A DNA stretch of 51,282 bases from Gemmatimonadota bacterium (GTDB taxonomy: Bacteria > Gemmatimonadota > Gemmatimonadetes > Longimicrobiales > Gaopeijiaceae): contig VXQO01000011.1 in assembly GCA_009838975.1 (NCBI GenBank), forward strand, positions 1 to 51,282. The letters are read 5' to 3'. A program made the position numbers and the translations under genes. Every line of letters begins with the position of its first letter. Position 1 is the first letter of the stretch. Positions 1 to 51,282 of this stretch are shown here, in pieces. A model generated the notes under the pieces. It was not told the DNA's origin. It saw nothing but the letters and a program-made list of their open reading frames with translations, and ran no database searches.

Positions 1-283
1 TCACGGCCGAAGCGGTGTTCGAGAACCCGACCTCGTCGCTGTCGAAGCCCGAGATTTCGACCGAGTAGCTGCCCATCCGAAGTCCGGTGAAGGCGTACTG
101 GCCGCTGTCGTCGGTGACCGCGGTAGCGCTGGACACCCCCGACAGCGCGACAGTCACGCCTCCGAGGCCCATGTTCTCTACCGTTACCGTCCCCGGCGTG
201 GAAAAGAAGTAGCGGTATTGTGACAAGCCGACCTTGCCAAATGCCTTCGTTGCCTCCGAAGATAGCGGCTGGCTTTCTGCGGC
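1..283 (-). pseudogene. 5'-truncated Ig-like / carboxypeptidase-regulatory domain gene, runs off left edge
   Basis: An open frame enters from the left edge and reads leftward. It encodes a beta-sandwich with the pattern GGVTVALSG, then TDDSGQYAFTGL, then GSYSVEISG, which is typical of SdrD-B or CarboxypepD-regulatory repeats in secreted adhesin-like proteins. Reading back, the frame is closed by TGA at 286-284. The only starts after that are TTG at 226 and ATG at 172, and the latter falls inside the domain. No signal peptide precedes the domain, as would be expected for a secreted protein of this kind. I infer that the gene lost its 5' part where the recombinase region now begins. It could also be a short intact gene with a TTG start, but this is less likely. 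Confidence 0.5.
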
Positions 284-315
284 TCAGACTGCTAGTTGAA
301 CTTGAGGACACCCGA

Positions 316-1326
316 ATGCCACATCCCACCATCCACCGCCGGCAGGGCTCCGGCGAACTCCGTTCACGCTATCTCGATGCGATCCTCAGCGCTGTGGAGG
401 ACAGCCGCCGGCCCGCCACGCGCCGCGTCTACAAGAGCGCGTGGAAACGCTTCCGAAGCTGGGCCGAATCCGAAGGGCTTCAGTCACTCCCCGCCGATCC
501 CATGACCGTTGCCGCCTACCTCATCAACCGCTCCGAACAGGGACTGTCGGCCTCGACCCTCTCCCTTGACCGCAAGGCGATCAGCCATTTCCATCGGGCG
601 GAGGGTCTGCCCACCCCGACCATGTCCGAAGGCGTCAAGCTCACCGTCGCCGGACTCCGCAACCAGGCCGCCGAGCAGGGGCGCGGCGAGCCGAGCCAGG
701 CCAGGGGACTTACCGCCGAGAACCTGAAGTCGATTGTGAGGACAGCGCGACTTCCCCGTTCCGGCAAGACCGGCCGCACCGAGTCCAGGGCATCCGCCCA
801 GCGGCGGGGGAATGTCGACATCGCCATCGCTGCGGTCATGCGGGATGCCTTGCTGCGTCGCAGCGAAGCCGCCGAACTTCGCTGGCGCGATGTCGAGTTC
901 TCACACGACGGATCGTCGCTCGTCACCATCCGCCGCTCGAAGACCAGCAACGTCTCGGCGGTGCAGTACGTGGGCGTCCAGGCCACCGCCGCACTGCGGC
1001 GCATCCGCCCGCTAAACGCGCGCTCCGAGGCGCGGGTGTTCGGTCTGCGGTCCGGTCGCTCGATCTCGAACCGCATCGCCGCCATGGCGCGCGCCGCCGG
1101 ACTCGGCGAGGGCTATCGGGGGCACTCGCCGCGGGTGGGGATGGCGCAGGACCTCACCGCCGCCGGCGTCGGTCTCGCTGCCCTCATGGTGGCGGGCCGC
1201 TGGCGTTCCGAGCGCATGCCGGCGCACTACGCGCGAGGCGAATCGGCGCGGCGCGGGGCAGTGGCGAAACTGTATCGCGAGGGCAGTTGGCGCGAGCAGG
1301 TGCCCGGAGGCCGCCAGGCGGGTTGA
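316..1326 (+). CDS. Tyrosine recombinase / phage-type integrase
   Basis: This is a site-specific recombinase of the XerC/D-integrase superfamily, about 336 aa. The N-terminal SAM-like core-binding domain covers roughly residues 10-120 (KSAWKRFRSWAESEG). The catalytic domain has Arg I in LLRRSE (R181), the beta-strand Lys in RRSKTS (K209), the HSPR box (H270, R273), Trp at the His/Trp position (W296 in GRWRS) and the nucleophile Tyr in AHYAR (Y305). All catalytic positions are present, so it is probably active. ATG 316 is preferred because GAGGA at 304-308 lies 7 nt upstream; an upstream ATG at 220 has no such site. No excisionase, relaxase or cargo gene is adjacent. Broken coding sequence lies on both sides, which fits a small or eroded mobile element. 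Confidence 0.9.
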   Translation: MPHPTIHRRQGSGELRSRYLDAILSAVEDSRRPATRRVYKSAWKRFRSWAESEGLQSLPADPMTVAAYLINRSEQGLSASTLSLDRKAISHFHRAEGLPTPTMSEGVKLTVAGLRNQAAEQGRGEPSQARGLTAENLKSIVRTARLPRSGKTGRTESRASAQRRGNVDIAIAAVMRDALLRRSEAAELRWRDVEFSHDGSSLVTIRRSKTSNVSAVQYVGVQATAALRRIRPLNARSEARVFGLRSGRSISNRIAAMARAAGLGEGYRGHSPRVGMAQDLTAAGVGLAALMVAGRWRSERMPAHYARGESARRGAVAKLYREGSWREQVPGGRQAG

Positions 1327-1368
1327 TCTGAGAATGTCGGGGCTGACGCTCCAGCCAGCTGTCGGACG

Positions 1369-1538
1369 TCAATAGCGCTCCACGACATTCAGGTTGTGGA
1401 CGACCTCTCCACCTTGCATGACCGCCAGACCAAGGAATGGCTCGTCAGGGCCCCGATAGTAGCCGTTGGGTCCTTTGCCGAGGAAGGGATTCGGCGAGGA
1501 GGTCTCCGGAGCGTGGTCGTTAGTGAAGGTCCACAGGC
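1369..1538 (-). pseudogene. C-terminal remnant of an unrecognised protein
   Basis: A short leftward frame ends with the sequence EVVHNLNVVERY and a stop. Its amino-acid use (ETSSPNPFLGKGPNGYYRG) looks like a real protein and not the Arg-rich antisense frames common in this DNA. I do not recognise the family. Going upstream, the frame runs straight into the double dyad at 1539-1579, so it has no room for a normal N-terminus. I infer that a deletion joined an operator region to the last ~50 codons of a gene. The frame could still be chance. Confidence 0.35.
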
Positions 1539-1579
1539 ATGTAAGCCAAAGATTACACAATGACAAGTGTGCTTGACAT
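1539..1579. promoter_or_regulatory. Double 20-bp dyad, site 1
   Basis: Dyad A (1539-1558) reads ATGTAA-N8-TTACAC and dyad B (1560-1579) reads ATGACA-N8-TGACAT, with one base between them. This is the same 21-bp period as five other sites in the window. No intact gene starts close to it: a protein remnant lies to the left and a tandem repeat to the right. It looks like an operator stranded by rearrangement beside the recombinase gene. Confidence 0.6.
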
Positions 1580-1638
1580 CTGGAGATGCGCCAGTATTAG
1601 CCGCACCGATCCAAACCACGGGCATCCCTGCAGTCACT

Positions 1639-1707
1639 ATCGTGCCATTCCTGCTATCAGGGTTGCGCCATTCCTGCTATCAGGATCGTGTCATTGCTGC
1701 TATCAGG
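1639..1707. repeat. Three tandem copies of a 23-bp repeat
   Basis: Three contiguous 23-bp units run 1639-1661, 1662-1684 and 1685-1707. Each carries CATTCCTGCTATCAGG or a one-base variant, preceded by a variable ATCGTGC or GTTGCGC. A degenerate fourth unit may follow from 1708. The stretch 1580-1770 has no convincing gene. Function unknown: it may be a recombinase arm-type site, a protein-binding array or a slippage repeat. Confidence 0.75.
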
Positions 1708-1770
1708 GTCGCGACATCCCCCAATGTGGCGCCCTGACGACCGGCCTCCCGGCCGAGCAAGATCTGTCCC

Positions 1771-4200
1771 TCAACTCACCGGCCTCCCCCGCGGCCGCAA
1801 CACGAACAGCCCCTCACTCCAGCTCGACACCACGACCACCCCGCTCTCGAAGAACGGGTAATTGCTCCAGGCCCCGCCGAACGCAGGAAGTCCCGCATCA
1901 TCCGGCACCGTGTCGAAGAAGCCGATCTCGATTGGGTTCTCCACGTCGCTGATGTCGAGGACCCTCAATCCACTCATCAGATTTGCCTGGTACAGACGGT
2001 TGCCACGCACGTACTGGTTGTGGTCGATGGTTCCCGTCTCGGCGAAGTGCTCCTTGAGCAGGAGGGGGTCGTCCAGGTCGGCCACGTCCCAGATGAGGGT
2101 GCGGGTGCGGTCGACGCCGCCCTGCGCTTCGTCGGCCTCGTCTCCCATGAAGAAATGGCGGTGGTCCTCGGTCAGCCAGCCCTGGTGCGCGTAGGCGACG
2201 TTGGGGTACTCGCCGCGGGCGATGGCGACGGGGTTGTCGCGGTCGGTCACGTCGGCGATGCTGAGCGCGGTCTCGTTGGCGCCGAAGCAGATCTCGCGCC
2301 CCTGGTAGTCCTCGTCGGGGCCCCGGTAGATGACGCACTGGGCGTCGTGGGAGTAGCCGGTGCGCTGGCGTCCGGTGGCGGCGTCGGAGAAGCAGCCCAG
2401 GAAGACGGGCTCGGCAGGTGTGCGCACGTCGATCATGTGCAGGCCGCCGCCGCAGGTCTGGCCGCCCATGCTGCTGCCGACCGCGTACGCCATCCCCGTC
2501 TCCTCGTTGATGACGATGTTGTGGGAGCTGGCGATGCCGTCGTAGCGCGCGGTCTCGGCGAAGGTCACCGGCGGGCCCGAGGCGTCTCTGAGTTGTGTGA
2601 GGTCGAAGATCTGCACGCCGTGCGCCCCGGCGCCGTCGGCGACGATGAACGCGTGGTCGGCGTACACCTTGATGTCGCGCCAGAGGTTCTCTGTGGCGCC
2701 CTCGGTCAGCGGCAGTTCGCCGACGTACCGTGGGTTGGCGGGATCGCTCACGTCGACGAAGGCCGTGGCGTCAGAGCGCCCGACCAGCGCCCAGTCCCGG
2801 CCGGTCACGGGGTCGGTCCAGCCCCAGATGTCGTTGAGGATCGTGCCCGGATCGGCTCCCAGCGACGCAAGCGGCACGAACGCGACCAGGTCGACCTGCG
2901 AGCAGTCGAAGGGCCCGGTGGCGCCGTCGGTGCAGGGGGCCTCCTCGCCGGTCACTGCAGTGAGTGTTCGAGTGGATTCTCGGAGGGTTGAGCTCTCCGC
3001 CCAGCCATCGTCCCCGCGCTCGAACACGACAGCCGCACCCAGCCGCATGTCAGCGTTGGAGGCGGCAACCACGGCGACATCGTCACGCAGGGCAACATGC
3101 GAGCCAAAGAGAGCGCCGCGGGAGAATCCGGGGGCAGGGATGGTGGATTGGGGCTCGAGGGCAACGGTGCTCGGCGGGCCCGTCTCCGCGACCCGGAAGA
3201 CCTGTGCGCTGCCCGCGGCCTGGTTGACGGCGCTCGCACCGACCCACACGCTGCGGCCGTCGAAGGCCACCGCCGAGCCGTAGCCTGCCGGGCCGGATTC
3301 GGGGAAGGAGAGACGGGCGCTCGCATCCCACTCGCCGTCGTCGCTGCGGGTGAAGAGGAGAGCTACGCCCGCTCCTTCGTCCGCGCCGGGGGTGCCGACG
3401 AGAACGGAGGTGCCCGAGGCGGCGAGGCTCGTGCCGAAGGCGTCGCCGCCGCGACCGTCGGGGAGCGCCAGGATCGTGGTGGGAGAAGGGCCGGTGGCCG
3501 GAAAACCGGCGTTGAAGGCGTAGGCCGCGCCGCGATCGTCACGCGTCCCGGGCGCGCCGACGTAGACGAGGTCGCCGGTCAGGGAGAGCGCTGCCCCGAA
3601 ACGGTCGATGGCAGAGACGACGGGGGAAGCGAGAAGCGTGGCGGATCCGCCGTCCGCGTCAAACCGCAGGATCGCTCCAGGGCCTGCGTCCGATGGCGCC
3701 CCGAGAAAGACGGCATCACCGGACAGGGCGACGGAGGCACCCGCGCTCCGGATCTCCCGATCGGCTGGAGGCACGAACTCGACCGTCTGCGCCCAAGTGC
3801 CGTCGCTACCGCGCTCGAAGATGTAGGCTCCACCAACGCCATCGGTCCGCCCCGGCGATCCCACCAGCAACCGGTCGCCGTCAACTGCCAGCGCCGCCCC
3901 GAACTCGTCGCCGATCTCGACATCGTCGCCGGCGATGATGTAGGCGAAATCCCACCCGTCGTTACCGCGTTCGAAGACATGGATACTGCCGGGCGATGGG
4001 TAGATCGCACCCGCGACTCCACCGCCCGTGCGTCCCACGAAGACCTCACCGTCGCCGATGGCGATCGCGGCACCGAAGCCGGCGGCGGCCCAGATGGATT
4101 CGAGGTCGGGGGAGCGGGATTGGGCGCTGAGAGGCGTGTGTAACGCAGGTCCGAACACCAGCGACACGCTGGCGACGATTGCCTTGGCACGGAACTTCAT
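1771..4200 (-). CDS. Secreted FG-GAP repeat / choice-of-anchor-B (LVIVD) protein
   Basis: This is an exported protein of 809 aa. Residues 1-26 form a signal peptide (KAIVASVSLVFGPALHTPLSA, cleaved before Q). Residues about 35-390 hold repeated FG-GAP-like propeller blades of the form FGAALAVDGDRLLVGSPG and FGTSLAASGTSVLVGTPG. Residues about 415-809 match the choice-of-anchor-B/LVIVD type, with WALVGRSDATAFVDVSDP, a His-rich HNIVINEETG segment, and GLRVLDISDVENPIEIGFF near the end. Such proteins are surface or periplasmic and their substrates are mostly unknown. The start at 4200 gives a complete signal peptide and has GGAGGA a few bases upstream. Double dyad site 2 lies 69 bp upstream. A single gene with no operon partner. 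Confidence 0.85.
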   Translation of the reverse strand: MKFRAKAIVASVSLVFGPALHTPLSAQSRSPDLESIWAAAGFGAAIAIGDGEVFVGRTGGGVAGAIYPSPGSIHVFERGNDGWDFAYIIAGDDVEIGDEFGAALAVDGDRLLVGSPGRTDGVGGAYIFERGSDGTWAQTVEFVPPADREIRSAGASVALSGDAVFLGAPSDAGPGAILRFDADGGSATLLASPVVSAIDRFGAALSLTGDLVYVGAPGTRDDRGAAYAFNAGFPATGPSPTTILALPDGRGGDAFGTSLAASGTSVLVGTPGADEGAGVALLFTRSDDGEWDASARLSFPESGPAGYGSAVAFDGRSVWVGASAVNQAAGSAQVFRVAETGPPSTVALEPQSTIPAPGFSRGALFGSHVALRDDVAVVAASNADMRLGAAVVFERGDDGWAESSTLRESTRTLTAVTGEEAPCTDGATGPFDCSQVDLVAFVPLASLGADPGTILNDIWGWTDPVTGRDWALVGRSDATAFVDVSDPANPRYVGELPLTEGATENLWRDIKVYADHAFIVADGAGAHGVQIFDLTQLRDASGPPVTFAETARYDGIASSHNIVINEETGMAYAVGSSMGGQTCGGGLHMIDVRTPAEPVFLGCFSDAATGRQRTGYSHDAQCVIYRGPDEDYQGREICFGANETALSIADVTDRDNPVAIARGEYPNVAYAHQGWLTEDHRHFFMGDEADEAQGGVDRTRTLIWDVADLDDPLLLKEHFAETGTIDHNQYVRGNRLYQANLMSGLRVLDISDVENPIEIGFFDTVPDDAGLPAFGGAWSNYPFFESGVVVVSSWSEGLFVLRPRGRPVS

Positions 4201-4269
4201 GGTTGTCCTCCTCCTTCGAGATCGCGTCTGTAGTCACCAAGATCCGTCCTCCGGGGCGTGTGGCGCAAT

Positions 4270-4310
4270 GCGTAAAATCGACATTACACAATGTCATGTC
4301 GGCATTACAT
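4270..4310. promoter_or_regulatory. Double 20-bp dyad, site 2
   Basis: Dyad A (4270-4289) reads GCGTAA-N8-TTACAC and dyad B (4291-4310) reads ATGTCA-N8-TTACAT, with one base between. It lies 69 bp upstream of the leftward FG-GAP protein gene and 45 bp beyond the end of the methyltransferase gene. It probably controls the FG-GAP gene. Confidence 0.7.
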
Positions 4311-4355
4311 ATGGGCGATCACAAGGTGCGGCGCATGACAAACGCCTGACTGTAT

Positions 4356-5168
4356 CTATGAGAGACGGGCAGAGGCCATGGGCCTCCCCCACACAACCAG
4401 GCCCGCCACCTCTCCCAAGAGCCGCCCATCCTCCATCCTCACGGAGCCCTCCTTGACCTGCTCCGCGATCCTCTTCCTCAAAGCGCGGTCGAACCTGGCA
4501 ACCTGATCGCGCGACATCCGATCCCTGGAGAATCCGTTCTGCGAGTGCCGTCGCTCTACATACTCATCTACCGTCGGCGTCCACGGGACCGGACCTGTCT
4601 CCTCCTGGCCAAGCCGCTCGAACAGGCCTGCCTCCTCGAGCGCCGTCACCGGATTCCATCGCACGTATTTCCGGTTCAGCGAGTAGCGGGGGATGATGTC
4701 GTCCTCACGCAACCCGACATGAGCGCTCCGACCGACTACAGCGAGGACGCCATTCTCGGTCAATAGTCTGGCGAATCTCGGGATGACAACGTGCAGATCG
4801 AACCAGTGCAGACTCTCCGCCGCCGTGATGAGCGCATAGGGGCCGACCAGATCGGCCTCTTCGACCGGCGCGCAAATCCAGCGGATGCGCGGGTCGTCAC
4901 CCCCGGGAAGCCCACGTGCCGTCTCGATCATACCGCGCGAGAAGTCGACCGCGTCCACACGGTCACAATCCGGCGCGAGCCCACGCGCGATGTCGCCGAG
5001 TCCGGTCCCGGCGTCCAGCAGTGACCGCGGCCGGTCCACGATCAGCTCGCGAAGGACCTCGAACGTGCCGGGCGGATGCGGTGGGCGGTGCCGATAGGCG
5101 GCCACCACGCTCGGATCCTTGAAGGTTTCGGCAAACTCGACACTCCGGCAGGCGGGCCGGGTTACCAT
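4356..5168 (-). CDS. Class I SAM-dependent methyltransferase
   Basis: Probably 270 aa. Motif I is clear at residues about 50-60 (LLDAGTGLGDIA), followed by an acidic post-I strand (DAVDFS) and a motif like ITAAESLHWFD, seen in the Methyltransf_11 / trans-aconitate methyltransferase-like group. The substrate cannot be told from sequence. ATG 5168 is chosen because the family-like sequence begins just after it and AGGAAA lies 8 nt upstream. The frame stays open to 5747, but that extension is antisense to the next gene and is rejected. The C-terminal ~60 residues are rich in charged residues and carry no clear domain. It is divergent from the aldo/keto-reductase-like gene at 5317. Confidence 0.85.
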   Translation of the reverse strand: MVTRPACRSVEFAETFKDPSVVAAYRHRPPHPPGTFEVLRELIVDRPRSLLDAGTGLGDIARGLAPDCDRVDAVDFSRGMIETARGLPGGDDPRIRWICAPVEEADLVGPYALITAAESLHWFDLHVVIPRFARLLTENGVLAVVGRSAHVGLREDDIIPRYSLNRKYVRWNPVTALEEAGLFERLGQEETGPVPWTPTVDEYVERRHSQNGFSRDRMSRDQVARFDRALRKRIAEQVKEGSVRMEDGRLLGEVAGLVVWGRPMASARLS

Positions 5169-5316
5169 GCCGCCGTTTCCTTCGCGGCACCGCTGCCGGG
5201 CAACTTGCCGCCGGGCTTCCTGAACAACATCCTCAATCCCCGCCAGCGGTCCTGCTGGCTGACCATGTAGGTGCCCGCTCCGGTTGGCGTGGGCGGGCTG
5301 ATCGAAGGAAGGTATC

Positions 5317-6255
5317 ATGGCGACCCCGAACGATACGACACGCCGCGACTTCCTCCTGCGGATGGCGGGCGTCGGAGCGGTCTTGGCAACCCCGCGCGCC
5401 GTGTCTGGGGAACGGCCGCGACAGCAGCCTACGCTCCCGACCCGGCCCATTCCCGGCACCGATGAGACCCTGCCGATCGTCGGCTTCGGCTCGTCGAAGC
5501 CCGTGCTCGAGATCCCGACCGAGGGGACCGAGCCCGTGGCGGCGGTGATCCGGGTGCTGCTCGAACACGGGGGGCGGGTGGTCGACACCTCGCCGCGCAC
5601 GCCGGAGATCGACGCCGAGTTCGGACGGGTCCTGACGGCGCCCGAGTTCCAGGGCCGCCTTTTCGTCGCGACGAAGATCAACACGGACGGGAGGATCGCG
5701 GGGATCACGCAGATGCGGCAGAACCAGCGGCTGGTCGGACGGCGCATGCTGGACCTGCTTCAGGTCGAGAGCATGCGCGATCTGGACGTGCACTGGCCGA
5801 GCGTGCTGCGGTGGAGGGACTCGGGCGAGGCGCGCTACATCGGCGTCACAGTGTCGAGCAACGGCCAGCACGACGACTTCGAGGCGGTGATGAGGGCGGA
5901 GCCCCTCGACTTCGTGCAGATCAACTATTCGGTCATGGAGCCGGGCGCGGAGGATCGGCTGCTGCCGCTCGCGCAGGACCTCGGGATGGCCGTGCTCATC
6001 AACCGCCCGTTCATGAATGGGAGCTACTTCGGGCGTGTGAGCGGGCGCACGCTGCCCGACTGGGCGGCCGAGTTCGACTGCGCGACCTGGGCGCAGTTCT
6101 CGCTCAAGTACATCCTCGCGCATCCCGCGGTCACGTGCGCGCTCACCGAGACGACCAATCCCGAGCACATGGCGGACAACATCGGGGCCGGCTTCGGCCG
6201 CCTGCCGGACGACGGGATGAAGCGGCGGATGCGGGAGTTGGTTCGGGATTTTTGA
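5317..6255 (+). CDS. Tat-exported aldo/keto reductase-like protein
   Basis: A 312-aa protein with a twin-arginine signal (TRRDFLLRMAGVGAVLA, residues 8-24), so a folded periplasmic or membrane-anchored product is expected. The rest follows the aldo/keto reductase TIM barrel: VVDTSP (D90), FVATKIN (K120), DLDVHWPS (H159), a late QFSLKYILAHP strand, and a cofactor-end segment ALTETTNPEHMADN. The catalytic Tyr normally five residues after D90 is Thr (T95), and no YG motif is nearby. The fold is well supported but ordinary reductase chemistry is doubtful. AGGAAGG just before ATG 5317 supports the start. Confidence 0.85.
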   Translation: MATPNDTTRRDFLLRMAGVGAVLATPRAVSGERPRQQPTLPTRPIPGTDETLPIVGFGSSKPVLEIPTEGTEPVAAVIRVLLEHGGRVVDTSPRTPEIDAEFGRVLTAPEFQGRLFVATKINTDGRIAGITQMRQNQRLVGRRMLDLLQVESMRDLDVHWPSVLRWRDSGEARYIGVTVSSNGQHDDFEAVMRAEPLDFVQINYSVMEPGAEDRLLPLAQDLGMAVLINRPFMNGSYFGRVSGRTLPDWAAEFDCATWAQFSLKYILAHPAVTCALTETTNPEHMADNIGAGFGRLPDDGMKRRMRELVRDF

Positions 6256-6258
6256 GGA

Positions 6259-6293
6259 TTGACCAATCCCATTTAGTGTGTACTATACACACT
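6259..6293 (+). promoter_or_regulatory. Promoter and overlapping palindromic operator of hicB
   Basis: TTGACC at 6259-6264 and TACTAT at 6281-6286, 16 bp apart, resemble -35 and -10 boxes. A perfect palindrome, AGTGTGTA-CTA-TACACACT (6275-6293), covers the -10. This is the arrangement expected for autorepression by the HicB ribbon-helix-helix domain encoded 37 bp downstream. Confidence 0.65.
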
Positions 6294-6329
6294 CTACCGG
6301 CAAGCCAACTGGGAATGGGAGAATCGCTG

Positions 6330-6833
6330 ATGCGTTTTCCGATCGTGATTCACAAGGACGCAGACAGTGGGTATGGAGTCACCGTGCCCGATCTGCCTGG
6401 TTGTTTTTCGGCTGGCGATACCCTTGATGAGGCAATCGAGTCTGCCCGCGAAGCAATCGCATGCCACATCGAAGGGCTGCTGATGGACGGCGAACCGATT
6501 CCTGCCAGGGCCTCGCTCGAAGTCCATCAGGTCAATGACGACTTTCGCGAGGGCGTCTGGGCGATTGTCGCGGTGGATGTGTCGAAGCTTTCCAGCAAGA
6601 CCACGCGGATCAACATCACCTTGCCTGAGCGGGTGCTGGCGATTGTGGACCGGGCGGCGGTGCGCGAAGGGCAATCGCGCTCGGGGCTGTTGGCCCAGGC
6701 GGCGTTGAGCTACATCCGACGCCGGGCGGAGAGCGATCTTCCCGTGCTCCTGACCGATAAGCACGAATCAGGTTCTTCGTACCAGGCTGGATCCCCGCGT
6801 CCGGGACGTCGCCGGTTCACGGGTGGGGAATAG
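6330..6833 (+). CDS. hicB: HicB-family antitoxin with C-terminal ribbon-helix-helix, no hicA partner
   Basis: A 167-aa protein. Residues 1-65 are a HicB domain, a partly degraded RNase H-like fold (DSGYGVTVPDLPGCFSAGDTLDEA). Residues about 92-131 form a ribbon-helix-helix DNA-binding segment (RINITLPERVLAIVDRAA). HicB normally neutralises the HicA mRNA interferase and represses the operon. No HicA-sized frame is found in the 75 bp upstream or the 38 bp downstream, so this is an orphan antitoxin or a stand-alone repressor. ATG 6330 is chosen because GGAGA lies 7 nt upstream and the HicB domain begins directly there; an in-frame ATG at 6315 is possible. The C-terminal ~35 residues look unstructured. 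Confidence 0.85.
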   Translation: MRFPIVIHKDADSGYGVTVPDLPGCFSAGDTLDEAIESAREAIACHIEGLLMDGEPIPARASLEVHQVNDDFREGVWAIVAVDVSKLSSKTTRINITLPERVLAIVDRAAVREGQSRSGLLAQAALSYIRRRAESDLPVLLTDKHESGSSYQAGSPRPGRRRFTGGE

Positions 6834-6871
6834 GGCTGCACGCATCACGTAATTCGAGAAGGAGAACCTCA

Positions 6872-7903
6872 ATGACTCCGCGCCACGCAACCGCTACCCT
6901 GCTCGTCCTGGCCACCGCCTGCACACCCGCCCCCGACCAGCCCGCGCCGGGCGCCGACGAATCCGCCCAGCCCGCCGCCATCGACAAGGCCAAACTCCAC
7001 GGCGTCTGGCAGATCATGACGGTCACGAACCTCGAGACCGGCGAGGTCGACTCGATCGCCAACGACCGCACGATCTGGACCCACTACACCGACTCGCACT
7101 GGACCTACGTCTGGATGGATGCCGGCCGCGAAGGCAGCACCCCCGCCGAATTCGCCACGCTCGCGCCCGAGGCCCAGCACGCCGAGAACCGCGCGAAGAT
7201 GCTCGACGACGAGGGCGAGTGGCGCTTCTGGGGCAGCGGCGGCGAGTGGTGGCTCGACGGCGACATGATGGGCTACACCAACGTCGTCTCCATCGAGCCC
7301 TACCAGGTCCAGATGGGCGGCGTGGAGAAGGTCGTGTACGTCAACGACACCGCCTACGCATACCACACCGTGCCCGCCGACGGCGAGGCGGTACAGGAAT
7401 ACACGCACCGCCGTCTCGACACGATGGGCGAGTTGGCCGTGACCCGTCAGGGCGACATCGATCCGGCGGACTTGCGGGGCAACTGGCAGATCACCTCCAC
7501 ACGCAATCTGGCGACTGGGGAGGTGGATGAGGTCTGGCAGCACCGCACGGCCTGGTTCCACGTCACGGACACCCACTGGACATATGTCTGGATGAAGAAG
7601 GGTCGGCCGGTCGTCACCCCCGGCGAACTCGGGCGCATGGCCCCGGAGCAGCGCGTCACCACGCGCTATGCGCAGATCTGGGACGATCGCAACGAGCCGG
7701 TGTTCTGGGCGAGCGGCGGCACATACAGCATCGTCGACTCGATGTTTGTGGTGGGGCCGCGGGTCCTCTCGATCGAGCCGCACTGGATCGGGGTCGAGGG
7801 CGAGGAGCCGATCACGCGGCTCGACCGCGAGGCGTACGTCTACCGGTCACCGCCCCGCGCCGACGGGGCGGTCATAGAGACGACGCATCGGCGGATCGAC
7901 TGA
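6872..7903 (+). CDS. Lipoprotein with two tandem lipocalin-like domains
   Basis: A 343-aa protein with a short signal ending in LATAC, a plausible lipobox with Cys17. It contains an internal duplication. Residues about 43-185 and 197-343 each start G-x-WQI, then NL-x-TGEVD, then HWTYVWM, then an FW-x-SGG segment and a final THRR(L/I)D. This agrees with the lipocalin-like beta-barrel families that may bind small hydrophobic ligands. Ligand and partner are unknown. AAGGAG 7 nt before the ATG supports the start. It follows hicB by 38 bp and may share its transcript. Confidence 0.75.
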   Translation: MTPRHATATLLVLATACTPAPDQPAPGADESAQPAAIDKAKLHGVWQIMTVTNLETGEVDSIANDRTIWTHYTDSHWTYVWMDAGREGSTPAEFATLAPEAQHAENRAKMLDDEGEWRFWGSGGEWWLDGDMMGYTNVVSIEPYQVQMGGVEKVVYVNDTAYAYHTVPADGEAVQEYTHRRLDTMGELAVTRQGDIDPADLRGNWQITSTRNLATGEVDEVWQHRTAWFHVTDTHWTYVWMKKGRPVVTPGELGRMAPEQRVTTRYAQIWDDRNEPVFWASGGTYSIVDSMFVVGPRVLSIEPHWIGVEGEEPITRLDREAYVYRSPPRADGAVIETTHRRID

Positions 7904-7921
7904 GGGGGGGGACGGAGCGGG

Positions 7922-9133
7922 TCAGCGGCGCTCTCCCACCACACGATGCACGCTGACATACTCGACGCCCAGCTCGTCCCGATAGACCCCCGCCAGGAGC
8001 CCATCACGAATCGCCAGCACCGTCAGGGCGCCGGGAGTCGATACGGGTCCCAGGTAGACGCCGGTCGGGTCGAATACATCCCACGTCGGGGACTCGCGTG
8101 ACACCGGATTCGACTGGAAGCGACGTGCCCAGATGGTCCCATCCGGTTCGGTCAGCAGCTGGTCGAACGCGGGCTCGTAGCCGGGGCTTTCCATGCGGTT
8201 CCCCCATTCCCGCCAGACCGCCGCGTCGGCACCTGACTGACCGATTTCGACAAGGCTCTCGATCGCCCGTGTGATGTCTGCCCCGGATACCGGCTGGCGG
8301 TTGCGCACGATCCGGTGACGAGCCACGAGCGAACCGGCCGCGTCGCGAAGCGATACCTGGGCGTCGGGGCCGCTGGCCACCGCGAGCCGGGTGCCGTCGA
8401 TGGCCCGCAGCGGTCGCGGGCTGAACGGCACGGGCAGCATGTGGCGGCCCGTCCAGATCCACCGCTGGCCGGGAATCGTTGCCAGCCGCACCCGATCCCG
8501 CTGGACCGGATCGTAGCGCCACAGCCCGATCGTGTCGGCCCAGGTGGTCCCGGCCTCGGGCGCCGCGATGGATACCGGGAAGGTGACGAGCCAGGCGCCA
8601 TCGTCGAACAGGCCCTGAGCTACGAACTCCGAGCCGCCGACGGACGGGCGCTCGGTGGCGATCAGGTCTCCCTGCTCTCCCAAAACGGAGAGGCGAGACA
8701 GAGAGCGGTCCCAGATCAGGAAGGCCCCATCCTGCCGCCGGCCCAGATACCGCGGGCTTTGGAACTCTCCGGGACCCTCTCCGCTGCCGCCAGCCGACCA
8801 GAGGTGGCGGCCGCCGGCGTCGTAGCGGCGGACCTCCGACGTGCCGCCGTCCACGACAATGACGTCGCCGCCGGCCAGCAACGCCGCATCCAGAACGCGG
8901 AAGAACTGCGAGGAGGGGTCGTCTTCGTCATCGCCCAGACGGAAGGCCGGCTCCGGGTCGACGCGCCATTCCTGCCCGGGTGACCATGCCGCAGACGTGC
9001 TTTCCACGATCCGCACACCGGCGCTGTCGACGCGGACGAAGGGGTCGGGTCGTTCCGGCTGGACGCACGCGGTCGCGCAGAGCATCAACAGCGCTGGTGT
9101 CAGGCGCCGGATCCGTGGCGAGCACCGACCCAC
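7922..9133 (-). CDS. Six-bladed beta-propeller lipoprotein (paralogue 1)
   Basis: About 403 aa. The N-terminus has a signal with lipobox MLCATAC. The body shows repeated propeller strands, the family signature GGSGEGPGEFQSPRYL, and a late GTIWARRFQ blade. Members are periplasmic or outer-membrane lipoproteins of unknown ligand. Three paralogues lie at 12468, 13661 and 15207. I prefer GTG 9133, with GGTGA close upstream, over ATG 9175, which would overlap the preceding peptidase gene by 35 bp. With the GTG start the gap after the peptidase stop is 7 bp, so it is probably the third gene of that leftward operon. Confidence 0.8.
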   Translation of the reverse strand: MGRCSPRIRRLTPALLMLCATACVQPERPDPFVRVDSAGVRIVESTSAAWSPGQEWRVDPEPAFRLGDDEDDPSSQFFRVLDAALLAGGDVIVVDGGTSEVRRYDAGGRHLWSAGGSGEGPGEFQSPRYLGRRQDGAFLIWDRSLSRLSVLGEQGDLIATERPSVGGSEFVAQGLFDDGAWLVTFPVSIAAPEAGTTWADTIGLWRYDPVQRDRVRLATIPGQRWIWTGRHMLPVPFSPRPLRAIDGTRLAVASGPDAQVSLRDAAGSLVARHRIVRNRQPVSGADITRAIESLVEIGQSGADAAVWREWGNRMESPGYEPAFDQLLTEPDGTIWARRFQSNPVSRESPTWDVFDPTGVYLGPVSTPGALTVLAIRDGLLAGVYRDELGVEYVSVHRVVGERR

Positions 9134-9140
9134 TCGACCA

Positions 9141-10649
9141 TCACCTCGTGCCGGTGAGTTCGGCTTCCAGTTCATCCAGGGCCACCGGCCAGCGCGGGTG
9201 TCGCGCGGCTCTTATCCTCTCCAACGGTCCGGCCACGACCGTCACGAAGGCCAAGGGGTCCAGGTACGCCTGCGCGACTGCGTTGACGTCGTCGGGTGTG
9301 ACGGTCTGAAGGGCTGCTGACCACGCCATCAGCTGGGCGGTGCCGCCGCGACGGACGTGCTCCACCGCGAACGTCACGCTTGCGGTCGTGGCGAGTTCGA
9401 GCGACCGCCGCCAGACCGCGTCCACCAGCCATCCCTGGGCGCGCGCGACCTCGGACTCGGTGACCGGCGCTTCGGGATCGTGAATGCGTGCGATTTCGTC
9501 CATGCTGTAGCGGACGAGGGGCGCCACGGCCTCGGGACGACCCCCCGTGCGCACGAGGAGGAGGCCCGTGCCCGAGCCTGTCTCGGGTATCTCGAAGTCG
9601 TCGCGGTTGGCCAGACCCCGCACTTCGCGCGCGGCGATGTTGAGGCGCTCGGCGAGGATGAAGCGGAGGACGGCCAACGCGGCGCGGTCCGATTCCGGTA
9701 CGGTGCCGATTGCGCGGCCGATGGCGATCCAGCCCTCCAGGCTCGGGACATCCACGGCGTGGAAGCGGGTTGAGGGCTCGCGGGGGGTGATCGTGGCGGG
9801 TTGCGGCGCGGGCTGGCCGCTGGGTGCCCAGCCGCGGGTTGCGGTCTCCAGGGTCGCCACCACCTCATCGCGGGGCGCGGGGCCGCCGACGCCGAACACG
9901 ACGCGGTCGGCTGCGAGGGCTCGGGAGGCCAGCGCTCGCACCGCGCCGGGCGAGACCGTCGTGCCCGGGTCGGGAGGCGCGAGGGGATACCCTTGAATCC
10001 GCCGCTCGAGCTCGACCTTGGGGCGGTAGCCCGCGCCACCGATTCCGGCCATCGGCATGGTGTAGCCTGGGCCCGCGCGGTGTTCCCGGATCGTAGCGGC
10101 GTCCAGGTCGGGGTTGCGGACGACTGCGATGAGCAGTTCGAGACCGGCCTGCCAGTCCTCGGGCAACACGTGAAGGGAGATGTGGACGGCGTCGAGAGTC
10201 TCCACGGTGGTCAGCGACGTCCCCAGTTCGGCCAGGAGAAGCGATAGCGGGCGGGTGGCTCCGATCGGGGTTCGGGTCGTGATGAGCCGGGTCAGGAGAG
10301 CGGAGGCGCCTGCTTCGCCCTCGGCCTCGTGGAGGCGGCCCAGGGGGAGGGCGGCGGTGAGGCGCACGAGTGGGTCGGAGTCGGCCCCCGGCACGATGTA
10401 GGCTCGGGTGCCGCTCGATGTCTCGAGCAGGGCTGCGGCAGGGTCGGACGGTGTGAACGCGGAGGGCCCGAGGATGAGTTCGCCCGGATCGGGCCAGTCG
10501 TGCTCGAGGATCGGTCGGGAGCGGCCGGGGAGAGTGTCGCCGCCGCCGTCACATCCGGCGAGTGCGGCGACCGCGAGTACCTGCGAGGCCACCACGGCCC
10601 GCGCAACCGGCCTCCGCCACGCGCACATCCCGCGCGCCCCGCCCCTCAT
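9141..10649 (-). CDS. M16-family peptidase-like lipoprotein, inactive partner
   Basis: About 502 aa. It has a lipobox (AALAGC, Cys33) and the two-lobe M16 fold: a leading RAYIVPGADSDPLVRLTAALP strand, a mid-domain R/Y-rich region and a late LVRTGG. The zinc motif HxxEH is absent; GRLHEAEGEAGASALL stands at that place. In bacterial M16 pairs one subunit is often catalytic and the other not, and here the catalytic one is encoded directly upstream. The start codon overlaps the upstream stop by four bases (ATGA, 10649-10646), so the two are probably translationally coupled. The longer frame to 11768 is antisense-type read-through and is rejected. Confidence 0.85.
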   Translation of the reverse strand: MRGGARGMCAWRRPVARAVVASQVLAVAALAGCDGGGDTLPGRSRPILEHDWPDPGELILGPSAFTPSDPAAALLETSSGTRAYIVPGADSDPLVRLTAALPLGRLHEAEGEAGASALLTRLITTRTPIGATRPLSLLLAELGTSLTTVETLDAVHISLHVLPEDWQAGLELLIAVVRNPDLDAATIREHRAGPGYTMPMAGIGGAGYRPKVELERRIQGYPLAPPDPGTTVSPGAVRALASRALAADRVVFGVGGPAPRDEVVATLETATRGWAPSGQPAPQPATITPREPSTRFHAVDVPSLEGWIAIGRAIGTVPESDRAALAVLRFILAERLNIAAREVRGLANRDDFEIPETGSGTGLLLVRTGGRPEAVAPLVRYSMDEIARIHDPEAPVTESEVARAQGWLVDAVWRRSLELATTASVTFAVEHVRRGGTAQLMAWSAALQTVTPDDVNAVAQAYLDPLAFVTVVAGPLERIRAARHPRWPVALDELEAELTGTR

Positions 10650-12310
10650 CGCCCGTCTCCCGGCAGGTCCGCCCAGAGGAAGTCGAGCCAGCTGGGCCCG
10701 CTTCCCTCCGGGGGCTCGGCGCGGGCGGTGGCGATCACCCGGTTGGACGGCACGAAGTACGTCGACGCGACGCGCTGTACGTCCGCCACCGTCGCCGCGT
10801 CCCTCGCCGCGATCAGGTCGGGCAGCACGCTCCAGTGGTTCATCGTGTGGTGGTGCCCAATCAGAAACGCGAGTTCCTGGGGATTGTCGAGGAACTCCGC
10901 CCACTCTACCCGCAGCCGCTTGCGTGCCCGCTCCAGCGCACCCGCGTCGATCCGCCCCTCGCGCAGGTCGGCCACGACATTCAGCAGTGCGCGCTCGACG
11001 GCTGCGAGGTCGCCGTCCGACTGCGCCTGTGCCACCAGGTTGAACGCGCCGGGCGCACCGAAGCGGTAGGTGTGGATCACGCGGAAGTCGGCCGATACCG
11101 CGGCCGGCGTGCCGGCGGCCGCCAGCGTCTGACCCGCCATGCCGTGCGGACCGCCGGCGAGGGCGGCAATGAGGTCGAGCACCGGTCGGTCGGGATGCCC
11201 CATCCCCGGAATCCGGTAGCGCACGTGCACCTGTGGCGACAGAGGCTCCGTCCAGTCGAGCCGCACCGATCCGCCCGGCACCTGCTCCGACTCGATGTCC
11301 AGATCGGCCGGGGGCTCGGGCCCCCTGGGGAGTGCTCCGAAGTAGCGCTCGGCGAGCGGTACGATTCCGTCCAGCGTCGCGTCGCCAACGAGTACCAGCG
11401 TCGCGTTGTTGGGCACGAAGTAGTCGTCGTAGATCCGCCACATCGCGGCTCGCGTGAAGTTCGCGAAGTCCGGCAGGTGCCCGCCGTCCGGCGTATAGAC
11501 CGGATGCGACTGCGCCGTGACGCCGTCGATCGCCTCGTTGAACCGCGTCTGCGGCCGGCTCAGTCCCCCGAGCACCTGCTCCAGCACGGTGAACCGCTGA
11601 GCCTCCCAACCGCGCATGACCGCGTTGACCATCCGTTCCGCCTCGAACCGGAAGAAGAGTTCCATGTGCTCCGGCGGGAGCGCCATGTTCATCTCCATGT
11701 AGTCCTGCTCGGTACTGGCCGGCACCGGATCGGTGTGTCGCACGTACCCGCCGTGCTGCATGTACCACTTGTAGGTAGTCCAGAAGTCCCGGTACTCGTT
11801 GTCCCGGTCCTCCAGCTCGTAGAGCCGCTGCCTCAGCGCGTCCATCTCGGGCGTGGTCGGCCAGCCCAGCTCGTCGAAAAAGACCGCCCGCTCCCGCAGC
11901 CGGTTGCGCTCCCGGTTCCGAACCGCGATCAGCTCCTGCTCGGTGTCGTGAATCTCCTGCAGGATGGGAAGCTCGGCGGCCAGATCGCGGGTGCCGAGCG
12001 TCGTGGTCCCCTGGTGGATGACGTGCTCCAGAAAGTGAACGATGCCGTGCAGCCCCTCAGGCTCCAGCATCGACCCGACCCGAAACCACAGGTTGGCGGC
12101 CACCCGAGGCGCCCGGTGATCCTCGACGAGCAGGATCGTGAAGCCGTTGCCGAGGACGTGTTCCTGGACCTGGAGCGATGGGGAAGGGGATTGGGGGATG
12201 AGGGCGGCCTCCGGCGGGCCCTCGGACGGTCCCGCCTCCGCATCAGGCGCCGTTGGCCACGCAAGCGCGGCGAATGTGCCCACGGAAGCGATGAGAAGGA
12301 GCGTCTTCAT
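10646..12310 (-). CDS. M16-family zinc metallopeptidase, catalytic partner
   Basis: A 554-aa protein with signal peptide MKTLLLIASVGTFAALAW. The inverted zinc motif HFLEH (H92, E95, H96) is intact in GIVHFLEHVIHQG. An extra charged helical insertion of about 85 residues (EQELIAVRNRERNRLRERA) follows the motif before the next core strand (EHMELFFRFEAERM). A second, non-catalytic M16 lobe follows. It is probably a periplasmic endopeptidase acting on peptides, forming a heterodimer with the next gene. ATG 12310 is chosen because AGGGG lies 9 nt upstream and the signal peptide begins there; the frame is open to 12451, but the extension is Arg-rich and non-homologous. Confidence 0.88.
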   Translation of the reverse strand: MKTLLLIASVGTFAALAWPTAPDAEAGPSEGPPEAALIPQSPSPSLQVQEHVLGNGFTILLVEDHRAPRVAANLWFRVGSMLEPEGLHGIVHFLEHVIHQGTTTLGTRDLAAELPILQEIHDTEQELIAVRNRERNRLRERAVFFDELGWPTTPEMDALRQRLYELEDRDNEYRDFWTTYKWYMQHGGYVRHTDPVPASTEQDYMEMNMALPPEHMELFFRFEAERMVNAVMRGWEAQRFTVLEQVLGGLSRPQTRFNEAIDGVTAQSHPVYTPDGGHLPDFANFTRAAMWRIYDDYFVPNNATLVLVGDATLDGIVPLAERYFGALPRGPEPPADLDIESEQVPGGSVRLDWTEPLSPQVHVRYRIPGMGHPDRPVLDLIAALAGGPHGMAGQTLAAAGTPAAVSADFRVIHTYRFGAPGAFNLVAQAQSDGDLAAVERALLNVVADLREGRIDAGALERARKRLRVEWAEFLDNPQELAFLIGHHHTMNHWSVLPDLIAARDAATVADVQRVASTYFVPSNRVIATARAEPPEGSGPSWLDFLWADLPGDGR

Positions 12311-12423
12311 AACTGCCACCCCTCTGATGACGTGGTGCGGATCGATGCTTCCACCAGAATGCGGCACGGCTCTGCCTCCGGCCAGTCGGCGGGGTCGGGC
12401 CACGTGTGTCGCACAGTCTCCTA

Positions 12424-12461
12424 ATGTCTTAGTTGACATCGTGCGCCGCACGCCCTAGCCT
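12424..12461 (+). promoter_or_regulatory. Promoter with palindrome; possible leaderless start
   Basis: TTGACA (12433-12438), a 17-bp spacer and TAGCCT (12456-12461) form a plausible promoter. The -10 ends six bases before ATG 12468 and no Shine-Dalgarno is visible, so the transcript may be leaderless. A perfect dyad, ATGTC-TTAGTT-GACAT (12424-12439), overlaps the -35. CTTAGT followed directly by the -35 is also seen at 15142. Confidence 0.5.
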
Positions 12462-12467
12462 CACTTC

Positions 12468-13646
12468 ATGCGGGTAGCACGGAAGGGCCGAGCGGCCACA
12501 GTCCTCATCGCTGTCACTGGTGCGTCGTGTGGCCCGCCGGGCAACGTCGAAACGACCGTGGCCGATTCGGCCGGAGTCGCCATCGTCACGAACGTCGGCG
12601 AGCCCACAGTCCTCCGGTGGACGCTCGACACGGTCCGAATCTTCGGCGGAGAGGAATCGGGGCCCGCGACCTTCCACCTGGCCCAGCCATCCCTCGTGGA
12701 TGTCGATTCCCAGGGCCGAATCTACGTCCTGGAGCCCTTCGAATACCGTGTCACCGTCTTCGATTCGACGGGTGCGCCCCTCGGTTCCATGGGAAGACAG
12801 GGCGAGGGGCCCGGCGAACTGGAGTGGGCGATGTCCGTGTCCGTCCGGGACGATGGCCGCGCCTACGTGCACGACGGTGCGGGCCAGATCGTGGAGCTTC
12901 GGATGGGCGACCAGGCAGGCACCGAGTCCGCGTTCAACTATGCGGTGATCCTTGCGAGTCTGCGCCATGTGGAAGCGACTTCACGCGGGTTCCTCATATG
13001 GGCCCGGAGGCGAATCAACCCGACGGGCCCGAACGTGGGCCATGACGACTGGGTGGAACGACTTCTTTCCGTGACGGGCCGCGACACGGTCGAACTGATC
13101 AGCGGCAAGTCTTCCCATAGCACTACGGCATACTATCCGCGCTGCAGCTTCACGTTCTCGATCCGCCGACCGCTGGCACCGCAGAATCGTTGGTCCCATT
13201 GGGGAGACCGGGTGGCCTTGACCGCGTGGGGCGGGTTCCGGATCGACATTCTGGACGATCATCGGCTGGACACGAGCGTGCGCTGGGCTGGTGTCGGTGA
13301 TCGGGAGCTAACCCGCTCAGAGGCGAAAGCACTGCTCGAAGCCCGCGGGTATCTTGGGCCGTGCGACGACGATCTCGACGAGACGCTCGAGAAGCACGGC
13401 TTCCATCCGCGACCCCAGTTGGTGGGCGAACTGGCGGTGGCTCCGGATGGCTACGTGTGGGCCCAGCTGCTCACCCGCGACAACGCCTTTCGCGTCCTCT
13501 TGCTGGATCCTGAAGGTCGGATCGCGGGTGTATTGCCCGACGGGTTCCCGATGCCTTTGACGTTTCTGCCCGACGGTCGTCCCCTGATTGCGGTCGTGGA
13601 CTCGCTGGATATTGAGCGCATCGGTGTGGGTCGCGTGGTGAGATAG
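12468..13646 (+). CDS. Six-bladed beta-propeller lipoprotein (paralogue 2)
   Basis: A 392-aa protein with a basic N-terminus and lipobox TGASC (Cys21). The mature part starts with VADSAGVAIVTNVG, a segment shared with paralogue 3 (VADSAGIEIVTS). It carries the GRQGEGPGELEWAMSV signature and ends with propeller strands (DGYVWAQLLT). Exported, ligand unknown. The two propeller genes at 12468 and 13661 converge, with stops 14 bp apart. The ATG is the first in-frame start after the predicted promoter. Confidence 0.82.
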   Translation: MRVARKGRAATVLIAVTGASCGPPGNVETTVADSAGVAIVTNVGEPTVLRWTLDTVRIFGGEESGPATFHLAQPSLVDVDSQGRIYVLEPFEYRVTVFDSTGAPLGSMGRQGEGPGELEWAMSVSVRDDGRAYVHDGAGQIVELRMGDQAGTESAFNYAVILASLRHVEATSRGFLIWARRRINPTGPNVGHDDWVERLLSVTGRDTVELISGKSSHSTTAYYPRCSFTFSIRRPLAPQNRWSHWGDRVALTAWGGFRIDILDDHRLDTSVRWAGVGDRELTRSEAKALLEARGYLGPCDDDLDETLEKHGFHPRPQLVGELAVAPDGYVWAQLLTRDNAFRVLLLDPEGRIAGVLPDGFPMPLTFLPDGRPLIAVVDSLDIERIGVGRVVR

Positions 13647-13660
13647 CGGGAGCGCGGGAC

Positions 13661-14863
13661 TCACGGCACCCGCAACTCGTACATCACCACCGACTCGACA
13701 TCCAGTTCGTTGCGGTGAACACCCAGCACGTAGTCCGCGCCGAATTCGTGGATCGTCAAGCTGGCAGGGTTGGTCAGGTGACACAGGGGACCGCCGCCAC
13801 GGTCGAAAGCCATCCACGATTCTTGCTCTCGCGGCCTTGTGAAGCGCTCCACCCACAACCGACCGTTGCGTCCTACTATCAGGTCCGAGGCTGTGGCGAA
13901 GGAATCGGCGACCGGACGCTGTTCGGTGACCAGCACCTCGTCACCCACTCCCCAGTCCTCGCTTGCCGGGCCACCCCGTTCCGCCAGATAGTCTTCGCGA
14001 AAAGCTTCTACGTGGGCAGCGGTAACCTCACGGCCCGGCTCCAGCCAGCGTACGATCCGATGCAGACGGAAGTCGTCATCCATGAGCCGCACTTCTGGCT
14101 CCCTGGCGTCGGTCATCGCGACGGTAGCCCCTCGAGCTGCGACCAAGGCCGATGGCTCGAAGAGCGGAATGACGTTGTAGTTGCTGCTCTCCGTCGAGGG
14201 GAACAGACGCGGTCCCGGGAGGCGTGCGATGGTGTCGATAAGGACGCCATCCGGCCCATGAGCCATGGCGATCAACTGGAACGGGATTCGGGAATCGTCT
14301 GTTGCGGGCGCCACCTGCGACACATTCACTGAAGTTCCGTTATCCAAAACGCCCCCGCGGGCGAAAGAATGAACGCCAAACGGCGTGGGCTCCACCATCC
14401 GGAGGTACGCGCCGCCAGAAGAATAGACATTGAATTGCCAGGGCATGTAGTCCCTGCTCACCCAAAGAGTGTCGCCCGGCAACACCCAGAAAAGCCAGGG
14501 GTCCGTAAACTCGCCGGGTCCCTCTCCGCGACCGCCAATCGAGCGCAGATGTGCACCCGCCTCATCAAACATGCGCACTTCCCGGCTGGAACCGTCCACT
14601 ACCGCAATCGAGCCGTCCGACAGTCGCGTCACGTCCTGGATTCGGCCGAACATGTACGGCTCGTCGCCCTCGATCGTGCCCACCGAGAACACCGGTTGCT
14701 CGCTGAGCGTGCAGTACGCGTCCGAACTCAGCGGATCGCTGGTGACGATTTCGATCCCGGCGCTGTCGGCGACGATGGTGCCTGCGGGTGCGGGCGCCGC
14801 ATCCCTCCCGCAACCTGCGGGGAGCCACGCCAAGGCGAGCAACAGCCCGATGGACGGTTTCAT
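13661..14863 (-). CDS. Six-bladed beta-propeller lipoprotein (paralogue 3)
   Basis: About 400 aa. ATG 14863 gives signal MKPSIGLLLALAWLPAGC with the lipobox PAGC. The family signature is GGRGEGPGEFTDPWLF. Later blades include NGRLWVERFT and the closing strand DYVLGVHRNELDVESV, which resembles the C-terminus of paralogue 1 (GVYRDELGVEYV). The frame is open to 15139, but the extra 92 codons show no homology and would bury the signal peptide. Function unknown; a surface or periplasmic binding role is inferred from fold and export. Confidence 0.85.
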   Translation of the reverse strand: MKPSIGLLLALAWLPAGCGRDAAPAPAGTIVADSAGIEIVTSDPLSSDAYCTLSEQPVFSVGTIEGDEPYMFGRIQDVTRLSDGSIAVVDGSSREVRMFDEAGAHLRSIGGRGEGPGEFTDPWLFWVLPGDTLWVSRDYMPWQFNVYSSGGAYLRMVEPTPFGVHSFARGGVLDNGTSVNVSQVAPATDDSRIPFQLIAMAHGPDGVLIDTIARLPGPRLFPSTESSNYNVIPLFEPSALVAARGATVAMTDAREPEVRLMDDDFRLHRIVRWLEPGREVTAAHVEAFREDYLAERGGPASEDWGVGDEVLVTEQRPVADSFATASDLIVGRNGRLWVERFTRPREQESWMAFDRGGGPLCHLTNPASLTIHEFGADYVLGVHRNELDVESVVMYELRVP

Positions 14864-15206
14864 CCTATCGGATCCCTGGTGTTGACGGCGGCGCGGGGCT
14901 GCGAGGGCTCCGGGCCCTGTATGGCGCGCGATCGACCAAGATACAGGCGTATGAACGATTCCAGCAACCCGGATCAAGACGTTCCGCGAGCACGCGAGCC
15001 AGCCCCCTCGATCAGGTCCGACCGGCCTCCCCGTGGCGGCACTCGCAAGTAGGAAGACAGTCAGGAAGGGGATCACCGAACTTGAGTACCACGTGTTCCC
15101 CGGGCCACGGACCCGGACGTGTCTTAGTGACCGGAGCATACCTTAGTTTGCAGGAATCGCCACGCTCCGATATAGAAGCTCGGTCCAGAAACCAGGAAGG
15201 CGTAAC
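14864..15206. promoter_or_regulatory. Divergent intergenic region with promoter for the 15207 gene
   Basis: This 343-bp gap separates two divergent propeller genes. Near its right end TTGCAG (15148-15153), a 17-bp spacer and TATAGA (15171-15176) form a good rightward promoter. Two CTTAGT hexamers lie at 15123-15128 and 15142-15147, 19 bp apart, the second directly abutting the -35. TGTCTTAGTGAC at 15120-15131 resembles the TGTCTTAGTTGACA palindrome at 12425. I see no gene or RNA in the rest. Confidence 0.55.
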
Positions 15207-16469
15207 GTGACAAGAGCCACCTACCCAATCTTGGCCACGCTGCTCGCAACCCCGGCCGTCGCGCAGGACCGTCCACTGACCGCAGACATGACCGAGCTTT
15301 ACCGCGTGGGCGGTTTGAACGCGCAAGAGTGGGCCTTTTTCGGGCCTCGCCTGGAGATGAGCTTCGATGGAGCCGGCACCCTGCTGGTGTTGGATGTTGT
15401 GAACCACCGCGTCGTTGTAATCGGACCCGACGGTCAACTTGTGCGTGTTGTCGGGCGCGAGGGCGAAGGGCCGGGCGAATTCCAGATGAGTTTGGTAATC
15501 GCGGTGTGGCGCGATGGCCGCTTTGCGGTGCCCGACATGGGCCATTCCGCAATCCAGGTGTTCAACCCCGACGGCGAACTTGAGCGTTTCGTCAGGCTGG
15601 CCGACGAGAACATTCCGCTGGCCGCCACCCTCGGTTTCAGAGAGAGGATTCGGGCCGATCCACTGGGCGAAGGAATCATCGCCCAGGGGGTCGGCGGCGT
15701 GCTGGCCCGAATGGCAAACTTTGCCAATCGCCGCGTCGGACAACCGGAAGACGAGAATCCGGCGGGGGTCGATGACCGCGCGCTTGAAATGCTGGACCTC
15801 TCCGGGGATGTGATGACATCGAGCCCGATCCTTCACGGATGGAGGGCACCTCGCCCCGACGTCAGCCTGTCATCGGCCGACGCGGCAGACTGGTCGAGGG
15901 TGGTCGCGACGACGGAAGACCGGCACTTCGAGCCGGGGTTTCACTGGGATGTGCTACCCGACGGCACCATCGCCTACTCCGACTCCTCCGCGTACGCCAT
16001 CAAACTTGCCCGTCCAGATGGATCAGTCATCAACGTTCTGACACGGCCGCTCTCGCCACAGGCGGTCTCCGAGCGGGTCCAGGAAGAGGTGGTCGCATCG
16101 CGACTTCAGCTCCTCGAGGAACGGTTGGCGCGAGGCTCGTCTTCGGCCGGGGCCCTGCCGCCGCTGGATCCCGAAGCGGGTCGCCGGAGGATTCGGGATC
16201 GCGGGTTCTATCACGAAGTCCCCGTGGTACGGGGGATCGCGGTCACCTGGGACGGGGGGCTGTGGATCCAGCGTCGTGGAGAGGATCCGTGGGATGACGA
16301 TGGACCGATCGATGTCTTCAACGCGGATCGCGAGTACCTGGGCACGCTCGCTGTCGGCCAACCGACGATGCCGGTTGCCTTCGGACCCGATGGTCTCGTA
16401 GTCCATATGGAACGCGATGAACTCAACGTGCCAACGCTCGTCGTGAGCCAGTGGGTGGAAGCCAGGTAG
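15207..16469 (+). CDS. Six-bladed beta-propeller secreted protein (paralogue 4)
   Basis: A 420-aa protein starting at GTG 15207, with AGGAAGG six bases upstream. The N-terminus is a cleavable signal (ILATLLATPAVAQ) without a lipobox Cys, unlike the three paralogues. Blades include LVLDVVNHRVVVIGPDG and the signature GREGEGPGEFQM, then RFAVPDMGHSAIQVF. The C-terminal half has a predicted helical stretch (QEEVVASRLQLLEERLA) not seen in the others. The product is probably periplasmic; ligand unknown. Confidence 0.82.
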   Translation: MTRATYPILATLLATPAVAQDRPLTADMTELYRVGGLNAQEWAFFGPRLEMSFDGAGTLLVLDVVNHRVVVIGPDGQLVRVVGREGEGPGEFQMSLVIAVWRDGRFAVPDMGHSAIQVFNPDGELERFVRLADENIPLAATLGFRERIRADPLGEGIIAQGVGGVLARMANFANRRVGQPEDENPAGVDDRALEMLDLSGDVMTSSPILHGWRAPRPDVSLSSADAADWSRVVATTEDRHFEPGFHWDVLPDGTIAYSDSSAYAIKLARPDGSVINVLTRPLSPQAVSERVQEEVVASRLQLLEERLARGSSSAGALPPLDPEAGRRRIRDRGFYHEVPVVRGIAVTWDGGLWIQRRGEDPWDDDGPIDVFNADREYLGTLAVGQPTMPVAFGPDGLVVHMERDELNVPTLVVSQWVEAR

Positions 16470-16527
16470 GTAGACAACTATCGGATGGTGGCGAATCCGG
16501 CTGAAGTGGATGGACTTCCGGATCAGA

Positions 16528-16568
16528 ATGTAAACCGTATATTACGTTTTGTAAAGCAAACATTACGT
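16528..16568. promoter_or_regulatory. Double 20-bp dyad, site 3
   Basis: Dyad A (16528-16547) reads ATGTAA-N8-TTACGT and dyad B (16549-16568) reads TTGTAA-N8-TTACGT, with one base between. It lies 87 bp upstream of the TonB receptor start and 58 bp after the end of the preceding propeller gene. It probably controls the receptor. Confidence 0.75.
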
Positions 16569-16655
16569 TACTTCAATCCATGAGCCTTCTCGTGGAACCC
16601 GATTGGGACACCTCGGCTTGCGGAGGTCGGCCAAGTAGGCCAGGAGTTAGACCTG

Positions 16656-19016
16656 ATGACGCTTGTTGGCTCGCGGATATCCGCGCTGTCCGTACAACGG
16701 CTCGCCTCGCTTGCGCTGATTCCCATGCATAGAGTCTCTTCCACGGCGGTTCATCCGAGTGTCGACGGAATCCGTTGGCACCTGCTCGCGCTCGTCTTGT
16801 CTTTTGCGGTCGCTCCCGCGCTCGACATTCACCAGCTCTCCGCGCAGGAGGCGGAGCAAGTGCATGTGTTCGAGGGCAATGTCCGCGACGCGGGTACCGG
16901 TGAACCGCTGGCGGGTGCACACGTATCGGTGGTCGGAAGGGAGACCTGGGCGGTCACCCGCGGGGACGGGAGCTTCCACCTGACCGGGTTGGCCGCGGGT
17001 GCCTACATCCTTCGAGCCGACCGCCTGGGATACCGGGGCGCCACCGCGGTAGTAACCGTGGGGACCGAGCGCGCGCGCCGGGCGGTGGCGGAGTCGGCAG
17101 AGGTCGTGATCGAGTTGGCACCGTCTCCCATCGCGCTGGAGGACCTGGTGGTGACGGCCACGATCACCGAGCGAGCCGCGGCCGAGGCGCTCCGGCCGGT
17201 CAGCGTCATGACGGGCGACGTCCTGCAACGCCAGATGACGGCGACCGTCGCGGGGACACTGGCGTCGATGCCCGGGATGGCCGCTACCAGGATGGGTCCA
17301 TCGGTTGCGCAACCGGTGATCCGGGGACTGAGCGGGGATCGCGTACTGATGCTCGAGGACGGGATTGCGGTTGGGGATGCCTCCAACCAGGGCGCGGATC
17401 ACACCACCGCGCTCGATCCGTCGTCGGCGCGGCGGATCGAGGTTGTGCGGGGTCCGGGTGCGCTGCTCTACGGGGGCAACGCGCTGGGCGGAGTCATCAA
17501 CGTCATCCGCGACGAGATTCCGTCTGCCGCGCCGCACCACCTGACGGGCGCGGCGACTCTGCAGACACAGACCGCGACTGGCTCGCTGGCCGGCAGCGCG
17601 ACGGCCGTGTTCGCCCTCGCGGAGCGCGTGCCGCTGCGTGTGGAGGTGGCCGCGCGGACGGCGGGAGATCTGAAGACACCGATCGGAACACTTCTCAACA
17701 CCGACGGAGAACTGTGGAGCGGGGGTGCGGGGACGGCCTACGTGGGCGATTGGGGTCGCGTGGGGGCGTCCTTCCGCGGCTACCGCAACTACTACGGCAT
17801 CCCGGGCGGTTTCGTGGGTGGGCACGAGGAGGGGGTGCGGATCGAAATGGAGCGCGTGTCATCCAGGAGCCGGACCGTGATCGATGACCCGGTCGGGCCC
17901 TTCCACAACCTCCGCTTCGACGCGACTCACTCCTGGTACACTCACCGTGAGATCGAAGCATCGGGCATTCTGGGCACGCTTTTCGAGCAACAGAGCGCGA
18001 GCGCGGACGTCCTGGGTCGGCATCGGAGGTGGGGACCGTTTACGGCGGGCGCGATGGGCGGCCGTGCATCGTGGGAGGATTTCGGATACGGGGGATCCCT
18101 GCACACGCCGGACACGCGTCGGCTCAAGGCGGCCCTGTACCTGCTCGAAGAGGTCGATCTGGGCTCCTTCCAGATCGAGTCGGGGCTGCGCTACGACTGG
18201 ACTCTGATCGATCCGGGGGAAGAGCGGGTTTCGGACATCGGTGAGATTCATGAACGCGGATTCCCCTCCTTTTCGGCGTCGTTGGGTGTCCTGTACAAGT
18301 CCGCCTCGGGGCTGGTGCTCGGTGCCAGCCTTGTCCGCGCGTTTCGCACGCCCGACGTCACCGAACTCTATTCGGAGGGGCCGCATCTGGCGGCCTACGT
18401 GTTCGAAGTCGGAAACCCGTCTCTGGAGGGCGAGGTCGGGAGGGGGCTCGACGTCTTCCTCCGCTTCGAGTCCGACCGGCTGAGGGCCGAGGTGACCGGC
18501 TTCCACAACGACATCAGGAACCACATCTACGGGGAGGATACGGGCCGCCTGAGCCGCGTGCTCCTCCCCATCTATCAGTTCCGGGGCAGCGACGCCGTGT
18601 TCAGCGGCTTCGAAGCCGGTGTGGACGTGGACGCCGGGCGGGGGCTGGCGCTGGAGGGAGTGGCCTCAATGGTGAACGGCAGTCTCAAGGGGACCGATCA
18701 GCCCTTGCCTCTCGTTCCTCCGCTCAAGGGACACTTTGCCGTGAAGTACGAGAGGCCGTCGTGGTATGTCCGGGCGGAGGCCGAGATGGCCGACCAGCAG
18801 GACAGGGTTGGCGAATTCGAGACGGCGACTGCCGGGTACACCGTCTTCAACGCCGCGGCAGGCGTGCGGATTACCTTCGGCGGGCGTCTGAACGTGCTGA
18901 CCGTGAACCTCGTCAACGCCGCGAATGCCGAGTACCGCAACCACCTGTCGCGGGTTAAGGAGATCATGCCGGAGGCCGGGCGGAGTCTGAACGTCATGTA
19001 CCGGGTGGTGTTCTAG
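16656..19016 (+). CDS. TonB-dependent outer-membrane receptor
   Basis: A 786-aa protein. After an N-terminal region with a hydrophobic stretch (LLALVLSFAVAPAL) comes a carboxypeptidase-regulatory-like beta-sandwich (GNVRDAGTGEPLAGAHVSVVG), then the plug domain (VIRGLSGDRVLMLEDG, RIEVVRGPGALLYGGNALGG) and a 22-strand-type barrel ending in an aromatic VMYRVVF. It is of the siderophore/metal/vitamin receptor type and not SusC. Substrate unknown; there are several His residues in extracellular-type loops but no diagnostic motif. ATG 16656 has AGGAG 9 nt upstream. Double dyad site 3 precedes it. It converges with the orphan binding-protein gene, with a 10-bp gap. Confidence 0.9.
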   Translation: MTLVGSRISALSVQRLASLALIPMHRVSSTAVHPSVDGIRWHLLALVLSFAVAPALDIHQLSAQEAEQVHVFEGNVRDAGTGEPLAGAHVSVVGRETWAVTRGDGSFHLTGLAAGAYILRADRLGYRGATAVVTVGTERARRAVAESAEVVIELAPSPIALEDLVVTATITERAAAEALRPVSVMTGDVLQRQMTATVAGTLASMPGMAATRMGPSVAQPVIRGLSGDRVLMLEDGIAVGDASNQGADHTTALDPSSARRIEVVRGPGALLYGGNALGGVINVIRDEIPSAAPHHLTGAATLQTQTATGSLAGSATAVFALAERVPLRVEVAARTAGDLKTPIGTLLNTDGELWSGGAGTAYVGDWGRVGASFRGYRNYYGIPGGFVGGHEEGVRIEMERVSSRSRTVIDDPVGPFHNLRFDATHSWYTHREIEASGILGTLFEQQSASADVLGRHRRWGPFTAGAMGGRASWEDFGYGGSLHTPDTRRLKAALYLLEEVDLGSFQIESGLRYDWTLIDPGEERVSDIGEIHERGFPSFSASLGVLYKSASGLVLGASLVRAFRTPDVTELYSEGPHLAAYVFEVGNPSLEGEVGRGLDVFLRFESDRLRAEVTGFHNDIRNHIYGEDTGRLSRVLLPIYQFRGSDAVFSGFEAGVDVDAGRGLALEGVASMVNGSLKGTDQPLPLVPPLKGHFAVKYERPSWYVRAEAEMADQQDRVGEFETATAGYTVFNAAAGVRITFGGRLNVLTVNLVNAANAEYRNHLSRVKEIMPEAGRSLNVMYRVVF

Positions 19017-19026
19017 TGTGCGCTTG

Positions 19027-20118
19027 CTAGCGTGCCAGCCAGGCGCTGAAGCGCTCGTTCAATTCGTCCTGGTTGTCGACCCAGAATGCCCAGTCGTACC
19101 GAAGCGCGCGATCCATGTTGCCCGCGCTGGCCGGCATGTGGGGCGCCATGTCGACCCCCGCGACTACATGGGTCGTCACCAGCGGCATGCCTGATCTGCG
19201 CGCCGGGGAATAGGAGATGCGGCGGCCGATTCGCGCCAGGGACTCGGCGCTGGTGCTGAAGGCCACGTATTCCAGAGCCTCTTCCAGCCTCGGAGTACCC
19301 GCGACGATCCCGATCTGACCCACGTCCAGCAACTGTCCGTCCCACACGATCACGAACGGTTGGTTTTCCAGGATCTGGGCATTGAAGATGCGACCGTTGT
19401 ACGCCGTGCTCATGACCACTTCCCTGTCGGCCAGCATCTGCGGTGGCTGGGCGCCCGCCTCCCACCAGACCACCTCGTCCTTGATCGTTGCGAGCCTGGC
19501 AAAGGCCCGGTCCAGGCCCGCCGGCGTTTCCAGCGTGCTGTACACCTCGTCAAGCGGCACGCCATCGGCGATCAGTGCGAACTCCAGGTTCACCTGCGGT
19601 ACGCGCCGCATCCCGCGGCGGCCCGGGAACTTCTGCAGATCGAAGAAATCGGCCATGGTGGTGGGCTTTTCGTCCGGGAAGTTCTCGTCGTTGTACGCGT
19701 AGACGGTCGACCAGTACAGATTGCCCACACCGCACTCGGTGTGGCTTTCGGCCACGAAGTCGTCGGCCGCGGGAGTGCCGTCGGGTCCGGCCGGCAGATC
19801 GCCGATGTCTATCGGCGCGAGCAGTCCCTCGTCGCAACCGCGCACGGCGTCGGCCATCTCCAGGTCGACCACATCCCAATGGATGTTGCCGATGTCCACC
19901 TGCGCCCGTATCTGGGCCAGACCGCCGTTGTAGGCCTCCAGGCTGATGGGGATGCCGGTCGCCTCGGTGAATGGAATGTTGGCGCCTTCGTTGACGGCGC
20001 GGGCGTAGGATCCGCCCCAGGACACGACGGTGATCGACTGCCCGGCGACGGGGAGGAACGGGACGCTGGACAGGAGCGCACCAAAGCCCAGGGCGGTCAC
20101 CACCGGCAAGCGTCTCAC
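19027..20118 (-). CDS. ABC-type extracellular solute-binding protein (PotD/AfuA-like), orphan
   Basis: About 363 aa. The signal peptide RRLPVVTALGFGALLSSVPFLPVAGQ is followed by ITVVSWGGSY, typical of spermidine/putrescine or iron-type family 1 binding proteins, and later by DVVDLEMAD, GNLYWSTVYAYN, DFFDLQKFPGRR and VIVWDGQLLD. No ATPase or permease gene is nearby. Start: the frame is open to 20301 but that stretch translates the double dyad at 20200-20240. GTG 20118, with GGGAG 7 nt upstream, places the signal peptide at the N-terminus. Site 4 then lies 81 bp upstream. Confidence 0.85.
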   Translation of the reverse strand: MRRLPVVTALGFGALLSSVPFLPVAGQSITVVSWGGSYARAVNEGANIPFTEATGIPISLEAYNGGLAQIRAQVDIGNIHWDVVDLEMADAVRGCDEGLLAPIDIGDLPAGPDGTPAADDFVAESHTECGVGNLYWSTVYAYNDENFPDEKPTTMADFFDLQKFPGRRGMRRVPQVNLEFALIADGVPLDEVYSTLETPAGLDRAFARLATIKDEVVWWEAGAQPPQMLADREVVMSTAYNGRIFNAQILENQPFVIVWDGQLLDVGQIGIVAGTPRLEEALEYVAFSTSAESLARIGRRISYSPARRSGMPLVTTHVVAGVDMAPHMPASAGNMDRALRYDWAFWVDNQDELNERFSAWLAR

Positions 20119-20199
20119 GACTATGCTCCCATACCGTCTCTGTTCAGCATTGTGGCGATAAACCCCCCGCCGCGCGCGCGTCGAGCCGCAGATTCGTGA

Positions 20200-20240
20200 A
20201 TGTAAATCAAACATTACATTATGTAAATCAGACATTACAT
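20200..20240. promoter_or_regulatory. Double 20-bp dyad, site 4 (best copy)
   Basis: Dyad A (20200-20219) and dyad B (20221-20240) both read ATGTAA-N8-TTACAT and differ from each other at a single base in the spacer. One base separates them. The site lies between the end of the unknown exported protein gene and GTG 20118 of the binding-protein gene, 81 bp from the latter. This is the copy that best defines the motif. Confidence 0.8.
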
Positions 20241-20276
20241 CATCTTGGTCCGGATTGTGGCGCGCGATGCCCGACT

Positions 20277-21314
20277 TCAGCCCGGTTGACCGGTGACCCA
20301 CGCGGTCCAGGCCTTGACATCCGTTCCATGGTCCTCGCCACTGATTGCTTTCAGAAAGTCCAGGGCCCGTTCTCGAGTGTATTCATGCTCGGCTCCGACG
20401 TGCGCCAGCAGCAGGTCGGGGGTCTCCCGCACCAGCTGGCGTGCGAACTCCGGGTCTACATCGGTCGCAACCAGGGCACTCAGCATACTTCGGAAAGCAA
20501 ACGGATTCGTTCCCCCGAAGATGGCCGACAAATGGGAGCGGGCCTGAGACCAATCGACAGGGTCCCGCTCAAATGTGGTCGGCCCATCCAGCATGGCCAT
20601 GGCCACCGAGCTGGCCGGCGCGAGTGGATCGATCAGGGAAGCAACCAGGGCGTGCCATGAAGTGTCATCGTCCAGGAAGTTGCCCTGAACGAGGGTTGCG
20701 ACCGATCGTGCTGCCCACGACGAATCCCTGGCGAGCACTTCGTGGGCCAGGTGGCGGTCTTCTTCGCCGTCTGCGGTGTGGACGAGCTCCCGAACGTGAT
20801 CGAACGTCTCCAGATCGGCGCCCATGCGTGCGGCAAGCTCCCGCGAATTCATTGAGACGCCATCGACGGTGAGATCGTCCCAGTTGAGCGTGCGCGCGAC
20901 GGCGGTCAGCGTACGCAGATCCTCTGCCGCGACCGTCTTCAGCTTCTGCCATGTATCGGGCAGACCAACCGTTTCGCTTCCTGTCTGGCGGTAGTGGACT
21001 CGCGTGCTGTCCTCCACGCCGACCACGACCGTGTACCAGTCGTCCGACCCGTCGGTCGAAAAGCGAAAGGCGCCCGCGTCGGCGAATCCGAGTTCGAACC
21101 TCATGACCGCGGCGCAGGCGTGGAAGGGACGGTCGGGAGCCAGTTCCCGAATGGTGTCGAAGAGTTCCTGCGCATCCCAATCCTTCAACCCGATAAACTC
21201 GACGGGGCCGTTGTGCCCGGCAATGACCTGACCGGCTCCCTGCGATGTCGTCAAGGCAAATGCCGCGACCACTCCGGCGACTGCACTCAGGACTTTCAGT
21301 CCGGCTTTCTTCAT
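20277..21314 (-). CDS. Exported protein of unknown function, alpha-helical C-terminal region
   Basis: A 345-aa protein with signal peptide KKAGLKVLSAVAGVVAAFALTTSQGAGQ. Residues about 35-110 may form a small alpha/beta domain (DAQELFDTIRELAPDRPFHACAA), with a single Cys. Residues about 170-340 are helix-rich with paired-helix periodicity (HLAHEVLARDSSWAARSVATLVQG, FRSMLSALVATDVDPEFARQLV), like HEAT-type repeats. I do not recognise the family. It precedes the orphan binding-protein gene on the same strand but the double dyad lies between them, so they are probably separately controlled. Confidence 0.65.
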   Translation of the reverse strand: MKKAGLKVLSAVAGVVAAFALTTSQGAGQVIAGHNGPVEFIGLKDWDAQELFDTIRELAPDRPFHACAAVMRFELGFADAGAFRFSTDGSDDWYTVVVGVEDSTRVHYRQTGSETVGLPDTWQKLKTVAAEDLRTLTAVARTLNWDDLTVDGVSMNSRELAARMGADLETFDHVRELVHTADGEEDRHLAHEVLARDSSWAARSVATLVQGNFLDDDTSWHALVASLIDPLAPASSVAMAMLDGPTTFERDPVDWSQARSHLSAIFGGTNPFAFRSMLSALVATDVDPEFARQLVRETPDLLLAHVGAEHEYTRERALDFLKAISGEDHGTDVKAWTAWVTGQPG

Positions 21315-21366
21315 TCGACGAATCCTCTGAATGATCCCTCGGCCCCAGATCGCGGCCCGGACAGTC

Positions 21367-24300
21367 TTACATACCTCCTGGCCTCCTTGCTCTTACCGGC
21401 GGATCCGGCTCTGCCAGAATCTCCACCGCCTCCGTCTCCAGCAGCCGCATCGCCTCGGCCACCGCGGCTTCGAGCTGCGGATCCCGCCCGGCGATCACAT
21501 CCGCCGGGATCTGCCTGACCTCGATGTCCGGCGCGACCCCCTCGTTCTCCACCTTCCATTCGCCGTTGAGGTCGAAGAACCCACCGCGCGGCGCGGTCAC
21601 CAGACCGCCGTCGATCAGCGGGGGCACGTCCCAGATGCCGACCAGGCCGCCCCACGTGCGCGTGCCTACGAGCGGACCGACCCCGCGCAGGCGGAACATG
21701 TACGGAAGCAGGTCGCCGCCCGATCCCGCGGCGTCGTTGATGATCATGACCTTCGGGCCCCAGATCCCGGCGGCCGGAAGACGGAAAGGCTCGCGGTCGC
21801 CGGCGGGGTTGTTGAAGTAGCCCATGAGCGGGCGGGCCATCAGGTCGACGATGTAGTCGGCCGCCGAGCCGCCGCCGTTGTAGCGCTCGTCCACGACCGC
21901 GCCCTCCCTGTCCTGCTGGGCGAAGTAGTAGCGGTTGAAGTAGGTGTAGCCGCCCTGCGCGGTGTTGGGCAGCCAGACGTAGGCGAGCCGGCCGCCGGAC
22001 ATCTCGTCGACCTTGCGGCGGTTGTCCTCGACCCACTCGCGCGACCGCAGCGGGCCCTCGTTGCCCACCGGGACGACCTGCACGACCCTCGACCCCTCGC
22101 CGTCCGCCGTCCCGCCCACCCGCAACGCCACCTGCCGCCCCACCGTGCCCTCGAACAGGCTGTACGGGTTGGTGGGCGCGCTCAGATCGACCCCGTCGAC
22201 GGCGATAATATAGTCGCCCTCCGCGACATCGATCCCGGGAGCGCTCAGCGGCGACTCGAGCCCCGGGTTCCAGTTCTCGCCGGTGTAGATGTGGGCGATC
22301 CGGTAGCGCCCCGCGTCCTCCTCCAGGTCCGCCCCCAGGAGTCCGACGGGCACGGTCTCGACGTCGGGGTTGTCGCCGCCGAAGACGTACGAGTGCCCGA
22401 TTGCGACCTCGCCCGCGAGCACGTCCAGGAGGTAGTTCATGTCGGAGCGGTGCGCGACGTGCTCGATCCAGGGCTCGTACATGTCGTGAACGGCGGGCCA
22501 GTCGGCGCCGTGGACGTTCTCGACATAGAGGAAGTCGCGCTGGTAGCGCCACGCCTCGCGGAAGAGCTGCCGCCACTCCTCGCGCGGGTCGACGCGCATG
22601 CGCACCGCCGTGTCGAGACGGCCCTCACCGACGCTCGGACTCCCGGAGGTGCCGACCACGCCCCACGAAGGGCCGCTCCGGTAGAGCAGCTTCTGCCCGT
22701 CCGCCGAGACGCTGAACTGCTGCACCGGCGTCAGGAACGGAGTCGCCTCGTCGTCGTCGAGCGAATAGCGGTAGAGCGTGCCCGCGCCGGGTCCCGTCAG
22801 AGCCGCCGTGGCCGACTCGCCGCCCGCGTCCGGGCCCGTGAAGAAGACGATCCCTTCGGGCCCCGCCGCGAGGGCCGAGTAGTTGCGTGCCGGGACGCCA
22901 GCCGCGAGGATGCGCTGCCCCATCCCCTCGAAGTCGATGCGGATGTCGTCCCCGCTCGTGTCGGCCGCGTCGCCGCCGCCCATGTCTCCGCCCTCATCCC
23001 CCTCATCCTCGTCCGCCGTATCCTCCGCCTCCTCTTCGTCGCTGACCGGCAGGAAGGGCGAGGGCTCGTCGGCCTGGAGCACGGCCAGGTAGAGCGCGCG
23101 GCGCACCGGACGCTCGTAGGAGGTCATGTCGAGCCAGCCGCTGCTCAGCGCGTAGTCGGTGCTGGCGAGGAAGTAGAGGTACTTGCCGCCCGCGTCCCAG
23201 GCGGGGGCGAGCGCGTCGGATAGGCCGTCGGTGAGCTGGCGCGTGGTGCCGTCGGCGAGCGAGTGGACCATGACGACGTGGAACTGGCTGTCGAGGCGCT
23301 TGGCGTAGGCCAGCCAGCGGGAGTCGGGGGACCACACGGGGTCGATCGTGCGCAGCGGGTGCGCGTACCGGTCGGTGTCGACGAGGGTGACGTCGCCGCT
23401 CGCGACCTCGACGCGCCAGAGGTTGAGGTCGGTGTCGGTGAAGGCGAGGTGCTCGGAGTCGGGGGACCAGGTGGGCGTGAAGAAGAAGGTCGGGTTGGGG
23501 ATGACGATTTCGCGGGGCTCGCCCAGGCCGTCCTGCGAGCCGATCATGAGCCGATACTCGCCCGACGCGTCCGAGAACCAGGAGACGTGGCGGCCGTCGG
23601 GGGACCACGCGGGGCTGCGGTCGGCGACGCCGGAGGTGCGGGTCAGGTTGCGCCAGTCGCCGTCCTCCGTGGGCACGGTGAAGATGTCGCCCCTGGCCTC
23701 GAAGAGGGCGCGCACGCCGGTGGGGGAGAGGGACGCGTTCTGGAGAGCGCCGCCGACGTCCTCCCAGTGGGCACGCAGCCACGGGAAGTCGCCGCGCACG
23801 GTGATGTCGACCTGCTCGGCCGCGCCGCTGGCCGGGTCGAGGAGGTGGATGTAGCCGCCCTGCTCGTAGACGACCGAGCCGCCGCCCGCGTCGAGGCCCT
23901 TGACGTCGAAGTCGGCGTGCCGGGTGACCTGCCGGACGGTGCGCGCACCGGTGTCGTAGGCCCATATGTTCGTGGCCCAGTCGCGGTCGGAGAGGAAGTA
24001 GACCTCGTCGCCGAGCCAAACGGGATCGAGGTCGTTGCTGTCCTCCCACGGGACCTCCTCGAGCGCCCAGTCGTCGGTGTCCACGATCCACACCGGGTTG
24101 ACCTGTCCGCCCCGGTAGCCCCGCCATTCGGCGTCGTTGAGCTGCCGCTGCTGGTAGGCGAAGCGCGACCCGTCGGCGGAGAAGTCGCCGGTCTTCCCGC
24201 GCGGGATCGGCATCTCCTCGGGGAGGCCGCCGTCGAGCCCGACCGTGAAGAACCGGGGGTACGCGATCGGCGCGCTGGTGCGTCCCGAGTTGAAGACGAC

Positions 24301-24687
24301 GCTGCCGCCGTCGTGGGTCCAGCCGACGACCTGATCCGCCCCGGGGTGCCACGTAAGGCGTTTGGGGTTCCCTCCTTCGGAGGGCAGGACGTAGACATCG
24401 ACATTGCCGTCGTACTGGGCGCTGAAGGCGATGTGCCGGCCGTCAGGGGAGAAGTGAGGGTCGGTCTCCTGGCCCTGGAAGGTGGTCAGGCGCATGGCCT
24501 CGCCGCCGGCCCGGTCCACGATCCACAGGTCGTTGGCGTACGCGAACGCGATGTGCGTCGCGCTGACCGTGGGCTGGCGCAGGAGGCGCGTGGACTCCTG
24601 GGCGCTGGCTGCGGGCGCGGTGAGGGCGAGCAAGGCGGTGGCGAGGGTGACTTGCGCGATCGGCGCGGATACGGTTCGTGTGGTCAC
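21367..24687 (-). CDS. Tricorn-like S41 peptidase with PD40 beta-propeller
   Basis: An 1106-aa protein with signal peptide (TLATALLALTAPAASAQ). Residues about 40-560 carry PD40/WD40-like blades (DPHFSPDGRHIAFSAQYDG, SPAWSPDGRHVSWFSD). An acidic linker (SDEEEAEDTADEDEGDEGG) follows at about 550-580, then a tricorn C1-like helical domain, a PDZ domain (PGIDVAEGDYIIAVDGVDL) and a C2 core. The probable nucleophile is Ser in NDAAGSGGD, and the late Glu lies in WKVENEGVAPDI. The tricorn Ser-His pair of C1 appears as GHSY here: His present, first Ser replaced by Gly. It is likely a periplasmic oligopeptidase releasing short peptides. It is last in the leftward SusC/SusD/CocE series. Confidence 0.88.
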   Translation of the reverse strand: MTTRTVSAPIAQVTLATALLALTAPAASAQESTRLLRQPTVSATHIAFAYANDLWIVDRAGGEAMRLTTFQGQETDPHFSPDGRHIAFSAQYDGNVDVYVLPSEGGNPKRLTWHPGADQVVGWTHDGGSVVFNSGRTSAPIAYPRFFTVGLDGGLPEEMPIPRGKTGDFSADGSRFAYQQRQLNDAEWRGYRGGQVNPVWIVDTDDWALEEVPWEDSNDLDPVWLGDEVYFLSDRDWATNIWAYDTGARTVRQVTRHADFDVKGLDAGGGSVVYEQGGYIHLLDPASGAAEQVDITVRGDFPWLRAHWEDVGGALQNASLSPTGVRALFEARGDIFTVPTEDGDWRNLTRTSGVADRSPAWSPDGRHVSWFSDASGEYRLMIGSQDGLGEPREIVIPNPTFFFTPTWSPDSEHLAFTDTDLNLWRVEVASGDVTLVDTDRYAHPLRTIDPVWSPDSRWLAYAKRLDSQFHVVMVHSLADGTTRQLTDGLSDALAPAWDAGGKYLYFLASTDYALSSGWLDMTSYERPVRRALYLAVLQADEPSPFLPVSDEEEAEDTADEDEGDEGGDMGGGDAADTSGDDIRIDFEGMGQRILAAGVPARNYSALAAGPEGIVFFTGPDAGGESATAALTGPGAGTLYRYSLDDDEATPFLTPVQQFSVSADGQKLLYRSGPSWGVVGTSGSPSVGEGRLDTAVRMRVDPREEWRQLFREAWRYQRDFLYVENVHGADWPAVHDMYEPWIEHVAHRSDMNYLLDVLAGEVAIGHSYVFGGDNPDVETVPVGLLGADLEEDAGRYRIAHIYTGENWNPGLESPLSAPGIDVAEGDYIIAVDGVDLSAPTNPYSLFEGTVGRQVALRVGGTADGEGSRVVQVVPVGNEGPLRSREWVEDNRRKVDEMSGGRLAYVWLPNTAQGGYTYFNRYYFAQQDREGAVVDERYNGGGSAADYIVDLMARPLMGYFNNPAGDREPFRLPAAGIWGPKVMIINDAAGSGGDLLPYMFRLRGVGPLVGTRTWGGLVGIWDVPPLIDGGLVTAPRGGFFDLNGEWKVENEGVAPDIEVRQIPADVIAGRDPQLEAAVAEAMRLLETEAVEILAEPDPPVRARRPGGM

Positions 24688-24837
24688 GGCTGGGACTCCC
24701 TTGAGCGCGACTGTCGTCCATGATGTACTGTCCCGCGAGTTGGACGCGAGCAGTTTACGATAGTCGCTTCCGGGGCTCAGCGCAGTGTGGCCTCACTCAT
24801 CCGCGCGGGAATGTCCCGTCGGCCATTCAAGTGCGGC

Positions 24838-26667
24838 CTACCGCTCCCTTCGGATCAACGGCAGCACGATGTGCGACGCCCTTTCACCCCCGTGGTACAC
24901 ACGCTGGGTTGCCACCACCGCCTCATCGGCGGTCACCATCGCCACATTGTCCGCGCCCGCGTTGAGATTGGGCAGATAGTACGGATACCAGCTCGAAGAG
25001 ATCTCGATGCCGATGCGGTGGCCTTCCTGGAAGAGGTTGCCGGTGCCGCGCCAGAACCGGAGGGTGTATTCGTAGACCTCGTCCGGCTCGATGGTGCTGA
25101 GCTGCGCGCTGTTGAAGCGGCCGTCGTTGTCGGGGTCGCGGTTGCGGGCGCGCATGACGGCCTCGGTGAGGAGGGCGGAGTAGCCGTCGGGGCCGATGTC
25201 GACGAGGCGGATGAACCAGTCGGTGTCGCGGGCGGAGGTGGAGGCGTAGAGCCTGGCTTCGATCGGGCCGGTGACCTCGACCGCTTCTTCGAGGGGGGGC
25301 GTGCGGAAGACGAGGACTTCGTCGCCGGCTGCCGAGGCGCGGGTGTCGAGGGCGCCGTCGATGTGGCCGTTCTTGTTGGGCCAGGTGTCGAAGGGGTCGC
25401 GTGTGGGGTTGAGCGGGTCGTAGACGTAGGTGTCGTGCCCTTCCGCGGCAGGGGCGTCGATGGTGAGGAGACCGTCGCCGGCGGAGGAGTTCGCTCCGGT
25501 GGTGCTGGTCAGGTAGTAGTTGGTCCACTCGGTCTGGGGCAGCGGCCAGTCGTCCTCGGCGTACCACCTGTTCTCTCCCATCACAAAGACGTGGACGGGC
25601 GGGTCGTTCTCGACACCGTTGTCTTCGCCCTTGAGGAAGTGGTCGAACCAGCGGACGACGTAGCCGTCGACGTCGATCACGGCGTCGGGGCCATAGTCGA
25701 TTCCGCCGGACGACTGCGTGTTGATGCCGTGCACCCAGGGGCCGATGATCAGGCTGGGGCGCCTTGCTTCGGCGGTGGCGCCGTACTGCTTCATCCCCTG
25801 GTAGTTCATAGGCGAGCCGGGGTAGTTGGCGTCGAACCAACCGGTGAATGACAGCGAGGGGACGGTGATGTTGGCGTACGATTCCGGCGTCTGATAGGCG
25901 ATGCCCTGCCACAGCGGTGCGGTCGAGAGGTTGCTGCGGTACCAGTCCTCGAACCAGGGGCCGGAACGCAGGCCGCGTGACGAGTTGATCTCGATGTACG
26001 GGGAGTGGGGTGGGTCCTGGCGGTTCTCCGACCAGCCCAGGTAGCCGCCGGCGCCTGCGATCTGCATGGTGCGTCCGGAGAGCATGGCCGCCCAATCGAG
26101 CATCCAGCCGCCCACGAGGACGCCGTTCTGGTAGGGCAGGTTCTCGAAGTGGTCGGGAGGCGCCACCTTCGGCGCGATCGCTGCGAGGTGAGGCGGGGCG
26201 GTGCTGGCCGTCCACCACTGCGTCCACCCCAGATACGATCCGCCGATCATGCCGACCCTGCAGGTACACCACGGCTGGGTCGCGATCCACTCCACGAGAT
26301 CGTACCCGTCGCTCTTGTGGAGCGCGTTGAAGGGTCGCCATTCGCCCTCCGAGTCAAAGCGCCCGCGTACGTCCGCCGCGACCACGACGTACCCGCGCTG
26401 CGCGAACCAGATGGCGGATTCGCGCGATCCGTTGTTGTCGTAGGGGGTGGAGGTGAGGATGGCGGGAAACGGACCGGACTCCCCCCGGGGGGTATACACG
26501 TCCACGGAAAGGCGCACCCCGTCCCGCATGGGCACGAGGACGCCCCGGGTCACGTCGACTTGATAGTCCGCTCCCGAGTAGTCGCCCGCGTCGGGCATCT
26601 GCGCGCCGATGTCGCACGATGCCGTGGCGGCGACGAGCAGGATCAGGGGGGCAAGTTTCCTGGTCAT
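24838..26667 (-). CDS. CocE/NonD-family serine hydrolase, lipoprotein (copy 1)
   Basis: A 609-aa protein with lipobox ATASC (Cys18). The alpha/beta-hydrolase domain has the nucleophile motif GGSYLGW, the Asp in SFTGWFDANYPG and the His in LIIGPWVHG. The C-terminal jelly-roll domain of the X-Pro dipeptidyl-peptidase type follows (EVTGPIEARLYAS to GIEISSSWYPYY). Known family members hydrolyse cocaine, glutaryl/cephalosporin amides or Xaa-Pro peptides; the substrate here is unknown. A close paralogue lies at 31347-33215 on the other side of SusC/SusD. It is 82 bp downstream of the SusD gene in the same direction. Confidence 0.9.
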   Translation of the reverse strand: MTRKLAPLILLVAATASCDIGAQMPDAGDYSGADYQVDVTRGVLVPMRDGVRLSVDVYTPRGESGPFPAILTSTPYDNNGSRESAIWFAQRGYVVVAADVRGRFDSEGEWRPFNALHKSDGYDLVEWIATQPWCTCRVGMIGGSYLGWTQWWTASTAPPHLAAIAPKVAPPDHFENLPYQNGVLVGGWMLDWAAMLSGRTMQIAGAGGYLGWSENRQDPPHSPYIEINSSRGLRSGPWFEDWYRSNLSTAPLWQGIAYQTPESYANITVPSLSFTGWFDANYPGSPMNYQGMKQYGATAEARRPSLIIGPWVHGINTQSSGGIDYGPDAVIDVDGYVVRWFDHFLKGEDNGVENDPPVHVFVMGENRWYAEDDWPLPQTEWTNYYLTSTTGANSSAGDGLLTIDAPAAEGHDTYVYDPLNPTRDPFDTWPNKNGHIDGALDTRASAAGDEVLVFRTPPLEEAVEVTGPIEARLYASTSARDTDWFIRLVDIGPDGYSALLTEAVMRARNRDPDNDGRFNSAQLSTIEPDEVYEYTLRFWRGTGNLFQEGHRIGIEISSSWYPYYLPNLNAGADNVAMVTADEAVVATQRVYHGGERASHIVLPLIRRER

Positions 26668-26749
26668 TGGTGTCTCCCGTTTATGGGCGGGGCCACCCCT
26701 TGGTGGAGGTGACCCCGCTCTGGTTTTTGGGCGTCGGCGGACCTTGATC

Positions 26750-28048
26750 CTACGTGATGTTCGGGTTGGAGTCCCGCTCCCGGCGCGGGATCTGGATGCA
26801 TGTGGTCGTGCCGTAGGTGTTTCCGTCGTACGGATGGGTTCCCGAGGCGAACGGAAGGTCGTGGCGCAGGAAGTCCGGCAGGCGCCTGCCTTCGAGGAAC
26901 AGTTCGCGGGTGCGCTCCTCCATCACCTGCTTCATGATCTCCTCGCTGTCGTTCACATTCGCCGGTTCGTACGCCGGCAGCCCGACGGCCGCGTGGAACT
27001 CGTTGATGATGTCCACCGCAGTCTGTCCCAACTCGATCTCGGCGATGATCAGCTTTGCTTCCGCCGCGTTCGCGATCGCGATGGGGCTCGTCCACGACGG
27101 GTACTTGTGAATGTGCCGAAGCGGTGAACCGTCCTGCCCGATCCCCGAAGGAGTACTTGCCACCCGCGGATCGACCACGCCGCCGAAGGTCAGGTTGTCA
27201 CCGTCCAGTGTAGGCTGTAGGCTCTCGTCGTTGAACTCGGGCGAGAGGAACCCGTCCACGATGTTGTGCTGGTAGATGCGGTTGTAGCGGTAGAAGTCGG
27301 CGGACGAGTAGTTGGCGTCGAAGCGGAAGCCGTCCGGCACGGCCGAAGCGTCCGACATCGCCCCGGAGTTGTCTCCGAGGTGGAGGCGCACCGCCGCGCG
27401 CCGGACTCGGGCCGCTTCGGCCAGGTCGGGCCGTCCCGCCGACTGTGCCAGCGACATCGCCTCGCCCAGGGCGGCCTCGGCGTTCTGCATCATTTCGGTC
27501 TTCGGCATGATGGGGCCGACGTCGATCGTCATGTCACAGAAGGCCTCGCCGAGGATGGCGCGCGAGAAGGCGCCGTAGGCTGCGACCGTCGCGATCTTCT
27601 CCGTACGCTCCGACACGTCGGCGTCGTCCCAACCCTCCAGGCGCGTGCGCGACGACTCGGCTGACACCCGCGCCTTCTGCATTGGCGTGAACACACCGTA
27701 GCCGAAGTTCGTGTTGCACTCTCTGACATCGCGATCCTGACCGATCTTGCGGTGATCCCACTCGGTCATCACCAGCCAGCCCGAGCTGTGTCGCAGTTCG
27801 TCGGTGAGCTGTCCGGAGGCGGCGACGTACTGGCTGAAGGCGCACTCGAATTCGCCGATCGCGCTATTGACCAGCACCTGGGCGACGGAGGGGTTCTCGA
27901 GGTTCTCGGCGGCGACCTTGGTCGGAAGCTCCACCTGCAACAGGTCTTCACACGCGGAAGTGGCCATGGCGAGCATGAGCGTGAGCCCGACCGCCGAAAG
28001 GCGCGACCAATACCGCTTGCGGGCGCTGTTCATTTCATGGGTATACAT
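26750..28048 (-). CDS. RagB/SusD-family outer-membrane lipoprotein
   Basis: About 432 aa. The signal ends in the lipobox ATSAC, followed by EDLLQVELPTKV, the usual SusD start. TPR-like helices and the C-terminal EERTRELFLEGRRLPDFLRHD motif are typical of SusD_RagB. It is the surface ligand-binding lid of the SusC transporter encoded 28 bp upstream. ATG 28048 (MYTHEMNS) is preferred over ATG 28069 because AAAGGAGAG and GAAGGG lie between them as the ribosome site. Two Cys in the region before FGYGVF are unusual but not diagnostic. The ligand is unknown; neighbours suggest a peptide or amide instead of a glycan. Confidence 0.9.
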   Translation of the reverse strand: MYTHEMNSARKRYWSRLSAVGLTLMLAMATSACEDLLQVELPTKVAAENLENPSVAQVLVNSAIGEFECAFSQYVAASGQLTDELRHSSGWLVMTEWDHRKIGQDRDVRECNTNFGYGVFTPMQKARVSAESSRTRLEGWDDADVSERTEKIATVAAYGAFSRAILGEAFCDMTIDVGPIMPKTEMMQNAEAALGEAMSLAQSAGRPDLAEAARVRRAAVRLHLGDNSGAMSDASAVPDGFRFDANYSSADFYRYNRIYQHNIVDGFLSPEFNDESLQPTLDGDNLTFGGVVDPRVASTPSGIGQDGSPLRHIHKYPSWTSPIAIANAAEAKLIIAEIELGQTAVDIINEFHAAVGLPAYEPANVNDSEEIMKQVMEERTRELFLEGRRLPDFLRHDLPFASGTHPYDGNTYGTTTCIQIPRRERDSNPNIT

Positions 28049-28076
28049 GATTCCCTTCTCTCCTTTCATTGCGGGG

Positions 28077-31000
28077 TCAATAGTTGAGGCGCACGGTCAT
28101 GGCCACGGTGGTGGCGGGCGGCATCGAGGTCTGGTGGTACACTCCTCCCTCGCGTGACGCGTTCCACTGGCGGGTCAGTTCTACATCGATTTCCCGGCGG
28201 CCGAAGGTTCCCGACTGGGCTTCCCAGAGGTTGAACAGGTTGCGCGCGGAGATCGTCAGCGATCCGCCGTCGCTGCCGGCTAGGGACGCGATCTCGTCCG
28301 AGAGCGTGTAGGAGAGCGAGAGCTCGCGCAGCTTGGCGAGTCCGCCCTTGAGTACCCCGGCCTGGAGCCAGTTGCCCACGATTTCGCTCATGGCTGCCAA
28401 CTGCGCATCCTCGCGCTCCAGGATCTGCTGGGAGTTCTGGAAAAGCAGGTGGGAGGCGGCCAGATCGCCGCTGATCTTGGTGTATCCACCCGAGAAGTCG
28501 ACCAGGGCGAAAACGCGGAAGTTCTGCAACAACCGGACGGACGTGTTGACGCCCCCGTACCAGGTGGGGACCGAGGGCCCGCGGTAGACGGGCTGCGCCA
28601 TCGAGCAGGGTACCATGCCGCCACCCTGTTCGGGTGTGGCCTCGCACTGGTCGTTGACGATGTTGCCGTTGGCGTCGAATTCCGCCGAAACGACGTTTTC
28701 GACGAACACGGCACCCACCGGCAGCCCCTCCTGGTGCCGCTGGCCAAAGAGGAAGATCGTGGGCAGCCCGCCGAGGTCGACCACTTCGCTGTTGTTGGTC
28801 GCGTAGTTGAAGCCGATGTCCCAGTCCACGCTGCCGCTTCGCACCAGCGTCGCGCTGGCCTCGATCTCGATTCCCCTGTTGTTGAGTTGCCCGACATTGA
28901 CGAACTGGGTGCCCGCGAACCCGCTCGACGGGGACACCGGCCGCGCAATGATCGCGTCCCTGGTGTCCTTGTTGTAGACGGTGAAACCAATGCCAATCCG
29001 GTCATCGAGCAGGCTGGCGTCGAATCCGACCTCGAGTTCCTCGCCGACCTCGGGCTTGAGGTCCGGGTTCCCGACCGCGTCGGTGGTCAGGCCCGGCTGG
29101 TCGCCGCCGGCGGTGATGGGCGCATACAGCCGGCGTGCGGCGAAGACATCGGGCTGCCTCCCCGCGCGTCCCCACGCAGCGCGCAGCTTCAGGTTGTCGA
29201 CCAACGAGATGTTGAAGAAGGATTCCTCGCTGAGGACCCACGACCCACTGACCTTCGGGTACAGGATGAAGTCGAAGTTCTCACCGAACGCGCTGTTGTC
29301 GTCGCCGCGGAAGGCCACGGTGGCGAAAAGCCGATTGTTCCAGCTCAGCTGCTCCTGCACGTAGAGGCCGAAGGTCTTGTTCTCGATGAAGTCCTCCCAA
29401 CCGGTCTTGACCGCGGCCGATGAGACCGTGCCGGGCCCGGGGGCGGGGAACTGGTCTCCCACGGCGCCGAACTCGTGCGTCTTCTTCACGTAGTACTGCG
29501 CGCCGACCGAGGTCTCGGAGGTCGTGCCAAGGAAGGGCAGATCGAAGGTGGCCGTCGCGCCATAGTCCACGTTGGCCTGCGTGACCGAGCGCTCGGTGGT
29601 TTCCACATGCCCGAGACTCATTGCCCCGAAGAAGTCGGCGGAGCCGAGAGGCGACCGCGGCACCATGCGTCCGGAGACGGCGCTTCCGAAGTCCGCGCCC
29701 CCCGTGACGCGGTGAACGAGCCAGGGGAACGGATTGTGACGCACCGTTCCGCTCGCGATCATCCGGTCGATGCCCTCGGTGACGTCGACCGTCTCCATGG
29801 CCCACGGGGGCGTCCAGTTCCAGCCGCGCCGCCGCTCGTCCTCGGCTGCGGCCGGCGTGCCCCAGTAGATGGACGAGACGAACTCGATGGGGAACGGACC
29901 TCCTCCGTTGAACCGCGACTTGGAGCGGAGGAAGCCCATGTTGGTTGAGATGCTGAGCTGCTCGTTCGGCGTGATCTCGAGATTCGCGCGCGCGGAATAC
30001 TTGTTCTGGTGATTCCATTCGACGAACCCCTCGTCGCGGTCGACCTGCGCCGAGAAGTAGTACCTGAGCAGGTCGGTGCCGCCCCGCGATGATATCCCGT
30101 AGGTCTGGTCGTGTCCGTAGGTGAACGGAATGCCGTGACCCAGAGCCTGCTCGGACTTGAGGACCTCGAACTTCCTCACCCCGCTGGGCAGGATCTCGCA
30201 GTTGGGGCACGGGTTCGTCCCGGCGTCGTAGACCGCGGGCCAGCGGCCAACCGCGTTGGACAGGTAGGAAACCCCCTGTCTGACCGTCACCTCCCACTGC
30301 GGTGCGCCGACCGTGCCTCGCTTGGTGGTAATCTGGATCACACCGGCCGAAGCTTCGGTACCGTACAGGGTCGCGGCAGCCGGGCCCTTGATGACCTCGA
30401 CGCTCTGGATCTCCTCGGGATTGAGGTCGTTGAGTCGGCTGACCGACCCTCCGCGCATGGTGCCGTTCCCCTGGTCGCTCCCGATTCGGGCGTTTGAATT
30501 GTTGTCGATCCTGACGCCGTCGACGTAGACCAGCGGGCCGCTTCCCAGCGTCACGCTGCCGATACCGCGGATCTTCATGGCACCCCCGGTGCCGACATTG
30601 CCCGGTCCGCTGGCCATGTTCAGTCCGGAGACGTTCGAATTCAGCATCTCCTGGAAGGTGCCCGACTGGCCCACCTGGAGCGCCTCGGTCATGTCGAGCT
30701 GCGCGATCGTGGTGCCGATCGCCCGCGTCTGGGAACCGCCGGCCGTGCCGGTCACGACGATGGCGTCCAGGTCGATCGCGGTCTCCTCCAGTTCGATCTG
30801 GATGGTCGCATCGCCGGCCTGGTAGACCTCGGTGTACTCGCGATAGCCGATCAGGACCACTCGCAGAGTCACGGTGGCCCCGGAAATGTTGGTGATGAGG
30901 AACCGGCCCGCAGAGTTGGTGGCGACGCCCTGTCCCGTGCCCTCGACGACGACTTGCGCACCGGCGAGGGGCTGGCCCGTACGGGCCGAGACGACAATCC

Positions 31001-31100
31001 CCGTGACCACCTCCTGCATCGACGGAGACTCTGCTCCGATCGGTGCCGCGGCCACCAGCGCAAGGCAGCCTGCTGACAGAAGTCTTCTAAAGCTCTGCAT
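28077..31100 (-). CDS. SusC/RagA-family TonB-linked outer-membrane transporter
   Basis: About 1007 aa. A signal peptide (MQSFRRLLSAGCLALVAAA) is followed by the carboxypeptidase-regulatory domain (GIVVSARTGQPLAGAQVVVEG), then the SusC plug with DAIVVTGTAG, the RGIGSVTLGSGPLVYVDGV box and VEVIKGPAAATLYGTEASAG, and a long beta-barrel ending in VAMTVRLNY. It forms the TonB-driven import pore with SusD. ATG 31100 is chosen because GGGAGGAG lies 9 nt upstream; the frame open to 31244 adds 48 residues that are not signal-like. The 246 bp up to the next stop is the likely promoter region and holds no gene. Confidence 0.92.
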   Translation of the reverse strand: MQSFRRLLSAGCLALVAAAPIGAESPSMQEVVTGIVVSARTGQPLAGAQVVVEGTGQGVATNSAGRFLITNISGATVTLRVVLIGYREYTEVYQAGDATIQIELEETAIDLDAIVVTGTAGGSQTRAIGTTIAQLDMTEALQVGQSGTFQEMLNSNVSGLNMASGPGNVGTGGAMKIRGIGSVTLGSGPLVYVDGVRIDNNSNARIGSDQGNGTMRGGSVSRLNDLNPEEIQSVEVIKGPAAATLYGTEASAGVIQITTKRGTVGAPQWEVTVRQGVSYLSNAVGRWPAVYDAGTNPCPNCEILPSGVRKFEVLKSEQALGHGIPFTYGHDQTYGISSRGGTDLLRYYFSAQVDRDEGFVEWNHQNKYSARANLEITPNEQLSISTNMGFLRSKSRFNGGGPFPIEFVSSIYWGTPAAAEDERRRGWNWTPPWAMETVDVTEGIDRMIASGTVRHNPFPWLVHRVTGGADFGSAVSGRMVPRSPLGSADFFGAMSLGHVETTERSVTQANVDYGATATFDLPFLGTTSETSVGAQYYVKKTHEFGAVGDQFPAPGPGTVSSAAVKTGWEDFIENKTFGLYVQEQLSWNNRLFATVAFRGDDNSAFGENFDFILYPKVSGSWVLSEESFFNISLVDNLKLRAAWGRAGRQPDVFAARRLYAPITAGGDQPGLTTDAVGNPDLKPEVGEELEVGFDASLLDDRIGIGFTVYNKDTRDAIIARPVSPSSGFAGTQFVNVGQLNNRGIEIEASATLVRSGSVDWDIGFNYATNNSEVVDLGGLPTIFLFGQRHQEGLPVGAVFVENVVSAEFDANGNIVNDQCEATPEQGGGMVPCSMAQPVYRGPSVPTWYGGVNTSVRLLQNFRVFALVDFSGGYTKISGDLAASHLLFQNSQQILEREDAQLAAMSEIVGNWLQAGVLKGGLAKLRELSLSYTLSDEIASLAGSDGGSLTISARNLFNLWEAQSGTFGRREIDVELTRQWNASREGGVYHQTSMPPATTVAMTVRLNY

Positions 31101-31346
31101 GGGTACACACTCCTCCCGGCGAGGGGTCAAATGGGGCTCCAAAGGACGGACCGATCCCCGACGGGATCGACCAACAGCTAGCCCGGCCCACCATGGGCAA
31201 CTCCAACAAGTGCCTGCGTCAACCGTGGCGCACTGCGGTGACACCGTGGTTCAGGGGTCCGGTGGCGTCACTGCGCCGTCACGCAGAATACGCCTGTGTA
31301 TACATTTATGCAAGCATTTGATGCCGGATGCGTTCTGCCGGAGCCG

Positions 31347-33215
31347 CTACCTCGCTCTCCGAATCACGGGCAGCACGATGTGCGACGCCCGCTCACCACC
31401 ATTGTACACGCGCTGCGTGGCCACCACCGCCTGGTCCCGTGTTACCATCGCAACGTTGTCGGCCCCCGTGTTGAGGTTGGGGAGGTAGTACGAGTACCAG
31501 CTCGACGAGATCTCGATGCCGATGCGGTGACCCTCCCTGAACAGGTTCCCGGTGCCGCGCCAGAACCGGATCGTGTACTCGTAGACCTCGCCGGGGTCGA
31601 TCGTGCTGAGTTGCGCGCCGTTGAAGCGCCCCTCGTCGTCCGGGTCGCGGTTGCGCGCCCGCATGACGCCTTCGGTGAGCAGCGCCGAATGGCCGTCCGG
31701 GTGGACGTCAACGAGGCGCACGAACCAGTCGGTGTCGCTGGCCGAGGTCGAAGCGTAGAGCCTGGCCTCGATCGGGCCCGTGACCTCGACCGCTTCCGCA
31801 AGCGGTGGCGTGCGGTAGACCAGGACCTCGTCACCCGACGCCGACACGCGCGTGTCCAGAGCCCCGTCGATGTGCCCGTTCGTGTTGGGCCAGCTGTCGA
31901 AGGGTGTGCGGGTGGGGTTCAGCGGGTCGTAGACGTAGGTGTCGTGGCCCTCGGTCACGGGAGGTGTAGTCGTGAGCAGGCCGTCGCCGTTCAGGGAGTT
32001 GGCGCCTGCCTCGGAGGAGAGGTAGAAGCGGGTCCATTCGGTTCCCGGCAGAGGCCAGTCGTCCTCGGCGTACCACCTGTTCTCGCCCATGACGAAGACG
32101 TAGACCGGCGGGTCATCCTCAACCCCGTTGTCGATGCCCTTCAGGAAGTGGTCGAACCAGCGCATGACGTAACCGTCGATGTCGATCACGGCGTCGGGGC
32201 CGTAGTCGATTCCACCGAGATGGCGGGTGTTGATCCCGTGCGTCCACGGTCCGATCACCAGACTGGGCCGCCGCGCCTCCGGGGTCGCGCCGTACCGCTT
32301 CATTCCCGCGTAGTTCATCGGCGATCCGGGGTGGTTGCCGTCGAACCAGCCCGTGAAGGCGAGAGAGGGGACCGTGATTCGCGAGTACGATTCGGGTGTC
32401 TGGTAGCGGATCGCGCTCCAGTAGGGATCGGTGGTCCGGTTCTGACGGTACCACGTCTCGAACCACGGGGCCGCGCGCAGTCCGCGCGCCTCGTTGATCT
32501 CGATGTAGGGCGTGTGGGGGGGATCCGCGCGGTGCTGGGGCCAGCCATTGTAGTAGCCGGTGTCGGCGACCTGCGCCGTGCGGCCCGAGGACCCCGCGGC
32601 CCAGTCGAGCATCCAGCCGCCCAGGAGCACGCCGTGCTGATAGGGCAGGTTCTCGAACGGGTCGGGGGGCGAGACCCTGGGCGCGATCGCCGCGAGGTGG
32701 GGCGGGGCCATGCTCGCCGCCCACCACTGTGTCCACCCCAGATACGAGCCGCCGATCATGCCGACCTTGCCGGTGCACCACGGCTGGGCGGCGACCCACT
32801 CGACCAGGTCGTAGCCGTCCACCCGGTGCAGGGCCCCGAACGGATCCCACTCGCCGTCCGAGTCGTAGCGCCCGCGGGCATCGGCCGAGACCACCACGTA
32901 GCCGCGCTCCGCAAACCATGTTGCAATCTCCCGCTGCCCGTTGTTGTCGTACGGGGTGTGCGCCAGGATGCCGGGGAAGGGGCCCGCGGACCCCCGCGGG
33001 GCGTAGATATCGACCGAGAGGCGCACCCCGTCCCGCATGGGCACGAGGACGCCGCGGGTTACATCCACCTCGTACTCGGCCTGGGAGTATTCGCCGGGGT
33101 CGGGGGGTTGGGCGCGGGCTTCGCCACTCGTCGCGCCGGTGAATAGCAGAAGCGTTGCTGCGAGCGTGGCGGTCCGGTTTGCGGCGACCGTGCCGAGCGT
33201 GGTGCTACCGTTCAT
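31347..33215 (-). CDS. CocE/NonD-family serine hydrolase (copy 2)
   Basis: A 622-aa protein with a signal peptide (TATLAATLLLFTGATSGEARAQ) but no lipobox, unlike copy 1. Catalytic elements are GGSYLGW, GWFDGNHPG and VIGPWTHG. The C-terminal jelly roll is almost colinear with copy 1, and both end in GGERASHIVLP. ATG 33215 overlaps the dipeptidase stop by four bases (ATGA) and has GGAG 5 nt upstream, so it is the fourth cistron of a coupled operon. A start at 33242 is possible but weaker. Probably a periplasmic esterase or amidase. Confidence 0.9.
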   Translation of the reverse strand: MNGSTTLGTVAANRTATLAATLLLFTGATSGEARAQPPDPGEYSQAEYEVDVTRGVLVPMRDGVRLSVDIYAPRGSAGPFPGILAHTPYDNNGQREIATWFAERGYVVVSADARGRYDSDGEWDPFGALHRVDGYDLVEWVAAQPWCTGKVGMIGGSYLGWTQWWAASMAPPHLAAIAPRVSPPDPFENLPYQHGVLLGGWMLDWAAGSSGRTAQVADTGYYNGWPQHRADPPHTPYIEINEARGLRAAPWFETWYRQNRTTDPYWSAIRYQTPESYSRITVPSLAFTGWFDGNHPGSPMNYAGMKRYGATPEARRPSLVIGPWTHGINTRHLGGIDYGPDAVIDIDGYVMRWFDHFLKGIDNGVEDDPPVYVFVMGENRWYAEDDWPLPGTEWTRFYLSSEAGANSLNGDGLLTTTPPVTEGHDTYVYDPLNPTRTPFDSWPNTNGHIDGALDTRVSASGDEVLVYRTPPLAEAVEVTGPIEARLYASTSASDTDWFVRLVDVHPDGHSALLTEGVMRARNRDPDDEGRFNGAQLSTIDPGEVYEYTIRFWRGTGNLFREGHRIGIEISSSWYSYYLPNLNTGADNVAMVTRDQAVVATQRVYNGGERASHIVLPVIRRAR

Positions 33216-34234
33216 TTCGGCTCCTTCCATACTTCGCGACATACACGCAGCCAGTTGCCGCCGAGGATGCCGCGCACGTCGTCTTCACCGTATCCCCGTT
33301 GCAGCATGAGGTCGGTGAGCGCCGGCAACTGCTCGATTTCGAAGCAGGCCAGAGGCTCCCACAACCCCTGCTCCTTCCCGGGCCACTCGTCCGGCCGCGC
33401 GTCGATGAACCGTCGCAGGAACTCCAGGCCCGGCTTGTCCAGGTTGTCGAGGCCGATTCCAGCATGCTGCGGTCCCACGAGCTGCACGACGTGGTCGAGG
33501 TGCCGGAAGTAGGTCTCGGTGCTGGTGTCGCCCAGATAGAAGCCGGCGCTGGTGATGCCGATCACGCCTCCGACGGCCGCGCACGCCTGAATCTGGTTGT
33601 CGTGGACGTTCCGGAAGTGCTCGCGGATGGAATGGCAGCCGAGGTGCGAGAAGATGACCGGCGCCTTCGACACCTCCATCATCTCGAGGGTGGTGCGGTA
33701 GCCCGCGTGGGCGGCGTCAACGAGCATGCCGACGCGATTCATCTCGTGGACGACCTTGATCCCGAACTGGGTCAGCCCGATGTCGATACGGTCCGCCGAA
33801 CCCCCGCCGATCGAGTTGACGAGGTTGAAGATGGGGTGCACAAAGCGGACGCCGAGCTTGTAGTAGGTCTCGATCAGGTTGAGGTCGCGCTCCAGGCAGC
33901 GGAACCCCTCGAGATGCAGCCCGACCGCCAGCTTGCCGTTGCGCCTGGCGACCAGGATGTCGTCGACCGTATTGACCAGCACGTAACGGTCGGACTGGCT
34001 CAGGATCTGGCGGCGGCAGCGGGCGATCCGCTGCATCGCCTCGCCGATGTTGTGGCGGTCGCCTGCGGGATGGACCGAAACGAAGTCGACACCCGCGGCC
34101 CGCCAGCGCGGGAAGAGACGGGAGTCGTTCCCATGATCAGGCTCCCAGACGAAGACCATGTCCCACACCAGGGCATCTTCGTGGAGCGCGGCGGCGCGGT
34201 CGGAGACGTCCCATTCAACCATGTCGTTGCCCAT
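33212..34234 (-). CDS. Membrane-dipeptidase family (M19) protein
   Basis: A 340-aa protein without a clear signal peptide. It follows the renal-dipeptidase TIM barrel: AGVDFVSVHPAGD, the bridging Glu in VGLHLEGF, the His in LVDAAHAG, the His in VIFSHLGCHSI, GITSAGFYLGD, and GIGLDNLD at the C-terminal strand. The usual N-terminal His-x-Asp metal pair should fall near ALVWDMVFVW and is not evident. Family members cleave dipeptides with a D-residue or hydrolyse beta-lactam rings. Four bases separate its start from the SDR stop, and its stop overlaps the CocE start, so all three belong to one operon. Confidence 0.85.
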   Translation of the reverse strand: MGNDMVEWDVSDRAAALHEDALVWDMVFVWEPDHGNDSRLFPRWRAAGVDFVSVHPAGDRHNIGEAMQRIARCRRQILSQSDRYVLVNTVDDILVARRNGKLAVGLHLEGFRCLERDLNLIETYYKLGVRFVHPIFNLVNSIGGGSADRIDIGLTQFGIKVVHEMNRVGMLVDAAHAGYRTTLEMMEVSKAPVIFSHLGCHSIREHFRNVHDNQIQACAAVGGVIGITSAGFYLGDTSTETYFRHLDHVVQLVGPQHAGIGLDNLDKPGLEFLRRFIDARPDEWPGKEQGLWEPLACFEIEQLPALTDLMLQRGYGEDDVRGILGGNWLRVCREVWKEPK

Positions 34235-34238
34235 CCAC

Positions 34239-35000
34239 CTACTGCTCCCACTCGATGTGGCCGTCGACCGCGATGACCTGCCCGGTAACCCGGCTCGCCC
34301 CCTCCGAAGACAGGAACACGGCCATGTCGGCGATGTCCTCGGGCTCCACTTTGCAGCGCATCGAGATGAACTGCAGGAACTCGTCCTCCACCTCGGTCGT
34401 CGAGCGCCCCTCCTGGTCCGCGATCCGCTGCACGATCATGCGCATGCGCTCGTTGTTGACCATCCCCGGCTGAATCGCGTTCACGCGCACATTCCACGGC
34501 CCCAACTCGCGCGCGGCCGTCTTCGTCAGCCCCTCGACCCCCCACTTCGACACGTTGTATACCGAGCGATTGAGCGGCAGGGTGCGCACGCTGCCCGTGG
34601 AGACGTTGACGATCGATCCTTCGCGCCTGGCCTTCATCCCCGGTACCACTGCCTTTGTCCAGAAGAAGGGGCCGTAGAGGTTGACCCGCATCGTGCGGTC
34701 CCATTCGTCGTCCGGCATCTCCTCCACCGGAGCGCGGGGACCGGGGATGGCCGCGTCGTTCACGAGCACGTCCACCCCGCCGATGGCTTCCTCGGCGTCG
34801 CGCATGCCGCGAGTCACGTCCGCGGGCACGGACACATCTCCCACCGTGCCGGAGAAGGCGGCGTTCTCGCTCAGCGCCCGCGCCACGGCCTCGGCGTTGA
34901 TGTCGAAGATGTGAACCTTGTAGTCGGCGTCCACGAACCGCTGCGCGATCACCCGCCCGATTCCGCTCGCTCCTCCGGTGACGACGACCGTGCGCGCCAT
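34239..35000 (-). CDS. Short-chain dehydrogenase/reductase
   Basis: A 253-aa classical SDR. The nucleotide-binding motif is TGGASGIG (residues 8-15), with FDIN placing Asp where it favours NAD(H). The NDAAIPG element takes the place of NAAG. The active site has Y148 and K152 in YNVSK; the Ser thirteen residues before Tyr appears as T135 next to S134. A C-terminal GQVIAVDGH strand completes the fold. Substrate unknown; the operon context suggests an alcohol or hydroxy-acid released by the hydrolases. Three bases separate it from the upstream serine hydrolase stop. Confidence 0.9.
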   Translation of the reverse strand: MARTVVVTGGASGIGRVIAQRFVDADYKVHIFDINAEAVARALSENAAFSGTVGDVSVPADVTRGMRDAEEAIGGVDVLVNDAAIPGPRAPVEEMPDDEWDRTMRVNLYGPFFWTKAVVPGMKARREGSIVNVSTGSVRTLPLNRSVYNVSKWGVEGLTKTAARELGPWNVRVNAIQPGMVNNERMRMIVQRIADQEGRSTTEVEDEFLQFISMRCKVEPEDIADMAVFLSSEGASRVTGQVIAVDGHIEWEQ

Positions 35001-35003
35001 CGG

Positions 35004-36776
35004 CTACCTCCTCGTGAAGCGCACGCCCCGAACCCGGTCGACCGAGACGTGCATGGTGGATACGCGGCCGCTGCGCTCACGCTCGAACCTGATGGCGAGG
35101 GACGGCAGGGAGAGCAGGTCCAGCATCGGTGGTTGTTGTGGCTCGGCGATGAACGCGTCCGCGGCGGTGGCCACGAGATCGAAGTTCTGCCCGGCCTGGA
35201 CGCCGGCGCCGATGCGCATGGTCAACCCGTCCTCCTCGCTCTCGACGTGCCAGTGCACGCGCAACTGGTCGGAGTAGTAGCTGCCGACGTAATCGGCGGG
35301 GGCGTGAGAGGCGCCTGCTCCGGCGTCCCCGGCCGACACCCTCACGAAGCGGCGCGGGGAATCCCACGCGCTCCAGTGGACGTGGAGTTCTGCGGGCGGC
35401 CCCGTATCGCATCCCGGCGCCACCACCTCGATGGGCGGGATGTGCACGTTCCGGACCGTCTCGAAGGTGCAGTCGCCGAGGTCCCGCAGCGGGGCCGGAG
35501 CGCCCGAAAACTGATGGGTGAGCGCGCCTGGCTCGCCCATCGAGCGCAGGTAGTCTCCCGTTTCGGGGTCGACGAAGGTGCCCGCAAGGAGCTGCTGCTG
35601 CTCAGGCGTGAGGGGGGCGGGCCCCATCTCTCCGGGCACCGAGTAGCCCGATCCCGGGTCCGAGGCCAGGAATGCGTCCACCATCTGCGTGTGCAGTGCG
35701 CTGGCCGACAGGCTGCCGAGGTAGTTGGTGAAGACCGCGACGATCAGATCGATCTCGGGATAGAACGCCCAATGGGTGCCGGTCGCGCCGCCGTGCCCCC
35801 AGCCGCGCAGTCCGCGGTACCGCTCCTCGCCGAGGCCGAAGCCGTAGGCGAGGTCGGCGCCGCCCGCCAGCCGGGTGGGGCCCTTGAGCCGGTCGAACAT
35901 CGAGGTGCCGTCCTCAAACCCCTCGCGCAGATGCAGGGGCCAGCGCAGAAAGTCGTCGAAGGTGGTCAGCAGCGACCCGTCGCCCGACGTCTGAAAGGGA
36001 AACTCGAAGCGGAAGGACGTAACGCCCTCACCCGCATACAGATAGGTCGTTCCCTGCCCGTCTTGTATCTGCGCGATGTCGGGGGGCGCCAGCGTTCGGT
36101 CCATGCCCAGGGGATCGAAGATCAGCTCGCGCAGGGCCTCCTGCCATGAGACGCCGGTGACGGTCTCGATGATCCTCGCCATCATCCGCCAGTTGGTGTC
36201 GATGTAGTTGTGCGCGGTCCCGGGCACATAGTTGAGCGTGTCCTGGCGGCGGGCCAGCGCGTACATCTCGTCCAGCGTGGCATGACCGGTGACCCCCGCC
36301 AACGGCAGAAGCCACTCATCGTACCAGAGTCCCGAGGTGTTGGTGAGCAGGTGGCGAATGGTCAGGGATTCGGAGAACGTCGGGAAATCCGTCAGGTGCA
36401 GCTGCACCGGATCGTCAAGATCGAGCCTGCCGGCGTCGGCGAGCAGAACGGCCGCGTGTCCGGTGAAGCCCTTGGTGATCGACGCGATCCGGTATCCGAC
36501 GTCAGGCGCCCACGGGATCCGGAACTCCCGGTTTGCCGAACCGTAGCCGTTGAGGTGCACGATCCGGCCCTGGTGAATCAAAGCCGCGATCCCGCCGGGA
36601 CTCCCGGGCGCGTCGTGGCCGGCGAAGAGCGCGTCGATGCGGGCGGACAGATCGGCGGACTCGGCGATCACCCAATCGCGTTCGGGCGGGGTGGGCGTGC
36701 AGGCGGACGCGGCCATGGCCACGGTCAGCGCCACGGCCGTGGCGGTTGCGGAACAGCTGATCAAGCCTGCCTCCAT
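35004..36776 (-). CDS. Serine hydrolase of the beta-lactamase / DD-peptidase (S12) family
   Basis: A 590-aa protein with a probable lipobox (AASAC). The S-x-x-K nucleophile motif is SITK (S99-K102) and the third motif is HGG in RGWGHGGATG; the middle motif appears as NYIDTN, where YSN is usual. After the catalytic domain (to about residue 390) a C-terminal lipocalin-like extension of about 190 residues follows (FVDPETGDYL, ADYVGSYYSDQLRVHW), common in S12 esterases and D-aminopeptidases. It may act on D-amino-acid peptides, esters or lactams. It is the first gene of the operon with the SDR, dipeptidase and CocE genes, divergent from dctP. Confidence 0.88.
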   Translation of the reverse strand: MEAGLISCSATATAVALTVAMAASACTPTPPERDWVIAESADLSARIDALFAGHDAPGSPGGIAALIHQGRIVHLNGYGSANREFRIPWAPDVGYRIASITKGFTGHAAVLLADAGRLDLDDPVQLHLTDFPTFSESLTIRHLLTNTSGLWYDEWLLPLAGVTGHATLDEMYALARRQDTLNYVPGTAHNYIDTNWRMMARIIETVTGVSWQEALRELIFDPLGMDRTLAPPDIAQIQDGQGTTYLYAGEGVTSFRFEFPFQTSGDGSLLTTFDDFLRWPLHLREGFEDGTSMFDRLKGPTRLAGGADLAYGFGLGEERYRGLRGWGHGGATGTHWAFYPEIDLIVAVFTNYLGSLSASALHTQMVDAFLASDPGSGYSVPGEMGPAPLTPEQQQLLAGTFVDPETGDYLRSMGEPGALTHQFSGAPAPLRDLGDCTFETVRNVHIPPIEVVAPGCDTGPPAELHVHWSAWDSPRRFVRVSAGDAGAGASHAPADYVGSYYSDQLRVHWHVESEEDGLTMRIGAGVQAGQNFDLVATAADAFIAEPQQPPMLDLLSLPSLAIRFERERSGRVSTMHVSVDRVRGVRFTRR

Positions 36777-36897
36777 TCGTGGTGTCCAACAGGTGCCGGC
36801 GGACCGTCACATTAGCCGGGCGGACCGGGTTTGTGCTAATCTTTACAGCTGACTAGCGGGCCCGGCCAGCATACCGGGCGAAGTAACCAGGCCTTTC

Positions 36898-38112
36898 ATG
36901 GAAAGCACTGTGATGAGCAAGAAGACCGTTGACGAATCCGTTCCGGCCACCACCCCGTCCGGCAGCGACGAATCAGTCGGCCGCCGCAAGTTCCTCGGCA
37001 CGGCCGCGACCGGCGTGGTCGGGGCTGGCCTGGTCACCGCATGTGGAGGCGACACCGGCGGCGAGTCGGGCGGGGGCCCGGCCGTGGTTACCCAGCCGAG
37101 GGTGACCTGGAGGCTGGCGTCGAGCTTCCCGCGCGGTCTCGACGCGATCTACGGGTCGGCCGAGATGCTCGGGGAGATCACCTCTTCGCTGACCGGGGGC
37201 CGCTTCCAGATCCGCGCGTATCCCGCCGGCGAACTCGTGCCGGGTCTCCAGGTCATGGACGCCGTGCAGCAGGGCACCGTCCAGGTCGGCCAGAGCACGA
37301 GCTACTACTACACGGGCAAGAACCAGGCGCTGGCCTTCGACGCGGGTGTGCCCTTCGGCATGACCGCGCGCCAGCAGGACGCGTGGCTGAACGAGGGCGG
37401 GGGACTCGACGTCGTGCGCGGGGTCTTCTCGGACTTCGGCATCATCTCGTTCCCGGGCGGCAACACGGGCGGTCAGATGGGCGGATGGTTCCGTCGCGAG
37501 GTGAACTCGGCCGAGGACCTGCGCGGGCTCAAGATGCGCATCCCCGGGCTGGGCGGCGACGTCATGGACCGCATGGGCGTGACGGTACAGGTGCTGGCAG
37601 GCGGCGACATCTACCCCGCGCTCGAACGCGGCGCGATCGACGCCACCGAGTGGGTGGGCCCGTACGACGACGAGAAGCTCGGCCTCCATCAGGCCGCGCC
37701 CTACTACTACTACCCGGGCTGGTGGGAGCCGTCGGCGTCGGTCTCCTACGAGGTCAACCAGCAGGCGTGGGACCAGCTCCCGAGCGACTACCAGGCGGTC
37801 TTCGAGGTCGCGGCCAAGGCCACGGCGCGCCGGATGCTCTACTACTACGACGCCAAGAACCCGGGCGCGCTGCAGCGCCTGATCGACGGCGGCACCCAGA
37901 TGCGGTCCTTCTCGGACGACATCATGGAACTCGCGCGCACCACCATCGGCGAGATCCTCGAGGACTACGCCGCAGCCGACCAGCAGTACCGGCAGGTCTA
38001 CGACCACTGGCGGAACTTCAAGGAGGCGTCCTACCGCTGGTTCGGCACGGCCGAGCTGAGGTTCGCGAGCTTCGCGTTCAACACGACACCGTCCGCGTCC
38101 AGCAACGTATAG
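36898..38112 (+). CDS. dctP: TRAP transporter substrate-binding protein, Tat-exported
   Basis: A 404-aa protein. A twin-arginine signal (GRRKFLGTAATGVVGAG) ends in a lipobox-like VTAC, so the product is probably a lipid-anchored periplasmic binder. The DctP fold is clear: WRLASSFPRG, VQVGQSTSYYYTGK, the ligand-carboxylate Arg in LRGLKMRIPGLGG, and ALERGAIDATEWVGPYDDEKLG. Poly-Tyr patches (APYYYYPGWWE) suit the mannitol/chloroaromatic or pyruvate-like subgroup. Its QM permease genes lie 0.9 kb away in the opposite orientation. The 121-bp gap to the serine hydrolase gene is a divergent promoter region. Confidence 0.9.
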   Translation: MESTVMSKKTVDESVPATTPSGSDESVGRRKFLGTAATGVVGAGLVTACGGDTGGESGGGPAVVTQPRVTWRLASSFPRGLDAIYGSAEMLGEITSSLTGGRFQIRAYPAGELVPGLQVMDAVQQGTVQVGQSTSYYYTGKNQALAFDAGVPFGMTARQQDAWLNEGGGLDVVRGVFSDFGIISFPGGNTGGQMGGWFRREVNSAEDLRGLKMRIPGLGGDVMDRMGVTVQVLAGGDIYPALERGAIDATEWVGPYDDEKLGLHQAAPYYYYPGWWEPSASVSYEVNQQAWDQLPSDYQAVFEVAAKATARRMLYYYDAKNPGALQRLIDGGTQMRSFSDDIMELARTTIGEILEDYAAADQQYRQVYDHWRNFKEASYRWFGTAELRFASFAFNTTPSASSNV

Positions 38113-38186
38113 GCATCGGCCGCACGGCGTAGCCAGCGGTTCAACGGCAGCATAGCCTGAACCGGGGGGGCGCTGTAGTCAATCCG

Positions 38187-38942
38187 CTGTGCCTCAGGCT
38201 CGGCACCGTCCCGACCGTGGTCACATCGCAAGATCCTGGATCAGCGCTCGCAGCGTACGCGGCACTCTACGTCGAGCAGGAGGTCCGCGCCGAGGGGCTG
38301 GCACGCGACGTCGGCAGCTTCTCCCGGTTTCTCGAGGCGGCCGCCTTCTCCCATGCGGCCACGCTCAACGTCAGCGAACTCGCCCGCGAGTGCGAGACCA
38401 GCCGAACCACCGTGGCCGGGTATCTGGAATTGCTCGAAGACCTGCTGCTGTCCTTCCGTCTTCCCGTCTTCACGCGACGCGCCAAGCGCCGACTTGTCGC
38501 ACACCCCCGGTTCTTCTACTTCGACTGCGGCGTCTACCGGAGTCTGCGCCCGGCGGGCCCCCTGGATCGACCCACCGAGATAGCCGGACCCGCACTCGAA
38601 GGACTGGTCGCGCAGCACCTGCGGGCCTGGCTGGCCTACTCCCGGGCCGACGCGAGACTATACTACTGGCGCACACGCGGGGGAGCCGAAGTCGACTTTG
38701 TGATCTACGGGGCCACGGGCTTCTGGGCCTTCGACGTCATGAACGCCGACCGGATCCGACCCGCGGATCTGCGGGGCCTCACATCCTTCGGCGACGAATA
38801 CCCCGAGGCACGCCGGGTTCTTCTGTACCGCGGCAGCCGGCGGATCGTGCGCAGAGACGTCCTGTGCGTGCCGGTCGAGGATTTCCTTCGCGCCCTCGAT
38901 CCGGAACGGGGACTGGAAGACGCAAGTGGGGCCGGCGGATGA
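38187..38942 (+). pseudogene. 5'-truncated ATPase with C-terminal DUF4143 domain
   Basis: The reading frame matches the C-terminal half of AAA_14/DUF4143 ATPases: ALYVEQEVRAEGL, then a winged-helix-like LARECETSRTTVAGYLELLEDL, RLVAHPRFFYFDCGVYRSL, and a nuclease-like GGAEVDFVIYG. The Walker A and B domain is missing. Family-like sequence (LRLGTVPTVVTSQDP) already runs before the first start codon (GTG 38217), so the 5' part was lost and did not evolve as a short gene. It sits between the split TRAP genes and next to double dyad site 5. A short expressed remnant is possible. Confidence 0.7.
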
Positions 38943-38959
38943 ACTCTGGATACCCAAGA

Positions 38960-39000
38960 CTGTAAAGTCAACATTACAACTTGTAATGTTGTGTTTACAA
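38960..39000. promoter_or_regulatory. Double 20-bp dyad, site 5, forming one large inverted repeat
   Basis: Dyad A (38960-38979) reads CTGTAA-N8-TTACAA and dyad B (38981-39000) reads TTGTAA-N8-TTACAA, one base apart. Here the two halves are also inverted copies: 17 of 19 bases pair between 38961-38979 and 38981-38999. It lies between the ends of two convergent genes, so it is not upstream of any visible start. No T-tract follows, so an ordinary intrinsic terminator is unlikely, although a hairpin could form. Confidence 0.7.
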
Positions 39001-39024
39001 TTGGTTGTCGCTTCGAACGTCGCC

Positions 39025-40347
39025 TCAGTTCACCAGCCCGGTCACCAGCGCCGGCCACTGGATGATCAGCATGAGGCCGATCAGCTGGATGATGATGAAC
39101 GGGATGACCGCACGGTAGAGTTCGGTAGTCTTCACCTCCGGGGGGGCCACACCCCTTAGATAGAAGAGCGCGAAGCCGAAGGGCGGCGTCAGGAACGAGG
39201 TCTGCAGGTTCATCCCGATCATCACGCCGAACCACACCAGATCGATGCCCAGGACGGCGGCCGCGGGCGCCAGGAGCGGGATGATGATGAAGGCGATCTC
39301 GAAGAAGTCGAGGAAGAACCCGAGGATGAAGATCGTCAGGTTGGCGACCAGGAGCAGGCCGATCCGCCCGCCGGGCAGCGTCGTCAGCAGGTCTTCGATC
39401 CAGATGTCGCCGTAGAGCCCCCGGAAGACGAGCGCGAACGCCGTCGAGCCGATCAGCAGGAACATCACCATCGTGGTGAGCTTGGTCGCGCCCAGGCACG
39501 ACTCGCGCAGTACGCTCATCGACATGCGGCCGCGCGCCGTCGCCAGCAGGATCGCGCCCACGGACCCGATCGCTCCGGCCTCGGTGGGAGTCGCGATCCC
39601 GGCGAAGATGGACCCCAGCACGATGAGAATCAGCAGCAGCGGCGGCAACATCACCACCGCCACGCGGCGCATCAGCACGCGGAAGTCGACGTCGGTCATC
39701 TCGGGTGGCAGCGCGGGCGCGGCCTCGGGCTTCACCACCGCCACGCCCGCCACGTACAGCGCGTACATCCCGGCCAGCATCAGTCCCGGCACCAGCCCGC
39801 CGATGAAGAGGTCGCCCACGGAGATGCCCAGCTGGTCGGCGAGCACCACCAGCACGATGCTCGGCGGGATGATCTGGCCCAGCGTCCCCGACGCGAGGAT
39901 CACCCCAGACGAGAGCCGCGCCGAGTACTTGTAGCGCAGCATGACCGGCAGGGAGATGCTCCCCATGGCCACCACCGAGGCGCCAACGACGCCAGTTGCG
40001 GCGGCCAGCATCGCGCCCACCACCACGACCCCTAGCGCAAGCCCACCGCGTAGCCTGCCGAAGAGTGTGCCGATGGTCGTCAGAAGATCCTCGGCCAGCT
40101 TTGCCTTCTCCAACACCAGCCCCATGAAGATGAAGAACGGCACGGCCAGGAGCACATAATTCGACATGACGCCGAAGATCCGCTCGGGCATGGCGAACAG
40201 CAGGTTCCAGTCGAAGAACCCGAACTGCACGCCGATGAAGGCGAAGGTCAGCGAGGCGCCGCCCAGGGCGAACGCGACCGGATAGCCGCAGAAGATGATC
40301 AGGAAGACCACCACGAACATCAGAGGGGCGAGGATGTTCGCTTCCAT
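39025..40347 (-). CDS. dctM: TRAP transporter large permease
   Basis: A 440-aa, highly hydrophobic protein with about eleven to twelve membrane spans. It shows the DctM signatures GVVGASVVAMGSISLPVML and SGVILASGTLGQIIPPSIVLVVLAD, and a second-half inverted-topology repeat with GSIFAGIATPTEAGAIGSVG and IGMNLQTSFLTPPFGFALFYL. It forms the sodium-driven transport channel with DctQ and receives substrate from DctP. The start lies directly after the dctQ stop (1 bp), so the two are coupled. Confidence 0.93.
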   Translation of the reverse strand: MEANILAPLMFVVVFLIIFCGYPVAFALGGASLTFAFIGVQFGFFDWNLLFAMPERIFGVMSNYVLLAVPFFIFMGLVLEKAKLAEDLLTTIGTLFGRLRGGLALGVVVVGAMLAAATGVVGASVVAMGSISLPVMLRYKYSARLSSGVILASGTLGQIIPPSIVLVVLADQLGISVGDLFIGGLVPGLMLAGMYALYVAGVAVVKPEAAPALPPEMTDVDFRVLMRRVAVVMLPPLLLILIVLGSIFAGIATPTEAGAIGSVGAILLATARGRMSMSVLRESCLGATKLTTMVMFLLIGSTAFALVFRGLYGDIWIEDLLTTLPGGRIGLLLVANLTIFILGFFLDFFEIAFIIIPLLAPAAAVLGIDLVWFGVMIGMNLQTSFLTPPFGFALFYLRGVAPPEVKTTELYRAVIPFIIIQLIGLMLIIQWPALVTGLVN

Positions 40348-40923
40348 CTAGAGTCCGATCCCTCCGGCGGGCGCTTCGGCGCTCTCTTCGCCCTCTTCCT
40401 CTGCGTCGTCCCCCCGCCGCAGGACCGCCAGATCCTTCAGGAACTCCGACACCCCCTGGGCCAGCAGCAGCACGAACGCCACGATGATCACGGCCTTCAG
40501 CGGGTAGCGCGGCAGTCCGCCCGGGTCCGGCGAGGCCTCGCGCACCGCCCACGAATTCCGGATCGACGGCCAGGAGACCCACAGCACGAAGATCGAGAAG
40601 GGGATGAGCATGACGATGGCGCCGACGACGTTGATCGCGGCCCTGGCTCTGGCGCGGAGTCGTCCGTAGAGCACGTCCACCCGCACGTGGGCGTTCTCCC
40701 TGAGCGCGAAGCCGGCCCCGAGCAGGAAGATCAGCGAGAAGAGGTACCACTGCAGCTCCAGGTAGAGGTTGGAGCTGAGGTTGATGCCGATGAACCGTCC
40801 CAGGTAGCGCGCGATGGCGTTGTATGCCCCGATCAGCACCATCAGCAGCGCCATCCACGCGATGAAGCGCCCCAGGCCGCCGGTCAGGCGGTCGACGAAG
40901 CGGGAGTACGGGTTGTCACGCAA
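40348..40923 (-). CDS. dctQ: TRAP transporter small permease
   Basis: About 191 aa with four membrane spans (WMALLMVLIGAYNAIARYL, WYLFSLIFLLGAGFAL, GAIVMLIPFSIFVLWVSWP, VIIVAFVLLLAQGVSEFL) and the DctQ pattern ENAHVRVDVLYGRL. An acidic C-terminal tail follows. The start is uncertain: the frame has no ATG before residue 39. TTG 40923 fits the family N-terminus but has no strong ribosome site. It is co-transcribed with dctM. Confidence 0.88.
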   Translation of the reverse strand: MRDNPYSRFVDRLTGGLGRFIAWMALLMVLIGAYNAIARYLGRFIGINLSSNLYLELQWYLFSLIFLLGAGFALRENAHVRVDVLYGRLRARARAAINVVGAIVMLIPFSIFVLWVSWPSIRNSWAVREASPDPGGLPRYPLKAVIIVAFVLLLAQGVSEFLKDLAVLRRGDDAEEEGEESAEAPAGGIGL

Positions 40924-41079
40924 TGGCTTGTCGCTGTCCCGGATGGGTGGCTTGGGCCGCGGAGGGGTCGACGGGGTTCGTGGGCCGACGCCCAGACTAT
41001 CACGCCGCGATCGGGGTAGGCAAGCTTTCGCCTGGTCGCTGACCGGCCGTTCTTGCCGGCCGGCGTCGTCACCTGCGCG

Positions 41080-41790
41080 CTACGCCCGCGTGTGCGGATG
41101 CCCCTGTCGGAGTGGTCGAGCGTCGCCCAGCCGCATCCACATCGCTGCCGTGACGCACGCCAACGACGCCGTGTACAGCCACCAGCCACTGCCAAGCGGT
41201 ACTTCCGACAGCGTGGCTCCCGCCCTCAACCAACGCACGACAAACCCGCCTCCGATGACGAGCACCCCGAGGGCGTTTGCCGTAACGAGCCAGGTAGCCA
41301 TCCGCAAACGACGGATCCGCGGCAGGGCGTTCGGAAAACGGCACAGCGTCAGAAGCATCGGCACATTCATCAGCGCCAACGCCAGGAGCCCGAGCAGTGA
41401 CGTCAGCGATCCTCGACTCGCCAGGCTTGCGAGGTCACCGCGTACGATTTCGGCCAGGGTCAGGGTTCTGCTGCCAAAGTCGGACACGGGCAACGCCCAG
41501 GCCACGGCCCACAGCCCCCATCCCGCAACCATCAACCTCCGCCAGCGGGGTTTGCCGGCGTGCGCGAATTCGTGTGCCAGCGTCCGGGCCTCCCCGAGCT
41601 CCTCGGCAGCCAGACCCACCGCTCGCTGCGGTGTCAACGCAATGTCAAACTCCATCTCCAGAATGGCCCGTGCCCGCAGATGGTCTTCCAACTCGTCGAG
41701 TTCACGCACCGACAACGATGATGTCCGTGAGACCTGTGTCCTCCAGGCGGACACCACCCGGTCCATATCCCCGAATCTCGACTCAGACAT
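41080..41790 (-). CDS. Membrane protein with permease-prefix-like N-terminus, PadR partner
   Basis: About 236 aa. The soluble N-terminus (LSVRELDELEDHLRARA) resembles the permease prefix domain found in front of MacB-like permeases and in PadR-linked proteins. Four hydrophobic spans follow (LMVAGWGLWAVAWALPV, LTSLLGLLALALMNVPMLL, ATWLVTANALGVLVIGGGF, GWWLYTASLACVTAAMWM). ATG 41790 overlaps the PadR stop by eight bases, so the two are coupled. Function unknown; a role in sensing or resisting envelope stress is inferred only from the PadR link. Confidence 0.72.
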   Translation of the reverse strand: MSESRFGDMDRVVSAWRTQVSRTSSLSVRELDELEDHLRARAILEMEFDIALTPQRAVGLAAEELGEARTLAHEFAHAGKPRWRRLMVAGWGLWAVAWALPVSDFGSRTLTLAEIVRGDLASLASRGSLTSLLGLLALALMNVPMLLTLCRFPNALPRIRRLRMATWLVTANALGVLVIGGGFVVRWLRAGATLSEVPLGSGWWLYTASLACVTAAMWMRLGDARPLRQGHPHTRA

Positions 41791-42127
41791 GGCTCTTTCC
41801 CCAGAGCAGTTCGAGTGTTCCGTGCACGGCGCGCCAACTCTCGCGGTCACGTGCCATTTGACGCCTGCCCTTCCTTGTTAGCCGGTAGTACTTGCGGCGC
41901 CGCCCCTCCTCGGTAAGCGCCCATCGACCCTCGATCAGGCCATCGCGTTCCAGTCGGTGCAGCACCGGGTAGAGCATCCCGTCCGACCACTCGATCCGTC
42001 CGCCCGACAGGACGCGGACTTGCTTGAGGATCTCATAGCCATAGCTCTCGCCCCCGGCGAGGATCGAGAGAATCATCGGCCGTGACGAAGCGGCCACGAG
42101 TTGCTTCGGTGTACGCAACAACGTCAT
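41783..42127 (-). CDS. PadR-family transcriptional regulator
   Basis: A 114-aa short PadR (subfamily 2-like). The winged helix is clear: ILSILAGGESYGYEILKQV, the recognition segment GGRIEWSDGMLYPVLHRLERDGLI and the wing EEGRRRKYYRLTRKG. No long effector domain follows. PadR proteins usually repress an adjacent transporter or membrane-protein gene and their own promoter. Here the coupled membrane protein is the likely target and a palindrome precedes the gene. AAGGAA 5-6 nt before the ATG supports the start. Confidence 0.9.
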   Translation of the reverse strand: MTLLRTPKQLVAASSRPMILSILAGGESYGYEILKQVRVLSGGRIEWSDGMLYPVLHRLERDGLIEGRWALTEEGRRRKYYRLTRKGRRQMARDRESWRAVHGTLELLWGKSHV

Positions 42128-42149
42128 GGCGTTCCTTCAATACTTTGGC

Positions 42150-42179
42150 TTACGAGATACATAACAACAATATGTAAGC
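42150..42179 (-). promoter_or_regulatory. Palindromic operator upstream of padR
   Basis: TACATA (42158-42163) and TATGTA (42171-42176) form a dyad with a 7-base spacer, nested inside outer arms GCTTAC/GTAAGC. It lies 30-50 bp before the padR start. PadR boxes are classically ATGT/ACAT dyads, so autoregulation is likely. The half-site order is inverted relative to the double dyads elsewhere in the window. Confidence 0.55.
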
Positions 42180-42272
42180 AAGGGTTGCCAATCCGTCCAC
42201 CTCCGAAGCCGGAACGCGACGGTCCAACCCCGGTAAACCGCCAGCCGAGTGCAGCAGGACTTCCTCCGCAGC

Positions 42273-43847
42273 CTACCTCACCAACGATGTCCCTGTCATC
42301 TCGCGCGGCTGGGGTATTTGCAGGAGATGGAGAATCGTGGGGGCCACGTCGGCGAGGATCCCGTCGCGCACGGTGGCGGGGGTCTGCCCGGCCGGGGCAG
42401 AGAGGATCAGCCGCACCGGCCCGGTGGTGTGGGCCGTGAAGGGGCTGCCGTCCTCGCACAGCATCCGCTCGGCATTGCCGTGATCGGCCGTCACCAGCGC
42501 CGTCCCGCCGACCCGGGCAACGGCTTCCAGCACCCGCCCCACGCATTCGTCGACCGCCTCCACCGCGGCGACCGCTGCCGGAATGCTTCCGGTGTGACCC
42601 ACCATGTCGGCGTTGGCGTAGTTGACGAGGATGAAGTCGTGACGCCGCTCGGCGATGTGGGCGGCGAGCGCCTCGGTCAGCTCGGGCGCGCTCATCTCGG
42701 GCTTGAGATCGTAGGTGGCGACCTGGGGCGACGGGATGAGGTGGCGCTCCTCGCCGGGAAAGGATTCCTCCACGCCGCCGTTGAAGAAGTAGGTGACGTG
42801 CGGGTACTTCTCCGTCTCGGCCATACGGAGCTGTGTGCCCCCGGCGTCCGCCAGCACCGCGCCGAGGACGTTGTCGAGGGTGCGTGGCGGGAAGAGGACG
42901 GGGTGTGGGAAGTCGTCCTCGTAGCGGGTCATGGCCACGAGGCGGTCGCACCGGCCGCGCGGGCGCTCGAAGTGGGGGAAGGCCTCGTCCATCAGCGCGG
43001 CGGTGAGTTGGCGTGCGCGGTCGGCGCGGAAGTTGAAGAAGTGCACGCCGTCGCCGGGGCGAATGCCGTCCGGGGCGCCGACCACGACCGGCGGCAGAAA
43101 CTCGTCGGTCGTGCCGTTGGCGTAGCAATCTGCGACGTATGCCGAGGCGCTCTCCACCCGCGGTCCTCCTCCTTCCGCGATCGCCCGGTATGCGCGTTCG
43201 GTGCGCGGCCAGCGGCGGTCCCGGTCCATCGCGTAGTAACGCCCGGACACCGTGGCGATCCGGATGTCGCCGCGGCTTGCTCCTGCGCGCGCCTCGAGCT
43301 CCTCGATCCACCCGACCCCCGAGGTCGGCGAAGTGTCGCGGCCATCGGTGACCGCGTGCACCCGCGTCGGCAGGCGCGTGCGTTCGGCCCAGTCCGCCAG
43401 CGCCCACAGGTGGGAGATGTCGCTGTGCACCCCCCCGTCCGAACAGAGGCCCACCAGGTGGAGCACACCGCCCAGGCGCTCGAGCGCGGCACCCAGTTCG
43501 CACAGCGCCGGGATCTCGAAGAACGAGCCGTCCCGGATCGCCATCGAGATGCGGGTGATGACCTGATGTACGATCCTGCCCGCGCCCAGGTTCAGGTGCC
43601 CGACCTCGGAGTTCCCCATCTGGCCGGCGGGAAGCCCCACCGACTCGCCCGAGGTGGCGAGAAGTCCCCACGGGCACGAAGCCAGCAGCCTGTCGCGAAC
43701 CGGCGTCCGAGCCAGAGCCACAGCGTCGCCCCGCCGCGCGATCTCGGCCGGATCCGATGCCGCCACTCCCCACCCGTCGCAGACGATCAGGACGACCGGG
43801 CATGCGCGGTCCGGTTGCCGTGCCCTGGACTCCGCCATTCCATTCAT
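42273..43847 (-). CDS. gpmI: 2,3-bisphosphoglycerate-independent phosphoglycerate mutase
   Basis: A 524-aa cytoplasmic glycolytic enzyme interconverting 3- and 2-phosphoglycerate. The alkaline-phosphatase-type metal site starts with VVLIVCDGWG (D24). The phosphorylated Ser is S80 in GQMGNSEVGHLNLGAGR. The transferase-domain segments SDGGVHSDISHLWAL and VTDGRDTSPTSG, and the late metal ligands in NYANADMVGHTG and TADHGNAE, are all present. It is full length. The start may be ATG 43847 or, nine bases in, ATG 43838; neither has a perfect ribosome site. No operon partner. Confidence 0.95.
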   Translation of the reverse strand: MNGMAESRARQPDRACPVVLIVCDGWGVAASDPAEIARRGDAVALARTPVRDRLLASCPWGLLATSGESVGLPAGQMGNSEVGHLNLGAGRIVHQVITRISMAIRDGSFFEIPALCELGAALERLGGVLHLVGLCSDGGVHSDISHLWALADWAERTRLPTRVHAVTDGRDTSPTSGVGWIEELEARAGASRGDIRIATVSGRYYAMDRDRRWPRTERAYRAIAEGGGPRVESASAYVADCYANGTTDEFLPPVVVGAPDGIRPGDGVHFFNFRADRARQLTAALMDEAFPHFERPRGRCDRLVAMTRYEDDFPHPVLFPPRTLDNVLGAVLADAGGTQLRMAETEKYPHVTYFFNGGVEESFPGEERHLIPSPQVATYDLKPEMSAPELTEALAAHIAERRHDFILVNYANADMVGHTGSIPAAVAAVEAVDECVGRVLEAVARVGGTALVTADHGNAERMLCEDGSPFTAHTTGPVRLILSAPAGQTPATVRDGILADVAPTILHLLQIPQPREMTGTSLVR

Positions 43848-43991
43848 TTCCCGTAGGCTTGTAGACTGAATCGAGATTCGAGGCGGCTACGCCCGCCGGC
43901 GACGAACGTCGACAAGGTACGTGAAAACGCGCGCCGCTGTCCTGTGCCGACCCTCCGTGTGGCGGCGTGCTCCGAGCGCGCCAATCTTCCG

Positions 43992-44032
43992 ATGTAAGGC
44001 CGACATGACATTTGGTCAATCTGACCTTACAG
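43992..44032. promoter_or_regulatory. Double 20-bp dyad, site 6
   Basis: Dyad A (43992-44011) reads ATGTAA-N8-TGACAT and dyad B (44013-44032) reads TGGTCA-N8-TTACAG, with one base between. Dyad B is the weakest half of the set. It lies 104 bp upstream of the preferred start of the endonuclease/phosphatase gene and inside the longest possible frame of that gene, which argues against a start at 43921. Confidence 0.6.
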
Positions 44033-44136
44033 AATTGCAGGCCATTGACCTGCACGGGCGTCCCGCGCCCCCTGTCCCGCAGGCGACCGCGGCCCCACCC
44101 GGGGATCTCACCGAGCTGCAACGCTGGAGAGCCGCA

Positions 44137-45030
44137 GTGGGGCCGGTGAGGATGGCCACGGTGGTCCGCCGGGACCCCACCCGCACGGCTGGATGGCCGC
44201 TCACGATCGTGGCCTGGAACACGAACGTCGGTGGCGGCGCGGTTCGCACCCTGTGGGACCACCTGACGGCCGGCCGGGACACGGCTGCCGGCCCGACCGT
44301 GCTCCTGTTGCAGGAAGTGTTCGCGACCGGACCGCCGATCCCGGGGGTCACTCCCGGCGCGGCATGGGCCCCGCGCATCGCGGCCGTGCCGCCCGATGAA
44401 GAGCGCACCGACATCGTCACCTTCGCACGCGACACGGGACTGTCGCTGCTCTACGCTCCATCGATGCGGAACGGAGGACCCGGGCCGAGCGCGCTGGACG
44501 GACCCCCCGAAGATCGCGGCAACGCCATTCTCGCGAACGTGCCCCTTTCGGCGCCCCACGCCATCGAGCTCCCCTTCGAACGCCAGCGACGGGTCGCCGT
44601 CGCGGCGGACGTGACCATTGCAGACACGACAATCACCCTCTGTTCCGTCCACCTCGACAACAGGTCGCCATGGAGCCGGGCGTGGCGAACCCTCGGCGCC
44701 GCCCGCCGACGCCAGATGGCCGGGCTTCTCGAGGTGTTCCCGGGGCCCGCCGCCGAACACCATGCCGACATCCTGGGCGGCGACCTCAACACCTGGGTCG
44801 GTGGCCGCCGCGAAAGCGCCTACCGGCTCGCGCGTTCCCGCCTTCCCCTTCCCGTGCGACCGGATCGCCGACCGACGCACCACCTGGAGGTCGGTGGCTG
44901 GCTGCGTCATTCCGACCACCTGATGTTCCGACTCCCCTCCGGGTGGCGTGGCGCCTATCATCGCGTGGACGCTACCTTCGGATCGGACCACTACCCGCTG
45001 GTCGGAACCGTGGAGCCCCGCTCGCCGTAG
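44137..45030 (+). CDS. Endonuclease/exonuclease/phosphatase-family protein
   Basis: About 297 aa. The EEP fold motifs are in order: TIVAWNTNVGGG (Asn), LLLQEVF (metal Glu), LCSVHLDN (His), ILGGDLNTW (Asp/Asn pair) and the closing ATFGSDHYPLVG (Asp-His). The substrate may be DNA, a phosphoinositide-like lipid or another phosphodiester. Start: the frame is open from 43921 but that part covers double dyad site 6. GTG 44137 has GGAG 7 nt upstream; ATG 44152 is the alternative. No signal peptide is obvious with either start. Confidence 0.82.
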   Translation: MGPVRMATVVRRDPTRTAGWPLTIVAWNTNVGGGAVRTLWDHLTAGRDTAAGPTVLLLQEVFATGPPIPGVTPGAAWAPRIAAVPPDEERTDIVTFARDTGLSLLYAPSMRNGGPGPSALDGPPEDRGNAILANVPLSAPHAIELPFERQRRVAVAADVTIADTTITLCSVHLDNRSPWSRAWRTLGAARRRQMAGLLEVFPGPAAEHHADILGGDLNTWVGGRRESAYRLARSRLPLPVRPDRRPTHHLEVGGWLRHSDHLMFRLPSGWRGAYHRVDATFGSDHYPLVGTVEPRSP

Positions 45031-45152
45031 AAGCACAAAGTCGTAGAGCTACGGAGCTCCGGATCGGCTCGGTGCCGATGCCGATGGCACCCCCGCCAGT
45101 GCGGCGCCCCCATATGCGCACGCCGCGTCCCCCATACGCAGGAGCCCTGCCC

Positions 45153-48023
45153 ATGTCCCGTTTCGCCCGCTGCTCGACTCTGCCCGCTCTTGCCCAGCTC
45201 GCGGGAGCCGTCGCACTCGCCTCGCTGGCCGCCGCCTGTAGCCCGGGGTCGGACGCCGGTACACCCGGGGATACGTTCTCGATACCCTTCGAGCGGTACG
45301 AGCTCGCCAACGGGCTCGAGGTGGTGCTGCACGTGGACCGGTCGGACCCGCTGGCGGCGGTCGCCATGACCTTCCATGTCGGTTCGGCCCGCGAGGTTGC
45401 GGGGCGCACGGGATTCGCCCACCTGTTCGAGCACCTCTTCTTTCTGGACTCGGAGAACCTGGGGGCGGGGGGTCTCGATCGCCTCATGACCCGCATCGGA
45501 AGCTCGACGAACGGGTCGACCAGCCGCGACGACACCAACTACTTCGAGGTCGTGCCCATCGACGGCCTGGAGAAGGCGCTGTGGGCCGAAGCGGACAAGC
45601 TGGGATTCTTCATCAACACGGTGACCGAATCCGTGGTGGCGAAGGAGAAGCAGGTGGTCAAGAACGAGAAGCGGCAGGGCGTGGACAACCAGCCCTACGG
45701 TCACACCAACTTCGTCATCGACCGCGCGCTGTACCCCGAAGGCCACCCGTACCGCTGGCAGGTGATCGGCTCGCTCCAGGATCTGGACGCGGCGACGCTG
45801 GCCGACGCCAGGGAGTTCCACGCGCGCTGGTACGGGCCCAACAACGCGACGCTGACGGTGGCCGGTGACATCGACATCGAGCGGACGAAGGAGTGGATCG
45901 AGAAGTACTTCGGCGAAATCCCGCCGCGGGAGCTCCCGACGGTGAGCGAGCCACCCACCGTGGAGCTGGCCGAGACTCGCCTCCTGTTTCATGAGGACAA
46001 CTTTGCCCGCCTGCCGCGCCTGACCATGTCCTGGCCGGCCGTCCCCCTCTACCACCCCGACAGTTATGCGCTCGACGTCCTGGCCGCGCTGCTCACCGAC
46101 GGCAGGTCGACCCCGTTCTACAAGGTCCTGGTGGAGGAGCGGCGGGTCGCGCCCGCGGCGTCGGCGTTCAACAGCGCGCAGGAGCTGGCGGGCCGTTTCA
46201 CGCTGCAGGTAGGGGCTTTTGCCGGAACCGACCTCGACAGCGTGCAAGCGGCCGTGGAGGCGGCATTCGGGCGGTTCGAGGATGAAGGAATCCCGGAGGC
46301 GGAGCTGCGCAGGGTGAAAGCCGGTACCGAAACAGCGTTCTACAGGGGCCTGTCGAGTGCGTTGGGCAAGGCCTTCCAGTTGACGCAGTACGCCATCTTC
46401 GCGGATGACCCCGGATTCGCCGCCGAGGACCTCCGACGCACCCTGGCCGTGACCGCGGACGATGTGCTCAGGGTGTACGAGACCTACGTGGCCGGCAGAC
46501 CGTACGTCGCGACCAGCTTCGTGCCGCTGGGCGAGGCGGAGCTGGCGCTGGCCGGCTCGGAGCGCGCGGAGGTCGTCGAGGAACCGATAGTGCAGGGGGC
46601 CGAGGCCGCCTTCACCGTCACACGCGGCGAGGAGCGCACTCCGCAGGGCTCCTTCGACCGGTCCGTCGAACCGCCCTTCGGGCCGTCGCCGAGCTTGCGT
46701 GTGCCGGAGGTGTGGAGCGAGACGCTCGCCAACGGCCTCGCGGCATTCGGCATCGAGGACCGCGAGACCCCGATCGTGCAGTTCGAGCTGCGCTTTCGCG
46801 GCGGCCTCCTGCTCGAGGACCCCTACCGGACCGGCGTGGCCAACCTGCTGGCGGAGACGATGCTCGAAGGCACGGCCAATCGCACACCCGAGGAGCTGGA
46901 GCAGGCGATCGACCTCCTCGGCGCGTCGCTCAACGTCTTTGCGGGCACGCAGAGCTTCGCCATTTCGGGTAGCGTGCTGGCTCGGAACTACGCCGCAACG
47001 ATGGCTCTTGTCGAGGAGATCCTCCTGGAGCCGCGCTTCGACGCGGAGCGCTTCGAGCTCGCCAGGCAACGGGTCGGAAGCGCGATCCGGCGGCAGGCCG
47101 CAAGCCCCGGCGCGGTGGCGGCGGGGGCCTTCAACCGGCTCGTCTACGGCGACCACATTCTGGCCGAGAACACCCTGGGCACGATCGAGACGCTGGAGTC
47201 GATCACGCTCGACGAGCTTCGGGAACACCACCGGACGGCCCTGACTCCGGCGGCAAGCGCCTTCCACGTCGCCGGTGCGGTTTCGGCCGACGAGGCGACA
47301 GGGCCCCTGGCCGGTCTCGCCGCTCGCTGGACCGGAGGCGATGAGCCCGATTATCCGGCCCCGCCGGTGTGGTCGCCGGAGCGTGCCGGAGTGTATTTCA
47401 TCGACGTTCCGGGCGCGGTGCAGTCCGTGCTCGCGATCGGGCGACTCGCACTTGCACAGACCGACGACGGCTTCTATCCGGCCACCGTAATGAACTTCCG
47501 GCTGGGGGGTGGCGGGTTCGCATCGGAGCTGACGCTGGAGCTCAGGGAGGGCAAGGGGTACACGTACGGGATCGGGTCCGGCTTCCAGGGGACCGATCTC
47601 CCCGGCCCGTTCGCGATCCGCTCATCCGTGCGTTCCAACGTGACGTTCGAATCGCTCGATCTCATCAAGGAGATCGTGGAGCGCCACGGCCCCGCCTTCG
47701 ACGAGGCGGATCTGGAGGCCACGCAGGGGTTCCTGCTGCGCGCCAACGCCCGCGCCTTCGAGACGCTTGGCGCCAAGCTCGGCGTGGTCCGTGCCGTGAG
47801 CGTGTACGGATTCGCGCCGGACTACATCCTGGAGCGCGAGCGCATCGTACGCGAAATGACGATCGATCGCTTGCGCGAACTGGCCGCGCGCCACCTGGAC
47901 ACGCAAGGCATGATCTGGCTCGTGGTGGGCGATGCGGCGACCCAGCGCGACCGCCTGGCGGCTTTGGGCCTTGGCGAAGCGGTCATGCTGGACCGCACCG
48001 GGAGGCCGTTGGCGTCGCCGTAA
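45153..48023 (+). CDS. Fused double-domain M16 zinc peptidase, lipoprotein
   Basis: A 956-aa protein with lipobox AAAC (Cys29). The first M16 unit (about 40-480) is catalytic: HLFEH gives H90, E93 and H94, and the distal Glu is probably E172 in KQVVKNEKRQ. The second unit (about 510-950) repeats the fold without HxxEH and keeps the R/Y-type substrate strand (ELREGKGYTYGIGSGFQG). This is the one-chain equivalent of the two-gene pair at 9141-12310. It is probably a periplasmic or outer-membrane-anchored endopeptidase. ATG 45153 has AGGAG 8 nt upstream; upstream sequence in the same frame is antisense-type and rejected. Confidence 0.93.
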   Translation: MSRFARCSTLPALAQLAGAVALASLAAACSPGSDAGTPGDTFSIPFERYELANGLEVVLHVDRSDPLAAVAMTFHVGSAREVAGRTGFAHLFEHLFFLDSENLGAGGLDRLMTRIGSSTNGSTSRDDTNYFEVVPIDGLEKALWAEADKLGFFINTVTESVVAKEKQVVKNEKRQGVDNQPYGHTNFVIDRALYPEGHPYRWQVIGSLQDLDAATLADAREFHARWYGPNNATLTVAGDIDIERTKEWIEKYFGEIPPRELPTVSEPPTVELAETRLLFHEDNFARLPRLTMSWPAVPLYHPDSYALDVLAALLTDGRSTPFYKVLVEERRVAPAASAFNSAQELAGRFTLQVGAFAGTDLDSVQAAVEAAFGRFEDEGIPEAELRRVKAGTETAFYRGLSSALGKAFQLTQYAIFADDPGFAAEDLRRTLAVTADDVLRVYETYVAGRPYVATSFVPLGEAELALAGSERAEVVEEPIVQGAEAAFTVTRGEERTPQGSFDRSVEPPFGPSPSLRVPEVWSETLANGLAAFGIEDRETPIVQFELRFRGGLLLEDPYRTGVANLLAETMLEGTANRTPEELEQAIDLLGASLNVFAGTQSFAISGSVLARNYAATMALVEEILLEPRFDAERFELARQRVGSAIRRQAASPGAVAAGAFNRLVYGDHILAENTLGTIETLESITLDELREHHRTALTPAASAFHVAGAVSADEATGPLAGLAARWTGGDEPDYPAPPVWSPERAGVYFIDVPGAVQSVLAIGRLALAQTDDGFYPATVMNFRLGGGGFASELTLELREGKGYTYGIGSGFQGTDLPGPFAIRSSVRSNVTFESLDLIKEIVERHGPAFDEADLEATQGFLLRANARAFETLGAKLGVVRAVSVYGFAPDYILERERIVREMTIDRLRELAARHLDTQGMIWLVVGDAATQRDRLAALGLGEAVMLDRTGRPLASP

Positions 48024-48050
48024 CAGCAGGCATGGCCCCGGTGCTCGGCC

Positions 48051-49403
48051 TCATGTCACAGTGGCCCAGTAGCCACCCCGTTCACGATCGAAGACGAGCG
48101 CGCGGCCGAGCGGTTCGGTGGCAACGCGTCCGTCGGCGAAGACGGTGCGGCCGCCCAGGAACGTCCTCACGGGCCAGCCCTGGAGTCGCGTTCCGTGCCA
48201 GGGGCTCCAGCCGCACCTGGCAAGCTGACGCTCGTTTCTCACCTCTCGCTCCTCTGCCATGTCCACAAGCACGAGATCCGCGTCGTAGCCCGGCTCGATA
48301 CGGCCCTTGCCGACTATGTCCCAGATGCGGGCGGGCCCGTCGCTCATCCACTTGGCGAGGTCCTGCAGGGTGCAGCGGCCGCGGTTCACCTCGTTGAGCA
48401 TGAGCGGAAGAAGGACCTCGACGGCCGGGATGCCGGAGGGCGATTCGGGATAGGGCGCGCGCTTCTCCTCAAGCGTATGGGGGGCGTGGTCGGTGGCGAG
48501 GATCTGGATGGCGCCGGCCTTCAGCCCCCGCCAGAGAGCGGCGCGGTCGTCGGCGGTCTTTAGCGACGGGTTCATCTGCGCGAGTGTGCCAAGGCGGTCG
48601 TAGTCCGAGATGTCGAAAAACAGGTGATGCGGACATGCCTCGGCAGTGACGGGGTCGCCTTGTTCCGCCAGGATCGCCACCTCCTCGGCGGTGGACACGT
48701 GGAGGACGTGCAAGCGGTGGCGGTGGCGTCGCGCGAGGTCGATGGCACGGAGCGTGGCGGTGACAGCGGCCCTGTGATCGCGGATGCGCGAGTGGTCGTG
48801 GACGGAGAGCGGGCCGTTGAGGCGCTCCCGGTTGGAGCGCACGGTGGACTCGTCCTCGCAGTGCGCCGTGATCGGAAGGGTGGTCTCGGCGAAGATCGCC
48901 TCAAGGCACTCCTGGTCGTCGACCAGCATGTTTCCGGTGCTCGAACCGATGAAGATCTTGATCCCCGGTGTGGAGACGCCGGGGGTGTGCCCGGCCCGGC
49001 AGAGCTCGTCAAGGTTGTCGGTCGTGGCACCCATGTAGAAGCCGTAGTTGACCACGCAGCGGCGCTCGGCCAGGGCGAGCTTGTCGGCGAGCGCCTCGAC
49101 GGTGACCGTCTGCGGCACGGTATTGGGCATCTCCAGGAACGACGTGATGCCGCCGGCCGCGCAGGCACGACTGCCCGTGCGCAGATCCTCCTTGTGCGTG
49201 AGGCCGGGGTCGCGAAAGTGAACCTGGTCGTCGATCACACCGGGCAGGAGGTGTAGCCCGGCCGCCTCCACGACCTCGTCGGCGCGCGTTTGCGGGGGCG
49301 CGTCCACCCCCAGAATCTGCCCATCCTCGACGAGAACCGAGGTGCGCGCGGTCTCTTCCGGCATGACCACGCTGGCATCGCGAATCAGGATGCGGTGCGG
49401 CAT
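48051..49403 (-). CDS. pyrC: Dihydroorotase (class I)
   Basis: A 450-aa amidohydrolase forming dihydroorotate from carbamoyl-aspartate in pyrimidine synthesis. Motifs are [30 protein letters not shown], the carboxylated Lys in [12 protein letters not shown], His in ITAHCEDES and LHVLHVST, and the Asp in [12 protein letters not shown]. The first ligand of the usual H-x-H pair is Gln (DQVH). I believe DQVH also occurs in some Bacteroidota-type enzymes but cannot check that here. It could instead be a related cyclic amidohydrolase, though the rest fits PyrC. No other pyrimidine gene is in the window. It converges with the M16 gene, 27 bp apart. Confidence 0.9.
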
Positions 49404-49437
49404 GACTCCGACCTGCCGGCCCCCGTCAGAACCGGAC

Positions 49438-50028
49438 CTAGGTGAAGTACGGGTTGTCCCCGCTCGCGTGGTCCGTCACGTCGTGAATCGCCGTCACCTC
49501 CGGCACCGACTGCGACACCATGCGCTCGACCCCCTGGCGCAGCGTCATCCGCGACATCGCGCATCCCTGGCACCCGCCCGCCATCTCGATGAAGATCTCG
49601 GTGCCCTGCACATCGACCAGGTTGATCACGCCCCCGTGCGCCGCGATCGCCGGGTTGATCTCGGCGTCCAGCACCTGAGTGACCCGCTCCGCCAGTTCGC
49701 CGCCGGCGCCGGCCTCGTCCATCGCATCCTTCACCGCATCCGGGTCCGGAGTGATCTGAAAACCGCTCTCCTGGATCGTCTCGACGAAGTCCACCCTGGC
49801 CCCGTCCAGCCGCTTCACGCTCGCTTCGTCGACCAGCACCGTGAACGCCCCCGCATCGACCTCGACATCGGACGCGCTGCGCGCCTCCGCCTCGACCAGC
49901 GTAAGCTCGTAGTTGGGCGCGAACGGACTTCCTTCCACCGCGATCCTGAGCGCCTGGAGCCCGTCCTCATCCACGTCCATGAACGACGTGACCATGTCCC
50001 GGGCCTTATCCGTAAACGTCAGCTTCAT
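49438..50028 (-). CDS. nfuA: NfuA-like iron-sulfur carrier protein
   Basis: A 196-aa protein. Residues 1-95 form a degenerate A-type (IscA-like) domain without its three cysteines. Residues about 108-185 form a NifU C-terminal domain with the cluster-binding C-x-x-C in [12 protein letters not shown] (C153, C156). It delivers 4Fe-4S clusters to target enzymes in the cytoplasm. This two-domain architecture, with the cysteine-less first domain, is that of NfuA. It lies 34 bp upstream of pyrC in the same direction and may be co-transcribed with it. Confidence 0.9.
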
Positions 50029-50079
50029 TTGCTACCTCACTGTGGTGTTGTGGCTTCTGAAATCTAAGCCCGACGCTGG

Positions 50080-51282
50080 CTAATCGAGCAACCCCGCCAG
50101 CGCCGATGCTCCCTCCATTCCCACGTCGGAGCGTGCGAGTTCCTGGCGTTGCGCCCGGGAGAGCCATGTCACCTGGCTGCCCTTCGCAGTTCGCGTGACG
50201 GCGAGCACGTCGTCGATCTGTTCCGCCACGGCCGCGACATGCGAGATCACTCCCACCATCCGACCCGTCCCTGCGACCAGCGAAAGCGCCTCAATCGCGG
50301 AGTCGAGGTTGCTGCGGTCCAGCGACCCGAAACCCTCGTCCAGGAAGAGCGATTCCAGGCGGCCGCCGCTCCGGGCCATCATCTCCACCATCCCGAGCGC
50401 GAGTGCCAGCGATCCGATGAACTGTTCCCCGCCGGAGAGGCTGGCAGGGGAACGCGCCTGGCCGGAATCGTTGTCGACGACCAGCCACTGCTGGTCCTCC
50501 AGGTCGCCCGGATCAGCAAAGCTGTAACGGTTCCCGGTCATCTCCCCCAGCATCCTGGACGCGTAGACCAGCAGGTCGCGAGACCGCCGCAGCGTGAGCC
50601 ACTTGAGGAACGCGCCCCGCTTGAGGGTGGCGTCGAGATCGCCAAGGGCGAGTTCGAGTGCGGCGACCTCGTCGGCGGTCTGCCGGAGCTTCAGCAAGTC
50701 GTCGAGGATGGCGGCGAACCCGTCACTGGCCCGCGTCGCGTCCCGGGCGGTGTAGCGCGCCTCGTCGGCTGCCCTGCCTGTGGATCGCACCAGCGCCTCG
50801 AGGTCGGTGGGGTCGGCGGGAGGGTCCAACTGCGCGGCGACCTGCCGGGCTTCGTGGCGCGCCTCGTCGGCGGCAGCGAGAGCGCGGTGGCGAAGGTCGG
50901 TCGCTTGCGTGAGCACCTGTTCCATCGCTTCGCGCAGCCGACTGAGTCCCTCCCGGAGCGCCGTCGCGTCCACCGGGTAGTGAATGGCCCCGGGGACTGC
51001 GATGTCGACAGCCAATTCCCGAACGGCGTCCGCGAGAGCGGTCCGGTGGTCCGCGAGCGCCCGCACCAGGGTCTGCAGAGGCTCCTCGACTTCGGTCTTT
51101 CGGGTCTGGTCGAGACGCTGCAGCGCGGTCCTTGTCTCCTCGATCCCGGCGCGCAGCCGGTTCCGCTCCCGTTCGCGCAGCTGGAGGATCTTTTCGCGCT
51201 CCCGGGCCGCGTACGAGGCACGATCGACGGGTGTGGCGTCGACGGTCTCCAGCTCCAGGGGGTCGGGGGGAAGGGCGAGTTG
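50080..51282 (-). CDS. sbcC: SbcC/Rad50-type nuclease ATPase subunit, partial (N-terminal part beyond right edge)
   Basis: The frame enters from the right edge and ends at 50080; 400 residues are visible. A coiled-coil region rich in heptad-like Arg/Glu/Leu (REREKILQLRERERNRL, LREAMEQVLTQATDLRHRA) leads into the C-terminal ABC ATPase half: signature SPASLSGGEQFIGSLALALGM, Walker B ESLFLDEGFGSLD with the D-loop, and an H-loop His in GVISHVAAVAEQ. With SbcD it processes DNA ends and hairpins. The Walker A half and the hook lie outside the window. GTG 51066 is internal and not the start. Confidence 0.9.
   Translation of the reverse strand, partial: QLALPPDPLELETVDATPVDRASYAAREREKILQLRERERNRLRAGIEETRTALQRLDQTRKTEVEEPLQTLVRALADHRTALADAVRELAVDIAVPGAIHYPVDATALREGLSRLREAMEQVLTQATDLRHRALAAADEARHEARQVAAQLDPPADPTDLEALVRSTGRAADEARYTARDATRASDGFAAILDDLLKLRQTADEVAALELALGDLDATLKRGAFLKWLTLRRSRDLLVYASRMLGEMTGNRYSFADPGDLEDQQWLVVDNDSGQARSPASLSGGEQFIGSLALALGMVEMMARSGGRLESLFLDEGFGSLDRSNLDSAIEALSLVAGTGRMVGVISHVAAVAEQIDDVLAVTRTAKGSQVTWLSRAQRQELARSDVGMEGASALAGLLD

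Follow-up and report, generated by a model that had tools for sequence, protein, structure and literature searches.

Why should a 39-bp inverted repeat with the look of a repressor's operator sit at a place where two genes end? The element in question, site 5, lies at positions 38961-38999 of the window, the whole stretch of 51,282 nucleotides from a Gemmatimonadota bacterium (contig VXQO01000011.1) that we analysed. It consists of two perfect TGTAA-N8-TTACA dyads spaced 21 bp apart, centre to centre. A preliminary description set site 5 apart from the other paired dyads of the window and offered two accounts of it: a relic operator left behind by rearrangement, or a miniature mobile or hairpin element from which the other paired operators could have arisen.

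Several kinds of bacterial sequence invite comparison. XRE proteins bind DNA as dimers. ArgR boxes are paired boxes of 18 bp that stand 2-3 bp apart. REP/BIME elements, which go with RAYT transposases, are lineage-specific and intergenic, often found at the 3' ends of genes and between convergent genes. A 2017 study catalogued intergenic motif pairs between convergent genes of other bacteria, which its available text leaves unexplained (PMC5217627); here a candidate protein accompanies the motif. Its phyletic match with the sites, the site at its own gene, the geometry of the pair and the trace of an operator in another genus (G023) open two matters to experiment: whether transcription is halted or insulated by a repressor-like protein bound at gene ends, and by what route the site of that protein has spread.

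Here we report that site 5 belongs, as an intact copy, to a family of putative paired binding sites that is genus-specific and numerous. Our reading as a whole adds to this an autoregulated XRE/HTH_3-PBP_like protein as the probable binder and a local action at site 5 other than at a promoter; on the sequence comparisons described below, we give it a probability of roughly 0.6.

Results

Site 5 lies where two genes end

The preliminary description had the local layout right in most respects (Table 1). The arms 38961-38979 and 38981-38999, separated by 1 nt, pair at 17 of 19 positions. The flanking genes do converge, with site 5 lying between the TGA of the upstream frame and the stop codon of dctM. 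That upstream frame is indeed the remains of an ATPase gene: the congener G015 carries a 399-aa AAA_14 and DUF4143 gene at the same place, and the gene here is short by about 465 bp, with the deletion point at window position 38190/38191. Both neighbours end at site 5, which is thus not at the promoter of an adjacent gene. A conserved small gene starting about 80 bp away, which would have made site 5 an ordinary operator, was not seen among the frames of at least 20 aa in this genome; these cross the element or run antisense to dctM or to the ATPase remnant. Short + strand frames of 24, 37 and 77 aa begin near site 5 and run antisense into dctM. A sigma-70-like promoter match covers dyad B at 38973-39001 (1 found, 0.2 expected), and an antisense transcript from it is possible.

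Table 1. Paired sites of the window, parts of site 5 and neighbouring genes
Feature	Position	Strand	Remarks
Window copy 1	1540-1578		3 mismatches; convergent neighbours
Window copy 2	4271-4309		2 mismatches; FG-GAP protein gene lies 70 bp downstream; retained in G013 and G015
Window copy 3	16529-16567		2 mismatches; downstream of one gene, ahead of TonB receptor gene
Window copy 4	20201-20239		perfect; upstream of solute-binding protein gene
Site 5, dyad A	38961-38978		TGTAA-N8-TTACA, half-sites perfect
Site 5, linker	38979-38981		3 bp; sets the 21-bp centre-to-centre register
Site 5, dyad B	38982-38999		TGTAA-N8-TTACA, half-sites perfect
Window copy 6	43993-44031		3 mismatches; divergent neighbours
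dctP, TRAP solute-binding protein	36898-38112	+	PF03480, E 4.1e-56; next intact gene leftward
DUF4143/AAA_14 ATPase gene, 3' half	38217-38942	+	N-terminal half deleted; full length in G015
dctM, TRAP transporter large permease	39025-40347	-	PF06808, E 1.9e-93; ends 25 bp from site 5
dctQ	40351-40923		completes TRAP transporter set with dctP and dctM

A high-copy family of paired sites

The window contains six paired dyads with at most 3 mismatches in the 20 fixed bases; 100 dinucleotide shuffles yielded none. The genome as a whole (4.5 Mb) holds 65 single perfect dyads and 100 copies of the paired pattern at 3 mismatches or fewer, and the reversed control gave 0 in both searches. At 2 mismatches or fewer, 22 of the 23 genus genomes, among them the present one, have 15-231 copies of the pair each; the remaining genome, G008, has 0. 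Of 17 genomes from elsewhere in the order, 0 have it. These pattern searches fixed the linker at 3 bp. When linkers of 2, 3 or 4 bp were permitted, all 22 operators of the XRE gene described below had 3; one copy in this genome (C52) has a 2-bp linker.

When a single genome of each species was scanned, at least 116 stretches matched. Sorted by title, the 80 matches listed comprise 57 from Gemmatimonadetes, Gemmatimonadota or Longimicrobiales and 23 from scattered other groups. The motif is unrecorded in the literature that we searched for TGTAATGT with ACATTACA palindromes and for XRE proteins with PF12727 or molybdate, a coverage outside which most subscription journals fall.

Eleven stretches of viral contigs match the paired motif. 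Four Chryseobacterium genomes (L167, L210, L223, L237) contain it exactly, which may be due to chance in AT-rich DNA or to another regulator. A contig of COS4_bin_2 carries three consecutive dyads in the same 21-bp register (L169, 5408-5467). In G021, three identical paired sites stand at 249-bp spacing (G021:C1:207279-207815), apparently as a tandem repeat that bears the site; the sites listed for this genome (50 of 75) span 11 kb to 4.15 Mb of its 4.47 Mb, with no obvious cluster by eye.

The sites are enriched between convergent genes

Genes were called by a codon-usage script trained on the Pfam-confirmed genes of the window, and starts and orientations rest on it. The 57 copies placed in this genome comprise 14 with convergent neighbours, 9 with divergent and 30 with co-directional ones, as well as 4 at contig edges. 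Measured against site-free gaps of at least 20 bp in the same loci, the odds of convergence are 2.8 in this genome, 4.4 in G013, 3.7 in G015 and 4.2 in the species-scan loci; these sets overlap, since most sites of G013 and G015 are shared with this genome and a few loci recur in the scan set. Pooling the two largely separate sets, those of this genome and of the species scan, gives odds of 3.6 (p 1.2e-5). Divergent gaps, with odds of 0.3-1.1 and no p below 0.14, are neither enriched nor clearly depleted. Among neighbours of at least 60 aa within 500 bp, the stop codon faces the site 60 times and the start codon 46 times, a difference that is not significant (p 0.21). The family has no promoter preference and is enriched between convergent genes. 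Since convergent placement is usual and a preference for starts is absent, it is unlike a set of promoter operators.

The claim that site 5 is unlike the other copies did not survive this survey. Of the 53 copies with a called gene on either side, 14 are convergent, the window copy at 1540-1578 among them. Nor does its symmetry single it out. Pairs mirror themselves because each dyad is a palindrome, and among the 57 pairs examined in this genome the mirrored positions number between 9 and 16 out of 18. With 16, site 5 stands at the top of a continuous range and is equalled by one other copy. Its counterpart in G015 mirrors at only 13 of 18 positions, and the mirror symmetry of site 5 is therefore not conserved.

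Some copies overlap the ends of genes or lie close behind them. Several supply the TAA of TGTAA as the stop codon of the adjoining gene; at one locus, L077, both convergent genes terminate within the element; and the pair lies exactly 12 bp past the stop codon of a SusD-like gene in 5 genomes. We found no functional theme among the neighbours: 45 of 46 start-facing and 57 of 60 stop-facing candidates fell into 94 and 102 Pfam families, the commonest of which, among the 25 families shown per set, had 2 and 3 members, respectively.

Half-sites are held while spacers drift

How well are the copies kept between species? Across 41 pairs of orthologous sites, with G013 or G015 as the partner, changes fall on 21 of 820 half-site positions and on 106 of 656 spacer positions; the convergent pairs alone differ at 3 of 200 half-site and 21 of 160 spacer positions. 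These counts favour half-site conservation because most of the G013 and G015 loci were fetched for having sites. The window copies alone make a less biased comparison (half-sites changed at 5 of 140 positions, spacers at 18 of 112; p 7e-4), although the presence of sites also guided the choice of G015:C21, and the comparison omits the copies that lack a partner, namely copy 1 in G013 and G015 and copies 3, 4 and 5 in G013. The L077 gap alone was read without selecting for sites. Site 5 itself shows, in G015, changes at 0 of 23 half-site and linker positions and at 4 of 16 spacer positions (p 0.02). Half-sites that are held while spacers drift make the copies look like protein-binding sites under selection.

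An XRE-type gene accompanies the sites

A candidate for the binding protein was picked by eye among 13 clusters of site-neighbour proteins that span at least two species groups. In the chosen cluster a perfect pair precedes the start codon by 84 and 98 bp, in two species. The protein, encoded in this genome at G000:C1:6791-7900, is of the XRE type and joins an HTH_3/HTH_31 domain to a PBP_like domain; HipB(Lp) is one of the PDB entries that its HTH matches. The gene is present in 22 of the 23 genomes of the genus and absent from G008, the sole genome without sites. In each of the 22 a paired site (2-3 mismatches, linker 3) stands 32-110 bp before the ATG, and a TGA reported within the matches of G004 and G007 sits just ahead of it. 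Inverted 5-bp half-sites, an 8-bp spacer and the same site before the XRE gene are what we found of an XRE-type 5-N8-5 operator. The gene of G010, which has more sites (231) than any other genome of the genus, keeps the HTH intact and is shorter by 97 residues in its sensor half and by 15 at its end (L375, G010:C53). A structure model of the protein, built on a two-sequence alignment, has a mean pLDDT of 34.8, too low to be of use.

From this association the sites are likely to be bound by the XRE/HTH_3-PBP_like protein. The absence of the gene from G008, an assembly about 94% complete, is a single event that an assembly gap or chance could explain; conserved sites stand at other genes as well, and that one of them stands at a DNA-binding gene could be chance.

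Homologues outside the genus bear on the age of the operator. Those in G023, G024 and G027 (32-35%) carry 7, 9 or 10 mismatches in their best upstream pairs, and a few further genomes give short, weak matches. In G023, from another genus of the same taxonomic family, the paired site is absent at 2 mismatches, and the upstream stretch matches a genus operator at 29 of 39 positions, where 200 local shuffles reach at most 22; the corresponding stretches of G024 and G027 do not stand out. Given this trace in G023, the operator at the XRE gene looks older than the spread of the sites.

Two other proteins were tried and rejected. A tyrosine recombinase of the window (220-1326), considered as a mover of the sites, has no match in G010 or G018, which hold 231 and 48 sites, and is present in G008, which holds 0. 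This recombinase is multicopy in some congeners, and the gene content adjoining it differs between this genome and G013. ArgR, considered as the binder, would explain 18-bp palindromes paired with a 3-bp linker; its boxes differ in sequence, and G010, with 231 pairs, has no Arg_repressor match.

Copies come and go between genomes

If site 5 is a mobile element, relatives should differ in its presence and the insertion should be flanked by duplications of its target. The first part was observed at the locus and the second was not. Site 5 is present in 2 of 20 genomes, this one and G015, and its absence from 18 of 20 congeners makes it dispensable at that locus. The gap between the stop codon of dctM and that of the facing gene, with gene ends taken from our own caller, measures 82 bp in this genome and 83 bp in G015. 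In the five other congeners in which an ATPase gene faces dctM, it measures 28 bp (G005), 2 bp (G004), 34 bp (G022) and -41 bp (G011 and G007). Where dctP or another gene faces dctM, the site-free gaps are 0-13 bp in G001, G019 and G016 and 72-111 bp in G010, G009, G017 and G013; those of G009, G017 and G013 contain a different dyad. At L077, with both flanks read in 13 genomes, 7 have the site (4 mismatches or fewer) in gaps of 29-92 bp, and the six site-free gaps measure 9, 9, 12, 25, 60 and 101 bp. Since the site-bearing gaps at both loci are longer than most of the site-free ones, copies seem to be inserted stretches, and new copies seem to arise by insertion. A target duplication was sought at site 5 and its G015 copy and not found: the longest word common to both 20-bp flanks of site 5 is 4 nt, 15-16 bp away, and 744 of 1000 random places in the window give a shared flank word of at least 4 nt.

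A dispersed repeat of G010 has the pair as its core. A common consensus extends into the flanks of the 55 copies that have enough flanking sequence, and its left edge, near -80, is sharp. The unit on the left is about 67 bp long and contains a CCGTGG/CCACGG stem. It can stand without dyads: of its 25 hits in 184 kb (loci L119-L131), 11 lie within 140 bp of a paired dyad. Several of these repeats begin 0-1 bp from a called gene end (for example L127 3656, L130 17321 and L119 8761). Among the copies of this genome no shared flanks were found; their spacers, compared in orientation, form 39 pairs at a distance of 5 or less, against about 12 in column shuffles.

Other dyads and arrangements were seen at the same loci. 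In the L077 gap of G006 (L389) stands TGTCAACTGAAGTTTCCA together with an almost exact reverse complement of itself, a pair with strong mirroring; this genome has an ordinary pair there. Downstream of dctP, several congeners carry a second dyad, GTCGTC-N-GACGAC around TTTTGCCTGTC (L022 1441, L025 1438, L026 1467, L040 318 and others); behind dctP of this genome, which lacks the 465 bp, no such dyad was seen.

Discussion

What could a bound protein do at the end of a gene? In the mechanism that we propose, two dimers of the XRE protein would lie side by side, one on each dyad; given that the 21-bp register amounts to two helical turns, both dimers would face the same side of the DNA. Bound at the site before its own gene, the protein would autoregulate. 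Bound at site 5, it would most likely act locally, by blocking RNA polymerase leaving dctM or the ATPase remnant, or else serve an architectural purpose. Computation gives the family, where its copies lie, the conserved half-sites and their link to the XRE gene; we infer the binding, its two-dimer mode and its effect. As for function, a roadblock or insulator and an architectural or titrating role without local effect strike us as equally credible, each at well under even odds; conventional regulation of something that we do not see is a good deal less credible than either. Roadblocks of this kind have a precedent in LacI, which according to the available text ends transcription in E. coli largely by way of Mfd (PMC4132739).

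A broader scenario can be put forward tentatively, as one that we doubt more than we believe. The operator of a single XRE-PBP_like gene may have been copied, in the manner of insertions, to 15-230 intergenic places in one bacterial genus, with a preference for gaps between convergent genes, to yield a sealing of gene ends that a ligand can tune. If so, a local repressor would have turned into a chromosome-wide system that acts as a protein roadblock or insulator rather than by promoter switching. The nearest classification of the sites, by analogy, would be XRE-type operators that have been multiplied and placed at gene ends.

Must the sites be operators at all? They might be a miniature mobile or hairpin repeat, MITE- or REP-like, that moves about as a short insertion. 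Most copies would then do nothing for the host, and neither would site 5, and the half-sites would be held because whatever moves the pair recognises them. The preliminary description fares best here on the matter of origin: the gains and losses at L077 and dctM resemble indels, the flanks of the G010 copies have a common consensus that ends sharply on the left, and the spacers of this genome are closer to one another than column shuffles allow. Other results speak against such a repeat. Site-free dctM gaps in G010, G009, G017 and G013 are long as well, flanks are unshared in this genome, no duplication flanks site 5, and it is the half-sites that are kept and the spacers that drift. Mirror pairing of the spacers has a z of 1.9 in this genome, a value reached by 60 of 2000 shuffles, and of -1.6 in the other set. 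The Y1 transposase (PF01797) occurs in 0 of the 23 genus genomes and in 5 of 14 control genomes. For this last reason, and because no hairpin is kept by paired changes, membership among the REP/RAYT elements was rejected; half-sites are conserved here, not a stem. We consider the mobile repeat unlikely as an explanation of the whole, though deserving of attention. A hairpin might instead work by itself, as a bidirectional terminator whose transcript folds on either strand and stops transcription without a protein. The RNA of site 5, which lies just past two stop codons, does fold on both strands (-16.3 and -16.7 kcal/mol; z -3.3 and -4.3), as do three of four other copies tried (z -2.4 to -3.6), so that five of six stretches reach z -2.4 or below. 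Yet palindromic binding sites fold for trivial reasons, and L081, a conserved and convergent copy, folds no better than shuffles (z -1.2). A GC-rich stem with a T run, as in an intrinsic terminator, was not found in 38050-39150, and the pairing of the spacers is down to 13 of 18 in G015. With the spacer mirroring, these results leave RNA structure unsupported as the conserved entity, and we would give the terminator very little credence.

The other account in the preliminary description, that site 5 is a former promoter site stranded between convergent genes by rearrangement, gains something from the deletion in the adjoining ATPase gene of this genome, which is real, and from the absence of the site in 18 of 20 congeners at the locus. 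It does not sit well with G015, where the site stands beside a full-length ATPase gene with its half-sites and linker unchanged and its spacers altered, or with the family at large, in which convergent copies are common and conserved. A relic operator is improbable on these grounds. Finally, site 5 could simply be an ordinary operator, with a small or antisense transcript starting beside it, as the promoter-like match over dyad B and the nearby frames of 24, 37 and 77 aa would allow. Those frames run antisense into dctM, however, the gaps of this genome and G015 differ in length by 1 bp, and the family as a whole lacks a preference for start codons; of the explanations considered, we think this the hardest to credit.

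Our preferred reading, paired binding sites for an XRE protein, has partial counterparts in known systems. In function the nearest analogy would be the HipB-type operator. HipB, an XRE protein, binds TATCCN8GGATA cooperatively and represses hipBA (PMC3376134). As far as the available text of that paper goes, the E. coli hipBA operators resemble our sites in having an XRE/HTH_3 protein, a 5-N8-5 layout, several sites bound cooperatively, and autoregulation, which is a prediction here. The half-site sequence differs, the O1-O2 linker is 10 bp by our count from an oligonucleotide in the paper against 3 bp here, and four sites at one promoter contrast with about 100 across this genome. The partner of HipB is the HipA kinase, in place of which our protein has a PBP_like domain.

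In distribution the nearest likeness is to the convergent motif pairs of PMC5217627. According to its available text, GCTTAT(N)5AAGCG has 114 copies in A. ebreus, with 44 of 107 intergenic copies convergent, and CCTAC(N)19TAGGT has 57 in D. alkenivorans, with 18 of 55 intergenic copies convergent; both pairs were judged not to serve transcription initiation. They share with our family short paired words, nearly all intergenic, and many convergent copies. They differ in their words and organisms, in that the available text names no protein for either, and in the doubled dyad at a fixed 21-bp register, which is a feature of the sites described here.

One arrangement in the window bears on recombination between copies. 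The TonB receptor and solute-binding protein genes at 16529-20239 are bracketed by sites 3 and 4, in G015 as well as here. Recombination at the sites was rejected as a general explanation: many of the 41 orthologous pairs have both flanks in place, and other indels of the window are free of sites. We keep it as a lead, because sites 3 and 4 bracket a module that is missing in G013. At G013:C13:56451-56489 a single paired site has a left flank that matches that of site 3 and a right flank, 75% identical, that matches that of site 4.
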